DNA of 64,000 nucleotides from a virus. Under the pieces are notes generated by a model. It searched no databases. It saw only the letters and a list, made by a program, of their open reading frames with translations, and was not told where the DNA came from. Both the position numbers and the translations under genes were made by a program. Position 1 is the first letter of the stretch, and every line of letters starts with the position of its first letter. The stretch spans positions 1 through 64,000 of IMG/VR virus record IMGVR_UViG_3300031707_000001, one strand, 5' to 3'. This document shows, piece after piece, positions 1 through 64,000 of this stretch.

Positions 1-18
1 GAAGAAAAGCCTCGGAGC

Positions 19-924
19 ATGACTGTAGCAGCGGCTCCAACTCCGGACGTGCTTTTCATAACTCAATGCCTGACTGAACTGGCTGAAGAGGTCCAAAAAG
101 TTCTGGCCAAGGATGGTCAAATCCCGGCGATCAAGTTTATTCGGGAAAAGACAGGTATGGATCTCCTGCCTGCCAAGCTTTGGGTGGACAGCATTACGGA
201 TACCAAGATTCCGGTACCTCCGATTGCGCTTGGCGCCTTACAGGCCTATGCGAAAAAGATGGAAACACTGTTCATATGCGGAAGGCAGTCGGGTAAGACC
301 CTATCTACGCTGAATGAACAAGTACAGTCCATGCGTAAAGAGCAAGTTGCCAAGGCTATGGATCCGCTCAAAGCGGCTGCTGAGCGTCAGCACAAAATCG
401 ACATCGCCGGGGACAACAAGAGCATGTTGGTCCAAGCGGCACGGAAGATTGCCCGGGAACTGGGTGTTAAGGGCCCGATCTCGATCGACGATGTAACGCT
501 TGAAATGAGCAAGAGCTATAACGTGTTGCCTATCAAGGGCAAGCGTCACAACTGGAAGGGCAGCGTATTCACCAGCACCGAATGGGTGTTTATTGGCGAC
601 ATTGCTTCCCGTCAGGTATCCTCACACGGCCGGCCTGTGGGCATGTGGGCGCTCAAATCCTGGTTGCAGGACAATACATTGAACGGGAAGGAAACCCACA
701 TTTCGTCCTTCGTGGTTTCCAGGTTGTATTCGGACTTCAAACGAATCAACCCTCGCCTCGAACTGAAGGATTGCAACTGCTACATCGGCGACGAGCGTGT
801 GGCGGCTGAAATCCGTGACAACATCAAGAAGAGCGGAAATCGCTTGTATGAAATTCCAGTGAGCTGGATTCCGGGTGCCGTTGGCGCCCTGATCCTCCCG
901 CCGGAACCTGCGAAAGTTATGTAG
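19..924 (+). CDS. Hypothetical phage protein, possibly 5'-truncated by the window
   Basis: 301 residues from the first ATG, but the frame is open to the left edge, so the true start may lie outside. No clear ribosome binding site is visible in the 18 bases before the ATG. A short GRQSGKT stretch near residue 92 recalls the deviant Walker A of some ATPases, but no Walker B or motor motifs follow. Function unknown. A strong hairpin follows the stop codon. Confidence 0.75.
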   Translation: MTVAAAPTPDVLFITQCLTELAEEVQKVLAKDGQIPAIKFIREKTGMDLLPAKLWVDSITDTKIPVPPIALGALQAYAKKMETLFICGRQSGKTLSTLNEQVQSMRKEQVAKAMDPLKAAAERQHKIDIAGDNKSMLVQAARKIARELGVKGPISIDDVTLEMSKSYNVLPIKGKRHNWKGSVFTSTEWVFIGDIASRQVSSHGRPVGMWALKSWLQDNTLNGKETHISSFVVSRLYSDFKRINPRLELKDCNCYIGDERVAAEIRDNIKKSGNRLYEIPVSWIPGAVGALILPPEPAKVM

Positions 925-932
925 TGAAAACG

Positions 933-978
933 ACCGCCGCTGAGGGGCAGCACTTCGCTGCACCCTCCAGCGGACGGT
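933..978 (+). promoter_or_regulatory. Long intergenic hairpin, no U tract
   Basis: ACCG and CCGCTG (933-942) pair with CAGCGG, a bulged A and CGGT (968-978). Inside, GCAGC pairs with GCTGC over a small loop. No T run follows; the ribosome binding site of the next gene (TAGGAGG) starts right after it. It may stabilise the mRNA end or be a processing site rather than a terminator. Confidence 0.55.
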
Positions 979-991
979 TAGGAGGTATACG

Positions 992-1312
992 ATGCAAGCC
1001 TTTTTGACAGGTAGCCAAGTGTATGGTGAGCCGACGCAGGATTCAGATGTGGATCTGGTGATCTTCACCGATGTGGATACTATGCTACGTCTGCAAGCAT
1101 TGGCAGAGACTTCGCAAACAGCCAGTATCAGTGGCGCTAATACGCACAAGTCGGCATCGATTCGATTTGGCAAACTCAATTTGACGGTAGTCACAAACGA
1201 AGATGAATGGCAGGCATGGAGACTGGCAACGCTTGCATTAAAAGCAGAGGCACCAGTATCGAAAGAGCATGCAGTTGAAAGACACGAATGGCTACGAAAA
1301 GGTGTTAAATAG
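992..1312 (+). CDS. Nucleotidyltransferase-fold protein (minimal NTase)
   Basis: 106 residues with the pol-beta-type nucleotidyltransferase signature: G7-S8, then D19 and D21 in DSDVDLVIF. In the family this GS...DxD motif binds metal and NTP to transfer a nucleotide. The protein is the size of minimal NTases and has no recognisable substrate domain. GGAGG precedes the ATG. Its substrate could be a tRNA, protein or small molecule; the sequence does not decide. Confidence 0.8.
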   Translation: MQAFLTGSQVYGEPTQDSDVDLVIFTDVDTMLRLQALAETSQTASISGANTHKSASIRFGKLNLTVVTNEDEWQAWRLATLALKAEAPVSKEHAVERHEWLRKGVK

Positions 1313-1336
1313 AACACCAAACAAGGAGACAGTGTT

Positions 1337-1861
1337 ATGAGTAACAGTATTGCATTGCACAGTAAGTTAGGTGTCAATCCGAGAATGATTAAGGTTCACT
1401 GCCGAATATGCGGAGAAGTGAAAACGGATTCACTTATACTTTTGGGATCAGCTAACTACAAAGAACAGTGTCCAGAATGCAAGACGTGGGTGTTTGGCGG
1501 GTTCAACAAATCAGACAGTAAGCATCCCTTCAAGTGGTGCCCAAAGTGTGAAAGTTCCAGCAGAGGAGGGCGGGTAGAATTAGCCGATTCCGAACACGTG
1601 GAAACCAACGGTGTATGTTCTGATTGTCGGAAGCTATTGGAACAAGGCGTTGCATTCATTTCCGTCAAAGACGGCGAGAAGAGTGACAATCCCTATCGTA
1701 CAGGTAAGTTCTGCGTGATCAAGCAGGATGCTGTAGAGCGTATGCCCATTGATAAAGAATTGAAGGAAGGCATCATTGCTAAACGAGTATGCTTCATCGA
1801 GGATGAGGTGTGGAGCAAACTGGGCTTTCCAACAGAGAACACAGCAGCAGTAGAAAAGTAA
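1337..1861 (+). CDS. Zinc-ribbon protein, hypothetical
   Basis: 174 residues with several CxxC pairs in the first two thirds (CRIC, CPEC, CPKC, CSDC), enough for two zinc ribbons. The C-terminal third has no recognised motif. AAGGAGA precedes the ATG. Probably a nucleic-acid or protein-binding accessory factor, but no family is recognised. Confidence 0.75.
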   Translation: MSNSIALHSKLGVNPRMIKVHCRICGEVKTDSLILLGSANYKEQCPECKTWVFGGFNKSDSKHPFKWCPKCESSSRGGRVELADSEHVETNGVCSDCRKLLEQGVAFISVKDGEKSDNPYRTGKFCVIKQDAVERMPIDKELKEGIIAKRVCFIEDEVWSKLGFPTENTAAVEK

Positions 1862-1872
1862 AGGGAACCGTT

Positions 1873-2448
1873 ATGAGCAAAAGTTTGCATGACAAAGCAC
1901 GTAAAGTATTTTGGTTTGTGATAACAGCACTTGCTTTTGGGTTCATAGTAGAGCAAATGTTTTTTGAAGAATATCCTAAGACGAGGATTGTCCAATTAGA
2001 TGACGGGGCATTCCAAGTCGAAAGGAAGTACAGTTTTTTGAACTGGTTCGAAGCCGGGCAGGAAGCAACGCTGGAGAAGGCGCTGAAACGCTTCGAGTTC
2101 TACAAGAACAACGATCTTGAAGAAAAGGCAAAGAAAAACAAGAGGGTTGTACGAGTAGTTGTATCAGACAGGTATAAAATAGGCATTGATCCTTTGGACT
2201 TCAGTTCGAAGCCGAAGCCACAACCCTCTATAGAGGAGTACGCTGCCCGCTTGCGAAAAGATATGGCAAATGTCAACATCTACTCTGTATCAAATCGATA
2301 TGAAATCTGGACTACAGGTGGATTTCTGCCTGGTAAGTGGAAAGATGCAGGAAGCCTGGAAGAAGCCCGAAAAATAGTAGACGACTACTACATTGAATGG
2401 GCGAAGAACTGTATTGGGCCTACACCGCTAGGAAGGAAAGTGGAATAA
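1873..2448 (+). CDS. Single-pass membrane protein, hypothetical
   Basis: 191 residues starting at the ATG at 1873, just after AAGGGAA; the longer in-frame extension would overlap the previous gene. Residues about 11-30 (VFWFVITALAFGFIVEQM) form one N-terminal membrane segment. The rest is charged and soluble, with an acidic and lysine-rich middle. No family recognised. Confidence 0.7.
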   Translation: MSKSLHDKARKVFWFVITALAFGFIVEQMFFEEYPKTRIVQLDDGAFQVERKYSFLNWFEAGQEATLEKALKRFEFYKNNDLEEKAKKNKRVVRVVVSDRYKIGIDPLDFSSKPKPQPSIEEYAARLRKDMANVNIYSVSNRYEIWTTGGFLPGKWKDAGSLEEARKIVDDYYIEWAKNCIGPTPLGRKVE

Positions 2449-2453
2449 CAACT

Positions 2454-2753
2454 ATGACTAAGTATATTTTAGACGGGCATAAAGTCGTACGCTGTGATGA
2501 TATGATTAAGTGGTCACAGTGGTTTGCAACTGGTGATCGTCAGGTCGCCTTAACCGAAAAGGACGGTATTCGAGTGAGTACTGTTTTCTTGGGACTGGAT
2601 CACGGTTGGGGAAAAGGCAAACCTGTATTATTCGAAACCATGATATTTGGCGGACCACACGACGAGAACATGTACCGCTACCATACATGGGAAGAAGCCG
2701 AAGCTGGGCACAAGGAAATGTGCAAGCAGGCTTTTGGAGAGTCCGATAAGTGA
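2454..2753 (+). CDS. Conserved phage hypothetical protein (LFETMIFGG type)
   Basis: 99 residues. Start chosen at 2454, six bases after the previous stop, with GGAAGGAAAG upstream. The sequence STVFLGLDH...LFETMIFGG is typical of a small family common in phages and prophages, without assigned function. Compact and soluble, no membrane segment. Confidence 0.8.
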   Translation: MTKYILDGHKVVRCDDMIKWSQWFATGDRQVALTEKDGIRVSTVFLGLDHGWGKGKPVLFETMIFGGPHDENMYRYHTWEEAEAGHKEMCKQAFGESDK

Positions 2754-2772
2754 AGGAACAAAGGAGTAACTT

Positions 2773-3195
2773 ATGGCTGATTATTACACAATTTTGAGTT
2801 TCGAGCTAAAGCTTCCGGCAAAAGCTTTGGATTGGATTGAAGCGGAAATTAAGAATGAACAAAGCGAAAAGTTTGAAAATAAGTACGGCAGCATCACAGG
2901 TTGCACCTTTGAACGTGAAGATCCGAAAACGTTGTGGATAAGCAACGACGAAAGTGCCAATGTCAACGCACTATCAGCGGTCATTCAAGCAGCGCTGAAG
3001 AAGTTCAAATTGAACGATAGAGTTGGATTTGAATACGCTTTTACGTGTAGCAAACCACGTTTGGATGCTTTCGGTGGCGGTGCCACAATAGTGACAAAAG
3101 ACGGTTTTGACTACACATCGACATCAATGTGGTTAGACAAAAAAATGAAGCCGCTGCCGTACAGTGTATGCAACAAACCCGATTGGAACTCTTGA
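2773..3195 (+). CDS. Hypothetical protein
   Basis: 140 residues, good ribosome binding site (AAGGAG). Mixed alpha/beta composition, a few cysteines but no zinc motif. The stop codon overlaps the next ATG (TGATG), indicating translational coupling. Not recognised. Confidence 0.75.
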   Translation: MADYYTILSFELKLPAKALDWIEAEIKNEQSEKFENKYGSITGCTFEREDPKTLWISNDESANVNALSAVIQAALKKFKLNDRVGFEYAFTCSKPRLDAFGGGATIVTKDGFDYTSTSMWLDKKMKPLPYSVCNKPDWNS

Positions 3196-3341
3196 TGGGT
3201 GATTCCCAAGACATTCGGTTGGGACAGTTATTGGATGAAGCCAAAGATGCAGTGAAAGATCAATTCTGTAAAATCACGGTAGAGAAACTAAGGAGAACGA
3301 AAGAAGGTGCCGTTGAGCCAGGACCGTACGTTGGTACCTGA
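3195..3341 (+). CDS. Small hypothetical protein
   Basis: 48 residues from the ATG overlapping the previous stop. Mostly charged helix. Its 3' end overlaps the start of the next gene by about 35 bases in another frame. Kept because of the coupled start; modest support. Confidence 0.5.
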   Translation: MGDSQDIRLGQLLDEAKDAVKDQFCKITVEKLRRTKEGAVEPGPYVGT

Positions 3342-4050
3342 AAGCTATCTGCAGGATATCTATGCGGAATTGCTGGCAAACCTGGGCGAACTGATCGAAA
3401 AGGATGACCTTGGCGCCGGCCACGTCCGTATGGCCATGGAAGATGAACGGGTAGATTCAGCAACGTGTACCAGGCTGTTCAAGCAACAGTTCGGTGATAA
3501 TGCTGTGATCCAGAACCCGTTTGATCCGGATAGCAATCAGGCAGCAGCTCGCCAAGGTGCTCCTATCGTATCACCTAGAACGTTTGGGGCAACCGTAAAC
3601 GACAAACTGCGGGACGGGGGTGTGAAGACCACGACCGAAAGCTATTCCCGGGACGTAGGCGTATTGCAAATATTGGGTATGCCTACGGGTTACAAAGACC
3701 TGGCAGACGCTGAACATCGTAAGCCGCTGACAGACTATGTACAGTTTCTATCCCAGCAGTTCTATGGGAAGAAGCTTACGGTGAAATATGCCCAGTGGAT
3801 ATCGGGTGGAGCGGCCGCTATCTATACCCACGGATCTGGCATAACGTTCAACGTCATGGAAATCACGAAGGCAATGATGACACATCCCGTAACCCACTGC
3901 ACAGCAATAGTTCTTCATGAGATGGCACATTGCTGCGGTAATGGACATTCGGGAGTGTACGATCATGAATTCGAAAGACTAGTGAACAAACACACGCAAC
4001 TTATGCTGGAACAGCCAAAGCTGTACAAGAAGTTTGAAGAGATAATATGA
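3307..4050 (+). CDS. Putative zinc metallopeptidase (HExxH)
   Basis: 247 residues from a GTG start. The motif VLHEMAHCCGNGH around residues 202-214 holds the HExxH zinc site (about 204-208). A downstream HEF (YDHEFERL) could supply the third ligand, as in SprT-like and related gluzincin domains. The N-terminal half has no recognised domain. Family placement within HExxH enzymes is uncertain, and the target protein is unknown. The stop overlaps the next start (ATGA). Confidence 0.7.
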   Translation: MPLSQDRTLVPESYLQDIYAELLANLGELIEKDDLGAGHVRMAMEDERVDSATCTRLFKQQFGDNAVIQNPFDPDSNQAAARQGAPIVSPRTFGATVNDKLRDGGVKTTTESYSRDVGVLQILGMPTGYKDLADAEHRKPLTDYVQFLSQQFYGKKLTVKYAQWISGGAAAIYTHGSGITFNVMEITKAMMTHPVTHCTAIVLHEMAHCCGNGHSGVYDHEFERLVNKHTQLMLEQPKLYKKFEEII

Positions 4051-4460
4051 AATATTGTGATCATTGTGGTAACCCATATTTTTTAAGTCCAGATGGTGTT
4101 TCTCATCATGAAGGTAATGGTCCAGACAGTATTGATCATGTTTTGGATGAAGACCACATAGCCTACGGTAAGGAAGCAGTTGCCTTACAGAGCTTAAACT
4201 CGCCTAGGCCGAAAGATCCGTTTGAGGATTATAAAATTATTGATGGAGTTAAACTGTATCGCTCTAATTGCAACTGTTGCGGAATAGAGTTTTACGACAA
4301 GAGTCCGTACAAACTCTATTGTCCGGATAAGGTAGGACACAAAAAAGTTAGAAAAAGAAAGAAACCTAGATTAGGCTGCAGCTGTACGGTAATTACTTCA
4401 AACAATGACGGCTCTTGGGATAATGCCGTAGGACTGCTCGAAGATAGGGAAACAGAATGA
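4047..4460 (+). CDS. Zinc-binding hypothetical protein
   Basis: 137 residues, coupled to the metallopeptidase by an ATGA overlap. Cysteine pairs near the N-terminus (CDHC) and middle (CNCC, with YCPD) suggest zinc binding. A basic stretch KKVRKRKK near residue 110 may contact nucleic acid. No family recognised. Confidence 0.7.
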   Translation: MKYCDHCGNPYFLSPDGVSHHEGNGPDSIDHVLDEDHIAYGKEAVALQSLNSPRPKDPFEDYKIIDGVKLYRSNCNCCGIEFYDKSPYKLYCPDKVGHKKVRKRKKPRLGCSCTVITSNNDGSWDNAVGLLEDRETE

Positions 4461-4900
4461 GAATAAACATACTATGCGTTGACTTGGATGATACGATCAC
4501 CGACTACCCGGGATGGGAAGGTGAAGGATATACGATCGTGAAAGGTACGCCTTTAGCAGGTATTCACGACGCCATCGCTACGTTGCGCAACGAGGGTTGG
4601 CTGATTTTGGTGCACTCCACCCGGTGCAACTTCAAAGGCGGCGTAGTGGCCACAGCTAAATTCCTGGAAGACAACGGCATTCGGGTTGACGGCGTGTGTT
4701 TCAACAAGCCGCCGGCCGACATATACCTGGACGACAAAGGAATGACCTTTGATGGTAACTGGTCAGGAATGCTGGATAAAATACGGAAGTTCAAGTCCTG
4801 GAAAAAACTACAGGAGATAGAATGTCAAAATTCATCGACGAAACCGGCAGAGTTGCCCCCGCCCTTGGCGACTTCCTTGCCAGTGAACGTGAAAGACTAA
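4457..4900 (+). CDS. HAD-superfamily phosphatase
   Basis: 147 residues with HAD motif I at the N-terminus (VDLDDTITD; nucleophile D9, D11, T13), motif II in VHSTR and a DD pair in ADIYLDDKG matching motif IV. These residues catalyse phosphate transfer through an aspartyl-phosphate. The family ranges from nucleotidases to polynucleotide phosphatases; the substrate is not evident. The last 26 residues are low-complexity and overlap the next gene by 79 bases, so this tail may be dispensable. Confidence 0.85.
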   Translation: MRINILCVDLDDTITDYPGWEGEGYTIVKGTPLAGIHDAIATLRNEGWLILVHSTRCNFKGGVVATAKFLEDNGIRVDGVCFNKPPADIYLDDKGMTFDGNWSGMLDKIRKFKSWKKLQEIECQNSSTKPAELPPPLATSLPVNVKD

Positions 4901-6363
4901 CCAAGGCGCCAGGCAATATCTGTAATCCAGCCCACGATCGGGGCGTTGAACCACACGATCCATTCCAGCGGTACAACTACCCCTATATCCACGAGCTTGG
5001 GACTTTCAGCAGCAAGCCGTGGAACGTATTGCTCAAACAGACACCTGAGGACCTCATCCCGGCCGACCCCTTCGAGGTTAGCCGGGTGAGGGGTCCTGGA
5101 CACTCTCAACTATGGGACGCCGGCATTTGCGTGCCGGCGTGCTCCCATAGGAAATGCAATTTGGTAGGTCTTCGGGATTTGCCCGTACTACGAAATAGCA
5201 ACACACACTGGTCTGGCAATATGCATGAGGCGTTGGGACATGCTGGTGTGGAAATCAACGGGAAGTGTACCCGTATTCAAGGGCCATGGATCTTTGATTT
5301 AACCACTATGGGTGAATATGGTTGGTTCCTGGCGGAAGCTATGCATGCCTGGGCTCACTACCGGGCTGACTTCAAAGCGCTTACCAAAGGCGCTGCTGTA
5401 ATGGTAGATTCCAAAACCATTGGTCGACTACAGCAAGCTTTGGGTTTGCTAGCCGTTTCACACTTCTACGGTTTACCTTTGTTTATTGGCGAGGAAATCG
5501 AGGATACAAGGGCATATTCGTACTTCCGTCAATATGGCATTGATGTGAAGACGACCACTGAGTTCACGAACCCTATTGTAGCTGAACCCTGGATAGGCAA
5601 CGAGGCCCCTAGATTTGATCATACGCTGGCAACTGTAGTAGTTGCTATACGCATTGAGCCTCCGCCTCTGGCGCTGCATACCGGCATAGTCCAGTCCAGA
5701 CCTGAAGATCGTTGGGCGGGCTTTCCCACTATGGCTGCCATTGTTGGTTGGGAACGTATGGACGTAACGCTGCATCAGCCGCTAGTTGCGTACTATCCGG
5801 ATAATCCAGATAGTACGCCTTGCTATGGTTTGCATCCGGCCGATCTGATGACTCCAGAAAGCTTTTGGAGCTTTCTGGCACTCGGTCGTAGAGCTAGGGG
5901 ATTGCCAATCGTTGATGACCAAAACATGACGTTTGAGAATTGGATGCTATCTCCTCACGGCATAGCACGAATCAATGAGACGCCACCACGGCCTTGTTCG
6001 CCGTGTCTGGGATGGCAGAAACGTTCAGAAGCATATCACAAGCGTCCGAAAAAATATGCTTCGAAGGCCGAAAAGGAAGCGTACCATAAGGATGTTCTTA
6101 CCTTTCGAAAGGTAGTACGAAAAGCTGAGCGGGACTATCAAGCCAAAATCTATGGCAGCAATACGGCTCGAAATCGGGTAAACAAGCAACGTAATGCGGC
6201 GCATAAGTTAAAGCTGGAACGAGACCGTCAAAAGAAACTTCTGATGGAAGCCAAGCAGAAAGTTAAGGACGGGAAACAATTGACAGAACGACAGCAAAAC
6301 GCATATACTCCTTATCGTGAAATGATTCGAAACCGAAAGGAAAACGAATGCTCTATTACATAG
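4822..6363 (+). CDS. Hypothetical protein with basic coiled-coil tail
   Basis: 513 residues, strong ribosome binding site (AGGAG) within the HAD gene. The first 400 residues look globular, with a cysteine/histidine patch (CVPACSHRKC) near residue 105. The last 100 residues are lysine/arginine/glutamate-rich and probably form a long helix or coiled coil. No catalytic motif recognised. It overlaps the RuvC-like gene by 16 bases. Confidence 0.75.
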   Translation: MSKFIDETGRVAPALGDFLASERERLTKAPGNICNPAHDRGVEPHDPFQRYNYPYIHELGTFSSKPWNVLLKQTPEDLIPADPFEVSRVRGPGHSQLWDAGICVPACSHRKCNLVGLRDLPVLRNSNTHWSGNMHEALGHAGVEINGKCTRIQGPWIFDLTTMGEYGWFLAEAMHAWAHYRADFKALTKGAAVMVDSKTIGRLQQALGLLAVSHFYGLPLFIGEEIEDTRAYSYFRQYGIDVKTTTEFTNPIVAEPWIGNEAPRFDHTLATVVVAIRIEPPPLALHTGIVQSRPEDRWAGFPTMAAIVGWERMDVTLHQPLVAYYPDNPDSTPCYGLHPADLMTPESFWSFLALGRRARGLPIVDDQNMTFENWMLSPHGIARINETPPRPCSPCLGWQKRSEAYHKRPKKYASKAEKEAYHKDVLTFRKVVRKAERDYQAKIYGSNTARNRVNKQRNAAHKLKLERDRQKKLLMEAKQKVKDGKQLTERQQNAYTPYREMIRNRKENECSIT

Positions 6364-6848
6364 GAATTGACAACGGCGTCTCCGGTTCCATCGGAGTTTT
6401 GTCTACAGACGGTACTCCGCCAGAATTCATCCTATCGCCGGTGAAATCTGAACAAAACTACACCAAGACTAAGAAGAACATCACACGAATCAACTATCCG
6501 GAGCTGGTAAAGTATTTCGCCAAGTTTGCTGCTCTTCCGGCACTGGCACATGTGATGCTCGAAAGACCTATGGTGAATCCTGGACGTTTCATGGCTACCA
6601 CGTCTGCTTTGCGGGCACTGGAAGCTACTTTGATCATACTGGAACAGTTTCGAATATCGTTTGAATACATTGACTCCAAAGAGTGGCAGAAGGTTCTGCT
6701 GCCTCACGGATTGAAAGGTCCAGATGAACTCAAGAAAGCCAGCCACGACATAGGCTGCCGGCTATTCCCGCAGTTCACGGAGTTATTTGACAAACACAAG
6801 GATGCTGACGGTATGCTTATTGCTGAATATTGTCGGAGGGTACGGTAA
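6348..6848 (+). CDS. RuvC-like Holliday-junction resolvase
   Basis: 166 residues with the RNase H/RuvC fold signature: D8 in GIDNGVSGSIG, E72 in LERPM and D152/D154 in KDADGMLIAEY. These acidic residues bind the metal ions that cleave branched DNA. Phage members resolve recombination or packaging intermediates. The stop overlaps the next start (TAATG). Confident at fold level; role inferred. Confidence 0.85.
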   Translation: MLYYIGIDNGVSGSIGVLSTDGTPPEFILSPVKSEQNYTKTKKNITRINYPELVKYFAKFAALPALAHVMLERPMVNPGRFMATTSALRALEATLIILEQFRISFEYIDSKEWQKVLLPHGLKGPDELKKASHDIGCRLFPQFTELFDKHKDADGMLIAEYCRRVR

Positions 6849-7564
6849 TGCAAACAACACTTCTGGATGCCTATATTGGAACCTGTTTGGCCAATAAGGA
6901 TCGACTCCATGTTTGTGGTGCCATGAACGACGTACTACGAACAACTCCTCCGGTTGCTCATATATGGGAGACACCGAACGCTTTGGTAAGACCGTTGGCC
7001 AACGCTCCACTCGTACTACCCGATTCAGCCATGTGCCTGTGCGTCATTCCCAGTATTACGCCAGGATATTATCGATTCTGCGTAGACCAGGATATGGATG
7101 CACCAATTTTGGGGGACTGGATAGGCGGATGTCCTTGGAGTTTGGAAGGCTTACTGGTCTACCAATACGACGACAAAACGTTTGATACTATTCCATTAGT
7201 CCGACAAATGTCTGGTGGAAACTCTGTCATGCCGGAAGTGCAGATGCACTTTACCTTGACACCAGAAGGTTGGATTTGGCAAAAGTCAAAGACTGGACAT
7301 GTCAACTCCTATTTTCACGATGTCATGATACGCATGCTTCCTGACCAGGACAGGCTTGATGATTCTATTGCCTATTTGGGCTCTGTAATCAATGCCTGCC
7401 TGGGTTCATATTTGGACTACATCAATCGTCCGGGAAAATGGCAGATATGTGTGGCACGGGAACCAAAATTGAAACTCAAGAACGGTAAAGTGAAAAAGCT
7501 TTACCGAGAAGGTAGTGTCGGATACAAACAATTCGTACCAGGAGAAACAGATGGCCAACGATAG
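6848..7564 (+). CDS. Hypothetical protein
   Basis: 238 residues from the ATG at 6848 overlapping the RuvC-like stop. Rich in prolines and hydrophobics in the first 90 residues and basic at the end (KLKLKNGKVKK). No motif recognised. The 3' end overlaps the next gene. Confidence 0.7.
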   Translation: MQTTLLDAYIGTCLANKDRLHVCGAMNDVLRTTPPVAHIWETPNALVRPLANAPLVLPDSAMCLCVIPSITPGYYRFCVDQDMDAPILGDWIGGCPWSLEGLLVYQYDDKTFDTIPLVRQMSGGNSVMPEVQMHFTLTPEGWIWQKSKTGHVNSYFHDVMIRMLPDQDRLDDSIAYLGSVINACLGSYLDYINRPGKWQICVAREPKLKLKNGKVKKLYREGSVGYKQFVPGETDGQR

Positions 7565-7769
7565 ACTGAAACTTCGGCTCGTGATGCCCACAACGGCTGA
7601 CATGGAACTGGTCTCACAGGACGGAGGCACCATTGAGTTGGCGCCAGTATTCTACGGGCCTGCTAGCAGCGGACCACACCTTGTGGTTTTGATGGGCGAC
7701 AAGATTATCTCCAGGTTCAAGTTGATGTTGAAGCCTGACGGCAGACTGGAGTTGAAAAGAGCACTATGA
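7551..7769 (+). CDS. Small hypothetical protein
   Basis: 72 residues. ATG at 7551 follows AGGAG, so the longer in-frame extension was rejected. Beta-rich pattern, no cysteines. ATGA overlap with the next gene. Not recognised. Confidence 0.7.
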   Translation: MANDRLKLRLVMPTTADMELVSQDGGTIELAPVFYGPASSGPHLVVLMGDKIISRFKLMLKPDGRLELKRAL

Positions 7770-8281
7770 AGACAAACGTACAGATCTACAAACCGCCTGA
7801 TGGAGATAAAGGTAAAGGATACCCTCGTATCCCAAAGGTGTTCGAACCTCTTCGTAATTGGTTCCTCAATGAGGTAACGGCATACATGCGTTACTTCGGA
7901 ATCAAACACATTACCATCCGCCCAAACATGGTTGGTCTACGTACAATGGCAGAAACAACTTTCAAGCCGTTGGATGAGAATCCACCACCGGAATATCTGG
8001 CTGCACGCTCGTTCATAGTCAGGAATATTGCGGACCGCATGCTCATGTTCGGCGTATTGGATGTGAGCATCGAACCCACAGATAAAGAGATGAAGATTCT
8101 ACGTAAGGATTGGTCGGATTTGATCGAGGGTAAATCCAATGAGGATATTAACCTCAAAGAAATCAAACTGAACCTGGAAGAGGATCCTACAGCCAAAAGT
8201 GTATTACCCCCTGTAGTGGAGGAATCAAATGGAAAGCCCGAGCCCGAACCAGACGGAAAACCGGCCATTACCCCAGATTGA
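7766..8281 (+). CDS. Hypothetical protein, proline/acid-rich tail
   Basis: 171 residues. Structured N-terminal part, then a disordered tail rich in Glu, Pro and Lys from about residue 150. Coupled to both neighbours by overlaps. No family recognised. Confidence 0.7.
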   Translation: MKTNVQIYKPPDGDKGKGYPRIPKVFEPLRNWFLNEVTAYMRYFGIKHITIRPNMVGLRTMAETTFKPLDENPPPEYLAARSFIVRNIADRMLMFGVLDVSIEPTDKEMKILRKDWSDLIEGKSNEDINLKEIKLNLEEDPTAKSVLPPVVEESNGKPEPEPDGKPAITPD

Positions 8282-8675
8282 CGTACTACAGTGCGTCAAT
8301 AGAAACTTGTTCCCCGACGTTGCCCTGCAAACTATAGGACTACGTATACTGGGATCGGTGTTTGAAAAACATCCAGAACTCAACAAGCCAGAACTGTACG
8401 AACGGGTGGACGAGTTCGATCAAAAGTTCAAAACCAATTGGAACGAATTCAAAATTCAAGCTAGATATGTGGGTGCAATCTCGTTCCATATGCTTCTAAC
8501 GAGCTACGATAGTATGGTAAATGAAGTTGCTGGATTCGTGCGCCATATTGCTTCCGAACCAGTTGTAAAAATCGTCGGAGGTACGTTACGTTTACATGTT
8601 GGTATTCGACATTACCACTGTGAGGATGATGTCACAGTGGTGTTTACGTTGATGTGGATAGAAAAACAACAATAG
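8229..8675 (+). CDS. Hypothetical protein
   Basis: 148 residues, starting 53 bases inside the preceding gene after GGAGG. Helical middle, beta-rich end. No motif. The long overlap could mean a later start, but no better-placed ATG was seen. Confidence 0.65.
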   Translation: MESPSPNQTENRPLPQIDVLQCVNRNLFPDVALQTIGLRILGSVFEKHPELNKPELYERVDEFDQKFKTNWNEFKIQARYVGAISFHMLLTSYDSMVNEVAGFVRHIASEPVVKIVGGTLRLHVGIRHYHCEDDVTVVFTLMWIEKQQ

Positions 8676-8683
8676 GAGAACGC

Positions 8684-9415
8684 ATGTCAGAAGAAACACC
8701 GATCGAAACACCAAAGACCGAGTTGACCGTCAAGCCCGAACCTGTGGAACAAAATGCAGGTGCGTCAGTATTCGACGTACCAGACGACAAAGGTAATTCG
8801 GCAGCACCTGATGCACAAGTTAAACCTGCAGAACAACAGGTTATACGAGTGCAGAAGAAGGCCATCATTGAATGGAAAGCTGGACCAGACAAGGAAGTTA
8901 CGGAAACCGTAACTCACTTCCGAAGTTTGGCTGCACTGTTCGATCTCCTGATGGGCGTGTTGATGAAACACCCTGAAAAGGAAAAAGACTACCTGGAAGT
9001 CTATCTTCAGGTGGAAACAACAGATCCGGCTCAACCTGCCCCTAAGCTATATATTGCCAAGGGTGAACTGAAAGAAGTGCTGATAAAGTTGCGCTCAAAG
9101 TGTGTGACAGCACAACAAGCTGTAATGGAAGTACAGATGGCCCTCGGTCATCTTTCTGAAATCAGTACGCTTAAGGGCGCCATTCTGACTGTAGTATTTG
9201 ATGATTCTCTAGGCGGTGGGTTGGGATTCCTAACTGAATCCAACGACGTAACCGACAATGATATCATGGTACTAGCCGAATCGGCGGCCGCCCAAGCTGA
9301 GCTATTCAAAGAGAAAATGCGGGCAAGCAAGGGCATTGTATTCCCCAGCGATAAGGGCAAAATCATCGTGCCCGGGGGACCTATGCCGCCAACTATGAAA
9401 CTACACAGGCGATGA
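8684..9415 (+). CDS. Hypothetical protein with acidic disordered N-terminus
   Basis: 243 residues from the ATG at 8684 (TAGGAG upstream). Residues 1-55 are Glu/Pro/Thr-rich and likely disordered. The rest is helical, with a glycine-rich VFDDSLGGGLGFL segment. Function unknown. ATGA coupling to the next gene. Confidence 0.7.
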   Translation: MSEETPIETPKTELTVKPEPVEQNAGASVFDVPDDKGNSAAPDAQVKPAEQQVIRVQKKAIIEWKAGPDKEVTETVTHFRSLAALFDLLMGVLMKHPEKEKDYLEVYLQVETTDPAQPAPKLYIAKGELKEVLIKLRSKCVTAQQAVMEVQMALGHLSEISTLKGAILTVVFDDSLGGGLGFLTESNDVTDNDIMVLAESAAAQAELFKEKMRASKGIVFPSDKGKIIVPGGPMPPTMKLHRR

Positions 9416-9792
9416 AATTCCTTGTTTCGGTACCGCCCGAAAAGATTACCGAGAAGGATGTGTGGGCTGAGGGCGATGAACCAGTTATACCCTGGTTCCC
9501 AGCCACTTCAGAGAATGTCTTTCTCAGCATAAAAAGTTTCAAGAAATCTCCGTATGCAAAAGTAGCTGACTGTCCAAAATTAGATGTGGACGATTTGGCT
9601 ACTGCATTGAAAAAGCAATATCCCGGACTGCCGGCCAAGTTGCACGAGAACTATGTGGTGGCAATCGCTATGGCAGCGCATGCCTATCCAGTAGGCACTA
9701 AGTTTCAAATATTCATTACACAAGATACTGCCAAATTGAAGGTAGTCGGAAAAGAAGAACTTCACATTCTTTGGGAGAAACAACCGTTATGA
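9412..9792 (+). CDS. Hypothetical protein
   Basis: 126 residues, coupled by a 4-base overlap to the gene before and overlapping the next. Mixed composition, no motif recognised. Confidence 0.7.
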   Translation: MKFLVSVPPEKITEKDVWAEGDEPVIPWFPATSENVFLSIKSFKKSPYAKVADCPKLDVDDLATALKKQYPGLPAKLHENYVVAIAMAAHAYPVGTKFQIFITQDTAKLKVVGKEELHILWEKQPL

Positions 9793-10220
9793 AGTTGGAT
9801 CTAGGTAGATCAGAATTGGCACCGTTGACAGCAGTAATAGATGCTTTAGACAAAGCAAATGCAAAAGAGCATTCTGCTCTTGAGTTAACAGCTCTGTTCA
9901 AGCGTGTGGAAAGCATGATGGACGGCCTCAGACAGCGTATCAAGAAAGAGGCTAACAAAGAATTCCTGGAACTGGCGAGTAAGAATCCAAAATTGAACAC
10001 CTGGCCGTTTCTACAGGGAATCGTACAGCTTTCACGCTATACGCAGAAAGGTTATTGGAACTATCCAATGGAGGTTATCCATCTGGAAAACGAATGGCGT
10101 AGTGCACAGAAACGTTCCCAGATGGATGGCACAGCTAAGAAAAGCATGCCCAACGTAGACACCAGCACGGATACAATATTCTCTCTAACCGTATCCGAAG
10201 ACTATAATCGGGTCAAATGA
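9789..10220 (+). CDS. Hypothetical helical protein
   Basis: 143 residues from the ATG at 9789 (ATGA overlap). Mostly amphipathic helix with many lysines in the middle. Overlaps the glycosyltransferase start by 4 bases. Confidence 0.7.
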   Translation: MKLDLGRSELAPLTAVIDALDKANAKEHSALELTALFKRVESMMDGLRQRIKKEANKEFLELASKNPKLNTWPFLQGIVQLSRYTQKGYWNYPMEVIHLENEWRSAQKRSQMDGTAKKSMPNVDTSTDTIFSLTVSEDYNRVK

Positions 10221-11251
10221 ACCGAGAACGGCTTTATCGTCTCACACGAGACCGGCTGGGACACGTCCTACCTAATCTACAGGTAAACGGCTGTCTCATG
10301 CTGGCACGTTTACTTTCTGGAGAGCTGAATCGACAATATAGCCATGTGCTGTTTGTTGAGAATGCTCTCCAGGAGGTAGACTATACGCTCGTACAACAAT
10401 GCCAAGGCGCTGGAATGGAATTGGTACAAACCGATTACATTACACCTGACCTGCTGCTGGAACATGGCTGTACAGGAGCCATCCTTTACAACGTAACCAA
10501 CCATCCGGGTCTGGGACAGGCTGTACCGAGTATCTACTATTCATATGGTGTATATGATCCTGATACCAAGTGTGAGCTGGTAGTTCCGTGTTCCAAATTT
10601 GCAGCACGGCACGGACGTCGAGGTCCTTACCCAGAAGTGTTGGATGAAGAATGGATCGTTCCGCCTATGCTGGCTACCCGACCGCTTCGGCGGCTGAAAG
10701 GTGTGTCACATCCATACACTGTTGGAATATATACCAGTGGATCAAATGACAAATATCCCAGTAAACTGGTAATTGAATTGCTGGGCAGTCTACCGGCCGG
10801 CACGGGCATACTGGTAAGCACATTACCCAAATACAGGCATCCGGGCGTACACTTGGCTTTGGAGGGGCGAACTACCAAATACGGTAGTTTAGCTGGCTGC
10901 CCTGTTCGGTTGGATGCAACTGTACCCTATATGATCAATGCAGACTTGGTCATCTATGGATCGGCGCCAGATCATTATGAACCTTATGGTCGTATTGTTG
11001 TAGAAGCCATGGCATTGGGCAAACCTGTGATCTGTGAACGCAAGGGTATTTTCGGGGAAGTCCTGGAGCACGGCGTTAATGCCGTTCTTTATGACACAAC
11101 CGACGACATCCTTAATCTTGTTGAGTGGTTACGTTCAGATACCAATACTGCGACAAAGCTGGGTGTCAATGCACAATTGTGGGCCTCATGGCACGATACG
11201 ACTGTGCATATTGGCAAGCTGAAACGCATTATGAAAATGTTGGGAATATGA
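10217..11251 (+). CDS. GT-B glycosyltransferase (family 4-like)
   Basis: 344 residues. The C-terminal half carries the hallmark of GT4/GT1-type retaining transferases: EPYGRIVVEAMALGKPVI with the conserved glutamates, then a GIFGEVLEHGVNAVLYD loop. The N-terminal Rossmann half is divergent. It would transfer a sugar from a nucleotide-sugar to an acceptor such as DNA base, protein or host glycan. A second transferase (GT-A type) sits at 31.4 kb. Confidence 0.85.
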   Translation: MNRERLYRLTRDRLGHVLPNLQVNGCLMLARLLSGELNRQYSHVLFVENALQEVDYTLVQQCQGAGMELVQTDYITPDLLLEHGCTGAILYNVTNHPGLGQAVPSIYYSYGVYDPDTKCELVVPCSKFAARHGRRGPYPEVLDEEWIVPPMLATRPLRRLKGVSHPYTVGIYTSGSNDKYPSKLVIELLGSLPAGTGILVSTLPKYRHPGVHLALEGRTTKYGSLAGCPVRLDATVPYMINADLVIYGSAPDHYEPYGRIVVEAMALGKPVICERKGIFGEVLEHGVNAVLYDTTDDILNLVEWLRSDTNTATKLGVNAQLWASWHDTTVHIGKLKRIMKMLGI

Positions 11252-11592
11252 GGCCAATTGTATTGACAGTAGAATGGCAACATAAGGACGGTCCGACCGG
11301 CCATCCGGAAGTAGCAGAGATGCGTCCGATGTCCTGGTGGGAACACCTAATGTACACAGCACGAAAACGGTTGAGCAAATCCAATGCGGTGCCCAACAAC
11401 GTCTTCGTTAAGAAAAGCGACTTCAGTGTCGCTGTAGAAATATCCCGGGATCAGTATACCAAGCTGTTACTGGGTGACGTGAAAGCCGTAAAGGCGATGC
11501 AATACATGCAAGGGCAGGATGTAGCAACCCTGGCGTTGATTCCTCCTTCCCATGCGAATACGGTCGACGAGCAAAATGAAGACCAAGTATGA
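11248..11592 (+). CDS. Hypothetical protein
   Basis: 114 residues from the ATG overlapping the glycosyltransferase stop (ATGA). No motif recognised. Overlaps the gp88-like gene by 4 bases. Confidence 0.7.
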   Translation: MRPIVLTVEWQHKDGPTGHPEVAEMRPMSWWEHLMYTARKRLSKSNAVPNNVFVKKSDFSVAVEISRDQYTKLLLGDVKAVKAMQYMQGQDVATLALIPPSHANTVDEQNEDQV

Positions 11593-12410
11593 ACGAACGC
11601 AGTATCAAACCTACGTGTGATCGAAAGACCAAATTCTGGAAAAACCAGCAAAACACCTATGGGCTACTTCCGGGGTTGGAAGGCACCTGTCCGTGTGCAA
11701 CTACAGCTCCAGGTGGCTGTTGGCATATCAGTGAAGGGCGTAAGTTACCCGCTTGCTATGTAGCCCATACCTGCAACTGTTACGGTGGCGTCAAGACCGT
11801 ACTTGCGCACAATACCAAGCTGTTGATGGGTGCCTCGTATTGGGGCAAGATCGAACTGCTTGATGCAGAATTCAAACGGTTCAGAGAAGCTGAACAGCGC
11901 CATAACAACGCCACTGATGGTGATGATCCTCAAATGTATTATCGGATCCATTGGTCCGGTGACATCTTCAACGAAGAATACGCCAAAGCTCTCGCCTCTG
12001 CCATGCAGTTAAACAGTGACATTCATTTCTGGGGTTACACCCGTTCTTTCTTTGCAGTTCCACACTTGTGCAATCTTCCCAATTTCACATTATATCTTTC
12101 CCTGGACCCAGTGAATATAGTGCAAGGACTTATGGTCTTTGCCGAGCACAAGAGGTACAACAACAATTTACAGTTTTGCTATATGAGCCCGAACAATGAG
12201 TTCGAAGCTCACCTTGGCAGGGTGAACGAAATGCTAAAAGAAGAAAACAACCTACGCAAAGCGTGGGGGTATCCGTTGAAGACAGTTGTCTTTGATACCG
12301 TATTGAGAGCGTGTCCGGTAGATGCCGGAAAACTGGAATTGGAAAATGGCTGTTCAAAATGCAGAAAATGCTTGTCTAAAACGCCGGATCCAGTTTGGTT
12401 CCAATCTTAA
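11589..12410 (+). CDS. Phage gp88-like protein
   Basis: 273 residues. The sequence GLLPGLEGTCPCATTAPGGCWH, RIHWSGDIFNEEYAKAL, FWGYTRSF and LYLSLDPVN matches my memory of the mycobacteriophage gene-88 family, which has conserved cysteines at both ends (here CPC...CYVAHTCNC and CSKCRKC). Biochemical function is not established. The cysteine clusters suggest a metal or Fe-S centre. Ends with CRKCL close to the C-terminus. Confidence 0.75.
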   Translation: MNERSIKPTCDRKTKFWKNQQNTYGLLPGLEGTCPCATTAPGGCWHISEGRKLPACYVAHTCNCYGGVKTVLAHNTKLLMGASYWGKIELLDAEFKRFREAEQRHNNATDGDDPQMYYRIHWSGDIFNEEYAKALASAMQLNSDIHFWGYTRSFFAVPHLCNLPNFTLYLSLDPVNIVQGLMVFAEHKRYNNNLQFCYMSPNNEFEAHLGRVNEMLKEENNLRKAWGYPLKTVVFDTVLRACPVDAGKLELENGCSKCRKCLSKTPDPVWFQS

Positions 12411-12720
12411 ACTATCAACCCAATATCTTTGGTTGAGGTGTCTAAGCGAGGTTACCGAACCGCTCGACTCCTGGGATTTTGCGAGGCTGGCCTGTCGTCG
12501 GGGCATTTATTGTCCTGCAGGTGGGTCAGCCTCTCCCAAACGCTTGGGAGAATGGGGCCGGGTTAACGCATTGGAGTTGCTGAACTTAGGTCTTGCAAAA
12601 TGCTGTAGAGGTGCTAGACTATACAATTATGGGCCTATAAGAAAGGCTTATGTCATTACTGACAAAGGAAAGGATTGGCTTCGGGCATACGAAGGAAAAG
12701 TTTCACGAGGAGAACTATGA
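12322..12720 (+). CDS. Winged-helix-like DNA-binding protein, hypothetical
   Basis: 132 residues as drawn, but the N-terminal 30 residues overlap the gp88-like gene and the start could be the ATG at 12346. The middle and end (WDFARLAC...GEWGRVNALELLNLGLA...AYVITDKGKDWL) have the pattern of a winged helix. Possibly a regulator; low certainty. Confidence 0.6.
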   Translation: MPENWNWKMAVQNAENACLKRRIQFGSNLKLSTQYLWLRCLSEVTEPLDSWDFARLACRRGIYCPAGGSASPKRLGEWGRVNALELLNLGLAKCCRGARLYNYGPIRKAYVITDKGKDWLRAYEGKVSRGEL

Positions 12721-13598
12721 TCCTAGTTCACTTTGATCCGGCAGGCGGTCGTAGGATAACCGATCTGCAAAACATATATTGGCAGCGTACAGCTATGCTG
12801 GTTGGTGGCGCCCCGAGCTTGCGTGAGCAGCCTATTGAAATGCTTAACAAGCGGGGTGTTCTAACCATGGCAATGAACAACGCTGCTGTGCACTTCCAAC
12901 CAACCCTATGGTCAAGTGGAGACCTTCCGGAATGTTACGAACCTCAGATCCTACTTGATCCCAAAATCATTAAGTTTGCTCCGATGGTCCATGCAGAATA
13001 CCAACTACTCGGACGCAAGTACAGGCAAATGCCTAATATCTACTTCTACATGCAGGAAGGTAATGTGCCTTGGGACGAGTTTCTGGCTAATCGGCCGGCA
13101 GTTCCTTGGTACAACAATACCTTGTTCGTCAGTCTGCATATTCTCTACCAACTTGGTATACGACGAATCATTCTGGCAGGTTCGGATTTCGGATTTGCAA
13201 AACCGGACGATTCCAAGTATGATAAACAAAGTGGAGATATGTACGCTCATAAGACCGACCTTGGGTCCTTGGAGCGAAAATGGAACTTAGACTTATACAA
13301 CAGTCAAGTACGAGAACTACGCATGCTCAAACCCGTTTTCGATCGGTATGAATTGGTACTCATGGATTCATCCAAGAACAGCCGTATCAAACAGGTATAT
13401 GAACACATTACCTTGGAAAAGGCAATCAAGCTTTGCTTGGAAGACTTTCCCAAACATTCCGTCGACCCTGCTACCCTACCCCACTGTTCAAAATTTGCTC
13501 CCATACCCATTCAGAAGAGTATTGCCGAATGGCCGGGGCACCAGCTCGTAGGACCAGGACCACAAAGTGAAGAAGCACAAATACAGGCAGTTGTATAG
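12717..13598 (+). CDS. MptE/DUF115-like Rossmann protein
   Basis: 293 residues from the ATG at 12717 (GAGGAGA upstream). The motifs LVGGAPSL at about residue 28, MNNAA with a following SSGD, and IILAGSDFGF near residue 155 match the MAF/DUF115 family. That family includes 6-hydroxymethylpterin diphosphokinase-like and sialyltransferase-like Rossmann proteins. The activity cannot be chosen from sequence alone. The C-terminal 40 residues are low-complexity. Confidence 0.7.
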   Translation: MILVHFDPAGGRRITDLQNIYWQRTAMLVGGAPSLREQPIEMLNKRGVLTMAMNNAAVHFQPTLWSSGDLPECYEPQILLDPKIIKFAPMVHAEYQLLGRKYRQMPNIYFYMQEGNVPWDEFLANRPAVPWYNNTLFVSLHILYQLGIRRIILAGSDFGFAKPDDSKYDKQSGDMYAHKTDLGSLERKWNLDLYNSQVRELRMLKPVFDRYELVLMDSSKNSRIKQVYEHITLEKAIKLCLEDFPKHSVDPATLPHCSKFAPIPIQKSIAEWPGHQLVGPGPQSEEAQIQAVV

Positions 13599-13607
13599 TT
13601 AGGAGTC

Positions 13608-14186
13608 TTGATGATAAGAGCAGAACACATCGTACACCTGAAGCTGGATAGAGACAGGTTATTGGCACATCGAAAAATGCCACCGCCACCCTATTCGACC
13701 AAGGAACTAACCAATCAAATTACGGCAATCGGAGATGCCATCATTGCCAATCTATTGAATGTCACGCCAGAAATATTCCAATTACAGTTGGAAGCGGCCA
13801 GACAATTCAAAGTGTCATACCTGGTAGAAGACTCGAACAGGAACATGTTGGGTATTTCTACAGCGTTGTCACTGATTAAAAATGGGGACATCCTCAGCAA
13901 GAGTCTAATCATGCCCAGGGACGTCCTATGGAAAGATGCTCGTTTGAAGAATCACTTTATTATAGGTGCTTTCATTCGAGGAAGTGTGGTAGATGGTGTG
14001 CTTCCGGACATTTCGGAAGTTGATGTGGCAGGATGGACGGATATTCATGACCTACGGAAATTCAAGCGGGAAGACCTCCCGCCGACCTTCAAGAGCAAAC
14101 TTCCGGTTGTTATGATACCTTGTTCTGTGCTTCATCCTATTTCGACATTAGAAGGACAGTTTGGTAAGGAAGTACAGTTTGTCTAA
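13608..14186 (+). CDS. Hypothetical protein
   Basis: 192 residues; either of two adjacent start codons (13608 or 13611) fits the TTAGGAG site. Mixed helices and strands, no motif recognised. A putative phage promoter begins at its stop codon. Confidence 0.7.
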   Translation: MMIRAEHIVHLKLDRDRLLAHRKMPPPPYSTKELTNQITAIGDAIIANLLNVTPEIFQLQLEAARQFKVSYLVEDSNRNMLGISTALSLIKNGDILSKSLIMPRDVLWKDARLKNHFIIGAFIRGSVVDGVLPDISEVDVAGWTDIHDLRKFKREDLPPTFKSKLPVVMIPCSVLHPISTLEGQFGKEVQFV

Positions 14187-14216
14187 ATACGTAGGTGGTA
14201 TACGTTATAACTACAT
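14183..14216 (+). promoter_or_regulatory. Putative phage promoter, copy 1
   Basis: CTAAATA (14183-14189), exactly 15 bases, then TTATAACTACAT (14205-14216). The same arrangement occurs at 19116, 41029 and 63877. It reads as a -35-like TAAATA and a TATAAC -10 with a 16-base spacer. It would drive the metallophosphoesterase gene. Confidence 0.6.
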
Positions 14217-14241
14217 AGGCAATTAGCCTTTGGCTAACTGC
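14217..14241 (+). promoter_or_regulatory. 5' leader hairpin
   Basis: TTAGCC pairs with GGCTAA over a TTT loop, with GCA/TGC extending the stem. It lies between promoter copy 1 and the AAGGAG site of the next gene, so it is the first structure in that transcript. Confidence 0.5.
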
Positions 14242-14255
14242 GAAGGAGTGGGTCA

Positions 14256-15167
14256 ATGAGACTCATAGAATACAGATACCTGGTGCCGGGCAGAGACATA
14301 AATTTTCGTCTCTATGCATTGGGTGACGTTCATATCGGAGCACTTAATTGTGCTGAAGTAGAACTGATAAAGCTAGTCAAACACATCCAAAAAGATCCCT
14401 ATGCAGTTTGGATTGGTGGAGGAGATTACGCCGATGCTGTTATCTTGAATGATGCAGCCAGGTTCGACGTAAATACTTTGCCTAACTGGATGCTGACTGG
14501 AAATCCGCAAACCATCAAGGAGCGGATAGGAGACATTCTCTTTGCCCAACGGCAGAGGTTTGTAGATATCGTGAGTCCTATTCGTGACAAATGTTTAGGT
14601 CTCATAGAGGGTAACCACGAGTTTGCCATCTTCAAGCATCACAATAGAGATCATATGTCCGAACTATGCCGAATGCTTGATGTTCCAAACTTGACAGACT
14701 GTGCATTTCTGCGGCTAAAATTTTCCAGAAATGTAGCCTATTGCAAGAAGCAATCAGTCCGAAAACACGGGTATCCTACATCAACGTGTACAGTATTCAT
14801 TTGTCATGGTCATGGCGGTGGACGAACGGCTGGAGCCGAGCCCACCAAACTGCAACGTTTGGCTATGGACAAAGATGCCGATATAATCCTGACAGGGCAT
14901 TCGCATACTTATCACATCCTTCCGCCTATTGTGCAATTAGCTGTTCCTCATTCAGGCAAATTGCCTGAGGATCCTATTGTGCACGAAAAGCACGTGGCAA
15001 ATTGGGGAAGCTTCCTGTATACATATAAGACAGGAGCTAGTACATATTCTAGCCGGGAGAATTACCCGGTGCGTCCCATGTATACAGTGGAAACAGTGAT
15101 TTCTCCGTGGCATACCAATCGTACCCAGGAATTTGTTCGCATACAAATGAACGGTATAAAACTATGA
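14256..15167 (+). CDS. Calcineurin-like metallophosphoesterase
   Basis: 303 residues with the full metal-binding set: GDVHIG near residue 24, GGDYAD, GNHEF near residue 127, HGHGGG and GHSHTYH. These coordinate two metals for phosphoester hydrolysis of nucleic acids, nucleotides or proteins. First gene after putative phage promoter copy 1; AAGGAG precedes the ATG. Substrate unknown; a second, shorter family member is at 55.7 kb. Confidence 0.85.
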   Translation: MRLIEYRYLVPGRDINFRLYALGDVHIGALNCAEVELIKLVKHIQKDPYAVWIGGGDYADAVILNDAARFDVNTLPNWMLTGNPQTIKERIGDILFAQRQRFVDIVSPIRDKCLGLIEGNHEFAIFKHHNRDHMSELCRMLDVPNLTDCAFLRLKFSRNVAYCKKQSVRKHGYPTSTCTVFICHGHGGGRTAGAEPTKLQRLAMDKDADIILTGHSHTYHILPPIVQLAVPHSGKLPEDPIVHEKHVANWGSFLYTYKTGASTYSSRENYPVRPMYTVETVISPWHTNRTQEFVRIQMNGIKL

Positions 15168-15478
15168 ACAGTGCACCCAAGCCAAAGAAGCAATTCGATA
15201 GGGACAAATCCCCATTTCATTTATTGTTTGTCATGGATAGCAAATTCATGACAAGAGAGTTTCCCCAACTCGAAGAACTAGCCAAATTTGTCAAACAACT
15301 ATCGTTGGGCTGGGCCGACTACGGCATCATCCACGGCGAAACAGTGAAAGAACTTCCCCAAAAAGAATTGGACGAAGATATACCCGATGAAGATCTGGAC
15401 CAGCCCGAATCTGGCATCGAAGCATTGTCGGACGAAGATGCGAAAGAATTGCTGGATACTGATAACAGTATGATATGA
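15164..15478 (+). CDS. Hypothetical acidic protein
   Basis: 104 residues from the ATG overlapping the phosphoesterase stop. The last 40 residues are Asp/Glu-rich (DEDIPDEDLD). No motif. Followed directly by a structured RNA hairpin. Confidence 0.7.
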   Translation: MNSAPKPKKQFDRDKSPFHLLFVMDSKFMTREFPQLEELAKFVKQLSLGWADYGIIHGETVKELPQKELDEDIPDEDLDQPESGIEALSDEDAKELLDTDNSMI

Positions 15479-15482
15479 TTTT

Positions 15483-15546
15483 GGACGGGCTGCACCTCTT
15501 TCTTTTCAGCAGAAATGCTGGATTCCTTTCAAGGTGTGGCCCGTCT
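15483..15546 (+). ncRNA. Two-tier hairpin with GAAA tetraloop
   Basis: A 13-bp outer stem (15484-15496 with 15533-15545, two G-U pairs) encloses pyrimidine-rich internal loops and an inner hairpin CAGCA-GAAA-TGCTG (15507-15520). It sits between a stop codon and the ribosome binding site of the next gene. No T run follows, so a terminator is unlikely. It could be a processing site or cis-regulator. Confidence 0.55.
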
Positions 15547-15561
15547 TCATTTGGAGAACAT

Positions 15562-15858
15562 ATGACAAAGAAACAGAAACATAGAATTGTGGATTGCATT
15601 GTTTGCCAAGCAGCTGAAGCCGATGTGAAGTTGCACTTCCTGGGATCCGATCCTACGGAGTTTGCTGAGGCCATTATTGGCGTAACCTTTTCGATGAACA
15701 AACCCCATGTTGTGTACGATTACGAGAAGACCCTGAAGGTCTTCATGCGGAACAACAAGTGGACACAGGAAGAGGCAATCGAATGGTTCGACTACAATGT
15801 TGAACGTGGACTGCCTTATTACAAGAATCCCCCAATCTTTGTGGAGGTAAGCCCATGA
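15562..15858 (+). CDS. Hypothetical protein
   Basis: 98 residues; the ATG at 15562 follows GGAGA and lies just after the RNA hairpin, so the longer frame that reads through the hairpin was rejected. One CxxC pair (CIVC). Repeated aromatic residues near the end. Not recognised. Confidence 0.7.
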   Translation: MTKKQKHRIVDCIVCQAAEADVKLHFLGSDPTEFAEAIIGVTFSMNKPHVVYDYEKTLKVFMRNNKWTQEEAIEWFDYNVERGLPYYKNPPIFVEVSP

Positions 15859-16175
15859 CGGATAGAGCACTTTGCATTGAAGTTGCAGAACTGTGTGGAT
15901 GGAAAGATATGGAAGATCGAAAAGGTTTCGGGATCTGGTACGGCAGAAAACCGCCAGAGTATAATGGGTATTCTATACTCCCCGATTACTCCAACGATCT
16001 AAATGCCATGCACGAAGCGGAAGAACGTATTCTCCACAAGGATCTGATTGGAACCGGAACGTATCAAAGATACCTGGCTAATTTGGAGTCTGTATGTGCT
16101 CCACGTAATCCCATATTTGCGACTGCCAGACAACGAGCAGAAGCGTTTGTTGCAACTATGCAGGAACTGAAATGA
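15855..16175 (+). CDS. Phage ABA-sandwich domain protein
   Basis: 106 residues; the stretch LPDYSNDLNAMHEAEERI in the middle is the signature of the phage ABA sandwich domain, a small alpha/beta/alpha fold of unknown role found in many phages. ATGA couplings on both sides. Confidence 0.75.
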   Translation: MTDRALCIEVAELCGWKDMEDRKGFGIWYGRKPPEYNGYSILPDYSNDLNAMHEAEERILHKDLIGTGTYQRYLANLESVCAPRNPIFATARQRAEAFVATMQELK

Positions 16176-16645
16176 ACATCACTAGATCAACGTTCTGCTT
16201 GCGTTGTGGACAAACCACATCAATGGCAGCTGCATGTAAACTGAAAAAACGCAGATGCCCAGAATGCGGTACCATTCATTACGGGTTGCCGGATAAAGCC
16301 GGCCGAACAAGAGCATGTACATCGTGTGAACGAATATACGATGAAACGTGGAAGGAAATGCCATGGGAAGACTGGGAGTGCATCCCATCCAAGAAGCCCT
16401 GTCCAACATGCCAAGCCGAATTGAACATGATGGAAACAGTAGTGAAGGCGGGAGGCATATATTGGCGATGCAACAACTGTAGGCGCTCTGGAGTTATAGG
16501 CGCCGATAGTGAGTTGGCAAAAAGTATAAGATTGACTTCGAAAACTCCGGCGCCGGAGCCGATAGGTATAGATTTTAATCCGGAACAGTGTCCAGTGTGC
16601 AGTGGAAAAGTTAAACCGAAAGAAGGCATAGATGAACTTACCTGA
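16172..16645 (+). CDS. Multi zinc-ribbon protein
   Basis: 157 residues with at least five CxxC pairs (CLRC, CPEC, CTSC, CPTC with CNNC, CPVC), enough for two to three zinc ribbons. Resembles phage zinc proteins that bind nucleic acid, but no family is assigned. Confidence 0.75.
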   Translation: MNITRSTFCLRCGQTTSMAAACKLKKRRCPECGTIHYGLPDKAGRTRACTSCERIYDETWKEMPWEDWECIPSKKPCPTCQAELNMMETVVKAGGIYWRCNNCRRSGVIGADSELAKSIRLTSKTPAPEPIGIDFNPEQCPVCSGKVKPKEGIDELT

Positions 16646-17429
16646 TGATTACACGGTAGTAGGTCCGGACGGTCAGTGTATGAACTTTGATTCGTTGGAC
16701 GAAATCATGAAGAACCCAATGATGGCGGATAGCATTCTCCATATGGCAGGTATTGCCGTGGAAAAGAAATGGCAGATCTTTGAACGTACTACTACAGATC
16801 TGGTATTTTCCCTGAGAGCACACGGAAATATCAGCAACGTGGAAGATGTGGTTGTCGTTTTCATCGATGAACTATTCAAGGCTTTAACACCCTTCCATCA
16901 GTTGTATGCCAAGGTGTTTGAGCACAATCCAATAGATTATTCAGCCGTTACCAATATGCGAACTGAAATTGCTCAAATGCAGAACAAGTTTCTGCCGGGA
17001 CTTCCTCTGGAAGGAATGCTATCCGCATTTGTGTCTGTTGTACCCAATACTGTTGGGATCAACATAGTGGACATTGGTATGGCCTATCAGTCTCTTATGT
17101 TTTTCCACGATAAAGTACAGGCAGCCAAAACATTCCCGCCTGAAACTATCGAGGCAAGTCGAGAGCATTTTGTACGTATGAGTCATGAAGGTTGGACAAA
17201 CCTTTTGACCTCAGTGTCACAGACCTGCAAGGCAGAACTTCCAACAGAAGTTGTCCCACGTGCGATCCGGGAAGCCCGGGAGTACCGCCGATTGGTACGG
17301 GAAGGTCTAGATCGGAATAAAGCCTGTGACGAGGCATTCAAGGTAATCCGTCAGGCCGGATCCAAGGAAGCCTTCTATGCCTGGTTTGACAAAGAGTTCA
17401 ATATTGACTCTGAGCAGGCAGCAGAATAG
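16632..17429 (+). CDS. Hypothetical helical protein
   Basis: 265 residues, predominantly helical, no cysteine motif, no membrane segment. Starts inside the previous gene. Last gene before the first tRNA cluster. Function unknown. Confidence 0.7.
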   Translation: MNLPDDYTVVGPDGQCMNFDSLDEIMKNPMMADSILHMAGIAVEKKWQIFERTTTDLVFSLRAHGNISNVEDVVVVFIDELFKALTPFHQLYAKVFEHNPIDYSAVTNMRTEIAQMQNKFLPGLPLEGMLSAFVSVVPNTVGINIVDIGMAYQSLMFFHDKVQAAKTFPPETIEASREHFVRMSHEGWTNLLTSVSQTCKAELPTEVVPRAIREAREYRRLVREGLDRNKACDEAFKVIRQAGSKEAFYAWFDKEFNIDSEQAAE

Positions 17430-17472
17430 ACTATAGCTGTAACAGAAATGCCAGTTCCCGAACACCACAAAG

Positions 17473-17546
17473 CACGGCTCTACGGGGCTGTGTATAGGGG
17501 ACCCAGGGGGCTGCGACGTTCTGTGAGTAAATATCAAAGGGTCCCC
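17473..17546 (+). promoter_or_regulatory. Two hairpins upstream of tRNA-Asp
   Basis: CACGGC (17473) pairs with GCTGTG (ending 17492), and GGGGACCC (17497-17504) pairs with GGGTCCCC (17539-17546). The second closes a 34-base loop. They lie between the last protein gene and tRNA-Asp and may form a leader or processing site; no clear T run. Confidence 0.45.
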
Positions 17547-17550
17547 TAAT

Positions 17551-17628
17551 GGACTTGTAGCTCAATTTGGCTAGAGCATCGGACTGTCGATTCGAAGGTT
17601 GCGAGTTCGAGCCTCGCCAAGTCCGCCA
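17551..17628 (+). tRNA. tRNA-Asp (GTC)
   Basis: Acceptor GGACTTG/CAAGTCC, D arm GCTC..GAGC, anticodon arm TCGGA-CTGTCGA-TTCGA with GTC, T arm GCGAG-TTCGAGC-CTCGC, discriminator G, encoded CCA. All arms are regular. Confidence 0.95.
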
Positions 17629-17646
17629 GTTTGTCGAATATTTGTG

Positions 17647-17683
17647 TTGATTCGACAGCATATTTTGATATACTATAAGAATG
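17647..17683 (+). promoter_or_regulatory. Leaderless-type promoter of HNH gene
   Basis: TTGATT (17647-17652), 16-base spacer, TATACT (17669-17674), then only 6 bases to the ATG. The expected transcription start coincides with the start codon, and no ribosome binding site is present. Confidence 0.6.
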
Positions 17684-18061
17684 AAGTGCATTACTTGCAA
17701 AAAAGACAAACCCGAAGAAGAATTCATTTGGGCCGATAGAAAATTAGAATTACGTGGAGCGAGATGTAGGCTTTGCCAAAATGCATATTCGAAGCAACAC
17801 TATAGGTTGCATAAGCAAGACTATTTGAAACGCAATAGGTTGCGTAGAAACGAAAATAGAACCAAGCTTGCCCAATTGAAAAGTTCTACGCCGTGTGCGG
17901 ATTGTCATCAAAAATATCCTAGTTGTGCAATGGATTTTCATCATCTTCGCAATAAGCGTTTACGTATACAACCATCACAACAATGGGAAACATTGGTCAA
18001 AGAGATAAAGAAATGTGTATTGCTTTGTGCCAATTGTCATAGAATACGTACACACGCCTAA
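17681..18061 (+). CDS. HNH homing endonuclease
   Basis: 126 residues. N-terminal zinc site (CITCKK... CRLC), a basic linker, then the HNH module CADCHQKYP..MDFHHL..LLCANCHRI near the C-terminus; the HH pair and final CxxC are the catalytic and zinc residues. HNH endonucleases nick or cut DNA to spread their own gene. It lies alone between tRNA-Asp and tRNA-Gly with its own promoter and no ribosome binding site, unlike all neighbours. A typical mobile cassette. Confidence 0.85.
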   Translation: MKCITCKKDKPEEEFIWADRKLELRGARCRLCQNAYSKQHYRLHKQDYLKRNRLRRNENRTKLAQLKSSTPCADCHQKYPSCAMDFHHLRNKRLRIQPSQQWETLVKEIKKCVLLCANCHRIRTHA

Positions 18062-18102
18062 GCAAATGTGGTGTTCAACAGCAGCATAATAACCTGCCAC
18101 AA

Positions 18103-18177
18103 GCGAGCGTAGCCTAGCGGTCAGGCACAATCTTGCCATGATTGACCAGATGGGTTCGACCCCCATCGCTCGCTCCA
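18103..18177 (+). tRNA. tRNA-Gly (GCC)
   Basis: Acceptor GCGAGCG/CGCTCGC, anticodon arm CAATC-TTGCCAT-GATTG, T arm with TTCGACC loop, discriminator T, encoded CCA. Confidence 0.92.
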
Positions 18178-18195
18178 ACCCCTTCAAGGAGATCC

Positions 18196-18399
18196 ATGAA
18201 GCTGAACAAAGAACAGAAACAGATTGCCAAGAAGTATGGCAAGTACTTCAACAACACAGGCGGTAACGAGATTGTAGAATTTGCCAATCGTGAGGATATA
18301 AGCTTTTTCAACAACTGTATTGCAGCTGCCATGCAGAGTTGTATATGGTCACAGATAAGTTTGATACAGACGCTCACCAGGGAAGGACTGTTGAAATGA
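18196..18399 (+). CDS. Small hypothetical protein
   Basis: 67 residues, AAGGAG before the ATG at 18196, 18 bases after tRNA-Gly. Helical, basic N-terminus. ATGA coupling to the next gene. Confidence 0.7.
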   Translation: MKLNKEQKQIAKKYGKYFNNTGGNEIVEFANREDISFFNNCIAAAMQSCIWSQISLIQTLTREGLLK

Positions 18400-18782
18400 A
18401 CGTCGGAGAAGCACTCGTTGAGGCGGTACATGAGATAGGTAAATTACATGACCAAGTAAGGGAGTTGGAGGGACAGCTTAGAGTTGCCAACGCAATAGGT
18501 GATACGTTTTGGGAAGCCTTAAAAGCCTTACACCTTACGCATATAGATGTTAACAATCCTGGCCGGGTCGTTACTGAAGTCATTAACGAACGGGACCAAT
18601 TAAGAAAGCAATACATGGAATTGATAATGGCTGTTGGCAAAAAGTACCACGGTGAGACTCGTCATCAAACAGCTCTTCGATATATCAAAGACTCAGAGGA
18701 TACGTGTTTTGAAGAAGGTCCGAAAAGGGCAAGATATGATGACAGCTCTGATGACAGCTCTTTCGATTGGATGGGACATTAG
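18396..18782 (+). CDS. Hypothetical protein with coiled coil
   Basis: 128 residues. Residues 1-35 form a heptad-like helix; the tail has a small repeat (DDSSDDSS). No family recognised. Confidence 0.7.
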   Translation: MNVGEALVEAVHEIGKLHDQVRELEGQLRVANAIGDTFWEALKALHLTHIDVNNPGRVVTEVINERDQLRKQYMELIMAVGKKYHGETRHQTALRYIKDSEDTCFEEGPKRARYDDSSDDSSFDWMGH

Positions 18783-18790
18783 GAGAAAAC

Positions 18791-19123
18791 ATGAACAGTG
18801 AATCCTGTTTGGACTGTACACACAAGCACCTCTGTCAAGCCATGATCATCCACGAGGAAGAGGTGCCTTTGGGTTATCCCGATGACATCAAGCGTGTGAT
18901 CGGCCACCTGGCTGAAGCCACCCGACACGCCTTGGGAAAACATCCTGGACTAGCCCTCTTACTGAGGCTGTGGCGCAAGACCGTACGTCAGACTAACTCG
19001 GTACCACCCTATGCTAAGATCATAGATTTTGTGGAAGTCCTGATTGCCTGTGAAAAGCAGAACCTGCCCTTTCCGGACCTGCCTGAAGGCCTGGGAAGCA
19101 CCACTGATCCGACCCCTAAATAG
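18791..19123 (+). CDS. Hypothetical protein, cysteine-rich N-terminus
   Basis: 110 residues; CLDCTHKHLCQA near the start suggests a metal site, followed by helices. AGGAGA precedes the ATG. Its TAG stop lies within the putative promoter copy 2. Confidence 0.7.
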   Translation: MNSESCLDCTHKHLCQAMIIHEEEVPLGYPDDIKRVIGHLAEATRHALGKHPGLALLLRLWRKTVRQTNSVPPYAKIIDFVEVLIACEKQNLPFPDLPEGLGSTTDPTPK

Positions 19124-19149
19124 GGGGTCGTAATCGGTTATAACTACAT
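19116..19149 (+). promoter_or_regulatory. Putative phage promoter, copy 2
   Basis: CTAAATA (19116-19122), 15 bases, TTATAACTACAT (19138-19149). Both boxes are identical to copy 1 at 14183 while the spacer differs. It would drive the gene at 19257 through a leader of about 100 bases. Confidence 0.6.
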
Positions 19150-19228
19150 GCCACAGAATAAGTCTTTCATTGGGACGGTTAACGTGACCGTCAGAACGAG
19201 AGGCTTTTTCTTTACTAACCGTAATAAT

Positions 19229-19240
19229 GCCCTTCGGGGC
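19229..19240 (+). promoter_or_regulatory. UUCG hairpin before the ribosome binding site
   Basis: GCCC-TTCG-GGGC, a very stable tetraloop hairpin, ends a few bases before the AAAGGAG site of the next gene. It may shape translation initiation. Confidence 0.5.
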
Positions 19241-19256
19241 AGGAAAGGAGACCCAA

Positions 19257-20234
19257 ATGGAATCAACCCCATTCGGGCCAAATGTTGGAGCGACGATTAC
19301 AGGACTGCAGCTACAGGAGGAGGAACGGCCGAAAATTCCGGAAATAACCCCTCCGGCGCCTGCAGTATTGGAACCCGCTCCGGCAAAGCCGATCGTTGAC
19401 GAACTGCGTTTCTGCGCCATCTACATGATTGGAATAACCCCGGGTATGACCGGCAGAGTTATTCCGCCAGAGCGTTCGAAGAAGGGAGAAGATGTCGGCT
19501 GGGTAAATCCCAGAGGTTGGTTGGTAGTGGGCCCGTCAAATCAGGTGCAGGATGCCTCCTATAAGGAATTCCTGAACAGCCTTCAGGGATACCGGTGGTG
19601 GTTGAATGCCGGCAAGCTGTACCACACGAAAGAACGGAAGATCGTGTGGCAGAATCCATCCATCGTTGAAGATTACATCGAGGAATGCACCTGCAGCAAG
19701 TGTAGCTGGAAGGACACCAAAACCTACCAGGAAACGTGCGTTATGGCCGAAGCGAAGCAATTCTGTTGTCCCAGTTGCGGAAGCAGAGTTCTGACACGGA
19801 GGTCGTTTACGTCCGTATTTCCTGGCAAGCCAAATCAACGGGAGATTTTCAAGACGCCCGAAGACGACGTCCTGCAGCAGATGCACATTCGAATGTGCGA
19901 AGAGGATATTGTTCCGTCTGAGCTGCTGCCGAGAATCTGGGCGTTGTATCCCATCGGAGATACACCCTTTGATTGGGCGCCACAAGACGAGAAAGCGAAA
20001 GCCCTGGATCAGAAGTTCAAGGCTTTTGGCAAAACCATACGACCGTTCAAGACGGCCCGAACGGTAAACTTCTCGAAAGGCGCACATCATCGTATCTATC
20101 GGTGGGCCATGGAAGTACATTCCGAACTACAGTTCGGATGGGTGAAGGTAACCGATTTGTGTACCCAGTCGATTGATGGACCGACCGGTTACACGAGGAG
20201 ATTTGGGTTCGAACCCAAACTGACCGGAGTATGA
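19257..20234 (+). CDS. Hypothetical protein with zinc ribbon
   Basis: 325 residues from the ATG at 19257 (AAAGGAG upstream). Proline-rich, disordered residues 1-45. A CTCSKCSW...FCCPSCGS zinc ribbon lies around residues 145-180. The C-terminal half is basic and helical. First gene after promoter copy 2; function unknown. Confidence 0.75.
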   Translation: MESTPFGPNVGATITGLQLQEEERPKIPEITPPAPAVLEPAPAKPIVDELRFCAIYMIGITPGMTGRVIPPERSKKGEDVGWVNPRGWLVVGPSNQVQDASYKEFLNSLQGYRWWLNAGKLYHTKERKIVWQNPSIVEDYIEECTCSKCSWKDTKTYQETCVMAEAKQFCCPSCGSRVLTRRSFTSVFPGKPNQREIFKTPEDDVLQQMHIRMCEEDIVPSELLPRIWALYPIGDTPFDWAPQDEKAKALDQKFKAFGKTIRPFKTARTVNFSKGAHHRIYRWAMEVHSELQFGWVKVTDLCTQSIDGPTGYTRRFGFEPKLTGV

Positions 20235-20698
20235 TTATTTCGTGGCGGTTCCTGGGTGCAATCCCTGGGAGCCGCCATAGATAATTGAATACTAAGAAGC
20301 TAGTCTTTAATTATTGCAGACTATAAAACAGTATGCAAATTTGTATTTACTAAAGTTTGCAGTCTGGAGAACAGTCTGCAAACGTTAGTGTTTCAAATGT
20401 CTCATTAAGCAAAAACTGATCGGAAGTGCCGATGTAAGTATTTCCGTATCAATGAGTAGCTACAAAATCAAAAGACTGAGTCTGGATTCTCAGACGACCT
20501 ATTTCTAAAAAGGTTCTCGACGTGCTTTTGGGCCGAAAACGTGTGATTTCTGCGCCGTAGGCTATATACGAAGTATATAGCCCACTGCCGTACTGATATC
20601 CCAGTTACGTCCGAAAACCACTTCTCTCCAAAAAGTAGAATTTTCAATTTTTCCAAGCCGAAAGAAACAAACCCGAAAAATGCTAACAGGAGAAACCT
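20235..20698 (+). other. 464-bp non-coding region rich in inverted repeats
   Basis: No gene seen. Contains GGCGG/CCGCC hairpin (20244-20276), a GTTTGCAG/CTGCAAAC repeat near 20360-20390, an ATCGG/CCGAT hairpin near 20420, and a perfect GGCTATATAC-GAA-GTATATAGCC hairpin (20560-20582). A CCGAAAAC word recurs. AT-rich compared with neighbours. It could be a structured RNA, a long leader or a replication or packaging signal. Confidence 0.5.
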
Positions 20699-21007
20699 AT
20701 GGAATCGTTCGAACTGTTGCTGAACCTACTACACGAAGTTGCTATCAAGTGTGGAAACCCGTCTGAGTTTGAGGCCCACGTTACATGTATGGGTCTGAGA
20801 AACGATAAGGCTCTAGGGCCTATCAATTACCTCATTACAATACTTGAGACCGTGGATAGTCACGAGATATGCAGTGGCGGGGGATCGAGCCTTGCAGACG
20901 CCTCTGAGGCCATTCTTGACGGGCTTGATTCAAACCTGAAGTATTGGCAGTACACAATTCCTAAGGCCACGCTAAAACGGTTGCACTCATCCAAGAAAAA
21001 AGGGTAG
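20699..21007 (+). CDS. Hypothetical protein
   Basis: 102 residues, AGGAGA before the ATG. Helical, with a glycine/serine loop (CSGGGSS) in the middle. Sits after the long non-coding region. Not recognised. Confidence 0.75.
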   Translation: MESFELLLNLLHEVAIKCGNPSEFEAHVTCMGLRNDKALGPINYLITILETVDSHEICSGGGSSLADASEAILDGLDSNLKYWQYTIPKATLKRLHSSKKKG

Positions 21008-21016
21008 TATATTCAC

Positions 21017-21238
21017 ATGTACGAACAATATGAACATAATGGTCGTAGGGTCTGGGTGAGATCGGATCTTAAAGAGATGTATCCGTGTTATCATCTCTGT
21101 CTCAAATGCCAGGAGTACAAGCCTGAACGCAGTCGAGAACAAAACTGCAAGATTGCCAACGCAGTCTCTGACATTTGTGATCAGTATGGTATTGTTATGC
21201 CGGTGTTCGAATGTCCGGCATTCAAGTCTTCCGTGTAA
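21017..21238 (+). CDS. Small conserved cysteine protein
   Basis: 73 residues. Spacing CYHLCLKCQEYKP, NCKIA and PVFECPAF recalls a small phage family in which four cysteines probably bind a metal. Function unknown. Confidence 0.7.
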   Translation: MYEQYEHNGRRVWVRSDLKEMYPCYHLCLKCQEYKPERSREQNCKIANAVSDICDQYGIVMPVFECPAFKSSV

Positions 21239-21255
21239 GTGATTCTCTCCGATCC

Positions 21256-21336
21256 GCAGCCCGGCCAGGCCCTTCCCTCTCCGACGAAAATCGGATGCCC
21301 GCTTGTCGGGTTGCCTGGTTCGGGCTGCCTCTTTTT
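21256..21336 (+). ncRNA. Three-way-junction RNA ending in a T run
   Basis: GCAGCCCG and CCAGGC (21256-21270) pair with GCCTGG and CGGGCTGC (21313-21328). Inside are CCGA/TCGG and CCCG/CGGG hairpins. CTCTTTTT follows, so it can act as a terminator, but the branched inside is larger than usual. Confidence 0.5.
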
Positions 21337-21337
21337 C

Positions 21338-21360
21338 AGCCGCCATTTTGACTGGCGGCT
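21338..21360. terminator. Perfect 8-bp hairpin
   Basis: AGCCGCCA pairs with TGGCGGCT over a TTTTGAC loop. Preceded by TTTTT and followed shortly by AAAAAA, so it could stop transcription in the minus direction or act with the upstream element. Confidence 0.4.
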
Positions 21361-21503
21361 TGCCTTCAAAAAAGTTTCATTTAGCAGTTGCACCAGATCT
21401 GCCTCGGTGGTACTGTATTCATGCCGCTTAGAAAAGTGGCCTCGGGCAAATTCGAAATACAATACGTGCTACTGCTATGCCCACGTTTGGGCAGGAGAAG
21501 GAT

Positions 21504-21707
21504 ATGTTGACAATCAGAATATCGGAGTCGGTGATCGAAGAAAAAGTTCGTAGTCTGGCAAGGGCTCATGGAAAGAGCGCAGACGACATCGTGATGGGGG
21601 CGCTCGCCAACAGCCTGGGTGCTCCAGAGGTTCTAGCAACACTGCAATTCCCGTTAGCGTTCGAATTTGACGAATATGCGCCTGTGCCCATGGTGGCGAT
21701 GGCGTGA
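21504..21707 (+). CDS. Ribbon-helix-helix DNA-binding protein
   Basis: 67 residues from the ATG at 21504 (AGGAGAAGG upstream). MLTIRISESVIEEKVRS followed by two helices is the ribbon-helix-helix pattern of Arc/CopG-type repressors, which bind operators as dimers. No toxin partner is adjacent; the next gene encodes a lipoprotein. Probably a small regulator. Confidence 0.6.
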   Translation: MLTIRISESVIEEKVRSLARAHGKSADDIVMGALANSLGAPEVLATLQFPLAFEFDEYAPVPMVAMA

Positions 21708-21717
21708 AAGGAGTTCG

Positions 21718-22005
21718 ATGAAGAAGAGTATGATGCTGTTGGTAGTGTGTATGTTGTTTGCCGGATGCGCATCGACCAAGGGTCGTTTCGTTCTGGCAGA
21801 CATCAATGGATGGGAGCCGCCTCAAATGACGGCGAGTACTCCGGAAGATATCAGCGTGTACAAGTGTGATACACCAACAAATATGATGATGGCGCCAGCA
21901 CCCGGGATGCTTACACCATTCTATGAGTTCATTGCTGACATCATCAAGGCAGTGAAGGGAATACGTATTCGAGTGCTTAACGTAGAGTGGAACGAATGTA
22001 AATGA
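21718..22005 (+). CDS. Lipoprotein
   Basis: 95 residues. Basic start, hydrophobic core and lipobox LFAGC place lipid attachment at Cys17, so the mature protein is about 79 residues on the cell envelope. AGGAG precedes the ATG. Could act in superinfection exclusion or lysis, but it lacks the proline-rich look of Rz1 spanins. Confidence 0.75.
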   Translation: MKKSMMLLVVCMLFAGCASTKGRFVLADINGWEPPQMTASTPEDISVYKCDTPTNMMMAPAPGMLTPFYEFIADIIKAVKGIRIRVLNVEWNECK

Positions 22006-22024
22006 GAGGTTGGTTGGTGGGAGT

Positions 22025-22062
22025 GGGCCGGTCTGGGTAACACCAGGCCGGCCCTTCTTTTT
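22025..22062 (+). terminator. Rho-independent terminator
   Basis: GGGCCGG (22025-22031) plus CTGG pair with CCAG plus CCGGCCC (22048-22054), followed by TTCTTTTT. Ends the RHH/lipoprotein unit. Confidence 0.85.
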
Positions 22063-22071
22063 GGAGAAATT

Positions 22072-22335
22072 ATGACAGAACATAAATCGCTCGGAGTTAT
22101 GCAGTATCCTTGTGCTGCTGTCAGCAGTTTTAGCGGCAGTACAAGTGAAGCAGAAATCACATTGACGGGTTCTGGGAAAAAACTCAAGGTGAAGTTAGGT
22201 ATAAGCTGTGTAAGCACGTTGGTCAAGCTAGCACAAGACATTACAGGTCGTCAGCGTGAATACGCTATGCGGGAGTGGAACGAATATTTGCACATGAAGA
22301 AAGTTACTGGGTACGTTCCTACGAGTGGAGATTAA
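22072..22335 (+). CDS. Hypothetical protein
   Basis: 87 residues, starting right after a terminator with GGAGA upstream. Beta-rich, no motif. Confidence 0.7.
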   Translation: MTEHKSLGVMQYPCAAVSSFSGSTSEAEITLTGSGKKLKVKLGISCVSTLVKLAQDITGRQREYAMREWNEYLHMKKVTGYVPTSGD

Positions 22336-22344
22336 GGAGAACAG

Positions 22345-22782
22345 ATGAGCTTAAGCAAAGAGATAGAAGAGAAATTCGGCCGAGCCCTTGCCATCGCTGG
22401 TGGAAGCATATCACCGGCCGGTGCTATATTGGTACTGGCTGACGTTATAGCATCTAGGATGGATGCTGCAAAGTTGCCGTCTGAAGCGGACGTAATTCGT
22501 GAAGCGGAAAAAGCCAAAGAAGACGTTCACATTATCAAAACCAAAGGCGATCTTTGGCAGTATTTGTTTCGTGTAGCCAAGGATTACGTAAGGCAGGGCG
22601 TACAGGCCAGCTTGGTTCGGAACAACCATATGCATAAGGCACCAACCACTAAAAAAGAGGTGATAGGTTATTCCACGGATATTGCCGAGGCCATTCTGGT
22701 GGACTTCATCAACAAGGTTGGTATGGATCAAGGTTTGGATGTGGGTCTATATACGAAGCATCTGCACGAGGATGAACTATGA
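22345..22782 (+). CDS. Hypothetical protein
   Basis: 145 residues, AAGGAG upstream. Alanine-rich helices in the first half. ATGA overlap with the next gene. Not recognised. Confidence 0.7.
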   Translation: MSLSKEIEEKFGRALAIAGGSISPAGAILVLADVIASRMDAAKLPSEADVIREAEKAKEDVHIIKTKGDLWQYLFRVAKDYVRQGVQASLVRNNHMHKAPTTKKEVIGYSTDIAEAILVDFINKVGMDQGLDVGLYTKHLHEDEL

Positions 22783-23132
22783 GTGACGTACTATATCATT
22801 ACATGGTGGGTGAGCCGGCCGCACCAGAGAAGCGTGGCTTTGATAAATGGGGTCGTGTTCACTGCTTGTCTTGGGGTATGATCTACAAAAAGGGAAAGTT
22901 CTTCGCACCTCCAAACATGCACACCGTGGGTTTCAGTGGCTGCGGAATTGGACAGGCCAAGTCTATTGCAGAAGGCCGTAAACGGTTGCATGAATACATT
23001 CGTGCCAGGCTAACAGACGAGTTGAAAAAGTCCCAAGACGAAGTTCGTCGGATCAAAGCAGCACTGACAAAATTAGGCGACGATCCAAAAAATCTGGAAC
23101 GTTTTCGTGTGAAGGATACTCGAAAGGATTAG
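22779..23132 (+). CDS. Hypothetical protein
   Basis: 117 residues. Aromatic and glycine-rich first half, then a long charged helix (residues 70-117). No motif. Confidence 0.7.
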   Translation: MSDVLYHYMVGEPAAPEKRGFDKWGRVHCLSWGMIYKKGKFFAPPNMHTVGFSGCGIGQAKSIAEGRKRLHEYIRARLTDELKKSQDEVRRIKAALTKLGDDPKNLERFRVKDTRKD

Positions 23133-23134
23133 GT

Positions 23135-23593
23135 ATGACACGTAAGATAATCAAGGAGGATTTTGAACGCTGGAAGGACCACAGGGGTGACTTTGAAACT
23201 TGTCCTAGTTGTGGTAAAAAACGTGGAATAGAGTTTTGGAAGAACTCGGCACATACTCTATGTTTGAAACCGCAACACGGTAAGGCGGATTCAGTTATGG
23301 TTATTTCCAGTTGTAATACCTGCAGCGAAGATTCGTGGGTACACGAACCCATGTCTTCGTTTCACGATTATTGTGACTACTGGCCTAAAAAGTGGAAGGC
23401 GGCAGTTCAAAAATATGAGGCTCAGGTAATGTTGGAAGCATTGCGAGATTGGTGCCGATCGGTATGCGGTATCTGTGCTAGGCTTACAAGCGGTACTGTG
23501 AAATATCATGCCTGGCGCCATTGCGAGATTGGCAGTGGCCCAGCTGAGATCTACTGCGAGAAATTCAAGGAACTGAAGCGCAAGAAGGGGTGA
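23135..23593 (+). CDS. Zinc-binding hypothetical protein
   Basis: 152 residues with CPSCGKK near residue 28, CNTC near 67, and CGIC near 115, suggesting two metal sites. No family recognised. Confidence 0.7.
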   Translation: MTRKIIKEDFERWKDHRGDFETCPSCGKKRGIEFWKNSAHTLCLKPQHGKADSVMVISSCNTCSEDSWVHEPMSSFHDYCDYWPKKWKAAVQKYEAQVMLEALRDWCRSVCGICARLTSGTVKYHAWRHCEIGSGPAEIYCEKFKELKRKKG

Positions 23594-23595
23594 TC

Positions 23596-24129
23596 ATGGA
23601 TTATATCGAAGAGGCAAATAGAACGAAGAGTGCCATGCACTGTGCTGTTGACGTGGATACAGAGCATGGCATTTTGGGTATTGCCACAGAGGCAGGTGAA
23701 CTGTTGGATGCTTTGAAGAAAGCCATCTTCTACGGCAAACCGCTAGATCTGGTAAACATCAAAGAAGAGATTGGCGATGCGATGTGGTATATTGCATTGA
23801 TCTGCAAGGCCAATGGGTGGACCTTTGAAGAAATCCAGCAACAGAACATTGCCAAACTGAAGGCACGCTACCCGGACAAGTTCACGCAGGACAAGGCCCT
23901 AAATCGTGATTTGCCCAAAGAGCGGGAAGTTCTGGAGAGCGAAACCGATGAGCGGCATTTTATTGTTTACTGGGAGATTGATGCCGATGCTGCTACTCCC
24001 AAAGCAGCAGCTGAATATGCCTTGAAAGTACAACGTAATCCAGAATCGATTGCAACTGTCTTTGATGTGTTTGAAGACAATCACTTTAAGGCCCGTGTGG
24101 ATCTGACAGAAGGAACGGTGACACAATGA
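23596..24129 (+). CDS. MazG-like nucleotide pyrophosphohydrolase
   Basis: About 177 residues. HGILGIATEAGELLDALKKAIFYG and KEEIGDAMWYIALI carry the ExxE...ExxD acidic pattern of all-alpha NTP pyrophosphatases, which hydrolyse (d)NTPs to monophosphates; in phages, MazG homologues can lower ppGpp or clear altered nucleotides. The C-terminal 60 residues are an extra alpha/beta segment. Start taken at the ATG after AAGGGG; a GTG at 23590 is possible. Confidence 0.8.
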   Translation: MDYIEEANRTKSAMHCAVDVDTEHGILGIATEAGELLDALKKAIFYGKPLDLVNIKEEIGDAMWYIALICKANGWTFEEIQQQNIAKLKARYPDKFTQDKALNRDLPKEREVLESETDERHFIVYWEIDADAATPKAAAEYALKVQRNPESIATVFDVFEDNHFKARVDLTEGTVTQ

Positions 24130-24443
24130 GCAGCTTTAGTTTGTGTGGGGGATCAGACCTTAAATGCCCGCAATGCGGGCATGGCTTCGATATTGAATGG
24201 GACACAGAATATGGAGATCCACAAGTTGGAGAACATGAGGTGGAATGCTGCTCCAACTGTGGTAGATCGTTTTCGTTCGAATGTCACTACGTATACAATA
24301 TACTGCCAGAAAAAACGGACGTAGCCGTAGAAAAGTTGGCAACAGCTGTTGCTGTTGGACTCAAAGAGCACTTCCACCTTTTGGATGGAATCGTGAGTGT
24401 TGCCGAATATACCAAGTATCTGATTCGAACTTGGAAAGGATAA
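24126..24443 (+). CDS. Zinc-ribbon protein
   Basis: 105 residues. CPQCGHGF near residue 14 and CCSNCGRSF near 42 form one treble-clef or ribbon; the second half is helical. Coupled to the MazG-like gene by ATGA. Confidence 0.7.
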   Translation: MSSFSLCGGSDLKCPQCGHGFDIEWDTEYGDPQVGEHEVECCSNCGRSFSFECHYVYNILPEKTDVAVEKLATAVAVGLKEHFHLLDGIVSVAEYTKYLIRTWKG

Positions 24444-24448
24444 ACTGT

Positions 24449-24703
24449 ATGAGTTTGGCAGAAGATGGGCTTCAAATATGCTCCTGGTGTGAAGGAGATG
24501 GTGTTATCTCTGTGGGCGGCGATAAACCTGTCAGAAGTAGTCTATTCAACAAGCTGGTGGAAGAACTCAATAAAGCACAACTCTCGTTGGACGTATTGGC
24601 AGAGGATGCCGAAGAGGCTGGTTATCCGAATCGAGCTTTGGAAGCCGAGAGCCACGCCGCCAGCATACGAGCACTTCTACTATCGATAAAGAATGTACTA
24701 TGA
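24449..24703 (+). CDS. Hypothetical protein
   Basis: 84 residues from the ATG at 24449 (AAAGGA upstream). One CSWC pair, then amphipathic helices. ATGA coupling. Confidence 0.65.
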   Translation: MSLAEDGLQICSWCEGDGVISVGGDKPVRSSLFNKLVEELNKAQLSLDVLAEDAEEAGYPNRALEAESHAASIRALLLSIKNVL

Positions 24704-24936
24704 AAATAAAACTGATAACAGCCTGCGGATGTCATAGATACATTGATGGGATGCGTAGGTATGGCGGAGTTATTCGTCTTCTTCTACCTAATTATTTTGC
24801 GAAGTCGAAAAAATTAGAGGAGTTATATCCTGTCGGAAGTCGGGAGTTTAAGTGCACTGCAAGATATGAAAAAGGCGGGGAGGTCCCCATCTATAGAGAA
24901 GTACTTATTCCACGAACAAGAAAGGTTAAGCGATGA
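24700..24936 (+). CDS. Small basic protein
   Basis: 78 residues, basic throughout (ends with RTRKVKR). No motif. ATGA coupling to the next gene. Confidence 0.65.
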   Translation: MKIKLITACGCHRYIDGMRRYGGVIRLLLPNYFAKSKKLEELYPVGSREFKCTARYEKGGEVPIYREVLIPRTRKVKR

Positions 24937-25337
24937 AAAAAGGGAAGAAGTTCAAGGCACCCAAGTTCAAAAAGCATTGTACGATCGGTGAGGTTTACGG
25001 GCCAGCTATGAAGATCACAGATCCCGAAGAAGCAAAAGTTTACTTCGAGGCTCTTGTAAAGCATATACTGGCTATGAAACCTGAAAATGAACCCCGAATC
25101 ACATCCAGGGACAAAGCTGAGGAAATCGTACGTAAGAATCTGGGTTACTATTCGGGCTATTATGATCACGAGACTATGAAGCGAGTCTTCAAGCTGTTCG
25201 ACTGTGCCCATCCCATCTTTGGGACGACAATTCCTACCCCGGAGGCAGCATTTGAGGCCGGCAAGAAAATGGGGGAAGCTGCAAAGAAATCCAAAAAATT
25301 GAATTGGGACGGCGGTGGTTCAGGTGACTGTGATTAA
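24933..25337 (+). CDS. Hypothetical protein
   Basis: 134 residues with a lysine-rich start (KKGKKFKAPKFKK) and glycine-rich end. A helical middle. Not recognised. Confidence 0.7.
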   Translation: MKKGKKFKAPKFKKHCTIGEVYGPAMKITDPEEAKVYFEALVKHILAMKPENEPRITSRDKAEEIVRKNLGYYSGYYDHETMKRVFKLFDCAHPIFGTTIPTPEAAFEAGKKMGEAAKKSKKLNWDGGGSGDCD

Positions 25338-25355
25338 CCCAAGGAGCTAGCACGA

Positions 25356-25559
25356 ATGACAAAAGCAGACTTCGTGGATAAGATCGTACGTTACGAAAGC
25401 GGAGAAATGCCCGAGGACGAGGAAATCAAGTTCTTCCAGGAACTCATTAACAGTGGTGATGCCTGGAAGCTGCAAGGACATTACGGCCGTACGGCTATGA
25501 TGTATATTAACGCTGGACTTTGTCATAAGCCCGGAGCGAAACCCAAGAAAAGGAGATAA
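25356..25559 (+). CDS. Conserved small phage protein (LQGHYGRTA type)
   Basis: 67 residues, AAGGAG upstream. YESGEMPEDEEIKFFQELINSG and LQGHYGRTA are typical of a very common small phage protein (I believe DUF7417-like) without known function. Confidence 0.75.
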   Translation: MTKADFVDKIVRYESGEMPEDEEIKFFQELINSGDAWKLQGHYGRTAMMYINAGLCHKPGAKPKKRR

Positions 25560-25561
25560 GT

Positions 25562-25774
25562 ATGCGGGGAAGAAACGACACGGCGTGGAGTTGGCCTAAG
25601 GACATCTATGTATATGTTTGTGACAGAGAAGAAGATGGAGATCCTATTTTGGCTGTAGCCAAATATCCAGACGAAATTCCGACAAATATTGACGGTGAAG
25701 AGGTTGGTCTTTACCAATTTACAGGTAAGGGTAAATTCAAAGTGAATCCTACCGTTGTGAAGGAAGGCCGGTAA
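25562..25774 (+). CDS. Small hypothetical protein
   Basis: 70 residues, AGGAG upstream. Beta-rich, no cysteine motif. The stop overlaps the next ATG (TAATG). Confidence 0.65.
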   Translation: MRGRNDTAWSWPKDIYVYVCDREEDGDPILAVAKYPDEIPTNIDGEEVGLYQFTGKGKFKVNPTVVKEGR

Positions 25775-25929
25775 TGGGGGCTTACAATCCGATTGGGCTT
25801 CGAATCTGCTCGGATGGTGTAACCCGGGACAAGTACGGCCGGGAGTTCACTTTCTGCGAGCGCACCTTCAGGAAGCGCCGCAAGAACTCGGCAACTCCGG
25901 CCTACCACGCACACAAGGTAAAGGGGTAA
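25774..25929 (+). CDS. Very small basic protein
   Basis: 51 residues, overlapping the previous stop. Rich in Arg/Lys (TFRKRRKN). Supported by the coupled start and by the next gene starting 3 bases after its stop. Confidence 0.5.
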   Translation: MGAYNPIGLRICSDGVTRDKYGREFTFCERTFRKRRKNSATPAYHAHKVKG

Positions 25930-25932
25930 AAT

Positions 25933-26646
25933 ATGGAATCCGATACCATTGAGGAACTGTTGAAGAAAATGAAGGCCGCATCACTACCGCCAACTGCTGT
26001 ACAGGATATGGAACTGGTCTTAACTCTCAGAAAAAATATTATGTCTTTAGGATTGGATCCAATGCCTTTGAGTACGCTTGTTGAGGGTATTACAGACATA
26101 ATAAAGCGCTTGATGACATTGAGCAACGCTTTGAGTTCCATGATTGGTATTGTTATGGGACAAGCCGAAGATAAGAAAAAGGCCAAGGCGACTGTCAAAT
26201 TGGTGTTGGACACGGTTGATGTATTGATGAAGGACTTGTTGACTAAGACAGCTGAGCAGCTAAACGATTCCAAGCAGTTGGAATTGATTACACTGCCTTC
26301 CAATGTTGTATTCGAAGTGGAGAAATTGGTTGAGAGCGGTATGAGCCACTCGGAAGCAGCAGAGGCAGCTGTTAACAAATATGTGTCCGATCCTGGAAAA
26401 CATTTTGATGCTCTGATGGGATATTACAAGAGCAAGTACATGAGTAAGATCACCGAACGTGCCAACGAGTTAGGGAGTAAGCAAAGCCTTCCGCAGGATG
26501 CGGCACTTCTGCAAGCCATTGATGAAATCATCGACAATTCTGCAGTGCGGATCCGGCTGAAGGAGAAAGTGTATCTCATAGGCCTGGCCCAGCAAAGCGG
26601 AATACCTCCAGGGCTGATCCAAGGCATATTGGGGATGAAGCGGTAG
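25933..26646 (+). CDS. Hypothetical all-helical protein
   Basis: 237 residues, almost entirely amphipathic helix, with methionine-rich stretches. AAGGGG upstream. Function unknown; last gene before a tRNA-Gln pair. Confidence 0.7.
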   Translation: MESDTIEELLKKMKAASLPPTAVQDMELVLTLRKNIMSLGLDPMPLSTLVEGITDIIKRLMTLSNALSSMIGIVMGQAEDKKKAKATVKLVLDTVDVLMKDLLTKTAEQLNDSKQLELITLPSNVVFEVEKLVESGMSHSEAAEAAVNKYVSDPGKHFDALMGYYKSKYMSKITERANELGSKQSLPQDAALLQAIDEIIDNSAVRIRLKEKVYLIGLAQQSGIPPGLIQGILGMKR

Positions 26647-26689
26647 CTGATCCCCCGTGAAGTAATTGTGTGGTGTTGTCCTTTGGAGT

Positions 26690-26800
26690 TCAGGTTTGGT
26701 ACAGTATGGTCAGATGCGGTATGGGTTTGGTAAGGTAATGCTCAGCACGGTATCGGTTACGTAACACATGGTACCCTGTGGTATCGTTATGGTTTTGCTT
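26690..26800 (+). repeat. G/T-rich degenerate repeat tract
   Basis: The words GGTATGG, GGTATC and TGGTA recur about eight times in 110 bases between a gene end and the tRNA-Gln leader hairpin. The periodicity is irregular. No gene seen in 26647-26811. Confidence 0.4.
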
Positions 26801-26811
26801 GCCAATGGCAT

Positions 26812-26843
26812 GCCCCATCTGTTAGAGTGCTGGCAGATGGGGC
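26812..26843 (+). promoter_or_regulatory. Perfect 10-bp hairpin before tRNA-Gln
   Basis: GCCCCATCTG (26812-26821) pairs perfectly with CAGATGGGGC (26834-26843). It ends 5 bases before the tRNA and has no T run, so it more likely guides tRNA processing than termination. Confidence 0.55.
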
Positions 26844-26848
26844 ACCAT

Positions 26849-26922
26849 TGCCCCGTAGTGTATTAGCTGCACGAGACTCTCTGAAAGTCTTTGAGTTGGT
26901 GCAAATCCAGCCGGGGCAACCA
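26849..26922 (+). tRNA. tRNA-Gln (CTG)
   Basis: Acceptor TGCCCCG/CGGGGCA, D stem GTGT/GCAC, anticodon arm AGACT-CTCTGAA-AGTCT, T arm GTTGG-TGCAAAT-CCAGC, encoded CCA. The T loop starts TG instead of TT. Confidence 0.9.
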
Positions 26923-26923
26923 C

Positions 26924-26997
26924 GGAGCTGTAGTGTAATGGCAGCACAAGACCCTTTGGCGGTCTTGGTCTGGGTTCAAATCCTGGCAGCTCTACCA
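26924..26997 (+). tRNA. tRNA-Gln (TTG)
   Basis: Acceptor GGAGCTG/CAGCTCT (first pair G-U), anticodon arm AGACC-CTTTGGC-GGTCT, encoded CCA. One base after the preceding tRNA-Gln. Confidence 0.92.
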
Positions 26998-27009
26998 TCA
27001 CTTCAAAGC

Positions 27010-27048
27010 TTGACTGTGCAACCATCAATTTGATAATCTTCTTATATG
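27010..27048 (+). promoter_or_regulatory. Leaderless-type promoter of HNH gene
   Basis: TTGACT (27010-27015), 16-base spacer, GATAAT (27032-27037), 8 bases to the ATG. No ribosome binding site. Confidence 0.6.
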
Positions 27049-27564
27049 AAGACTAAAAATATTGATGGTAGGAATTTTGTGCAAACAAGATGTTCAGTAT
27101 GTGACAAGAAAATTTGGCGTCGTCGGTGGTTCTTGCAACATACAGAACAGAGGGTATGCGGGCCAATCTGTAAACATAAATTACAACAAACCGGGAAAAA
27201 GGTTCAATGTAAGTTGTGCAAAACTCTTGTATACAGGCCTGCAGCACAACTGGCTAAGAGCAAATACTATTTTTGTAGTGCTAGTTGCAGAGCCAAATAT
27301 TACAACGCCAAACGTACAGGTTGTTTGCATCCCGCCTATACCACAGGTGCGTGTACATTCAGACGGGAACTGCTACGCAAACAGGCTGGTACTTGTGGAA
27401 ATACCAGATGTCCTATCATGAAAGCCGGAATACATATTCCAAGATTTTTGCTAGAAGCACATCATTTGGATTCTGATCGAACAAATAACAATCTTAGCAA
27501 TGGACGAGCATACTGTACGTGGTGTCATAAACATTTAACTATAACTGGTAACTTGCCTACTTGA
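27046..27564 (+). CDS. HNH homing endonuclease with zinc-finger N-terminus
   Basis: 172 residues. Two N-terminal modules of the form CxxC...(F/V)CxxxC (CSVCDKK...CGPIC; CKLCKTL...FCSASC) precede an HNH domain with C residues at CGNTRC, LEAHHLDSDRTNNNLSN and YCTWCH. The finger modules resemble those in the endonucleases at 35.2 and 57.9 kb. Placed between tRNA-Gln and a tRNA-Met-like gene, and followed by its own terminator. Confidence 0.88.
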   Translation: MKTKNIDGRNFVQTRCSVCDKKIWRRRWFLQHTEQRVCGPICKHKLQQTGKKVQCKLCKTLVYRPAAQLAKSKYYFCSASCRAKYYNAKRTGCLHPAYTTGACTFRRELLRKQAGTCGNTRCPIMKAGIHIPRFLLEAHHLDSDRTNNNLSNGRAYCTWCHKHLTITGNLPT

Positions 27565-27596
27565 CAACCTATCGTTGTGTTGTTAGGTTGTTTATC
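27564..27596 (+). terminator. Terminator after HNH gene
   Basis: ACAACCTA (27564-27571) pairs with TAGGTTGT (27584-27591); TTATCT follows. The stem begins at the HNH stop codon. Confidence 0.6.
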
Positions 27597-27601
27597 TCGA
27601 C

Positions 27602-27672
27602 TGCGGGTGGGCCAGTGCTCATCTGAGGCTCATAACCTTGGTCGCTCGGGGCAGCACCGAGACCCGCTACCA
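27602..27672 (+). tRNA. tRNA-Met-like (CAT), aberrant D and T arms
   Basis: Acceptor GCGGGT/ACCCGC with a U1-U72 mismatch, A73 and CCA. Anticodon stem TGAGG/CCTTG with loop CTCATAA (CAT). T stem CTCGG/CCGAG is good, but its loop is GGCAGCA, lacking TTC. The D region is only about 15 bases without a normal GG. It may be an initiator-like, heavily diverged or dead tRNA. Confidence 0.6.
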
Positions 27673-27704
27673 ACCCCCTTCAAAAACTAACGAAAGGACG
27701 AAGT

Positions 27705-28160
27705 ATGTCTGATTTAAGTGAGTACTATATTGACGTATCAGGAACAGTACATATCGACGTGGGTGGTCAAACATTCACGGCCGATCACGATATAGAATTA
27801 ACGTTGAGTGATTTGATCGACGATTTCAGAGATCAAATAGAGCTTGATGTCATTCACGATTTCATCGAAGAACTAGATAATGCACAAAGTGATATGGACT
27901 TCAGTGTAAAGCTCTTCAAAACCATTGCCAAGGGCATCATTACAGAATTTCCCGAGAAAGCTGACGAGCTTAATCACCTAATCGATCGCTTTGACGAAAT
28001 TGTAAAGGTAGAACTACATGAGGAACCTGAAAGCGATGAACAAACTGATAATCCGTTAAATACGGAAGATCCCATCGTTGACGACATACCTAAAAAATCC
28101 GACGCTGTCGAGAGCGATGGTGTGATAACTCCAACCGTTCTCAGACCGGTAGGTTTTTAG
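27705..28160 (+). CDS. Acidic hypothetical protein
   Basis: 151 residues, strongly acidic, with a disordered Glu/Asp-rich tail after residue 105. GAAAGGA upstream. Could be a protein-binding or DNA-mimic type protein, but no family is recognised. Confidence 0.7.
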   Translation: MSDLSEYYIDVSGTVHIDVGGQTFTADHDIELTLSDLIDDFRDQIELDVIHDFIEELDNAQSDMDFSVKLFKTIAKGIITEFPEKADELNHLIDRFDEIVKVELHEEPESDEQTDNPLNTEDPIVDDIPKKSDAVESDGVITPTVLRPVGF

Positions 28161-28186
28161 TTTTAACAGTAAGTGAAAGGAGTGAT

Positions 28187-28486
28187 ATGGCATTGGTTAT
28201 CTATCCAGACGGCAAACAACAATTTGTGGAGCTGTCGAATGAACAAAACCTTCGAGTAACAGAGCTAGCAAAGTTATTCGAGGGGGAAGCGCCACAAGTA
28301 GCAGGAACAACGGGAGACGGTAAAAAGATATCTCCTACTTCTATGGCCTATCGCTTGAAATTTGTTCAGGCAGTATATATGGAAACGGGGTCAGGCAAAG
28401 CTATGAACAAAGCCGCAGAAAAATTCTGTGGAATACCAAACTACAAAGGCCAAATGGCCTTTTTGAGAAAGGAAGAAGTCATATAA
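28187..28486 (+). CDS. Hypothetical protein
   Basis: 99 residues, AAAGGAG upstream. Mixed fold, no motif. The next gene starts at its last base. Confidence 0.7.
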   Translation: MALVIYPDGKQQFVELSNEQNLRVTELAKLFEGEAPQVAGTTGDGKKISPTSMAYRLKFVQAVYMETGSGKAMNKAAEKFCGIPNYKGQMAFLRKEEVI

Positions 28487-28818
28487 TGGCTAAGTTAATA
28501 ATGTCAGATGGGTTGGCAAGCGATCTGGCTATACCTGCAGATTATCCTGGAACAGTGTTGGAAAAAGCAATAGGTGGGCACGGATATATTGTTGCCGTGA
28601 TGCCTGCATCGTTAGCGGAAAAATCGGGATATGTCTATGCTTGCTTTCTTACGGCAGCGCATGATAAGCCCAAAAATCTGCGGGCTGACATTTGGATGGG
28701 CCATGGAACAGTAAATGGCCCAGTAGTTTTCCTTGCAGAATCCGAACTGTACGGATTGGTTGGGGAAAAGAAGGTCGAACTTATCGAAAAGTTGTTGGAA
28801 AAGAATAGAAACGGTTAG
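28486..28818 (+). CDS. Hypothetical protein
   Basis: 110 residues directly coupled to the previous gene. Hydrophobic beta pattern followed by a charged helix. Not recognised. Confidence 0.7.
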   Translation: MAKLIMSDGLASDLAIPADYPGTVLEKAIGGHGYIVAVMPASLAEKSGYVYACFLTAAHDKPKNLRADIWMGHGTVNGPVVFLAESELYGLVGEKKVELIEKLLEKNRNG

Positions 28819-28848
28819 TTAACAAACAGTAAGCGAAGGAGTAAGCAA

Positions 28849-29322
28849 GTGAGTAAGAACGTGTTCCCGGTAGATATCTTCCAGCATTACTACCTGCATG
28901 ACAAAGCAGGTCAGCCGCTGGCAGTGGTTGCAATTGGTGTCGGATCCGAAGCCGGCAAAATAGTCCGAGGCATTTCCATTCGCTCTGATATGGATGCTTG
29001 GGATCGTGTGAAAGGCCGCAAACGAGCCGTAGGTCGCTGCCGCAAGGCGTTGGCCACGAAGAAGTGCGCTGATCCGATAAACCTGGCGAGGAAGCGGGTT
29101 GTGCCGTCCATAGAGGCATTTATTGCACTCTACGGAGATGAGTACTTCGTGGTGGCAGCCGAAATCGGATATAATGCAGTCGTTAAGACCGGCTACGATG
29201 TCCCTCCGACGGACAGAGAAGAAAAGATCCTGGCCATGCTAGTAAAGCGATTGACACCAAAACCCGAGCCTGTGCAGGTGGTGGACGATCTCGATAGCAG
29301 CGGCGAACCGAAGCATGCATGA
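28849..29322 (+). CDS. Hypothetical protein
   Basis: 157 residues from a GTG start with AAGGAG upstream. A basic central segment (VKGRKRAVGRCRKALATKK). ATGA coupling to the next gene. No family. Confidence 0.7.
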   Translation: MSKNVFPVDIFQHYYLHDKAGQPLAVVAIGVGSEAGKIVRGISIRSDMDAWDRVKGRKRAVGRCRKALATKKCADPINLARKRVVPSIEAFIALYGDEYFVVAAEIGYNAVVKTGYDVPPTDREEKILAMLVKRLTPKPEPVQVVDDLDSSGEPKHA

Positions 29323-29705
29323 ACCTTAAAGAGGCGATTGATCGCCAGGTCAAGGAATACAAGGCTATTCGTGGATGCGATCCTGACGTGCTGTATATGA
29401 CCGAAACTGCGTTCCTGTATCTGCTCATGCAGCTACACGACGAATTCAAAGACGGTCCGCATTGTACCCTGATCAACGATGCCGTTCGGCAGGGTGCAGT
29501 GCATACAGCACGGCGGGTGCGTTTCATGAATATGAGAATCTCCATCAAGGAAGAGTCCTCGAAGAGTTTCTATGTTCGGCAGAATGCTGAACTGGATGAC
29601 GGAAAAGGACTTGAACTGTCGAAGAAGAGCAAATCGCTTTTTGGTGAAATATTTGGACGTGGAGGCCTATTCGACAAAATTTTCGGGGGTGGAAAATATG
29701 AGTAG
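29319..29705 (+). CDS. Hypothetical protein, glycine-rich end
   Basis: 128 residues; helical N-terminal part, then a basic and glycine/phenylalanine-rich tail (IFGRGGLFDKIFGGG). Not recognised. Confidence 0.7.
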   Translation: MNLKEAIDRQVKEYKAIRGCDPDVLYMTETAFLYLLMQLHDEFKDGPHCTLINDAVRQGAVHTARRVRFMNMRISIKEESSKSFYVRQNAELDDGKGLELSKKSKSLFGEIFGRGGLFDKIFGGGKYE

Positions 29706-29916
29706 GCTATTGGCAATTGGAGTGGCTGCTCAGAGTTGGTTTGGCAACAACTTGCGGCAAATCAATGAATGTTTTGATCAAGGCTGTCCTCATGGTGGGG
29801 TAACTGATCTACGTAAGTCTTTGAGTTATTGCCTCCAGAGTGCAGAGCCCGGTTTGACCAAGACTGAATTGGACATGCTGATAAAGATCGAACTATCGGA
29901 GTCCTCTGATGATTAA
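29698..29916 (+). CDS. Small hypothetical protein
   Basis: 72 residues from the ATG at 29698 inside the previous gene's end. Helical. Overlaps the next gene by 8 bases. Confidence 0.65.
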   Translation: MSRLLAIGVAAQSWFGNNLRQINECFDQGCPHGGVTDLRKSLSYCLQSAEPGLTKTELDMLIKIELSESSDD

Positions 29917-30181
29917 AGAAAAAACAGAAATATTTGTCGTACAACGATATCGAAGTATGGATCATCGTTGGCTTTATGTGATAGCAAGTTGGGGGTTGCC
30001 TGGGGCCACAAGAGTCTGTCGCAAGCTTCAACAGGGAAATCCAGTACCGTTACTGAGAATAGTCAGGTATGTAAAATCTGTTGTTATTGAATATCCAACC
30101 CGAAAAGAAGCGAGGCACTGCAAATCATGCAAACAGAAGTGTCAATGCACCCCTGCGAACCGAAGCTCTCGGAACTGCTGA
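29909..30181 (+). CDS. Small cysteine-containing protein
   Basis: 90 residues. Basic; CKSCKQKCQC near the end may bind metal, but this part overlaps the next small gene in another frame. Moderate support. Confidence 0.55.
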   Translation: MIKEKTEIFVVQRYRSMDHRWLYVIASWGLPGATRVCRKLQQGNPVPLLRIVRYVKSVVIEYPTRKEARHCKSCKQKCQCTPANRSSRNC

Positions 30182-30300
30182 AGATCCAGCGTGAACTGTT
30201 CGTGGAGCCCAGCACCGACGAGAACATGAAGAAACTCCAGGCAATCAAAGGCCAGATCGAACGGCACGTTGCGGCCGGCGAGAAGATGGAATCCGTATAA
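30127..30300 (+). CDS. Very small helical protein
   Basis: 57 residues, GAGGC upstream. Composition (LSELLKIQRELF, ENMKKLQAIKGQIERHV) is a credible two-helix protein. Its stop abuts the first copy of the duplicated RNA element. Confidence 0.55.
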   Translation: MQTEVSMHPCEPKLSELLKIQRELFVEPSTDENMKKLQAIKGQIERHVAAGEKMESV

Positions 30301-30402
30301 ACGTCAATGGTGGATCGTTCAGCCGTTGGCCCGGCCGGTACCACGGCTGAAAGGTGAGGGTTTAGAGCCACTCACCAACTCTACTAACGTGGGGATGGTT
30401 TA
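30300..30402 (+). ncRNA. Duplicated structured RNA element, copy 1
   Basis: 103 nt, 98 identical to copy 2 at 30885. Hairpins TCAGCC..GGCTGA enclosing GCCG-GTACCA-CGGC, and GGTGAG..CTCACC with loop word TAGAG that can pair with a downstream CTCTA (pseudoknot). Lies between a small gene and tRNA-Asn. Unknown class. Confidence 0.65.
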
Positions 30403-30449
30403 AGGATTGCTTCTGATTGCCAAGTGTGGTTGAATATTTGTGGACAGAT

Positions 30450-30536
30450 TCGGGAGTCGCCTAATGGTCTGGCAGCGGCCTGTTAAGCCGCCGCTGCGGA
30501 AGCAGCCTGCAGGTTCGAATCCTGCCTCCCGAGCCA
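30450..30536 (+). tRNA. tRNA-Asn (GTT) with long variable arm
   Basis: Acceptor TCGGGAG/CTCCCGA, G73, CCA. Anticodon arm GCGGC-CTGTTAA-GCCGC. The variable region holds a 5-bp hairpin GCTGC-GGAA-GCAGC, a class II feature normally limited to Leu, Ser and Tyr tRNAs. D stem of 3 bp (GCC/GGC). U1-A72 and G73 match Asn tRNAs. Confidence 0.88.
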
Positions 30537-30537
30537 C

Positions 30538-30612
30538 GTCCCCATAGACTAGCGGTTAGGTCATCGCCCTTTCACGGCGATCGGGGGAGTTCGAATCTCC
30601 CTGGGGACACCA
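30538..30612 (+). tRNA. tRNA-Glu (TTC)
   Basis: Acceptor GTCCCCA/TGGGGAC, anticodon arm TCGCC-CTTTCAC-GGCGA, T arm GGGAG-TTCGAAT-CTCCC, encoded CCA. Two bases after tRNA-Asn. Confidence 0.93.
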
Positions 30613-30628
30613 GTTTCGAAGGAGCATT

Positions 30629-30859
30629 ATGGTTGGTCAAGGCACGCAATCAGCATCGCATGAATACGTCGTGGGTCCCGATACAAGTACGGCGCCTACA
30701 GTTGATGGATGTACAATAACGTTTACGATCGATCCGGTAAAGCTATCGGTGGACAAAGCCGAAGCTGAAGCAAAGCGGCGCCAAGAAAACATAGAGCACG
30801 AACGCAAGGTTTGGCAGGAGCGGCGAAAAGCACTTCGAAAACTCTCGAAGATTTCATGA
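30629..30859 (+). CDS. Small hypothetical protein
   Basis: 76 residues, AAGGAG upstream. Polar N-terminal part, then a strongly charged helix (KAEAEAKRRQENIEHERK). Lies between tRNA-Glu and RNA element copy 2. Confidence 0.65.
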   Translation: MVGQGTQSASHEYVVGPDTSTAPTVDGCTITFTIDPVKLSVDKAEAEAKRRQENIEHERKVWQERRKALRKLSKIS

Positions 30860-30884
30860 TCGAAAGTTAGCAAACATGTATATT

Positions 30885-30987
30885 AACGTCAACGGTGGAT
30901 CGTTCAGCCGTTGGCCCAGCCAGTACCTTGGCTGAAAGGTGAGGGTTTAGAGCCACTCACCAACTCTACTAACGTGGGGATGGTTTA
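30885..30987 (+). ncRNA. Duplicated structured RNA element, copy 2
   Basis: Same 103-nt element as at 30300. The inner hairpin reads GCCA-GTACCT-TGGC, a compensatory change from GCCG/CGGC in copy 1. Flanked by ACATGTATA on both sides (30874 and 30986), which could be a target duplication or extra pairing. Confidence 0.65.
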
Positions 30988-31004
30988 CATGTATAGTTAC
31001 TGTT

Positions 31005-31199
31005 ATGGAACAGCACATACATTGCTTTGAGCACGTCTTCGGCCGGTGTGATCGTTGTCGGTCGAACAAGGACACTGATTTCAAGAATCAGGATTGTTCG
31101 AATTTTAAGCCTGTGCTTGTTGTCGATAAATCAGAGAACCGCTATGCTGTCGTTACTTACAATACTGATCATACTGTGTCTAATTCTCCTGTTCAATAA
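31005..31199 (+). CDS. Small cysteine/histidine protein
   Basis: 64 residues with HCFEHVFGRCDRC and a later DCSNF, a likely zinc site. No ribosome binding site; starts 18 bases after RNA element copy 2. Moderate support. Confidence 0.5.
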   Translation: MEQHIHCFEHVFGRCDRCRSNKDTDFKNQDCSNFKPVLVVDKSENRYAVVTYNTDHTVSNSPVQ

Positions 31200-31226
31200 T
31201 CCCAACACACCGAAACAATCTTGAAT

Positions 31227-31303
31227 GGGGGCGTAACTCAACTGGTTAGAGTGCCACTCTGATACGGTGGATGTTATAGGTTCAACTCCTGTCGCCCCTA
31301 CCA
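31227..31303 (+). tRNA. tRNA-Ile (GAT)
   Basis: Acceptor GGGGGCG/CGCCCCT, anticodon arm CCACT-CTGATAC-GGTGG, T arm ATAGG-TTCAACT-CCTGT, encoded CCA. Confidence 0.92.
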
Positions 31304-31388
31304 TTTCCCTGTGGCTGAGCCAGGACGAGCAGGCGATTGTAGTGCCACGGGGTACGGGGCAGCTCGACCCCGTCTATTGGAGGGTTGT

Positions 31389-32231
31389 ATGCTTTACATT
31401 GCAACCGTGCATCACCATAGCCAGGTATGGGTTGGATTGCAGCTACGTTTTCTTCTGGCCAATACCCATGTGCCTTTCAAGATCTTTGCTGTCTGTAACG
31501 GAGTAGAACCCGGGTTGATGGTAAAGTTTGGTATGGTTTATCGTACAAAGTTTCGAAGCACGGGTTCCCAGAATCACGCCGAGAATCTAAACTTCTTGGG
31601 TCGTGAGATCCTGCGGGAAGCCAAGCCGGACGATCGCATTATTTTTATGGATAGTGATGCTTTTCCCGTCAGTCCGGAATGGTTGGCTAAGTTGGATAAG
31701 TGGTTAACTGAGACGCCGCTTGCGGCAGCCAGACGTGACCAAGGACCCAGCCCAATGATACCTCATCCTTCGTTTTGTGCTACAACGGCTGCATTCTGGA
31801 AAAAGCTTCCAGGTGATTGGTTACCCTCACCGCATAAGCTAATCGATGGCACCTTAGTTGATGATACTGGAAGCAAGCTCTACAGACGTTTGGTTGAGCA
31901 TTCCATATCGTGGCGAGCGATACGTAAAACCAATCATGTATTTGATCCACACCCAACAAAATTCTCGCTATATGGGGATGTAATTTACCACGACGGCGCC
32001 GGATCCAGAACCGGATATCCAGACATGAATTCTGGTGGAAGTATGAGCTTGTATGTCCGTTTGCTTTCCGATATCATGTTGCGGTTAATGGATGACCATA
32101 GCGATTTCTATCAACTATTTACGAACGGAAAATACCTGGACGCAGTAAGGCAAGCTGCACACAAAAAAGGAATACCCGATGAGCTTTTTAGGACCTATGT
32201 CAAAAAAGAGACTACTGAAGGGCCTCGATGA
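31389..32231 (+). CDS. GT-A glycosyltransferase-like protein
   Basis: 280 residues from the ATG at 31389 (TTGGAGGG upstream); the longer frame would read through a stem-rich leader. RIIFMDSDAFPV near residue 87 is the DxD metal/nucleotide-sugar motif of GT-A folds; HPSFCATTAAFW and a C-terminal VIYHDGAGSR fit the acceptor side. It probably transfers a sugar from UDP- or similar donors. With the GT-B enzyme at 10.2 kb it may modify DNA, virion or host surface. Confidence 0.75.
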   Translation: MLYIATVHHHSQVWVGLQLRFLLANTHVPFKIFAVCNGVEPGLMVKFGMVYRTKFRSTGSQNHAENLNFLGREILREAKPDDRIIFMDSDAFPVSPEWLAKLDKWLTETPLAAARRDQGPSPMIPHPSFCATTAAFWKKLPGDWLPSPHKLIDGTLVDDTGSKLYRRLVEHSISWRAIRKTNHVFDPHPTKFSLYGDVIYHDGAGSRTGYPDMNSGGSMSLYVRLLSDIMLRLMDDHSDFYQLFTNGKYLDAVRQAAHKKGIPDELFRTYVKKETTEGPR

Positions 32232-32379
32232 GCAGATCGAGAACAGGAAGTACGATCTGACGGATACCATGCTGTCTCACGAGCCACTTCTGGATAGAGA
32301 GGCTGTGATTAAAACCCTGAAATCCGAGATCGCCCAGATGCGACAATTGAGAGACAGCCTGGAACCGCTTCTTGAATGA
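32179..32379 (+). CDS. Small coiled-coil protein
   Basis: 66 residues, starting 53 bases inside the glycosyltransferase gene after AAAGGA. Mostly charged helix with heptads. Its stop ends at the tRNA-Ile start. Confidence 0.6.
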   Translation: MSFLGPMSKKRLLKGLDEQIENRKYDLTDTMLSHEPLLDREAVIKTLKSEIAQMRQLRDSLEPLLE

Positions 32380-32455
32380 GGGCGGGTAGCTCAACGGTAA
32401 GAGCAGGGTGCTTATAACGCCAAGGTCGAAGGTTCAACTCCTTCTCCGCCTACCA
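32380..32455 (+). tRNA. tRNA-Ile (TAT)
   Basis: Acceptor GGGCGGG/TCCGCCT, D arm GCTC..GAGC, anticodon loop CTTATAA in a 4-bp stem with a 27-43 mismatch, T arm GAAGG-TTCAACT-CCTTC, encoded CCA. Reads AUA. Confidence 0.88.
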
Positions 32456-32475
32456 GCTTACGAAAGGACAAAGCT

Positions 32476-32643
32476 ATGTCTAAAACGGTTATTAAGATAC
32501 ATCCCATATCGCAAGGTATATCGTTTGGAGCTGCATTGGCTTTGGTGTTGAGCTATACAACACACCATTCCATTTTGTGGGCCATCGTGAACGGCTTTTT
32601 CGGATGGTTCTACGTTATCTACTGGGCGCTTAAATTTGGATGA
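32476..32643 (+). CDS. Small two-helix membrane protein
   Basis: 55 residues, GAAAGGA upstream. Two hydrophobic segments (ISFGAALALVLSY and ILWAIVNGFFGWFYVIYWAL) predict two membrane passes. A small phage membrane protein of unknown role. Confidence 0.7.
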   Translation: MSKTVIKIHPISQGISFGAALALVLSYTTHHSILWAIVNGFFGWFYVIYWALKFG

Positions 32644-32645
32644 AA

Positions 32646-32752
32646 ACAGGAAGGTGCTTCGGCAACGAGCACACAGGGTGAATCAACACCGTCATGCGCC
32701 GGCGAGTCTGCTCTCTTGGGTCCGGCGCCATAATAGAGGGCAGGCTTCCTGT
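32646..32752 (+). ncRNA. Multi-helix structured RNA with closing stem
   Basis: ACAGGAAG (32646-32653) pairs with CTTCCTGT (32745-32752), enclosing GTGCT/AGCAC, GGTG/CACC and GCGCCGG/CCGGCGC hairpins; a CTGCTCTCT/AGAGGGCAG pairing is an alternative. Ends six bases before tRNA-Lys. No family recognised. Confidence 0.6.
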
Positions 32753-32758
32753 GCCTTT

Positions 32759-32834
32759 GGGGGTGTGACGCAATGGGCAGCGTACCAGGTTTTTACCCTG
32801 GGAGTTAAGAGTTCGAGTCTCTTCGCCCCTACCA
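32759..32834 (+). tRNA. tRNA-Lys (TTT)
   Basis: Acceptor GGGGGTG/CGCCCCT, anticodon arm CCAGG-TTTTTAC-CCTGG, T arm AAGAG-TTCGAGT-CTCTT, encoded CCA. Confidence 0.92.
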
Positions 32835-32849
32835 ACAACGGAGGTATAG

Positions 32850-33419
32850 ATGAAGTTCGACAAGATCAAGGACATTCTTCACCCGAACGATCCCACAGGA
32901 AAAGAATTCCTGTCGTGGTACCCGGAGTACTACGGGGTCAAACAAGAGATTGTTCAGCAATGCAAACCCAATATCATTTGCGAGATTGGGATTCGTGCTG
33001 GCTATTCTGCTATGGCTTTCCTGGATGCCTGTCCAGATGCTATCTACTTTGGGTTCGATGCTGATAACGGCAGTCATGGTGGTCACGTAGGGTTTACTGA
33101 TTGGGCCCGCAGTTTGCTGAAGAAGGCAGGTTATGCCCATAAGATCTGGGCACCCTTCAATACGCAGGAAGTACTTTGCTTGCCTGTACGAGCAGACTTC
33201 TACCACGTTGATGGAGACCATACGACAGATGGTTGCTACCACGACATCAAAATGTGCTTTGAAGATGCAATGCCTGGGGCCTATATCTTGGTGGACGATT
33301 TTGACTTCTTGGGTGATGTACGTCGAGCGGTGAATAGCTTCATCAACGCATATACGAATGCAATCATTCCCCGGTACATTAAGTCCAAGCGAGGCGAAAT
33401 GCTTATCAGGAAACTGTAG
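32850..33419 (+). CDS. Class I SAM-dependent methyltransferase
   Basis: 189 residues, GGAGG upstream. CEIGIRAGYSAMAFL near residue 44 is the SAM-binding glycine loop; FYHVDGDHTTDGCYHDI and ILVDDFDFLG match the Methyltransf_24 family, in which a metal-binding DxD/HD cluster orients the acceptor. Substrate unknown; sugar or small-molecule O-methylation would fit the nearby glycosyltransferase. Confidence 0.8.
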   Translation: MKFDKIKDILHPNDPTGKEFLSWYPEYYGVKQEIVQQCKPNIICEIGIRAGYSAMAFLDACPDAIYFGFDADNGSHGGHVGFTDWARSLLKKAGYAHKIWAPFNTQEVLCLPVRADFYHVDGDHTTDGCYHDIKMCFEDAMPGAYILVDDFDFLGDVRRAVNSFINAYTNAIIPRYIKSKRGEMLIRKL

Positions 33420-33455
33420 ACAGCCGTCCTGGATTGTGGTAGGGTATTGTCGAAT

Positions 33456-33653
33456 ATGGAGTCCAATATGGCCACGAGAACCATGCATGAAGTCGAAGCT
33501 GATTGCCGGCAAAGTCTGGAAGAGCTGAAGTCTTTGCTGGAAGGCAAACCTACTGCCAAGATGTCAGAGGAACAGCTTCGGGAAGCCATGCCGTTTTTTG
33601 AGGACCTGTTTGGATTCAAATCGGTACCGAAAAAGCCCGCCGAGAACTATTGA
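33456..33653 (+). CDS. Small hypothetical protein
   Basis: 65 residues. No good ribosome binding site; ATGs at 33456 and 33468 are both possible. Charged helices with PKKP tail. Moderate support. Confidence 0.55.
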   Translation: MESNMATRTMHEVEADCRQSLEELKSLLEGKPTAKMSEEQLREAMPFFEDLFGFKSVPKKPAENY

Positions 33654-33670
33654 GTTTGATACATGTTTTT

Positions 33671-33759
33671 GGCGGGGTGGCCGAATTGGTGAAAGCGCCA
33701 GACTGTAGATCTGGTCCCACTGGGTAAACTTAGGGGTTCGAATCCTCTCCCCGCCACCA
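33671..33759 (+). tRNA. tRNA-Tyr (GTA)
   Basis: Acceptor GGCGGGG/CCCCGCC, anticodon loop CTGTAGA, long variable arm (class II, expected for bacterial Tyr), T arm with TTCGAAT, encoded CCA. Confidence 0.93.
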
Positions 33760-33781
33760 ATTTCGAAAGGAGAAACACGAA

Positions 33782-33958
33782 ATGGCAATGTCACTGGGAA
33801 CTAAAGGATACAACGGCGTAAGCCTGGTACGTGACACGAAGAAGTTCAAACAGAATTTCGACGATATTGATTTTAGTAAGGCACCACAGAGGATGCCAGT
33901 TCGTATGCGAGGGGGAAAGAAGACCTATGCATACGGCAAGGCAGGAGTAAAAGAATGA
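33782..33958 (+). CDS. Small basic protein
   Basis: 58 residues, AAAGGAG upstream. Basic, with MPVRMRGGKKTYAYG near the end. ATGA overlap with the next gene supports it. Confidence 0.65.
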   Translation: MAMSLGTKGYNGVSLVRDTKKFKQNFDDIDFSKAPQRMPVRMRGGKKTYAYGKAGVKE

Positions 33959-34662
33959 ACAGTCAAGCAATTCGCAAGGTACTAAAGGGCAAGGCGGACA
34001 AAGAAGGTAAAACTCCGGCCGACGTCGATCAGAAACAGTTGGCTCGGGGTGTTCAGGTCGAAAAGGAACATACGCCAAAGCCTCAGATTGCCAAACGAAT
34101 TGCAACGGACCATCTGGTAGAGATACCAGATTACTATACGAGGTTAGACAAAATGGAATCACAAGCCAAGAAAGCGTGTGGACATATGAGTTCTGATCAA
34201 CCTGCTCCGGGTGAATCCCAACACGATATCGAAACCAAAGGCAAGAAAGCAAAGGTTTCGTTGAGTGGTGACAAGATTGAACCTCGGAAAGTGGGTCCGT
34301 GGGACACGGAAGGTTCGCCGGAGAACGTAGGGGAAACCTACAAAGACCTGGCGACCAAGGAAGCCTATTGGATAGGCTTTTCTCTGCGCTGCACATCACA
34401 CGGCACAACTCCGGAAGTGATATTTGCGGCCGGCACCAAGATGGCTATGGAACACGCTATGGCGGCGCCCAATTCGGTTGCCTTCAAGGACAGCAAGATT
34501 CCTGTGAAATATAGCAGGAAAGACGTTGTGGATCACAACGAGCGCAAGGAAGATGCTGATACTGATACAGTACGGCGTGAGACCCAAGGTAAGAAAGAAG
34601 AGTCCAAAGACATTTTGACATCCCCTGTAAAGGGTAATCAGTTGGAACGCAGTAACGGTTAA
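33955..34662 (+). CDS. DUF5661-like protein
   Basis: 235 residues. GVQVEKEHTPKPQIAKRIATDHL and PDYYTRLDKME around residues 32-65 resemble the DUF5661 domain (EHT, DHL and YYxxL landmarks), a short helical domain of unknown function in phages. The remainder is hydrophilic and repetitive. Confidence 0.65.
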   Translation: MNSQAIRKVLKGKADKEGKTPADVDQKQLARGVQVEKEHTPKPQIAKRIATDHLVEIPDYYTRLDKMESQAKKACGHMSSDQPAPGESQHDIETKGKKAKVSLSGDKIEPRKVGPWDTEGSPENVGETYKDLATKEAYWIGFSLRCTSHGTTPEVIFAAGTKMAMEHAMAAPNSVAFKDSKIPVKYSRKDVVDHNERKEDADTDTVRRETQGKKEESKDILTSPVKGNQLERSNG

Positions 34663-34757
34663 CATGAATTCTCTCAAGACAGTACAGCACCTGAGACTAC
34701 CGGCACATCCATTGTGTCCCGTAGCGGGATAGCTGTCTGTCGCCCCCTCAACCCGGA

Positions 34758-34790
34758 ATCAGGCAGCTCTCTAGGCTGCCTGATTTTTTT
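34758..34790 (+). terminator. Strong rho-independent terminator
   Basis: ATCAGGCAGC (34758-34767) pairs perfectly with GCTGCCTGAT (34775-34784), followed by TTTTTT. Ends the transcript of the DUF5661-like gene. Confidence 0.9.
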
Positions 34791-34804
34791 ATGGAAAGGA
34801 AACT

Positions 34805-35092
34805 ATGACAGTAGGACTCAGATATCAATACAGAGACCTAGAACCCGGTGACATCGTCAATGCGGTTGTATTGTATTTCTACAATGTCGATCCAGGGAAA
34901 CAACTTGAGGCCTTGTTTAGCGGAGCAAATGAAGCGTACTTGGAAAACTGGTTAGTAACGTACCATGCAGGCTTTACTGAATTTTGGGGCAGACTCGATT
35001 CCGAAAAGAAGGATCAATATGTAGAAGCTGCTCTCACTAAGTATGCAGACGAAGTAAGGAAGAATCGCAAGGAAATTGAACGACATACGTAG
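34805..35092 (+). CDS. Hypothetical protein
   Basis: 95 residues, AAAGGA upstream, right after a terminator. Mixed fold, no motif. Its TAG stop lies inside the acceptor of tRNA-Cys. Confidence 0.7.
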   Translation: MTVGLRYQYRDLEPGDIVNAVVLYFYNVDPGKQLEALFSGANEAYLENWLVTYHAGFTEFWGRLDSEKKDQYVEAALTKYADEVRKNRKEIERHT

Positions 35093-35162
35093 GGTAGCTG
35101 AACGGTAAGGCGGTTGCCTGCAGAGCAACAAACAGTGGGTTCAACTCCCACCCCTACGTCCA
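35088..35162 (+). tRNA. tRNA-Cys (GCA)
   Basis: Acceptor CGTAGGG/CCCTACG, anticodon arm GTTGC-CTGCAGA-GCAAC, T arm GTGGG-TTCAACT-CCCAC, T73, encoded CCA. Overlaps the stop codon of the preceding gene. Confidence 0.92.
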
Positions 35163-35163
35163 C

Positions 35164-35248
35164 GGGAGCGTGGTGGAATTCGCAGACACGTAAGATTTAG
35201 GATCTTATGCCGAAAGGCTTTCGGGTTCAAGTCCCGACGCTCCTACCA
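35164..35248 (+). tRNA. tRNA-Leu (TAG)
   Basis: Acceptor GGGAGCG/CGCTCCT, anticodon arm TAAGA-TTTAGGA-TCTTA, long variable arm, T arm TCGGG-TTCAAGT-CCCGA, encoded CCA. Confidence 0.92.
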
Positions 35249-35907
35249 TCAACTATATTGCGAATGATTGTAAGAAACTTTATAGCTTTACATTCTTTGA
35301 AATACGTCAATCCAGATACATCAATGATACAAAGTTCGATGCCATGTTCAGCACAAGCCAGCATCTTTCTATGATCGTTGGTTTTGATAGAAGCTAATTT
35401 ATTTGGGCCGTAGATGGGTTCGTAATGAAAGATACCGTTTAACTCAAAGGCTAGTTTCAAAGTTGGAATGTAAATATCAAGTTCGCCATTGATGGCATCC
35501 TTTCGGTTGAAATGAAATTCAAGTTTAGGGTATAACTTGAGTAATTCTGTAGCTAACCAAGCCTCAAGTTTGGACACACGGGTACCTTTGGTCTTATGAG
35601 TGTTGTTCCAAGTTGCAGCACATGATTGTGAACAGAAATGATGCTTAGTTTTTCTTATCTGACCGGCACGTTTGTAAAAAAGTTTTTGGCACTGTTGACA
35701 GTTCATTTTAATACGTGGGTGCTGATAACGATCTTGGCAAGATGTAGAACAAAATTCACCTGTTGAATGCTTATTGGTTTTGTTCAAAATAGCTTTTATT
35801 TCATGCTTGGTCCGATATGCGGTTTTATTGCAGTATTTACATCGCAGCGGAACTAGTTGTAGCGACTTATATGTGGCAAATTCTTTATCTGTACATAGCA
35901 ATTTCAT
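35227..35907 (-). CDS. Vsr/EDxHD-type homing endonuclease
   Basis: 226 residues, the only clear minus-strand gene. Start placed at 35907 because a promoter lies immediately upstream. Two N-terminal zinc-finger modules (CKYCNK...FCSTSC; CQQCQKL...FCSQSC) precede a PD-(D/E)xK-like nuclease with SKLEAWLATELL, GELDIYIPTLKLAFELNG and HRKMLACAEHGIELCIID, as in I-Bth0305I-type enzymes. Its 3' end runs into tRNA-Leu; upstream lies a tRNA 3' remnant. A mobile endonuclease cassette. Confidence 0.8.
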   Translation of the reverse strand: MKLLCTDKEFATYKSLQLVPLRCKYCNKTAYRTKHEIKAILNKTNKHSTGEFCSTSCQDRYQHPRIKMNCQQCQKLFYKRAGQIRKTKHHFCSQSCAATWNNTHKTKGTRVSKLEAWLATELLKLYPKLEFHFNRKDAINGELDIYIPTLKLAFELNGIFHYEPIYGPNKLASIKTNDHRKMLACAEHGIELCIIDVSGLTYFKECKAIKFLTIIRNIVDGRSVGT

Positions 35908-35943
35908 AGATGCTATACTAAACCAAAAGATTGCCGATTGCAA
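35905..35943 (-). promoter_or_regulatory. Leaderless-type promoter of Vsr-like gene
   Basis: On the minus strand TTGCAA (35943-35938), 17-base spacer, TAGTAT (35920-35915), then 7 bases to the ATG at 35907. No ribosome binding site. Confidence 0.65.
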
Positions 35944-35954
35944 CAAATATTGTT

Positions 35955-35977
35955 TTCAAATCCCTCCCGGCCTACCA
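35955..35977 (+). pseudogene. tRNA 3' remnant
   Basis: TTCAAAT, CCCTC, CCGGCCT, A and CCA follow in exact tRNA 3' order: T loop, T-stem strand, acceptor strand, discriminator, CCA. The matching T-stem strand and 5' half (AGGCCGG) are absent; the sequence before it is the endonuclease promoter region. Confidence 0.6.
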
Positions 35978-35993
35978 ATTTAAGGAGAAGCAA

Positions 35994-36212
35994 ATGAGTT
36001 GTTGTCCGTGTCGAGTAATAGGTCCCGGAACGTTTCCTCCGGACGATCCAGACGGATCAAAAGCCAGAGCACAAGTAATAGGGCATGCTTTAGATCATGC
36101 AGCTTACGGATGGGCAAAAGGGTTACCAGTACGAAATGATCGGCGTGATTGGACACTTGAAGAAATTGAGCTTTACAATAAAACCTACGATAAAGCAATG
36201 GCAGATATATGA
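35994..36212 (+). CDS. Small hypothetical protein
   Basis: 72 residues, AAGGAG upstream, starting with CCPC. No family. ATGA coupling to the cREC-like gene. Confidence 0.65.
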   Translation: MSCCPCRVIGPGTFPPDDPDGSKARAQVIGHALDHAAYGWAKGLPVRNDRRDWTLEEIELYNKTYDKAMADI

Positions 36213-36610
36213 ATATATTAATTTTGGAAGACGACACCACCCGACATGAGAAGTTCAAGCAGAATACTGTTGGACACGCACGGGTCATTGTGGATCAGGC
36301 GCAGGCTTGTATTGGCGCCTTGACAGCGGCCGTAGAGCTGGATAAACCCATTGACGTGCTTTTCCTGGACCACGACTTGGGTGGTCACATCATGCAGGAA
36401 TCTGGACCCGGGACGGGGTACGAGGTAGCCTGTTGGTTGGAGAAGCACCCACGGTATCAACCTAAGCATATTGTGATACACAGTTTCAATCCTGACGGCG
36501 CCATGCGAATGCAGGCTGCCTTGCCTAAGGCGGTACGGATGCCTGGAGCATGGGATCTGGACATTTACGCAATCATCAAGTATTTGGAGGAACAATGTAC
36601 AACAACGTAG
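36209..36610 (+). CDS. cREC-like receiver-fold protein
   Basis: 133 residues. ILILEDDTTRHEKF at the start, LFLDHDLGG near residue 51, TGYEVACWLE and VIHSFNPDGAMRM match the cyclic-phosphate-processing receiver (cREC) domain. That domain was proposed from comparative genomics to act on RNA cyclic phosphate ends with RNA repair enzymes. An RNA ligase is encoded at 52.4 kb. Function by family inference only. Confidence 0.65.
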   Translation: MNILILEDDTTRHEKFKQNTVGHARVIVDQAQACIGALTAAVELDKPIDVLFLDHDLGGHIMQESGPGTGYEVACWLEKHPRYQPKHIVIHSFNPDGAMRMQAALPKAVRMPGAWDLDIYAIIKYLEEQCTTT

Positions 36611-37059
36611 CATTATTGATTGGGCATTTGATAGGAGACTATCTGTTTCAGAATGACGGCATGGCGGTAAATAAGTCAAAGCCTAGTTTTATGGGAAGTT
36701 TGTGGTGCCACTTGCATTGTATGATCTATGCTATATGCGTAGGTCTATGCGTTTGGCTGGGAGGGTGGCGTTTTCACTGGCAACCCGATCTTAGTTATAT
36801 GATGGCATTCTTGATTGCCTGGGTAACGCATTTTCCAATCGATCGCTGGGGCTTAGGTTGGAAGTGGATGAAGTTCTTCAAAATGTCCGAGTTTAAGGAT
36901 ATTGATGGTGCTGTTGGTCCAGGCGAAAAGATCAGTATTCCTTATGTTGCTGTAAAGATAGACAAGCGGCAGTACTTCATTGCGCCAGTGTACATCGCTG
37001 TGGACAATACACTGCACCTGGTGCTGATGTGGATACTTTTGAGTTTGTGTGGAAAGTGA
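36595..37059 (+). CDS. DUF3307-like membrane protein
   Basis: 154 residues from the ATG at 36595 (GGAGG upstream). HLIGDYLFQNDGMAVNK at the start is the DUF3307 hallmark; about three to four hydrophobic segments follow. An integral membrane protein of unknown role, found in phages and bacteria. Confidence 0.75.
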   Translation: MYNNVALLIGHLIGDYLFQNDGMAVNKSKPSFMGSLWCHLHCMIYAICVGLCVWLGGWRFHWQPDLSYMMAFLIAWVTHFPIDRWGLGWKWMKFFKMSEFKDIDGAVGPGEKISIPYVAVKIDKRQYFIAPVYIAVDNTLHLVLMWILLSLCGK

Positions 37060-37066
37060 GGAAAGA

Positions 37067-37465
37067 ATGCCCGAGCTACGAACGTGTGCTAGTTGTGGTG
37101 AGAAGGCCGAGTTGTGTGGTAGTTGTAGTTCCGATGGTATACAACAGCCTAAAATGTGTAAGAAGTGTTTGATAGAAGCCATGGGCACTGACTTCGAAAA
37201 TCAGAAGATAAATGATGTCTACTATCTGCGTCAGCTGGCAGAGGCCGACGACAAGCAATCCTTCGATGGTTTGATCAAGGGCTTCTCGGAGGACGAGCGA
37301 ACGAAGTTGGGTTTGCTTTACAAACTCTGGAGAGACAAAGATGAGAAAGCGTTTGAAGCTGAAAAAGCGAAGTTGTTCGATGTGCAAGGCGCACAAGATG
37401 CACGGGTCGAACCGGTGGAAGCCAAAAGAGTTGGATGCACTAAAAAGATTCGAAAGGGAAAGTAA
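37067..37465 (+). CDS. Zinc-binding hypothetical protein
   Basis: 132 residues with CASCGEK, CGSCSSDG and CKKC in the first 40 residues, then charged helices. Zinc binding is likely; role unknown. Confidence 0.65.
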   Translation: MPELRTCASCGEKAELCGSCSSDGIQQPKMCKKCLIEAMGTDFENQKINDVYYLRQLAEADDKQSFDGLIKGFSEDERTKLGLLYKLWRDKDEKAFEAEKAKLFDVQGAQDARVEPVEAKRVGCTKKIRKGK

Positions 37466-37471
37466 GGAACT

Positions 37472-38248
37472 ATGAAGAAAGTATTGGAAGAGCAGCTGAT
37501 TAAGAAGTATCCCAGTATCTTTGGGACTTTGTTGAATAAGCCAAAGGTAGTAAAATTCATTCTGCCCATCTACTTCGGCGTGGATACCGGGGACGGTTGG
37601 TATGACTTGCTGTACGAGCTATGCGGCCGGCTGGTACAGATAGAGAAGAACTTTGGCATCATTACGATTGCCGACCAGATCAAGGAAAAGTTTGGTGGGT
37701 TGCGCTTCTATCATCACTGTGATCTGAATCGTGAGAAGATGAAGAGTTACAAGCGTAATGGTACGTGGCACTATACCTGGGTCATGAATGGCGACGTCAA
37801 ATTGAGCAAGCCGGAGAAAGAGTTTAAGATCGAGAAGATTTGGGGTGAAATCGACGGCTTGGTATCAATGGCTGAAGCCATGAGCTATCGTATCTGTGAG
37901 CAGTGCGGATTGCCCGGAAAGCCCAACGATGCAGGTTGGATCACCACGCTGTGTGATAACTGTCGTAATGCTAAAGAGCAGGAACGAGCTGAAGGCTTAA
38001 AGCAGATACGGAAAGCAAAACGGGCATTCAAAAAGCGTGACTTGGGTACTCAAGTAGAATCAGTGTTGTTCGGAGAAGAACAAGGTGAAAGATCCAGAAA
38101 ACAGAAGCTTTTGGATGCGGCCACAAAACCCTGGCCTCGTGGAAAGATGATACGAGAAACTATCATAGCCAGATCCAAAGCTTGTATGAAAGCACTGCAT
38201 GGTGGTGTATCCGGTAACGAATTGATCGAAGGAAAGTTGGATACGTAG
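37472..38248 (+). CDS. Conserved phage protein with CEQCG...CDNC ribbon
   Basis: 258 residues. KEKFGGLRFY near residue 70, AEAMSYRICEQCGLPGK near 145 and WITTLCDNC are a pattern I recognise from many phage and prophage proteins of unknown function. One zinc ribbon is formed by the four cysteines. Its TAG stop shares its last base with tRNA-Leu. Confidence 0.75.
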   Translation: MKKVLEEQLIKKYPSIFGTLLNKPKVVKFILPIYFGVDTGDGWYDLLYELCGRLVQIEKNFGIITIADQIKEKFGGLRFYHHCDLNREKMKSYKRNGTWHYTWVMNGDVKLSKPEKEFKIEKIWGEIDGLVSMAEAMSYRICEQCGLPGKPNDAGWITTLCDNCRNAKEQERAEGLKQIRKAKRAFKKRDLGTQVESVLFGEEQGERSRKQKLLDAATKPWPRGKMIRETIIARSKACMKALHGGVSGNELIEGKLDT

Positions 38249-38334
38249 CCGGCGTATCCGAATTGGTAGCAGGAGGCAGACTCAAAATCTGCTGGAGCAA
38301 TCCCATGCGGGTTCGACTCCCGCCGCCGGCACCA
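38248..38334 (+). tRNA. tRNA-Leu (CAA)
   Basis: Acceptor GCCGGCG/CGCCGGC, anticodon arm GCAGA-CTCAAAA-TCTGC, long variable arm TGGAGCAATCCCA, T arm GCGGG-TTCGACT-CCCGC, encoded CCA. Confidence 0.92.
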
Positions 38335-38336
38335 AT

Positions 38337-38410
38337 CGGAGCGTAGCCCAGTTGGCTAGGGCGTCTGGCCTGGGACCAGAAGGTCGGCAGTTCGAGTCTG
38401 CCCGCTCCGA
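38337..38410 (+). tRNA. tRNA-Pro (TGG), C33, no encoded CCA
   Basis: Acceptor CGGAGCG/CGCTCCG, anticodon arm TCTGG-CCTGGGA-CCAGA (C at 33 where T is near universal), T arm GGCAG-TTCGAGT-CTGCC, A73 followed by CTA rather than CCA. Confidence 0.88.
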
Positions 38411-38436
38411 CTACTCTAGGAGGTTATGAAAGCAGT

Positions 38437-39084
38437 ATGACATTAAAGCCATCAGAAGCGTTTGAAGATCCCGTCCGCTTTAAGAAGCTTACCGATCGAT
38501 GGAATCGGATTACCAATATCGGTGGGGTAACTGTAAACAAAGACGTTTCAGTTTCTGAGGTAGAAAAGCGGTACCTCAGAGTATTCGATGTCTATAAACA
38601 GTTCTACACCAAACGCTGGCGTCCGGCCTTTGATGCAGTTGTCAAAGCAAAGCAGGCCCACGCCAAGCCATCGCACAAACATACGTGTATGGGCAAGATC
38701 GAACCGGACGGTACGGTTTGTGAATGTTGGTGGTTGTATAAGGGTTACATCAACGATTGGGGTACATCAATTGGATTTGACTGGGTAGCAAAACCTAAGA
38801 AGCCAAAGAATTTGAAAGTTGGCCAGGCATACTACGATGTGGATCAACGTTCGAATATTGTGCATGGGCGTAAGCTTAGGTTTGGTGCTGTACTTGACAG
38901 CATGATCATTGGCGAACTGTACAAGCAATTACCACATCCGAATAAGTCTGGACCAAAGATCGTCAGGGTCATCGTCAACGATCGTGTTTACTGGTATCAG
39001 ACGATATCCTACCATCATGGTGGATTGATATGGTCAAGATTGGCCTGGCCGGAAGACGAATTGCAAGGAGTTGTATTGAAGTAA
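38437..39084 (+). CDS. Hypothetical protein
   Basis: 215 residues, AGGAGG upstream. Basic and aromatic-rich, with CMGKIEPDGTVCECWW near residue 85. No family recognised. Confidence 0.7.
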   Translation: MTLKPSEAFEDPVRFKKLTDRWNRITNIGGVTVNKDVSVSEVEKRYLRVFDVYKQFYTKRWRPAFDAVVKAKQAHAKPSHKHTCMGKIEPDGTVCECWWLYKGYINDWGTSIGFDWVAKPKKPKNLKVGQAYYDVDQRSNIVHGRKLRFGAVLDSMIIGELYKQLPHPNKSGPKIVRVIVNDRVYWYQTISYHHGGLIWSRLAWPEDELQGVVLK

Positions 39085-39089
39085 GAATG

Positions 39090-39268
39090 CCCACGACTCC
39101 TCTTGATCCGTAGGAGCTTTGAAAAGGGTGAAATAAACGGATCCCTCTTCCCTTGCTCGGCCGCTGACAGGTCGGAGCACTTGGTCCCGTCGTGCAGTCC
39201 AAGTCAGAAAAAGCACGATCCCTGGTGGAGAGATCCCACCTGACAGCCGGGAACAGACCGGCCTATCG
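39090..39268 (+). ncRNA. Structured non-coding stretch before tRNA-His
   Basis: 180 bases without a gene but with several hairpins: GATCCG/CGGATC, TGCTC/GAGCA, CTTGG/CCAAG (competing with TCGTGC/GCACGA) and GGTGG/CCACC. The competing pairs would suit a switch or processing precursor. No family recognised. Confidence 0.4.
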
Positions 39269-39270
39269 AC

Positions 39271-39346
39271 GCAGTTGTTGGTGCAGAGGTTAGCACGTCA
39301 GGCTGTGATCCTGAAAACATGGATTCGAATTCCATACAACTGACCA
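39271..39346 (+). tRNA. tRNA-His (GTG)
   Basis: Encoded G-1 at 39271, acceptor CAGTTGT/ACAACTG, anticodon arm TCAGG-CTGTGAT-CCTGA, T arm ATGGA-TTCGAAT-TCCAT, encoded CCA. Confidence 0.93.
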
Positions 39347-39361
39347 TTTCAAGGAGGAACT

Positions 39362-39721
39362 ATGGCTAAAGCAACGTCATGTGGGGTAAAGAAAAGACAT
39401 TTCAATTCAAACGGCGACTACCATCCTTTCATATGCGGGCGGTTGAAAGGGCATACTAACAAGCACGAATGTCATTGTGGCTGCGGACATCAATGGGGCA
39501 CAAACAAGCAGGGGAAGAACGTAAGACTCAGCAACAAAGAAAAGTGTATTATTGCATTTGTACAGGGAGCTCAATGGTGGGAGTTTTACAAAACAAAATT
39601 TACTATGTGGCAAAGTGATCGTAATTTGGCTTTAGCGGAAGCTACAAGGCGGGCAAAGGGCGGGTTGCTTGGAATAGTACCCATTGTTGAAAGAATTCAT
39701 CGAAATCGAAAGGAAGTATAG
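39362..39721 (+). CDS. Conserved phage protein (WWEFY...FTMWQSD type)
   Basis: 119 residues, AAGGAGG upstream. Histidine/cysteine-rich N-terminal part (HECHCGCGHQW) and AFVQGAQWWEFY..FTMWQSD are features of a common phage family of unknown function. Confidence 0.75.
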   Translation: MAKATSCGVKKRHFNSNGDYHPFICGRLKGHTNKHECHCGCGHQWGTNKQGKNVRLSNKEKCIIAFVQGAQWWEFYKTKFTMWQSDRNLALAEATRRAKGGLLGIVPIVERIHRNRKEV

Positions 39722-39723
39722 CT

Positions 39724-40014
39724 ATGACCATATGGAAATATATCTTGAAGCCGACCTGTGAAATAGAGATGCCAACGGGTGCGCAGATTCTGAGTGTACA
39801 CGCACAACCTAACAAAGCACCACCGTTCAAACTTGACGGAGAAGAGATTTGTATTTGGGCGAAAGTGGAACCCGCAAATCCCAAAGAGACACGTAAGTTC
39901 GTTGTATTTGGGACAGGTCATCCTGTACCGTGTGAATTGCATATGCAGTTTTTGGGTACGGCATTGTTGCACGGCGGGCTATTTACCTATCACGTATTCG
40001 AGGTGTTGCCATGA
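39724..40014 (+). CDS. Conserved beta-rich phage protein (DUF7352-like)
   Basis: 96 residues. IEMPTGAQILSVHAQ..CIWAKVEP..GTGHPV..HVFE is a pattern I recall from a widespread small phage protein family. Short strands throughout; function unknown. Confidence 0.7.
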   Translation: MTIWKYILKPTCEIEMPTGAQILSVHAQPNKAPPFKLDGEEICIWAKVEPANPKETRKFVVFGTGHPVPCELHMQFLGTALLHGGLFTYHVFEVLP

Positions 40015-40151
40015 CCGAAAAAGAGATAGAGCAAGACAAGTATGCAGAGCTTATAATTTCTATGTGTACAGACTTCCTACTGAAGAAGCTGACGTGGGAA
40101 ACTGTAGTGAGCAACTTGAAGCTGATCATAACACAGATAGGTAAGCTATGA
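40011..40151 (+). CDS. Very small conserved protein
   Basis: 46 residues joined to both neighbours by ATGA overlaps. Acidic then helical (KYAELIISMCTDFLLKKL). Typical small phage protein; function unknown. Confidence 0.65.
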   Translation: MTEKEIEQDKYAELIISMCTDFLLKKLTWETVVSNLKLIITQIGKL

Positions 40152-40384
40152 AAACTGTACCAAATGATTGGGGACATCCCTGGATGGATTGGCCAGATTG
40201 GAAACATCGTGCTTGGATGAAACTACATCTTTACATTTTGGTTGAGGGTATTAAAGGTGGGGCAGGATTGACGGCCGAACAAAAAGGTTGTAAAGAAAGG
40301 GAAGCATTACGAACTGGAAGACCTCAATATGATGTAGCTCATTGTAATGAGTTAATCAGACGAGCCGATTCTATCGTTATATAG
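40148..40384 (+). CDS. Small hypothetical protein
   Basis: 78 residues, tryptophan-rich N-terminus (DWGHPWMDWPDWKHRAW). No family. Coupled by ATGA. Confidence 0.65.
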   Translation: MKTVPNDWGHPWMDWPDWKHRAWMKLHLYILVEGIKGGAGLTAEQKGCKEREALRTGRPQYDVAHCNELIRRADSIVI

Positions 40385-40392
40385 GTATAATT

Positions 40393-40659
40393 ATGAACCG
40401 CAAACAGGTTACACAGGGATCATTAGCAGAGGCAGAGCGCCTGGTTCGTCTCAACATGGAGACACAGCTGCGGCTTAAGGGATATGGAACGTTTGCTTCC
40501 AGGCATGAAATCCTGGGATCTGTAACGGAAGAATACCACGAACTTGTTGATGCAGTACACCGCAACGACATGTTCGATTGTGAAAAAGAGTTGGCAGATG
40601 TCGCCGTAGCTGCTATATTCGGGCTGGCATGTATTAAGGAAAAATCTTTGGATTGGTAG
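40393..40659 (+). CDS. MazG-like protein
   Basis: 88 residues. HEILGSVTEEYHELVDAVHRND and CEKELADVAVAAIFGLACI hold the EExxE and ExxD acidic pairs of short MazG-type all-alpha NTP pyrophosphatases. Size fits the single-domain form. Second MazG-like gene of the window. Confidence 0.7.
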   Translation: MNRKQVTQGSLAEAERLVRLNMETQLRLKGYGTFASRHEILGSVTEEYHELVDAVHRNDMFDCEKELADVAVAAIFGLACIKEKSLDW

Positions 40660-40721
40660 GAGAATGATTATGAACTTCCGGAGGAACGCAGTCTTCTGAT
40701 ATACTAACATCAGGAGGCTGT

Positions 40722-41024
40722 ATGAGCAGAACGTATAGAGACGGTGTAGAGTGGCTGTACAAGTTGCACGGCCATTACTACGAACAACCCCCAGCTGGGA
40801 CGTCATGGCAAGACTGGGAGTCCTGGCGTGGGGTCCATCTGGCACGTATTGAGAACAGTCGGTGTCGGGATGGCAAGTTCAAGAACGGGCTAATGACCAG
40901 TCCTTCGGCGCCGTGGTTCAAAGTCATACGCCGGCGTGAGCGTCGGCATGCAGAGAACCAGGCGGTGTACCTGGGAAAAGAGCCGCCACGCTTCAAAAAG
41001 ACCGATCGTTGGGAGTGGTGGTAA
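40722..41024 (+). CDS. Small basic protein
   Basis: 100 residues, AGGAGG upstream and a TATACT -10-like box 20 bases before that. Tryptophan/arginine-rich, ends WEWW. Not recognised. Confidence 0.65.
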   Translation: MSRTYRDGVEWLYKLHGHYYEQPPAGTSWQDWESWRGVHLARIENSRCRDGKFKNGLMTSPSAPWFKVIRRRERRHAENQAVYLGKEPPRFKKTDRWEWW

Positions 41025-41028
41025 AAGC

Positions 41029-41062
41029 CTTAATTCCTTAAGGAATTAGGGTATAACTAATG
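41029..41062 (+). promoter_or_regulatory. Putative phage promoter, copy 3, with operator palindrome
   Basis: CTTAATT (41029-41035), 15 bases, GTATAACTAATG (41051-41062). An 18-bp perfect palindrome (41031-41048, centre CTTAAG) fills the spacer and would suit a dimeric repressor. The tmRNA begins 16 bases downstream. Confidence 0.6.
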
Positions 41063-41077
41063 TAGAGAATTTCATAT

Positions 41078-41446
41078 GGGGCTGTCACGGTGTCGACTCA
41101 GGGATGAGCGAACCAGTAGCATGCCGTGCAATGCACAGTTGGGCACGTTAAAATCATCCTGTGTACAAGTAAGTGGTAACACACTGAAACTCGCTGCCTA
41201 GCAATAGGCAACTAGGAAACCGGGCGACTCCGATAGCCCGGGAGTACGACTATTCATCGGAAACCACAGGTGAGGCTGGACCCTGAGAATAATCCAGACC
41301 AGGTTGTCTGACCTGGTTGAAAAAACAGACTGGTGGACGTGCTAGGAAACTGGCGCCCCCTCGGTTGCTGGACCTAAACCAGATAAGCATGTAGTTGCTG
41401 TTAGCAAACTCTGAACACGGGAGTTCAACTCTCCCCAGCTCCACCA
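41078..41446 (+). ncRNA. ssrA: tmRNA
   Basis: 5' GGGGCTG pairs with CAGCTCC at the 3' end with G3-U70, A73 and CCA, the alanine identity; T arm GGGAG-TTCAACT-CTCCC. The 5' domain has the ssrA-like ACGGTGTCGACTCAGGGA and GCATGCCGTG. A tag frame ending CTCGCTGCC-TAG reads (A)VQVSGNTLKLAA, with the LAA end used by ClpXP. Length 369 nt is normal. It rescues stalled ribosomes; a phage copy could support translation late in infection. The exact resume codon is inferred. Confidence 0.9.
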
Positions 41447-41453
41447 TTTTTTG

Positions 41454-41760
41454 AGGACAGTATTCGGTGAATGGATACCGATATAACTTGGGGTATCAAT
41501 CCTGTGACAAGTATCATTGTGGTTCTAGGTGCGTGTTTGTAGGATTCATGCCAAGCTATCCTGCATCATGTGGACTTAACTGCATTAGAGAAAGGACACA
41601 GTTAGGAAAGCCAAGTTGAACAATGTTATACGCCTTCAGGTAGGCGCTGGATAGGGTTATAAATAAGCAGGCACCGAATCCAGAAGCCACTGCGCAACGG
41701 ATTTCCAATCCTCAGCGTTGTTGACACCCGAAAGTTCCAGGTTCGATTCCTGGCTGTCCT
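41454..41760 (+). ncRNA. tRNA-like RNA with large structured insert
   Basis: AGGACAG (41454-41460) and a D-arm-like TCGG..CCGA hairpin open the region; a T arm CCAGG-TTCGATT-CCTGG and CTGTCCT close it. About 230 bases between fold into ACTTG/CAAGT, GTAGGAT/ATCCTGC, TAACTG/CAGTTA, CGCCT/AGGCG, CTGGAT/ATCCAG and GGAT/ATCC helices. No group I core words and no encoded CCA were seen. Starts 7 bases after the tmRNA. Confidence 0.55.
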
Positions 41761-41797
41761 CATTTCTCTTTTCAATCAACAGTGTAACAGTGATTGT

Positions 41798-41876
41798 CGG
41801 CGGCGTAAGGAAGACGGTTGTCAGGCTCAAAGAGCACAACACCGGTGTTGTAAAGACTACCACCCTTACGCCGCCG
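41798..41876 (+). ncRNA. Hairpin RNA with 13-bp closing stem
   Basis: A 13-base strand at 41798-41810 (ending GTAAGG) pairs perfectly with 41864-41876 (starting CCTTAC). The inside contains the perfect ACAACACC/GGTGTTGT hairpin. TTCGTTTTC follows, so it may be a branched terminator of the tmRNA transcript. Confidence 0.55.
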
Positions 41877-41925
41877 TTCGTTTTCAACAATCAACAAAGG
41901 AGGCTAAAATCAACAAAAACGACAA

Positions 41926-41957
41926 GCAGCACTTAAACTCACTCGGTGTTGCTTTTT
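41926..41957 (+). terminator. Rho-independent terminator
   Basis: GCAGCAC (41926-41932) pairs with GTGTTGC (41946-41952), followed by TTTTT. Ends the tmRNA operon. Confidence 0.8.
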
Positions 41958-42030
41958 CGTAATACTTAAGTAGTGAGTATGCAGATCAAGTGCTCAATGA
42001 CGCTAATATACATGCGTCTAGGAGTTACGG

Positions 42031-43125
42031 ATGCAAACAGAATACGAAAAGACAATAGTATGCAAAACGGAAGACGGAAAGAAAACGCTGCGGGGCGGAG
42101 AAGCTATTCTTCGTCATTTGGGTGCTCTACCTGTATCGGAGTACACTCGGAAGGAACTGCTTGAGATGAAACCTGAGATTCCTCAGGGGATTCTCGATCA
42201 GCTCCAGATACGGCGTGACGAACCGGACTTCGTATTGTACTGGGTGTTCCCTCCAGATGTTGCTCGAAAGGTTGTTGATCATTATCATGGGAACAACCGG
42301 AAGATAAGTGCAGTAACGACTAAGGAAATCGAAAAAGCAATCCTCAAGGATTTGTTTTTCATCGATTCGTCGGACGCTCTGCGCTTCACAGTTGAAGGTC
42401 CGTTGGATGATGGACAGAATCGACTAACGGGTGCAGCAAATAGTGGTAAGACCGTAGTGCTGCCCTGCGTGTTTAACGTGCCAACATGGCACTTGGGCGC
42501 TCAGGTTGGCAAGCGAAGGGATACTGTCGAACAGTTCATATGCCGAATTCTTGCTCCACAGCTGAAGCAGGACCTGGGAGGCGATGGTCGTATCTACCAG
42601 TTCGTCAGTGCGTTGCGGGTGGCTTTCCATCCGTTTCGGCCTAGGCGTTCCGAAGTAATTGCCGATGCATATCGCTCGGTCGAGTTAGCACAGGCGTTGA
42701 TTCGGGAGTTTGCTCAGGCAATTTGCAATTTGCCTAGGGTAAAAGCAAGACGGTCACCGTTCGGAAAAGCGGTAATTACGTTTCCGTTCTTCCTTGCGTC
42801 ATACACGATGGATACGGAGTTGCTGCTTGGCAGCTCTCGAACTCTCGTGGACCTGAATAACTGCGCCGTGCCTTATCGGCCGATTGCAGCATTCAGAGGC
42901 TATGCGATGCCTTTGCTCAGTAGTCAGTCGGCAGAGGCGGAGGATATCAGCCTGAAGGTCATGATGAACCTTCTTTGGGCCTTGAATGCTGTACATGAGG
43001 GGAATACCAAATGGGTGCCCAACCTGAAGTTTTCTGGCACGATTGTTGAAGCTCGTGCCTGGGGCATTCCGTTCAAATGGCCCAAGAAGCTTCTAGACCT
43101 GGTGCCTGAATTACAGGTGTGTTAG
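42031..43125 (+). CDS. DGQHR/ParB-like phage protein
   Basis: 364 residues. DDGQNRLTGAANSGKTVVLPCVFNV near residue 123 followed by GKRRDTVEQFI resembles phage DGQHR proteins (DGQHRLxAxxxSGK...TGKxRTxxD), relatives of ParB/Srx nucleases and regulators. The GAANSGKT string resembles a P loop but belongs to this motif. Start follows TAGGAG. Probably a regulator; uncertain. Confidence 0.6.
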   Translation: MQTEYEKTIVCKTEDGKKTLRGGEAILRHLGALPVSEYTRKELLEMKPEIPQGILDQLQIRRDEPDFVLYWVFPPDVARKVVDHYHGNNRKISAVTTKEIEKAILKDLFFIDSSDALRFTVEGPLDDGQNRLTGAANSGKTVVLPCVFNVPTWHLGAQVGKRRDTVEQFICRILAPQLKQDLGGDGRIYQFVSALRVAFHPFRPRRSEVIADAYRSVELAQALIREFAQAICNLPRVKARRSPFGKAVITFPFFLASYTMDTELLLGSSRTLVDLNNCAVPYRPIAAFRGYAMPLLSSQSAEAEDISLKVMMNLLWALNAVHEGNTKWVPNLKFSGTIVEARAWGIPFKWPKKLLDLVPELQVC

Positions 43126-43134
43126 TAATCTGGG

Positions 43135-43170
43135 TGGGCCCACAGGAAATACCTGTGGGCCCATCTGCTT
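43135..43170 (+). terminator. Long hairpin terminator
   Basis: TGGGCCCACAGG (43135-43146) pairs perfectly with CCTGTGGGCCCA (43152-43163); a weak T tract TCTGCTTTG follows. No gene seen from here to 43360; TTGACA near 43317 may belong to a promoter for the ATPase gene. Confidence 0.7.
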
Positions 43171-43360
43171 TGTTCTGCTTGGGGGCGTTCTGTTTAGCTA
43201 TCGGTTAGGCATGAATTAGATGGTTGTGCCAAACTGCATAAGCAGACAGTTGTCGCTGACAGACATATGGGTTCACGCCCAGTTCTTGGTGGAGTATTCC
43301 AAACGGAAGCTTCAATTGACAGTGTAACAATGTATTAAGATCCAACGAAGGAGTTAAACA

Positions 43361-44809
43361 GTGTCTGAAGATCTTGAAAGAATGAGCCGGCCGCAACTGG
43401 TAAAAGTCATCAAAGATATGCAGACGGAGCTGGATCAGATATCCAGTGACGTCTCAGTAAAGCGGGGAACGTCAGATATCGTCCTTCCGAACAATATGAG
43501 CTACGATGAGGCCATCGAATGGCTCTATCGGAAGAAGGAAGAAGACGAGACTGTCGTGGACCTGCAGCACCAAATCCAATGTCACCCGCTGGACGGGGCA
43601 TATGCCTTATTGAAGGCTATTCAGAAACGCTTTGGCTGGGCCAACATGATTCCCACTCCGGGATTCTTTGGTCCGACGCCACCGAGTATGATCACAATGC
43701 GTGTGGGTCCTGAAGAGAGTGATACGGTTATGGTGCCCTGGGGGCACATGCAGATTCCCGGTTTTGCCGGCATCATCTACGTTGACTACCAGGCGGTTGA
43801 TTCAATACCGGCATTTGTTATCGGCGCCAGCACCAAGAAGAAGGATCAGGCCAAGTTCTATGAACTGGCCAAGCTGGCACAGCACTTCGTGGAGACGGAA
43901 TCCGTCTACCACCGCAAAGCCCTGAGCATGAAGCTCGACTGGGTCAGGGAAGGACGCAAGTTCGATCCCAGAGTCGATGGATTCAAGTTCATCAATTTGA
44001 GTGGGGTCAAAGAGGATCAGCTGATCTTCGATAAAACGACCACTGACATCCTGGAAGCCACACTGTTCTCGTTCATCGAGAACGTGGAGACATGCCGGAA
44101 GCTGCATATCCCGTTGAAGCGTGGTGTATTGCTGGAAGGACCCTATGGCGTTGGCAAGACGTTGACAGCGTACATTACGGCCAAGAAGGCAATTGACAAC
44201 GGATTCACGTTTATCCTCATTGAGGATTCCCGTGATCTGGACAAGATCATCACCATGGCTCGGCGCTATCAGCCGTGTGTTCTCTTCTGTGAGGACATCG
44301 ACCGCATAGTATCGGGACAGCGTGACATTACCGTTGACAGCCTGCTCAATACCATTGACGGGTTGCAGTCGAAGGGTGGTGAGATGATCCTGGTGCTTAC
44401 CAGCAACAACGTGGAGAACATCAATCAGGCCATGCTGCGGCCGGGCCGGCTCGACGCCGTGATTCGGCTGGAGTCTCCTGATGCAGAGGCCGTGGAACGT
44501 TTGATCCGGTATTATGCTGGGTCGTTGTTGTCGCCCACTTCCAACATCAGTTCGGCAGCAGCCAAGCTGCAGGGTAACATTCCGGCTACAATCCGGGAGG
44601 TTATCGAGCGTGCCAAGATGATAAGTATGACCAAGGGTCGTATGGGCGATGGGTCCATTACCGGTGACGACCTGGACATATCGGCCGAATCCATGAAGCG
44701 TCAACTGCAACTGTTGATTCCGAAGCCTCAGGTGCAGGACAGACTTCAGCTCTTTGGAGCGGTGGTTGGCGAGCACATCGCCGAAGCCATCACAAACTTC
44801 AAGGAATAA
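43361..44809 (+). CDS. AAA+ ATPase
   Basis: 482 residues from a GTG after AAGGAG. Walker A GPYGVGKT (about residues 260-267), Walker B VLFCEDID (about 306-313), sensor 1 LVLTSNN and arginine finger RPGRLD define a FtsH/Cdc48-type AAA module. The first 200 residues are a substrate or partner domain of unknown fold. It probably remodels or unfolds proteins. Near a vWA protein gene, a pairing seen in MoxR-type chaperone systems, though this ATPase looks different from MoxR. Confidence 0.88.
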   Translation: MSEDLERMSRPQLVKVIKDMQTELDQISSDVSVKRGTSDIVLPNNMSYDEAIEWLYRKKEEDETVVDLQHQIQCHPLDGAYALLKAIQKRFGWANMIPTPGFFGPTPPSMITMRVGPEESDTVMVPWGHMQIPGFAGIIYVDYQAVDSIPAFVIGASTKKKDQAKFYELAKLAQHFVETESVYHRKALSMKLDWVREGRKFDPRVDGFKFINLSGVKEDQLIFDKTTTDILEATLFSFIENVETCRKLHIPLKRGVLLEGPYGVGKTLTAYITAKKAIDNGFTFILIEDSRDLDKIITMARRYQPCVLFCEDIDRIVSGQRDITVDSLLNTIDGLQSKGGEMILVLTSNNVENINQAMLRPGRLDAVIRLESPDAEAVERLIRYYAGSLLSPTSNISSAAAKLQGNIPATIREVIERAKMISMTKGRMGDGSITGDDLDISAESMKRQLQLLIPKPQVQDRLQLFGAVVGEHIAEAITNFKE

Positions 44810-44830
44810 TTTACGGTATTCGTTGCCGTT

Positions 44831-44868
44831 ACCCCGTGGCAACTGAAATATAACGGGGTGGCTATTTT
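44831..44868 (+). terminator. Hairpin with T tract
   Basis: ACCCCGT (44831-44837) pairs with ACGGGGT (44853-44859), followed by GGCTATTTT. Ends the ATPase transcript. Confidence 0.6.
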
Positions 44869-44879
44869 AGGAGTAAGTC

Positions 44880-45263
44880 ATGGGCAAAGTTCAAAAGTAT
44901 TTCTACTATGCTCGTCTGATGAACTGTGGAACATCACACGATAGGTTTGGCTATTCCACACTGAAGGATGCTAGTGCCGTATGCTTGGCTGTGCGTATAT
45001 TGGAGCAGTTCAGTTCAGCTGTAGTAAAGAAGGCAAAAAAGGGAATGTTCATGTACGATTTGGCCTGCCTTATTTTACGCCATCTGAATATAGATTTGAA
45101 GAAGCTGCCGGAGGACATTCAGACAGCTGAACGCAGAACCCATTATTGGTGCCATTCCAGAAAACGAAATGAAATAGTATTGCATGCAGATACAAACCTG
45201 GTTTGGCTTGAACCTGAAAAACCGTCAACGAGGATTATGCCCAATGTCAAGAATACTCGATGA
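44880..45263 (+). CDS. Hypothetical protein
   Basis: 127 residues, TAGGAG upstream. Basic, helical middle. Overlaps the next start. Not recognised. Confidence 0.7.
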   Translation: MGKVQKYFYYARLMNCGTSHDRFGYSTLKDASAVCLAVRILEQFSSAVVKKAKKGMFMYDLACLILRHLNIDLKKLPEDIQTAERRTHYWCHSRKRNEIVLHADTNLVWLEPEKPSTRIMPNVKNTR

Positions 45264-45504
45264 TGCAGAACTTCGGAGAATTCACCTGGCCGAGCACAAT
45301 GGGTTGCCTCTCCACGAGTTGGCCAAAATGTATCGTGTGCATCAAACCAAATTGAGGCGGCAGTTGGATGCTTGGCGCCAGGCAAGAAATCTGTTGGGCG
45401 TAGTCAAAGTCACACAGGCACAATTGTGTGAAGCAGCCGATCGTGTAATAGAATCCGACCTATCCTCCCGGGATACAAATCGGAACTGGTTGTTTGCAAA
45501 ATGA
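45244..45504 (+). CDS. Small helix-turn-helix protein
   Basis: 86 residues. LPLHELAKMYRVHQTKLRRQLDA in the middle fits a helix-turn-helix of the sigma-4/resolvase type. A likely small DNA-binding regulator; start coupled to the previous gene. Confidence 0.6.
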   Translation: MSRILDDAELRRIHLAEHNGLPLHELAKMYRVHQTKLRRQLDAWRQARNLLGVVKVTQAQLCEAADRVIESDLSSRDTNRNWLFAK

Positions 45505-45695
45505 AAACCAAGACCAAAAAGAACACTCTAACAAAGATCCAGAAGACGCTTAAAAAATGGCGACGTAGGGGCTGTACTGGTTTGACTGCATACCCATATT
45601 ACGAAGACGCCCAATATGCCTGTAGAGGCACCAAGGGTGCTGTTTCCTATATGTGCCATCGTTGCTATAAGTGGCATATAGGGGTATGCGTATAA
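45501..45695 (+). CDS. Small basic zinc-like protein
   Basis: 64 residues. Very basic N-terminus (KTKTKKNTLTKIQKTLKKWRRR), then CRGTK...MCHRCYKWHIGVC with Cys/His ligands. Probably nucleic-acid binding. ATGA coupling. Confidence 0.65.
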   Translation: MKTKTKKNTLTKIQKTLKKWRRRGCTGLTAYPYYEDAQYACRGTKGAVSYMCHRCYKWHIGVCV

Positions 45696-45746
45696 TCATG
45701 CTTGCAATCTGACTGTTGTTATGTTTCAATATGGACATGATAACAG

Positions 45747-45827
45747 AGGCAGTTACAGCTAAGTCGTTAAGTAAGCGCTTCGGCGTAGCCGGATCAGTGT
45801 GGTCCGGAATGACCTAGCTGTCTGCCT
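45747..45827 (+). ncRNA. Three-way-junction RNA
   Basis: AGGCAG plus ACAGCTA (45747-45761, TT bulge) pair with TAGCTGT plus CTGCCT (45815-45827). Inside are GCGC-TTCG-GCGT and CCGGA/TCCGG hairpins. Lies after the small basic protein gene and before a terminator and tRNA-Phe. Confidence 0.6.
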
Positions 45828-45844
45828 AAACCATTTGATAGACA

Positions 45845-45876
45845 GGCAGCTCCCTGAAAAGGAAGCTGCTTTTTTG
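45845..45876 (+). terminator. Rho-independent terminator
   Basis: GCAGCT(C)CC pairs with GG(A)AGCTGC, followed by six T residues. Separates the upstream RNA from tRNA-Phe. Confidence 0.85.
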
Positions 45877-45879
45877 TTT

Positions 45880-45955
45880 GGCGACTTAGCTCAGTTGGTA
45901 GAGCAGCAGACTGAAAATCTGCGTGTCTCCAGTTCGATTCTGGAAGTCGCCACCA
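45880..45955 (+). tRNA. tRNA-Phe (GAA)
   Basis: Acceptor GGCGACT/AGTCGCC, D arm GCTC..GAGC, anticodon loop CTGAAAA in stem GCAGA/TCTGC, T arm with TTCGATT, encoded CCA. Confidence 0.94.
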
Positions 45956-45982
45956 GGATCTTTGACAATTGAATTAGGTGAA

Positions 45983-46056
45983 GCGTGGTTGGCCTAATGG
46001 TTGGGTCCCAGCCTTCCAAGCTGGCTACGTGAGTTCGATCCTCACACCACGCTCCA
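45983..46056 (+). tRNA. tRNA-Gly (TCC)
   Basis: Acceptor GCGTGGT/ACCACGC, anticodon arm CCAGC-CTTCCAA-GCTGG, T arm TGAG-TTCGATC-CTCA, T73, encoded CCA. Confidence 0.93.
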
Positions 46057-46062
46057 TTGTTC

Positions 46063-46140
46063 GGGGTGGTAGCCTAATGGACAGGGCAACAGTCCTCTAA
46101 ACTGTTTTGTGCGGGTTCGACGGAACGATCGTGAAATCCC
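46063..46140 (+). pseudogene. Interrupted tRNA-Arg (TCT)
   Basis: GGGGTGG, TA, D arm GCCT..GGGC, anticodon arm ACAGT-CCTCTAA-ACTGT (C33) and GCGGG-TTCGA are in order, but the T loop is broken after TTCGA by repeat R1 and no CCACCCC acceptor strand follows. Probably non-functional as a normal tRNA, unless the insert is removed. Confidence 0.6.
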
Positions 46141-46146
46141 TGTTTT
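46121..46146 (+). repeat. 26-nt direct repeat R1
   Basis: CGGAACGATCGTGAAATCCC and six more bases, matching R2 at 46236 in 24 of 26 positions. It begins within the T loop of the interrupted tRNA-Arg. Confidence 0.7.
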
Positions 46147-46204
46147 GCAGGATAGACAACGTACTGTAAGTGTCAACGGTTGCATACCCAGACGGCCGGC
46201 ATGT

Positions 46205-46235
46205 CTAGGTGGAGTGGTTCGATTCCACAGGTACA
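46205..46235 (+). pseudogene. tRNA T-arm fragment
   Basis: GTGG-TTCGATT-CCAC with a following AGGTACA looks like a tRNA T arm and acceptor strand, but no matching 5' half (TGTACCT) was found nearby. Directly followed by repeat R2. Confidence 0.4.
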
Positions 46236-46261
46236 CGGAACGTTCGTGAAATCCCTGCTTT
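46236..46261 (+). repeat. 26-nt direct repeat R2
   Basis: CGGAACGTTCGTGAAATCCC and six more bases; near-identical to R1. Like R1 it follows a tRNA T-arm sequence. Confidence 0.7.
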
Positions 46262-46271
46262 ATTCGTTTTT

Positions 46272-46403
46272 GACATGCGACGTGCGTATTGTTCGCACTA
46301 TGACTTGGTGAACGTGCTAGCCAACGTTCCCGTATGTGTACTGCCTACAGGCCAATAACCTGTTGAACCAGCAGAGCCAGCTCTGACAACCTGGCCGCAT
46401 GTC
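46272..46403 (+). ncRNA. 132-nt multi-branched RNA with closing stem
   Basis: GACATGCG (46272-46279) pairs perfectly with CGCATGTC (46396-46403). Four hairpins fill the inside in order: GTGCG/CGCAC, GAACG/CGTTC, ACAGG-CCAATAA-CCTGT and CAGAG/CTCTG. This is a five-way-junction layout. It ends 5 bases before tRNA-Lys. No family recognised. Confidence 0.6.
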
Positions 46404-46408
46404 TCTAT

Positions 46409-46484
46409 GGAGGTGTAGCTCAGTTGATAGAGCAGCCGGCTCTTAACCGGCGGGTCGTGGGTTTGAATCCCTCCACCTCTACCA
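46409..46484 (+). tRNA. tRNA-Lys (CTT)
   Basis: Acceptor GGAGGTG/CACCTCT, anticodon arm GCCGG-CTCTTAA-CCGGC, T loop TTTGAAT with one T-stem mismatch, encoded CCA. Confidence 0.9.
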
Positions 46485-46513
46485 TTTCGTTAACGTCAAC
46501 AAAAAGGAAAAGT

Positions 46514-46723
46514 ATGAGTCCGTTTAGCTATTATTTGATTACGTTGTTGAGTGAGGCAACACTCATTCGAGTGGCGTTGAAGACAGACGTAGACGTTGAG
46601 TTTTACATGGAACCGGAAGGTATAGCACAGCTTTTGGCTTTGCTTCCTCCACACGTACGAAGCATTGGTCCAATTGTAGACGTTGAAGAGATATTTGACG
46701 TCGTAGACGCAACAGTGAAGTAA
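46514..46723 (+). CDS. Small hypothetical protein
   Basis: 69 residues, AAAAGGAAAAG upstream. Hydrophobic start but no clear membrane segment; acidic end. Not recognised. Confidence 0.65.
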   Translation: MSPFSYYLITLLSEATLIRVALKTDVDVEFYMEPEGIAQLLALLPPHVRSIGPIVDVEEIFDVVDATVK

Positions 46724-46756
46724 ATACAGTGAAACAGTAGAAAGGATAGTGTTGGT

Positions 46757-47839
46757 ATGAAGAAAGAATCGAAAGATATTATGATCTCGTTCGACACGAC
46801 AGGGAGCATGTACCCCTGTCTGACCCAAGTGCGGCGCAACGTATCCGCCTTGGTAACCCGGTTGTTCAAGGACATTCCGGACCTGCGAATCGGTATTATT
46901 GCTCACGGTGACTACTGTGACAAGAATCTGACGTACATTACGAAGATGCTGGATCTGACCAACGACAAGGATAAGATCGTCCATTTCGTAAACAACGTGG
47001 AAGCTACAGGGGGTGGAGATTCCCCGGAGTGCTACGAGTTTGTGTTGAACCAGGTACGTACGCTGGCTTCCTGGTCAAGTGGCAAGTCGAAGATCCTGAT
47101 CATGATTGGTGACGATGTGGCGCATAGCCCAAGGGAAACGCAGAACTTCAAGAAGCTGGAATGGCAGAACGAGATCGGCCTGATCAAAGAAGCAGGTATC
47201 AAGGTCTATGCCGTGCAGGCGCTGGGACGCAGCCATGCAACCAGTTTCTGGCGTACAATGGCATTTAAGTCGAACGGCTACTACATCACGCTGAATCAGT
47301 TTGCGGACATTCAGCACATGATCACAGCGGCTGGCTACAAGCAGCGGGGTGACAGTTTCCTGCAGGACTATGAAAAGGAACTGATTACCAATGGTGTGAT
47401 GAACCGGGACCTGGATTCAGCGATCGGTACCATGTTGGGACGAGAAACAAGTTCCAGGTTCAAGGTCAGTCGTACTCGCTTGGGTGCTGTGGACAGTGGA
47501 CGTTTTCAGGTTATGGAAGTGGACGAAAGATGTCCCATCAAGGAATTTGTGGAAGCACAAGGTGTTACATTCAAGGTAGGACGTGGATTCTATGAGTTCA
47601 CGAAGTCATCGGTTATTCAGCACTATAAGGAAGTAATCCTGATGGATAACCGGACTGGTGACCTGTTCAGTGGAGACAAAGCCCGGGAGCTGGCTAACAT
47701 TCCGATCGGGGTAACAGCCAAGCTGGGCCCGACACTGGTACCTGGCTACACAGTATTTGTGCAGTCAACATCATATAACCGGGCGCTCATGCCAGGAACG
47801 AAGTTCCTGTACGAGATTCCGGATTGGGAACGAGTTTAG
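46757..47839 (+). CDS. von Willebrand factor A domain protein
   Basis: 360 residues. The MIDAS metal site is visible: D13-x-T15-x-S17 in SFDTTGSM, a TGGGDSPE loop near residue 85, and MIGDD near 117. vWA domains mediate metal-dependent protein contacts. The C-terminal half has no recognised domain. Sits between the AAA+ ATPase and the LemA-like gene, suggesting a shared assembly. Confidence 0.88.
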   Translation: MKKESKDIMISFDTTGSMYPCLTQVRRNVSALVTRLFKDIPDLRIGIIAHGDYCDKNLTYITKMLDLTNDKDKIVHFVNNVEATGGGDSPECYEFVLNQVRTLASWSSGKSKILIMIGDDVAHSPRETQNFKKLEWQNEIGLIKEAGIKVYAVQALGRSHATSFWRTMAFKSNGYYITLNQFADIQHMITAAGYKQRGDSFLQDYEKELITNGVMNRDLDSAIGTMLGRETSSRFKVSRTRLGAVDSGRFQVMEVDERCPIKEFVEAQGVTFKVGRGFYEFTKSSVIQHYKEVILMDNRTGDLFSGDKARELANIPIGVTAKLGPTLVPGYTVFVQSTSYNRALMPGTKFLYEIPDWERV

Positions 47840-47842
47840 ATT

Positions 47843-48148
47843 ATGACACTTGACGAGATGAAGGCTTTGTTTGAAAAATACAGTAGTGGTGAAAGCATCG
47901 AATACGTAGCATTCAAACGAGTTAAGAATCCGAAGTGTAAACGTCCTGATATTTGTGCGTTTATTCGTTTGGACGAACTCGTTTCGGGAAAAGCGTACAT
48001 GGTGTCAGCAGCCGAACACGACGAAATCTTTTTAGACGTAGACGTGGAAGAGTTGGCTGCCGTAGTTACAGAAGAGGACATTGTCATGCTGCTACGTTGT
48101 GGAGTACGCTATGACAGTAGCGTGGACTCGTTGGCTATGTTCGTATGA
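47843..48148 (+). CDS. Hypothetical protein
   Basis: 101 residues starting 3 bases after the vWA gene. Mixed alpha/beta, acidic. Not recognised; probably co-translated with the vWA protein. Confidence 0.7.
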   Translation: MTLDEMKALFEKYSSGESIEYVAFKRVKNPKCKRPDICAFIRLDELVSGKAYMVSAAEHDEIFLDVDVEELAAVVTEEDIVMLLRCGVRYDSSVDSLAMFV

Positions 48149-48297
48149 TTTGAATTTGTGGCCTGGGGACATCCCACGCAAAGTGACGTCCGAGTGTGGC
48201 CGGTTGAATAGCCGGCGTGAAGCCTACGGATACGTATGGGTTCATTGGCACTAACCTGGGCCTTATACAACAACCGAAGAAGAAAGAGGAAACGAAA
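48149..48297 (+). other. Structured leader before the LemA-like gene
   Basis: 149 bases with no convincing gene. Small helices such as GCCGG/CCGGC near 48200 and CAC/GTG pairs are possible. A purine-rich ribosome binding site (AAGAGGAAACG) ends it. Confidence 0.35.
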
Positions 48298-48903
48298 ATG
48301 AGCAAAGGATCGATAGTTAGTTTGGGTATCGTGGGTGTTATTGTTTTGCTGCTAATCTGTATCATCTCCTGGTTCATCGGTGTGAAGAATGGAGAAATTA
48401 CGTTGGCTAATCGGTATGAGGCACAGTTCAACGTGGTGGAAACCACACTGGATACCATGCGCAAAACGATCATGAATCAGACCAAGTGTACCCGGGAATG
48501 GGCAGAGAAGTTCATTGCCGTGGTCATGGCACAGGCAGCTGGCAGATCCGGTGTAGTAGCCGGTGGTGCTGAAGCAGGCCCAAATGCCAAGAATGCGGCT
48601 GTAGCGGCCGCTGTAGGGTCAGGGGGTCTAGGTATCAACGTCAGCAGGGAATCGGAGGCGCTAGGCCTAACGCCGGCCCTCTATCAGCAGCTGGCTAATA
48701 GCATCGAAGGGAAACTGGCCGAATTCAAACGGTCCCAGGACACCCTTACGGACATATGGCAGACGCATAAGACGTTCTGTCAGAAGTTCCCGGCCAGCCT
48801 GGTAGTAGGCGACAAAGTGAAGCCCAAGCCCAGGATGATTACATCCGAGGATACGAAGGCTGCAGTGGCCACGGGAGTCATCAGCGACGATCTGATGAAA
48901 TGA
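48298..48903 (+). CDS. LemA-like membrane-anchored protein
   Basis: 201 residues. Membrane segment at about residues 7-27, then NRYEAQFNVVETTLDTMRKTIMNQT, the LemA pattern of a long helical bundle. LemA proteins are anchored with the helices outside the membrane and have no defined biochemical role. An alanine/glycine-rich loop lies near residue 105. The next gene, a larger membrane protein, follows after one base. Confidence 0.75.
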   Translation: MSKGSIVSLGIVGVIVLLLICIISWFIGVKNGEITLANRYEAQFNVVETTLDTMRKTIMNQTKCTREWAEKFIAVVMAQAAGRSGVVAGGAEAGPNAKNAAVAAAVGSGGLGINVSRESEALGLTPALYQQLANSIEGKLAEFKRSQDTLTDIWQTHKTFCQKFPASLVVGDKVKPKPRMITSEDTKAAVATGVISDDLMK

Positions 48904-48904
48904 T

Positions 48905-50065
48905 ATGTTTCTAGCAATTACAACATTGCTTCCGGCAATCGCCATAGTGGGGATCCTGGCATCCCCACTATGGTGTGTTACTATAGGCCGAGACATGGAT
49001 CAGTATTTGGCTCGGAAGAAATTGCTGATCTTCAGCTTGGCTTCGTTTGTTATGTCCGCTTGCGTGTCCGGAGCGCTTTATGGCTTTGCAGCCATGAGCA
49101 TCATGGATAAGGAAGTATGGCACTTCAAGATCTTTACGATCCGACACGAAGAAGAATGGACGACGCACGAGACTCGGACGGAAACATATACCACAGGCAG
49201 CGGTAAGCATCAAACCACGCATACAAAGACAGTGCACTATACAGAAAACCACGGACCATATTGGACAGCTATAGACGAGCGTAGTAGCGAACATAGGATT
49301 GACTCGTCCGAGTACGATAAGTGGTCCAAGGTATGGGGAAATCAGCTTCAAACGGGCGTGCACAAAGGCAGTTCAGCAGGCTGGGATCGTTCGATAACTG
49401 GCAAGATCTTTGAATGCAAGTGGACCAGAGACTTTGAACGGATTTATCCGTGGGACGAGATACATCACTACAAGAACAAGGTGCGGCATTGCAGTTCTGT
49501 TCTGAAGTACAGGGAACCTACCAAGGAACTAGAAAAGCTGTATCCACGGCCGGCTGAGTCGGGTGACTGTTCACCCGTGTTGTGTTACGGTGCTTCCCTT
49601 GGAGCAGCTGATATACAGCGATTGCGACAGGTTAACGCAGAGTTGGGTCCCAAGTACCTGGTGCATACGCTTTTAGTATTGTTCGGAAAGGATGCAGATC
49701 GTTCGAAGATTGACGATATCCTGAGTGCTTGGAGGAGCGTCAACAAGAATGAATTGGTAACCTTCTTGGCTCTGGATGGTGGATCCACCGTAAGATGGTG
49801 TGAGGTCCAAAGTTGGATGGACGATACTACGATCCATGCTACGTTAAGGGATGCCTTGGTAGCTGAACCGTTTACGGCCAGGCGATATTCCGACCTGTTG
49901 ATGCAGTACGTGCCGAAGCAGTGGAAGAAAAAGAACTTCCACGATTTCGACTATCTGCGGGTTGAAATACCGATAGGATGGAAGGTGATAGCAATACTGG
50001 TCGTGATTGGTGGATTGGTAGGCATCTTTGTTGTTGTAGACCAAAAAGTAACGTTGTCATGGTAA
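48905..50065 (+). CDS. Membrane protein, LemA partner
   Basis: 386 residues. Two membrane segments near the N-terminus (about 4-26 and 40-65) and one at the C-terminus (about 358-378), with a large soluble domain containing histidine/threonine-rich TTHTKTVHYTENHGPYW. Paired directly with the LemA-like gene. Function unknown. Confidence 0.75.
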   Translation: MFLAITTLLPAIAIVGILASPLWCVTIGRDMDQYLARKKLLIFSLASFVMSACVSGALYGFAAMSIMDKEVWHFKIFTIRHEEEWTTHETRTETYTTGSGKHQTTHTKTVHYTENHGPYWTAIDERSSEHRIDSSEYDKWSKVWGNQLQTGVHKGSSAGWDRSITGKIFECKWTRDFERIYPWDEIHHYKNKVRHCSSVLKYREPTKELEKLYPRPAESGDCSPVLCYGASLGAADIQRLRQVNAELGPKYLVHTLLVLFGKDADRSKIDDILSAWRSVNKNELVTFLALDGGSTVRWCEVQSWMDDTTIHATLRDALVAEPFTARRYSDLLMQYVPKQWKKKNFHDFDYLRVEIPIGWKVIAILVVIGGLVGIFVVVDQKVTLSW

Positions 50066-50073
50066 GGAGGCGT

Positions 50074-50556
50074 ATGTTCGCACGTAGTCAGTCTATCAAA
50101 AGGTATGTGGCAGAACACTCTCCGAAGAGTTTTGCCAGGCGGATTGAAAGCCGCAATCGAAAACTTCTGAATGCGTTGTTGAAAATAGGTCCGAAAGTGA
50201 CGACCTATACGCATGTGTGGATAAACAACGGATGTCCTCATTGCAATGAGTACAATTGCCAAAGATGCCTGTGGACAACTGCTGCAGAGAAATTTGCACT
50301 TGACGAGACAACAGGCTGTTCAGATTGTTGTGACACGGAATTTGGTGGAGTATCTTATTGTGATGTGACTGGGGAAGATACTCAATATTATTGGGTTGAG
50401 TATAAGGATTGCGGAGCATCCTTGCATACAAGAGATACTCGTGACCTGCGGCAAGGTTGCCCAACTCCAAAAGAGGAATACGACAATCTTGTGGCCTTTT
50501 TGAAAGGGCATATTGCCTGGGCACAATGGGAATGCTGGGGAAAGAAATACAAATAG
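50074..50556 (+). CDS. Cysteine-rich hypothetical protein
   Basis: 160 residues from the ATG at 50074 (AAGGAGG upstream). CPHCNEYNCQRC and CSDCCDTEF suggest two metal sites. Stop codon overlaps tRNA-Val by two bases. Confidence 0.7.
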   Translation: MFARSQSIKRYVAEHSPKSFARRIESRNRKLLNALLKIGPKVTTYTHVWINNGCPHCNEYNCQRCLWTTAAEKFALDETTGCSDCCDTEFGGVSYCDVTGEDTQYYWVEYKDCGASLHTRDTRDLRQGCPTPKEEYDNLVAFLKGHIAWAQWECWGKKYK

Positions 50557-50630
50557 GCGGTTAACTCAGTTGGTAGAGTGTCAGATCTACACTCTGAATG
50601 TCACAGGTTCAAGTCCTGTACCGCCTACCA
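50555..50630 (+). tRNA. tRNA-Val (TAC), C33
   Basis: Acceptor AGGCGGT/ACCGCCT, anticodon arm TCAGA-TCTACAC-TCTGA with C at position 33, T arm ACAGG-TTCAAGT-CCTGT, encoded CCA. Confidence 0.92.
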
Positions 50631-50631
50631 T

Positions 50632-50708
50632 GTGCCTGTAGCTCAATTGGACAGAGCATCTGACTACGGATCAGAAGGTTGCAGGTTCGATTCCTGCCAG
50701 GCACGCCA
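50632..50708 (+). tRNA. tRNA-Arg (ACG)
   Basis: Acceptor GTGCCTG/CAGGCAC, anticodon arm TCTGA-CTACGGA-TCAGA, T arm GCAGG-TTCGATT-CCTGC, G73, encoded CCA. A34 would need host TadA for inosine. Confidence 0.93.
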
Positions 50709-50720
50709 TTAGGAGTAAGT

Positions 50721-51137
50721 ATGAAGTTTGTTGAAGTTGCAGAAAGCATAGCCCGAGTGGCTCACGAAGGCCAGGTTCGAAAACTGGGCGAGGAAAAGGG
50801 TAAACCTTACATTGTTCATCCAGAACGGATAGCAGCAAAGGTTGAAGGAGATACGTTGAAGTCGATAGCCTGGCTTCACGATGTGTTGGAAGATTGCCCC
50901 GCTTACACGTCTCTAACGTTGGCTGTGGCCGGCATACCTGAAGACGTGATCGATGTGGTTAAGTTGTTGACCCGTCGTCCGGGGGTTCCTTATCTGGAAT
51001 ATTTGTTGGGCGTAGTCACTAACGACTATGCAATTGAAGTCAAACTGATGGATCTCGAAGATAATCTTCGGACGTGTCCACCCGGCAATATGAGGGACAA
51101 GTACGAGTTGGCTAAGTACATACTGGAGAATTACTAG
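50721..51137 (+). CDS. MESH1/SpoT-like HD hydrolase
   Basis: 138 residues. H33, H53-D54 (WLHDVLED) and the later VKLMDLEDNL aspartate match the HD residues of RelA/SpoT and MESH1 (p)ppGpp hydrolases, and AHEGQVRK...YIVHPERIA fits the same group. Only the hydrolase half is present. It could lower host alarmone or cleave a related nucleotide. TAGGAG upstream. Confidence 0.82.
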   Translation: MKFVEVAESIARVAHEGQVRKLGEEKGKPYIVHPERIAAKVEGDTLKSIAWLHDVLEDCPAYTSLTLAVAGIPEDVIDVVKLLTRRPGVPYLEYLLGVVTNDYAIEVKLMDLEDNLRTCPPGNMRDKYELAKYILENY

Positions 51138-51138
51138 T

Positions 51139-51381
51139 ATGGCTGATTTTTGCACAAACTGTGTACGAGAAATGTTTGGCGCCAAAGATGACCAGGGGCT
51201 CAAACCAGACATTGACGTGAAGAAGATCTTCAAGAAGCTGAAGAAGGACCACTATGCCGAGGTACTTTGTGAAGGATGTGGCATGGTAGCTATAGGGAAC
51301 ATGGATGGAAAATTGAAGGTGCGTTATATCAACAGTTGTGAATGGCACGACTATGGGAGGCAATTACGAAAGTCCAAGTAA
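51139..51381 (+). CDS. Small zinc-binding protein
   Basis: 80 residues. CTNC at the start, CEGCG near residue 44 and a late CEWHD give a four-ligand zinc site. Resembles common small phage proteins; function unknown. Confidence 0.7.
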   Translation: MADFCTNCVREMFGAKDDQGLKPDIDVKKIFKKLKKDHYAEVLCEGCGMVAIGNMDGKLKVRYINSCEWHDYGRQLRKSK

Positions 51382-51548
51382 CATTTAAGCATCCTGATGT
51401 CACATTCGATGCACTCGAAGCTGTAAAGAACGAAGACGATCATGATAAGCTGGAACGTGTGTTCATGAAGTTCATCGAATTCGGAGAATACCTTAGAGTT
51501 GAGTTTGACACAGAAGCCCAAACGGCAACTGTGATTACTTGTAAATAG
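51342..51548 (+). CDS. Small hypothetical protein
   Basis: 68 residues; the start lies inside the previous gene and could be later. Mixed alpha/beta. Its TAG stop ends on the first base of tRNA-Ser. Confidence 0.55.
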   Translation: MARLWEAITKVQVTFKHPDVTFDALEAVKNEDDHDKLERVFMKFIEFGEYLRVEFDTEAQTATVITCK

Positions 51549-51639
51549 GCGGGGTAGGCTAATAGCGGAAGTCAACAGTCTTGAAAACTGTCGGTCCTCG
51601 AAAGAGGCCATGGGGGTTCGAATCCCTCTCCCGCCGCCA
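51548..51639 (+). tRNA. tRNA-Ser (TGA)
   Basis: Acceptor GGCGGGG/TCCCGCC, anticodon arm ACAGT-CTTGAAA-ACTGT, long variable arm GGTCCTCGAAAGAGGCC, G73, encoded CCA. Confidence 0.93.
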
Positions 51640-51640
51640 C

Positions 51641-51727
51641 GGAAGTGTGTGCCGAACAGTAAGGCAGCAGGCTGCTATCCTGCCTCCCGCAAGGGAATTG
51701 CACGTGCAAATCGTGCCGCTTCCGCCA
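51641..51727 (+). tRNA. tRNA-Ser (GCT)
   Basis: Acceptor GGAAGTG/CGCTTCC, anticodon arm GCAGG-CTGCTAT-CCTGC, long variable arm, T arm GCACG-TGCAAAT-CGTGC (TG instead of TT), encoded CCA. Confidence 0.92.
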
Positions 51728-51745
51728 CTTTGAGAAGGAGTAGTT

Positions 51746-51919
51746 ATGTATCTTATTTTTTGTGAGTACGACGAATACTGTCAAGGTTGGGAGGCAACCT
51801 CTGGCTACTTTCTGGTGTATGCTGATAGTTTTGAGGCAGCCTGTAATAAGTTAAGTCAATGTTATAGCCCGCTTGATTACACGGCCTTTCGAAACTTCAA
51901 GGACTGTACGATCAAATAG
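51746..51919 (+). CDS. Very small conserved phage protein
   Basis: 57 residues, AAGGAG upstream. YCQGWEATSGYFLVYADSFEAAC is a pattern seen in many small phage proteins. Function unknown. Confidence 0.7.
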   Translation: MYLIFCEYDEYCQGWEATSGYFLVYADSFEAACNKLSQCYSPLDYTAFRNFKDCTIK

Positions 51920-51927
51920 GAGGTTTT

Positions 51928-52239
51928 GTGGACAAGAAGAAGTTTGTTGAATGTGTGAACGCAAAGATGGAAAAAGACCTGGTCGAATGGGCCGGCACAA
52001 CGGTGATAAAAGAATTGGGTAGGCGTAAGAAGCTCATTGAGAAAATGAGCAAAGAATATCTGGAATCTCCGGAAGGTCAAAAGTATCTACACCGGCGTGT
52101 GCTGGAGACTGTGCGTTCCTACATCGACGATGTAGGAGACGTTTTCGATTACAGCTTTTGGGATAAGTTAATACGCCATGCGGTTACGTCTTCGTTCAAA
52201 CCTGAAATTCTAAAACTCGTCTTGAAAAACAAGAGGTAG
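51928..52239 (+). CDS. Hypothetical helical protein
   Basis: 103 residues from a GTG after AGGAGG. Charged helices throughout. Not recognised. Confidence 0.7.
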   Translation: MDKKKFVECVNAKMEKDLVEWAGTTVIKELGRRKKLIEKMSKEYLESPEGQKYLHRRVLETVRSYIDDVGDVFDYSFWDKLIRHAVTSSFKPEILKLVLKNKR

Positions 52240-52244
52240 AAGAA

Positions 52245-52460
52245 ATGGCGTACAAGTTCAATAATGGAACAGGCGCTGTGATTTGTGATCACTGCGGCAT
52301 TACGATTGACGAAGGTCTTAGCTACACGGAATACGAAGAATGTTATGGAAGCGAGCAGAAGAAGGACTACTGCACCAGATGCTTCCACCCGGCAAACCGA
52401 CAGAAAGTTAAGGAGGAATCCGATGGCGAGCGATTTGATAGTGCCCGTTGTGAAGCTTGA
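52245..52460 (+). CDS. Small zinc-ribbon protein
   Basis: 71 residues. CDHCGITI near residue 14 and YCTRCFHP near 43 form a zinc ribbon. The last 12 residues overlap the RNA ligase start. Confidence 0.65.
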   Translation: MAYKFNNGTGAVICDHCGITIDEGLSYTEYEECYGSEQKKDYCTRCFHPANRQKVKEESDGERFDSARCEA

Positions 52461-53547
52461 ACAGTTGAGACCTCACCCCAATGCTGACAAGTTGGAGTTG
52501 GTCAACGTATTGGGATACCAGATGTGTGTGCCCAAAGGATTGCACAAGGATGGCGACGTCATGGTGTACTTCCCTGCGGATACACTTATTCCGGCTACGT
52601 GGGCGGATTCTTTTGGCGTACGCAAGTACCTGAAGGGTAAGGATCAGGATCGTGTCGGCCGAATCAAGCTGCGGGGTGAGCCTTCGTTTGGACTGGTAGT
52701 CCAGCCGCCTAAGCTACCTGCTGATGTAAAATTCAATGTTGGCGACAATGTGGCTGACTACTATGGTGCCAAGAAGTACGAGCCGCCGGTTCGTGCTACT
52801 GCCGGCGATGCTGCTGCCCGGGATCCTTTGATCGATCCATTCTTTGAGCAGTTCACGGACGTGCAGAACGGACGTATGTTTACGGATATCTTCGTTGATG
52901 GCGAGGAAGTCATCTGCACGGAGAAGATCCACGGTACCAACTGCAAGGTTGGATGTATTGATGGTAAGCCTGTGGCTGGATCTATGGGCGTACGCAGAAA
53001 GCGTCCAACAAAATTATTTGAAGGTCAGGAAATTCCTTGTAAACTAACTGATGATGCAATTGCTACAAACACCTATTGGTTTCCGTTTAGCCTTCCTGGT
53101 GTTAGAAGCCTCATGTCTGACTTTGCAGAACAGGAAATCAAAGAGCCTGTACTGCTCTACGGAGAAGTATATGGTGGTAGTATACAGAGTCTGGACTACG
53201 GTATACCTAAAGGTAAGGGCTTGGGCTTTCGAGCATTTGGACTCAAAGTCAATGGTAGGTTTTTGGACTGGGACGTTTTCGCAGATACATGTATAAAATA
53301 TGGTGTTAAGATGGTTCCAGTTCTTGGGCGTGGCCCTTTCAGTATGGAGAAGGCCAAACACTATGCAGACGGAACATCTGTTCTTTGGACCGATGCGGGA
53401 GTTAAGGTAGAACATATGCGTGAAGGTTGTGTAATCTATCCGGTCAAGGAACGTGAACACCCGAAGATCGGGCGGGTCATCCTAAAGTATATCGGAACCG
53501 AGTATGAGCTTAGCAAACACAAAGAACAAGACACAAAGGACGTTTGA
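52423..53547 (+). CDS. RNA ligase, DRB0094-like
   Basis: 374 residues from the ATG at 52423 (AAGGAGG upstream). An N-terminal OB-like domain (residues 1-110), then the ligase domain with nucleotidyl-transfer lysine in CTEKIHGTN (about residue 166), LLYGEVYGG (motif IIIa-like) and EGCVIYPVK...LKY near the end (motifs IV and V). The family seals nicked RNA and resembles Deinococcus RNA ligase. With the tRNA set it suggests repair of cleaved tRNAs. Confidence 0.85.
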   Translation: MASDLIVPVVKLEQLRPHPNADKLELVNVLGYQMCVPKGLHKDGDVMVYFPADTLIPATWADSFGVRKYLKGKDQDRVGRIKLRGEPSFGLVVQPPKLPADVKFNVGDNVADYYGAKKYEPPVRATAGDAAARDPLIDPFFEQFTDVQNGRMFTDIFVDGEEVICTEKIHGTNCKVGCIDGKPVAGSMGVRRKRPTKLFEGQEIPCKLTDDAIATNTYWFPFSLPGVRSLMSDFAEQEIKEPVLLYGEVYGGSIQSLDYGIPKGKGLGFRAFGLKVNGRFLDWDVFADTCIKYGVKMVPVLGRGPFSMEKAKHYADGTSVLWTDAGVKVEHMREGCVIYPVKEREHPKIGRVILKYIGTEYELSKHKEQDTKDV

Positions 53548-53549
53548 TT

Positions 53550-53729
53550 ATGGGTACAAAGAAAGCCAAGATAGTGGAGAAGACCAATAGCACAAAACGT
53601 TTGGAGGCCGTCAAGCGGGCACAAAAAGTTGTTGCCTGTTTGATGCGTGATCTCGATCGCTTTGACAAGGAAATCGACAAGCTGGCCAAAGAGGTTAACA
53701 TCATTGAAAACGGACCAACCAAAAACTGA
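53550..53729 (+). CDS. Small coiled-coil protein
   Basis: 59 residues starting 3 bases after the RNA ligase stop. Almost all charged heptad helix. Likely coupled to the ligase; function unknown. Confidence 0.6.
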   Translation: MGTKKAKIVEKTNSTKRLEAVKRAQKVVACLMRDLDRFDKEIDKLAKEVNIIENGPTKN

Positions 53730-54006
53730 CGGACTGTTCAAAAGGTGTCCCGGATACAAGACCAATTTTGATACGCTGTGCGGGGCGATCAAAAACGAGG
53801 ATGTCTGCATTGCAGCTTGTACCGACAAAGCCACAGGAAAAGAGGTGGCTGTTATATGCGCCGTTATGCGCAAAGTCGGCGGAGATTACGTACTAATCCC
53901 GATGGCCAAAATGTTTGACGGTAATCCATACGAAGAGGTAAATCCACCAGGGAAGGAAGAAGAACATGGCAAAAGCAAAGCCGAGTCTGTATGCGCCACC
54001 AATTGA
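53704..54006 (+). CDS. Conserved phage protein (NPYEE..PP type)
   Basis: About 100 residues if the TTG at 53704 is used; no ATG fits. DGLFKRCPGYKTNFDTL, AVICAVMR and PMAKMFDGNPYEEVNPPG resemble a conserved phage family of unknown role. Start uncertain. Confidence 0.6.
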   Translation: MKTDQPKTDGLFKRCPGYKTNFDTLCGAIKNEDVCIAACTDKATGKEVAVICAVMRKVGGDYVLIPMAKMFDGNPYEEVNPPGKEEEHGKSKAESVCATN

Positions 54007-54169
54007 GGCATCAGATCTGAAGAGGGGCAAGTATGCCGGTTATTGCAAAGGCTGCAGTGGTCTTCTTTGCGAATTGGACAAAGTCGACGACGGATATAAA
54101 TGTCCACGTTGTGGTACAACGGTAAAAACCCCCGAGAAGACCAAGAAGGAAAGTACAACGTGGTCATGA
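53966..54169 (+). CDS. Small zinc-ribbon protein
   Basis: 67 residues, AAGGAAGAAG upstream. CKGC near residue 27 and CPRC near 46 form a zinc ribbon between basic segments. Overlaps both neighbours. Confidence 0.65.
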   Translation: MAKAKPSLYAPPIEASDLKRGKYAGYCKGCSGLLCELDKVDDGYKCPRCGTTVKTPEKTKKESTTWS

Positions 54170-54363
54170 GAGATTTGAATGAAGATCTGTTGTACTTAGT
54201 GGTCTTGGATGACCAGACGTTTGTACGCAAGATGCGGTGGGACCAGATGTGGCATCTGGTGAACGGTAATCCTGCCATGCCTTTCCTCAAGGCGGGATAC
54301 AAACGCATTAGCTCACGCAGAGCCAGGGCGTTAATTCGACGTAAGGAAAAGTCCGGATTCTAG
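54166..54363 (+). CDS. Small basic protein
   Basis: 65 residues from the ATG overlapping the previous stop. Arginine-rich end (SSRRARALIRRKEK). Ends one base before tRNA-Trp. Confidence 0.6.
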   Translation: MRDLNEDLLYLVVLDDQTFVRKMRWDQMWHLVNGNPAMPFLKAGYKRISSRRARALIRRKEKSGF

Positions 54364-54364
54364 T

Positions 54365-54438
54365 ACGGCAGTGGTATACAGGCTGTGCCCAGCTCTCCAA
54401 AAGCTGTGAAGTAGGTTCAACTCCTACCTGCCGTGCCA
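54365..54438 (+). tRNA. tRNA-Trp (CCA)
   Basis: Acceptor ACGGCAG/CTGCCGT, anticodon arm CAGCT-CTCCAAA-AGCTG, T arm GTAGG-TTCAACT-CCTAC, G73, encoded CCA. The D arm is weak. Confidence 0.9.
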
Positions 54439-54440
54439 GT

Positions 54441-54516
54441 GGGCCCGTGATGCAACGGCAGACAGGGCAGACTTAAAATCTGTTTCTTGTGGGTTCGAAT
54501 CCCACCGGGCCTACCA
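54441..54516 (+). tRNA. tRNA-Leu (TAA) with short variable loop
   Basis: Acceptor GGGCCCG/CGGGCCT, anticodon arm GCAGA-CTTAAAA-TCTGT, T arm GTGGG-TTCGAAT-CCCAC, encoded CCA. The D loop GGCAGAC is Leu-like, but the variable region is only about 5 bases instead of the long Leu arm. Confidence 0.85.
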
Positions 54517-54531
54517 ATTTAGGAGCCAATT

Positions 54532-54711
54532 GTGACTGAAAAGAAGCTTACCAGAGGTGAGAAAAACAAAAAGCGGCATCGACTACAGCTTTTGCTCCGG
54601 CCAAAAACCCAGCGATGCGAACTATGTGGGGGACAGATGGCGTGGTGTACTACTTGTCAAACATGGACCCGCATATGTTGCGTAGACTACGGGACTTGCA
54701 TGTGCAGCTAA
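54532..54711 (+). CDS. Very small cysteine-rich protein
   Basis: 59 residues from a GTG after AGGAG. Basic first half, then CELCGG, WCTTCQTW, ICC and CMC, about eight cysteines, probably two zinc sites. Function unknown. Confidence 0.65.
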   Translation: MTEKKLTRGEKNKKRHRLQLLLRPKTQRCELCGGQMAWCTTCQTWTRICCVDYGTCMCS

Positions 54712-54718
54712 CCTTTGT

Positions 54719-54779
54719 GGGTGCGTAGCTCAGTGGTAGAGCCATGGAAACCGTGGGTTCGAATCCCGCCGCATCCACC
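54719..54779 (+). tRNA. Mini-tRNA lacking the anticodon arm
   Basis: Acceptor GGGTGCG/CGCATCC with G3-U70, A73, then CCG. D arm GCTC-AGTGGTA-GAGC and T arm GTGGG-TTCGAAT-CCCGC are intact, but only about ten bases (with a GG-AAA-CC mini-hairpin) replace the anticodon arm. It cannot decode. The G3-U70 pair is the alanyl-tRNA synthetase signal. Confidence 0.6.
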
Positions 54780-54815
54780 GATCTTTGAAGGAAACCCGAA
54801 TGAACAAAGGAACAT

Positions 54816-54956
54816 ATGAGCAGAATAACATTAGGAATAGGGGCTATAAACTTTTTCGCACTTAGTTTTATAATGCCAGACAGTGAACAGCATATATGTC
54901 TGATGTTTGCACTGTTGTGTGCAATACTAGCTACAAGTGTTAGGAACCCTAAATGA
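54816..54956 (+). CDS. Very small membrane protein
   Basis: 46 residues, AAAGGAAC upstream. Two hydrophobic stretches (LGIGAINFFALSFIM and CLMFALLCAILATSV). ATGA overlap with the next gene. Confidence 0.6.
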   Translation: MSRITLGIGAINFFALSFIMPDSEQHICLMFALLCAILATSVRNPK

Positions 54957-55156
54957 CCAAAGAAGAGATGATACAGTGGATTGATAATGCTAGCTATGAA
55001 GACTTGCTTAGGAAGTGGCGGTTTGCTGATGTGGCAAATCCCTTCTTCTGCGCTGAAGTAGGTGCACATTACAAAGAGGTTATGTTCAAGCGCCGTGATG
55101 AAGTGGGACCTGAAGCAGCCGTGGCAGCAAGCAAGTCCGTAGGATGGGATAACTAG
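54953..55156 (+). CDS. Conserved small phage protein (WRFA..FF type)
   Basis: 67 residues. LRKWRFADVANPFFCAEVG and SKSVGW are features of a common phage protein of unknown function. Coupled to its neighbours. Confidence 0.7.
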   Translation: MTKEEMIQWIDNASYEDLLRKWRFADVANPFFCAEVGAHYKEVMFKRRDEVGPEAAVAASKSVGWDN

Positions 55157-55678
55157 ATGACACAAGAACAAGAGCTGAAAGTAGTAGAACTTTGCAAGCA
55201 GTTTATGATGGTGGCGGAAGAGGTCAACTTGACCTTCATTGATCTGTGTAAGATCAGGGACAAGTACTTCCCAATCATCAATGGGCGTCGGGTACAAAAC
55301 CCCGCCGACATAGCAAAGAGCATTCAGATACTGGACGAACACAAGAAGAACCTGCAGGCCGTACTGACTGATACAATGGGTGTAAAATTCGAAGGGGAAC
55401 TGGTAACCGGGCATAAGTCTGATGCTAAAATACAGGCAGCTAAGCCTGTTGCAGCACTTCCGGCAGCGCCTTTGGAAGTACCCCAGGATGCAGTGATTTT
55501 GGATCAGTTCATCCTTGACTACAAAATGGGTGGTCCCAAGACCAAGTGGAAGGTGCGTCAGGTAATAGCCGAAGCACGAAAGACAGGATCCATATCCAAA
55601 AAGAACGTAGAGTATTTGAAGAAGGTTGCCAAAGGCGAACCTACAGATAAGTTCATTGCTACGCTGAAGGTAGAGTAA
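55157..55678 (+). CDS. Hypothetical protein
   Basis: 173 residues. N-terminal helices, an Ala/Pro linker near residue 95, and a basic helical C-terminal domain. No family recognised. Confidence 0.7.
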   Translation: MTQEQELKVVELCKQFMMVAEEVNLTFIDLCKIRDKYFPIINGRRVQNPADIAKSIQILDEHKKNLQAVLTDTMGVKFEGELVTGHKSDAKIQAAKPVAALPAAPLEVPQDAVILDQFILDYKMGGPKTKWKVRQVIAEARKTGSISKKNVEYLKKVAKGEPTDKFIATLKVE

Positions 55679-55682
55679 TTCT

Positions 55683-56375
55683 ATGATCATTGTTGCTGGA
55701 GATATACACGGGGATTTTGGAAGCTTGAATGCCATGATAAACAAGCAGAATCCAGAGATCATTTTGCAATGTGGAGATTTCGGATTTTGGCCCGCTATGC
55801 GTCCACAGGACTTCTACGGACCTACCGGCCACAAAAATGCCAAGCTTCCAATTCCCAGGGTGGGTAAGACCAAGGTATACTGGTGCGATGGAAACCACGA
55901 GGATCATCATTCGTTGATTGCACGTAAGACCAACGAGTTGTGGCCTAACGTATTCTATCAGCCTAGGGCTTCCACACTGCAACTGCCGGACGGTCGCACA
56001 GTGTTGTTTATGGGTGGCGCCGATTCCTACGACAAACCGTATCGGACTCCGAACATAGATTGGTTCCAGGAAGAACTGATTACTCAGGCCGATATGGATC
56101 GGTTGCCCAAGTGCAAAGTGGACATCGTTATAAGTCATACCTGCCCTTGTGAGTTTGTAATGGGAATGGGGCTTGGTTTTGATCTACGGCTTAACGATCC
56201 ATGCCGGCACGCATTGTCTATGATTCTACACGAATACAAGCCAGCGCTCTGGTACTTTGGGCATTGGCACAAAAACATAACATATTACGATAGCGAATGG
56301 GGTTGTCGGTGGACGGCATTAAGCCATACAACCGGCGGAGGGTCTGGCCGCTGGTGGGAGGAACTACGAACATGA
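55683..56375 (+). CDS. Calcineurin-like metallophosphoesterase
   Basis: 230 residues with GDIHGDF at residue 6, GDFGFW near 31, CDGNHEDH near 68, SHTCP and GHWHK near 200, the full metallophosphoesterase set. Shorter than the enzyme at 14.3 kb and not closely similar. Substrate unknown. Confidence 0.87.
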   Translation: MIIVAGDIHGDFGSLNAMINKQNPEIILQCGDFGFWPAMRPQDFYGPTGHKNAKLPIPRVGKTKVYWCDGNHEDHHSLIARKTNELWPNVFYQPRASTLQLPDGRTVLFMGGADSYDKPYRTPNIDWFQEELITQADMDRLPKCKVDIVISHTCPCEFVMGMGLGFDLRLNDPCRHALSMILHEYKPALWYFGHWHKNITYYDSEWGCRWTALSHTTGGGSGRWWEELRT

Positions 56376-63345: not shown

Positions 63346-63637
63346 TGTTTTCCGTGGCTTCTATTCCCGGTTTCGCAGGAAAGCTGGACTTCCTCCAGCA
63401 CGCAAGGATGCCTATGAAATGACTACCGCCCTGGCCGATAAGCTGGGACGGCTTTGTCGAATCGTCAAGCATCTGGAGCGCAAAGATCCACTCAAGAATT
63501 CCACAGCGATGATGGAAGAATGCGTGGCTGGAATGGTTGTCTATCTGGAGATGTTGGCCCAGCGGTACAAGCTCGACTTGATGTCAGGGTTTGCCCGTGA
63601 GCTGATGAAGGCCGTAGTCCAGCACGGAAATAAATAA
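63239..63637 (+). CDS. MazG-like helical protein
   Basis: 132 residues from the ATG at 63239 after AAGGAG, inside the previous gene. ALADKLGRLCRIVKHLERKD, MMEECVAGMVVYLEMLAQRY is like the helical core of MazG-type pyrophosphohydrolases. The first 40 residues are basic and unstructured. Assignment tentative. Confidence 0.55.
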   Translation: MKKQKSKSNPTKSTPCWMPMGAEIKDHAENVAVSYDVFRGFYSRFRRKAGLPPARKDAYEMTTALADKLGRLCRIVKHLERKDPLKNSTAMMEECVAGMVVYLEMLAQRYKLDLMSGFARELMKAVVQHGNK

Positions 63638-63642
63638 ACATT

Positions 63643-63760
63643 GGCAGGGTAGCTCAGTTGGTAGAGCACGTAATCGTACAGTTTGTATGAACTGGCTACA
63701 GCAACCAAAATTACCCTTATAAGGTCGTGGTCGTGGGTTCGAATCCCACCCCTGCCACCA
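63643..63760 (+). tRNA. tRNA-Ile-like (TAT) with 42-nt insert
   Basis: Acceptor GGCAGGG/CCCTGCC, D arm GCTC..GAGC, T arm GTGGG-TTCGAAT-CCCAC, A73, CCA. The anticodon stem CGACC/GGTCG with loop CTTATAA forms only if 63671-63712 is removed from between bases 28 and 29. The insert contains the 36-nt core (63676-63711) shared with the next tRNA. Confidence 0.75.
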
Positions 63761-63762
63761 AT

Positions 63763-63874
63763 CGGATCGGAGTGTAACGGTAGCACAGCGGTAAATATGT
63801 ACAGATTGTATAATCTGTCTACAGCCATCAAAATGGAACCGCAGGACCAGGTTCAATTCCTGGCGATCCGACCA
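63763..63874 (+). tRNA. tRNA-like with the same insert in the anticodon loop
   Basis: Acceptor CGGATCG/CGATCCG, D stem GTGT/GCAC, anticodon stem GCGGT/ACCGC, T arm CCAGG-TTCAATT-CCTGG, A73, CCA. A 45-nt loop holds the 36-nt core (63799-63834). No 7-base loop with T33 can be made by removing a middle segment, so the isotype is undetermined. Confidence 0.7.
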
Positions 63875-63876
63875 TT

Positions 63877-63910
63877 CTTAATTTCAGGTGCAAGTGCGTT
63901 ATAATACATG
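63877..63910 (+). promoter_or_regulatory. Putative phage promoter, copy 4
   Basis: CTTAATT (63877-63883), 15 bases, TTATAATACATG (63899-63910). Same layout as copies 1-3. Starts 3 bases after the tRNA end and would drive genes beyond the window. Confidence 0.6.
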
Positions 63911-63940
63911 TAGGAAATAATACTCTCGCCGACCCGGCAG

Positions 63941-64000
63941 ATGAAATCACAAATACAGCTGCCACGGTTTTCGGCAGAGCATCCTACAGAAGAACAGCCG
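63941..64000 (+). CDS. Partial gene running off the window
   Basis: The ATG at 63941 opens a frame (MKSQIQLPRFSAEH...) without a stop to the window end. It lies after putative promoter copy 4, but the ribosome binding site is weak. Too short to assign. Confidence 0.4.
   Translation, partial: MKSQIQLPRFSAEHPTEEQP

Follow-up and report, generated by a model that had tools for sequence, protein, structure and literature searches.

We show here that an element of about 103 nt with a predicted RNA fold is present twice, as an abruptly bounded unit, in the tRNA region of a 210,732-bp virus record, whose bases 1 to 64,000 constitute the window analyzed in this work. The five differences between the copies leave the predicted fold intact, a direct repeat borders the second copy, and neither copy has a match in Rfam. 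With caution, and at somewhat less than even chances, we interpret the element as an orphan structured intercistronic RNA of a phage tRNA/small-gene region that may have been duplicated recently as an exact unit.

Two copies of the element in a phage tRNA region

Both copies lie on the plus strand. Their 103-nt cores occupy positions 30300-30402 (copy 1) and 30885-30987 (copy 2), and similarity already begins at 30296 and 30881, respectively, so that it spans 107 nt in total (30296-30402 versus 30881-30987; 94%). Five bases distinguish the two cores, namely, 30308 (T>C), 30333 (G>A), 30337 (G>A), 30343 (A>T), and 30344 (C>T). The coordinates of the copies and the number of differences agree exactly with those given in a preliminary description of this DNA. 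DNA and covariance-model searches of the whole record detected these two copies only, with E values of 9e-52 and 1e-43, which excludes chance similarity. Reading frame +2 is open in both copies, and since the five changes alter residues in this shared frame, a conserved peptide was ruled out.

The window carries 27 tRNA genes and a tmRNA, and ARAGORN called none elsewhere in the record. As noted previously, the copies are situated near tRNAs and small genes, namely, tRNA-Asn (30450-30536), tRNA-Glu (30538-30612), and tRNA-Ile (31227-31303), with small open reading frames (ORFs) between them. Both copies have the orientation of these tRNAs and are placed in gaps following small ORFs. A gap of 47 nt separates copy 1 from tRNA-Asn; no tRNA is found within 230 nt of copy 2, and ORF 31005 starts 17 nt after the end of this copy. 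We did not detect a clear ribosome-binding site of ORF 31005 or a terminator or promoter-like site on the plus strand around the element.

Predicted fold

Energy folding of both copies with their flanks yielded the same minimum-energy structure, composed of a closing stem, P1, followed by hairpins H1 to H4 separated by spacers of 1, 3, and 2 nt. H1 (30303-30330 in copy 1 and 30888-30915 in copy 2) is formed by GUCAAYGGU and GCCGUUGGC, and H2 (30332-30349 and 30917-30934) by CRGCCR and YGGCUG. H3 (30353-30376 and 30938-30961) reads GGUGAG-GGUU-UAG-AGCC-A-CUCACC, with outer pairing GGTGAG/CTCACC and inner pairing GGTT/AGCC at the DNA level, and H4 (30379-30394 and 30964-30979) pairs CTCTAC with GTGGGG around the loop TAAC; both of these hairpins are invariant. 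P1 is formed by TAAAC/GTTTA, with 5 bp in copy 1 (30298-30302 with 30398-30402) and one mismatch in copy 2. In copy 1, it may extend beyond the repeated unit through AATCC/GGATT (30290-30294 with 30404-30408), a pairing weakly above chance, so that the element including its closing stem would span 30290-30408. The flanks of copy 2 could lengthen P1 via CATGTA/TACATG. We give these extensions little weight because flank pairing of this strength occurs at roughly 5 to 20% of random sites.

Our best model is thus a five-way junction built of P1 and H1 to H4. The preliminary description had proposed a fold at the RNA level, present twice, which is very likely; that fold missed H1, H4, and the closing stem and needs to be revised in this respect. 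The predicted energy is about -44 kcal/mol without P1, and folding with flanks gave z-scores of -3.7 and -4.7, which no shuffled sequence equaled. Stability alone is no proof of a functional structure, since in a coarse scan of the window about 12 other 124-nt stretches, some of them inside genes, reached z < -4.4.

Changes between the copies and the fold

All 33 pairs of H1 to H4 are standard in both copies, and none is broken by the five changes. The change at 30308 converts a U-G pair in H1 into C-G, and the remaining four fall within H2, where a G-U pair becomes A-U, the double change at 30337 and 30344 replaces G-C by A-U, and the change at 30343 is in the loop, adjoining the latter pair. 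The compensatory exchange of GCCG/CGGC for GCCA/TGGC recognized in the preliminary description is therefore genuine and corresponds to 30337 with 30344. The same five substitutions placed at random cost about 9 kcal/mol on average, whereas the observed set costs nothing, which was equaled by 2.7% of the random placements; by other measures, this proportion was 5% (refolded energy), 8% (pair count), or 11% (base-pair distance). In a pair-shuffle control (246 of 500), covariation was not separable from chance, and with two sequences such a control has almost no power, which is also why the covariation signal itself is weak. The placement of the changes is suggestive, though not conclusive, of selection on the fold.

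Two alternative pairings were considered and rejected. The words UAGAG and CUCUA, previously proposed to form a pseudoknot, are indeed present and complementary, but they are used in H3 and H4 and neither varies. Their pairing would contribute about -3.3 kcal/mol at the expense of H4 (-4.7 kcal/mol) and of the inner H3 pairing (about -4.2 kcal/mol). By our own estimate, chance alone provides a 12-nt loop with a 5-base complement in the following 20 nt in about 1 of 8 cases. The pseudoknot was hence dismissed on grounds of energy and invariance. A long hairpin closed by TTCAGCC/GGCTGAA, which comes within about 5 to 8 kcal/mol of the best fold, was not accepted as the main fold; its energy deficit in copy 1 is 5 kcal/mol, and 3 of its 34 pairs are lost in copy 2.

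Flanks of the copies

Similarity between the copies ends abruptly at P1, and the flanking sequences are unrelated. A perfect 9-bp direct repeat, ACATGTATA, flanks copy 2 at 30874-30882 and 30987-30995; this possible target-site duplication is absent from the preliminary description. Such a repeat was found at the corresponding flanks of 0.025% of random window sites, or 0.08% when A+T content was matched. The flanks of copy 1 contain no direct repeat, and terminal inverted repeats are limited to TAAAC/GTTTA at the ends (about 4 to 5 bp, with one mismatch in copy 2). As ACATGT is palindromic, the direct-repeat and the stem readings of the copy 2 flanks are partly one observation. The repeat is a stronger signal than the flank pairing of P1 and suggests that an exact unit was inserted or copied from a template.

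Searches for families and homologs

No Rfam 15 family matched either copy at its gathering score or at E ≤ 10, in line with the earlier impression that the element belongs to no known family; a match of this kind had been named as one result that would overturn it. ARAGORN and the Rfam tRNA model called neither copy as a tRNA. At the sensitivities used, no homolog, and hence no conservation across species, was detected in some 30 records of related phages or in IMG/VR, INPHARED, PLSDB, or GTDB. Comparison by blastn produced nothing but short chance matches with phages and none with plasmids, and IMG/VR yielded 0 matches to four patterns that require exact bases (one without any tolerance, three permitting stem changes). 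A scan of GTDB genomes gave 6 matches, about the number expected by chance according to our own estimate, the best of which, in Leuconostoc (L078), had a covariance-model E value of 4.

Neighboring proteins used as bait in IMG/VR retrieved no relatives. By way of the large terminase (178.6 kb), we reached 35 IMG/VR loci of related phages. Among these is a 209-kb relative, G005, with a terminase identity of 69% and a tRNA/tmRNA island of its own. The two-sequence covariance-model search recommended at the outset was run on 30 records, of which 29 were relatives identified through the terminase, and on about 1.7 Mb of further DNA but revealed no credible third copy, nor did unfiltered covariance-model scans of the window and of the G005 tRNA region. 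Repeats of similar size in another relative, G013, proved to be protein-coding motifs. In the relative G009, the gene order tRNA-Gln, homolog of ORF 28849, tRNA-Glu, and tRNA-Ile equals that of the window, and nothing resembling the element lies between these genes. The same order without the element implies that both copies reside in lineage-specific inserts.

Possible nature of the element

We infer transcription, processing, and function of the element. Each copy would be transcribed on the plus strand together with its neighboring genes and would fold into four hairpins in a row, with a short stem closing the five-way junction. An ORF precedes both copies, and what follows is a tRNA in one case and an ORF in the other; for this reason, the most likely mode of action is that of a self-contained intercistronic RNA, not of a switch for one downstream gene. 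The element could be processed into a stable small RNA, or it could serve as a module for processing or stability of the polycistronic tRNA transcript. Copy 2, placed in an apparent 9-bp target duplication, would stem from a recent duplication of the exact unit.

The strongest rival to an RNA element, although we consider it rather unlikely, is a small nonautonomous mobile DNA repeat of the MITE type, which would insert with a 9-bp target duplication, whose hairpins would serve transposition or be incidental, and which would have no role as RNA. Like MITE and REP-like repeats, the element is short, intergenic, and rich in hairpins, was duplicated as an exact unit, and has at one copy a target-site-like direct repeat of a kind that few random sites show. 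The sharp ends of similarity between unrelated flanks and the position of both copies in inserts that relatives lack also speak for this reading. However, a direct repeat is missing at copy 1, the copy number is just two, clear terminal inverted repeats do not extend past about 4 to 5 bp, no DDE_Tnp_1 transposase was found in the record, and the changes preserve the RNA fold. The RNA and the mobile-DNA readings become compatible if the RNA itself is mobile. It is tempting to speculate that the element represents a new class of mobile functional RNA, a compact phage five-way junction outside all known families that spreads as an exact unit from one intercistronic site of a tRNA island to another, but we regard this as improbable. 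Less probable still is a cis-regulatory RNA of the next gene, such as a riboswitch or a translational operator. It would fit the position of copy 2 just ahead of ORF 31005, and the long hairpin described above is close enough in energy to make switching conceivable. Yet this alternative fold is weakened in copy 2, and neither a terminator nor a promoter-like site accompanies the element on the plus strand. Moreover, a riboswitch would be expected upstream of related genes, whereas the copies precede unrelated features. With a tRNA downstream of copy 1 and an ORF lacking a clear ribosome-binding site downstream of copy 2, a gene-specific switch is unlikely.

Theta ribozymes, which process phage tRNA transcripts by self-cleavage, are likewise small structured RNAs amid phage tRNA genes, and those associated with tRNAs lie no more than 5 nt from them (PMC10879173). 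The element is compact and close to tRNAs as well, but with 47 nt between copy 1 and its tRNA and >230 nt in the case of copy 2 it lies beyond this limit, a nested double pseudoknot common to both copies is lacking, no Rfam ribozyme family matched at E ≤ 10, and a loose HDV-like descriptor gave unrelated partial fits that differed between the copies. We thus consider a self-cleaving ribozyme highly improbable. The least probable of the readings considered here seems to be a guide-RNA scaffold for the TnpB-like protein of this phage, in which the variable 3' flank would be the guide. The genome encodes a TnpB-type protein, and the copies combine a common core with differing 3' flanks; however, their 5' flanks differ too and pair with the supposed guides, and the element is located about 112 kb from tnpB, whose surroundings contain no similar sequence, while omega RNAs are found at the 3' end of tnpB or beside it.

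With regard to known large structured RNAs of phages and prophages, an orphan intercistronic RNA would resemble GOLLD and ROOL in being structured, without known function or obvious target gene, and located in or near a phage tRNA island (PMC12286853). It matches neither of their Rfam models. GOLLD is conserved in many phages and often longer than 800 nt, whereas the element measures about 105 to 120 nt and is an orphan present twice. Two copies in one metagenomic phage without homologs make a candidate, not a family. If real, it would be a compact addition to the little-understood structured RNAs of phage tRNA islands, small enough for probing, expression, and structure determination.

Other RNA features and genes of this phage

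A different RNA of this phage may reward study more than the duplicated element. Window positions 59415-59552 specify a circularly permuted tRNA-like RNA, in which the T-arm and the 3' acceptor half are placed upstream of the 5' acceptor half and the D-arm. It resembles the Rfam family YrlA (Y RNA-like) with 35.3 bits (E = 4e-6), below the gathering score of 69 bits. Weak YrlA matches are common across tandem tRNAs, and only stand-alone places were counted. Permuted tRNA-like RNAs are also present in G005 at 128778-128896 (L137) and 159386-159499; the former (38.9 bits) follows a gene resembling window ORF 58528, and its location looks syntenic. A Ro60/TROVE protein was not found in the window's record.

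Two further tRNA-like genes were matched by the Rfam tRNA model and not called by ARAGORN. The first (54719-54777; 59 nt, 48.4 bits) has the acceptor, D-arm, and T-arm, and its anticodon arm is almost absent (GGAAACC). The other (63643-63757; 115 nt, 51.9 bits) contains roughly 40 extra bases between the D-arm and the T-arm, possibly an intron, an insertion, or a decoy.

The TnpB-type protein is encoded beyond the window (L145:706-1758; about 143050-144102 of the record) and carries the Pfam domains OrfB_IS605 and Cas12f1-like_TNB. Alignment with solved TnpB proteins places a serine at the second RuvC glutamate (ICYSDDSFKGM), and judged by this residue the protein may be nuclease dead, like TldR repressors.

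A 34-nt repeat ending in TTATAACTACAT occurs at 14183-14216 and 19116-19149, with 74% identity between its copies, and may be a phage promoter or some other RNA element. Its second copy lies within 19101-19224, the most stable fold in the window scan (z = -7.2). Very stable structures were also predicted at 20225-20295, where a long, GC-rich, and nearly perfect stem begins at the end of ORF 19227-20234, and at 45747-45880, a multihairpin region that ends in a terminator-like stem just before tRNA-Phe.
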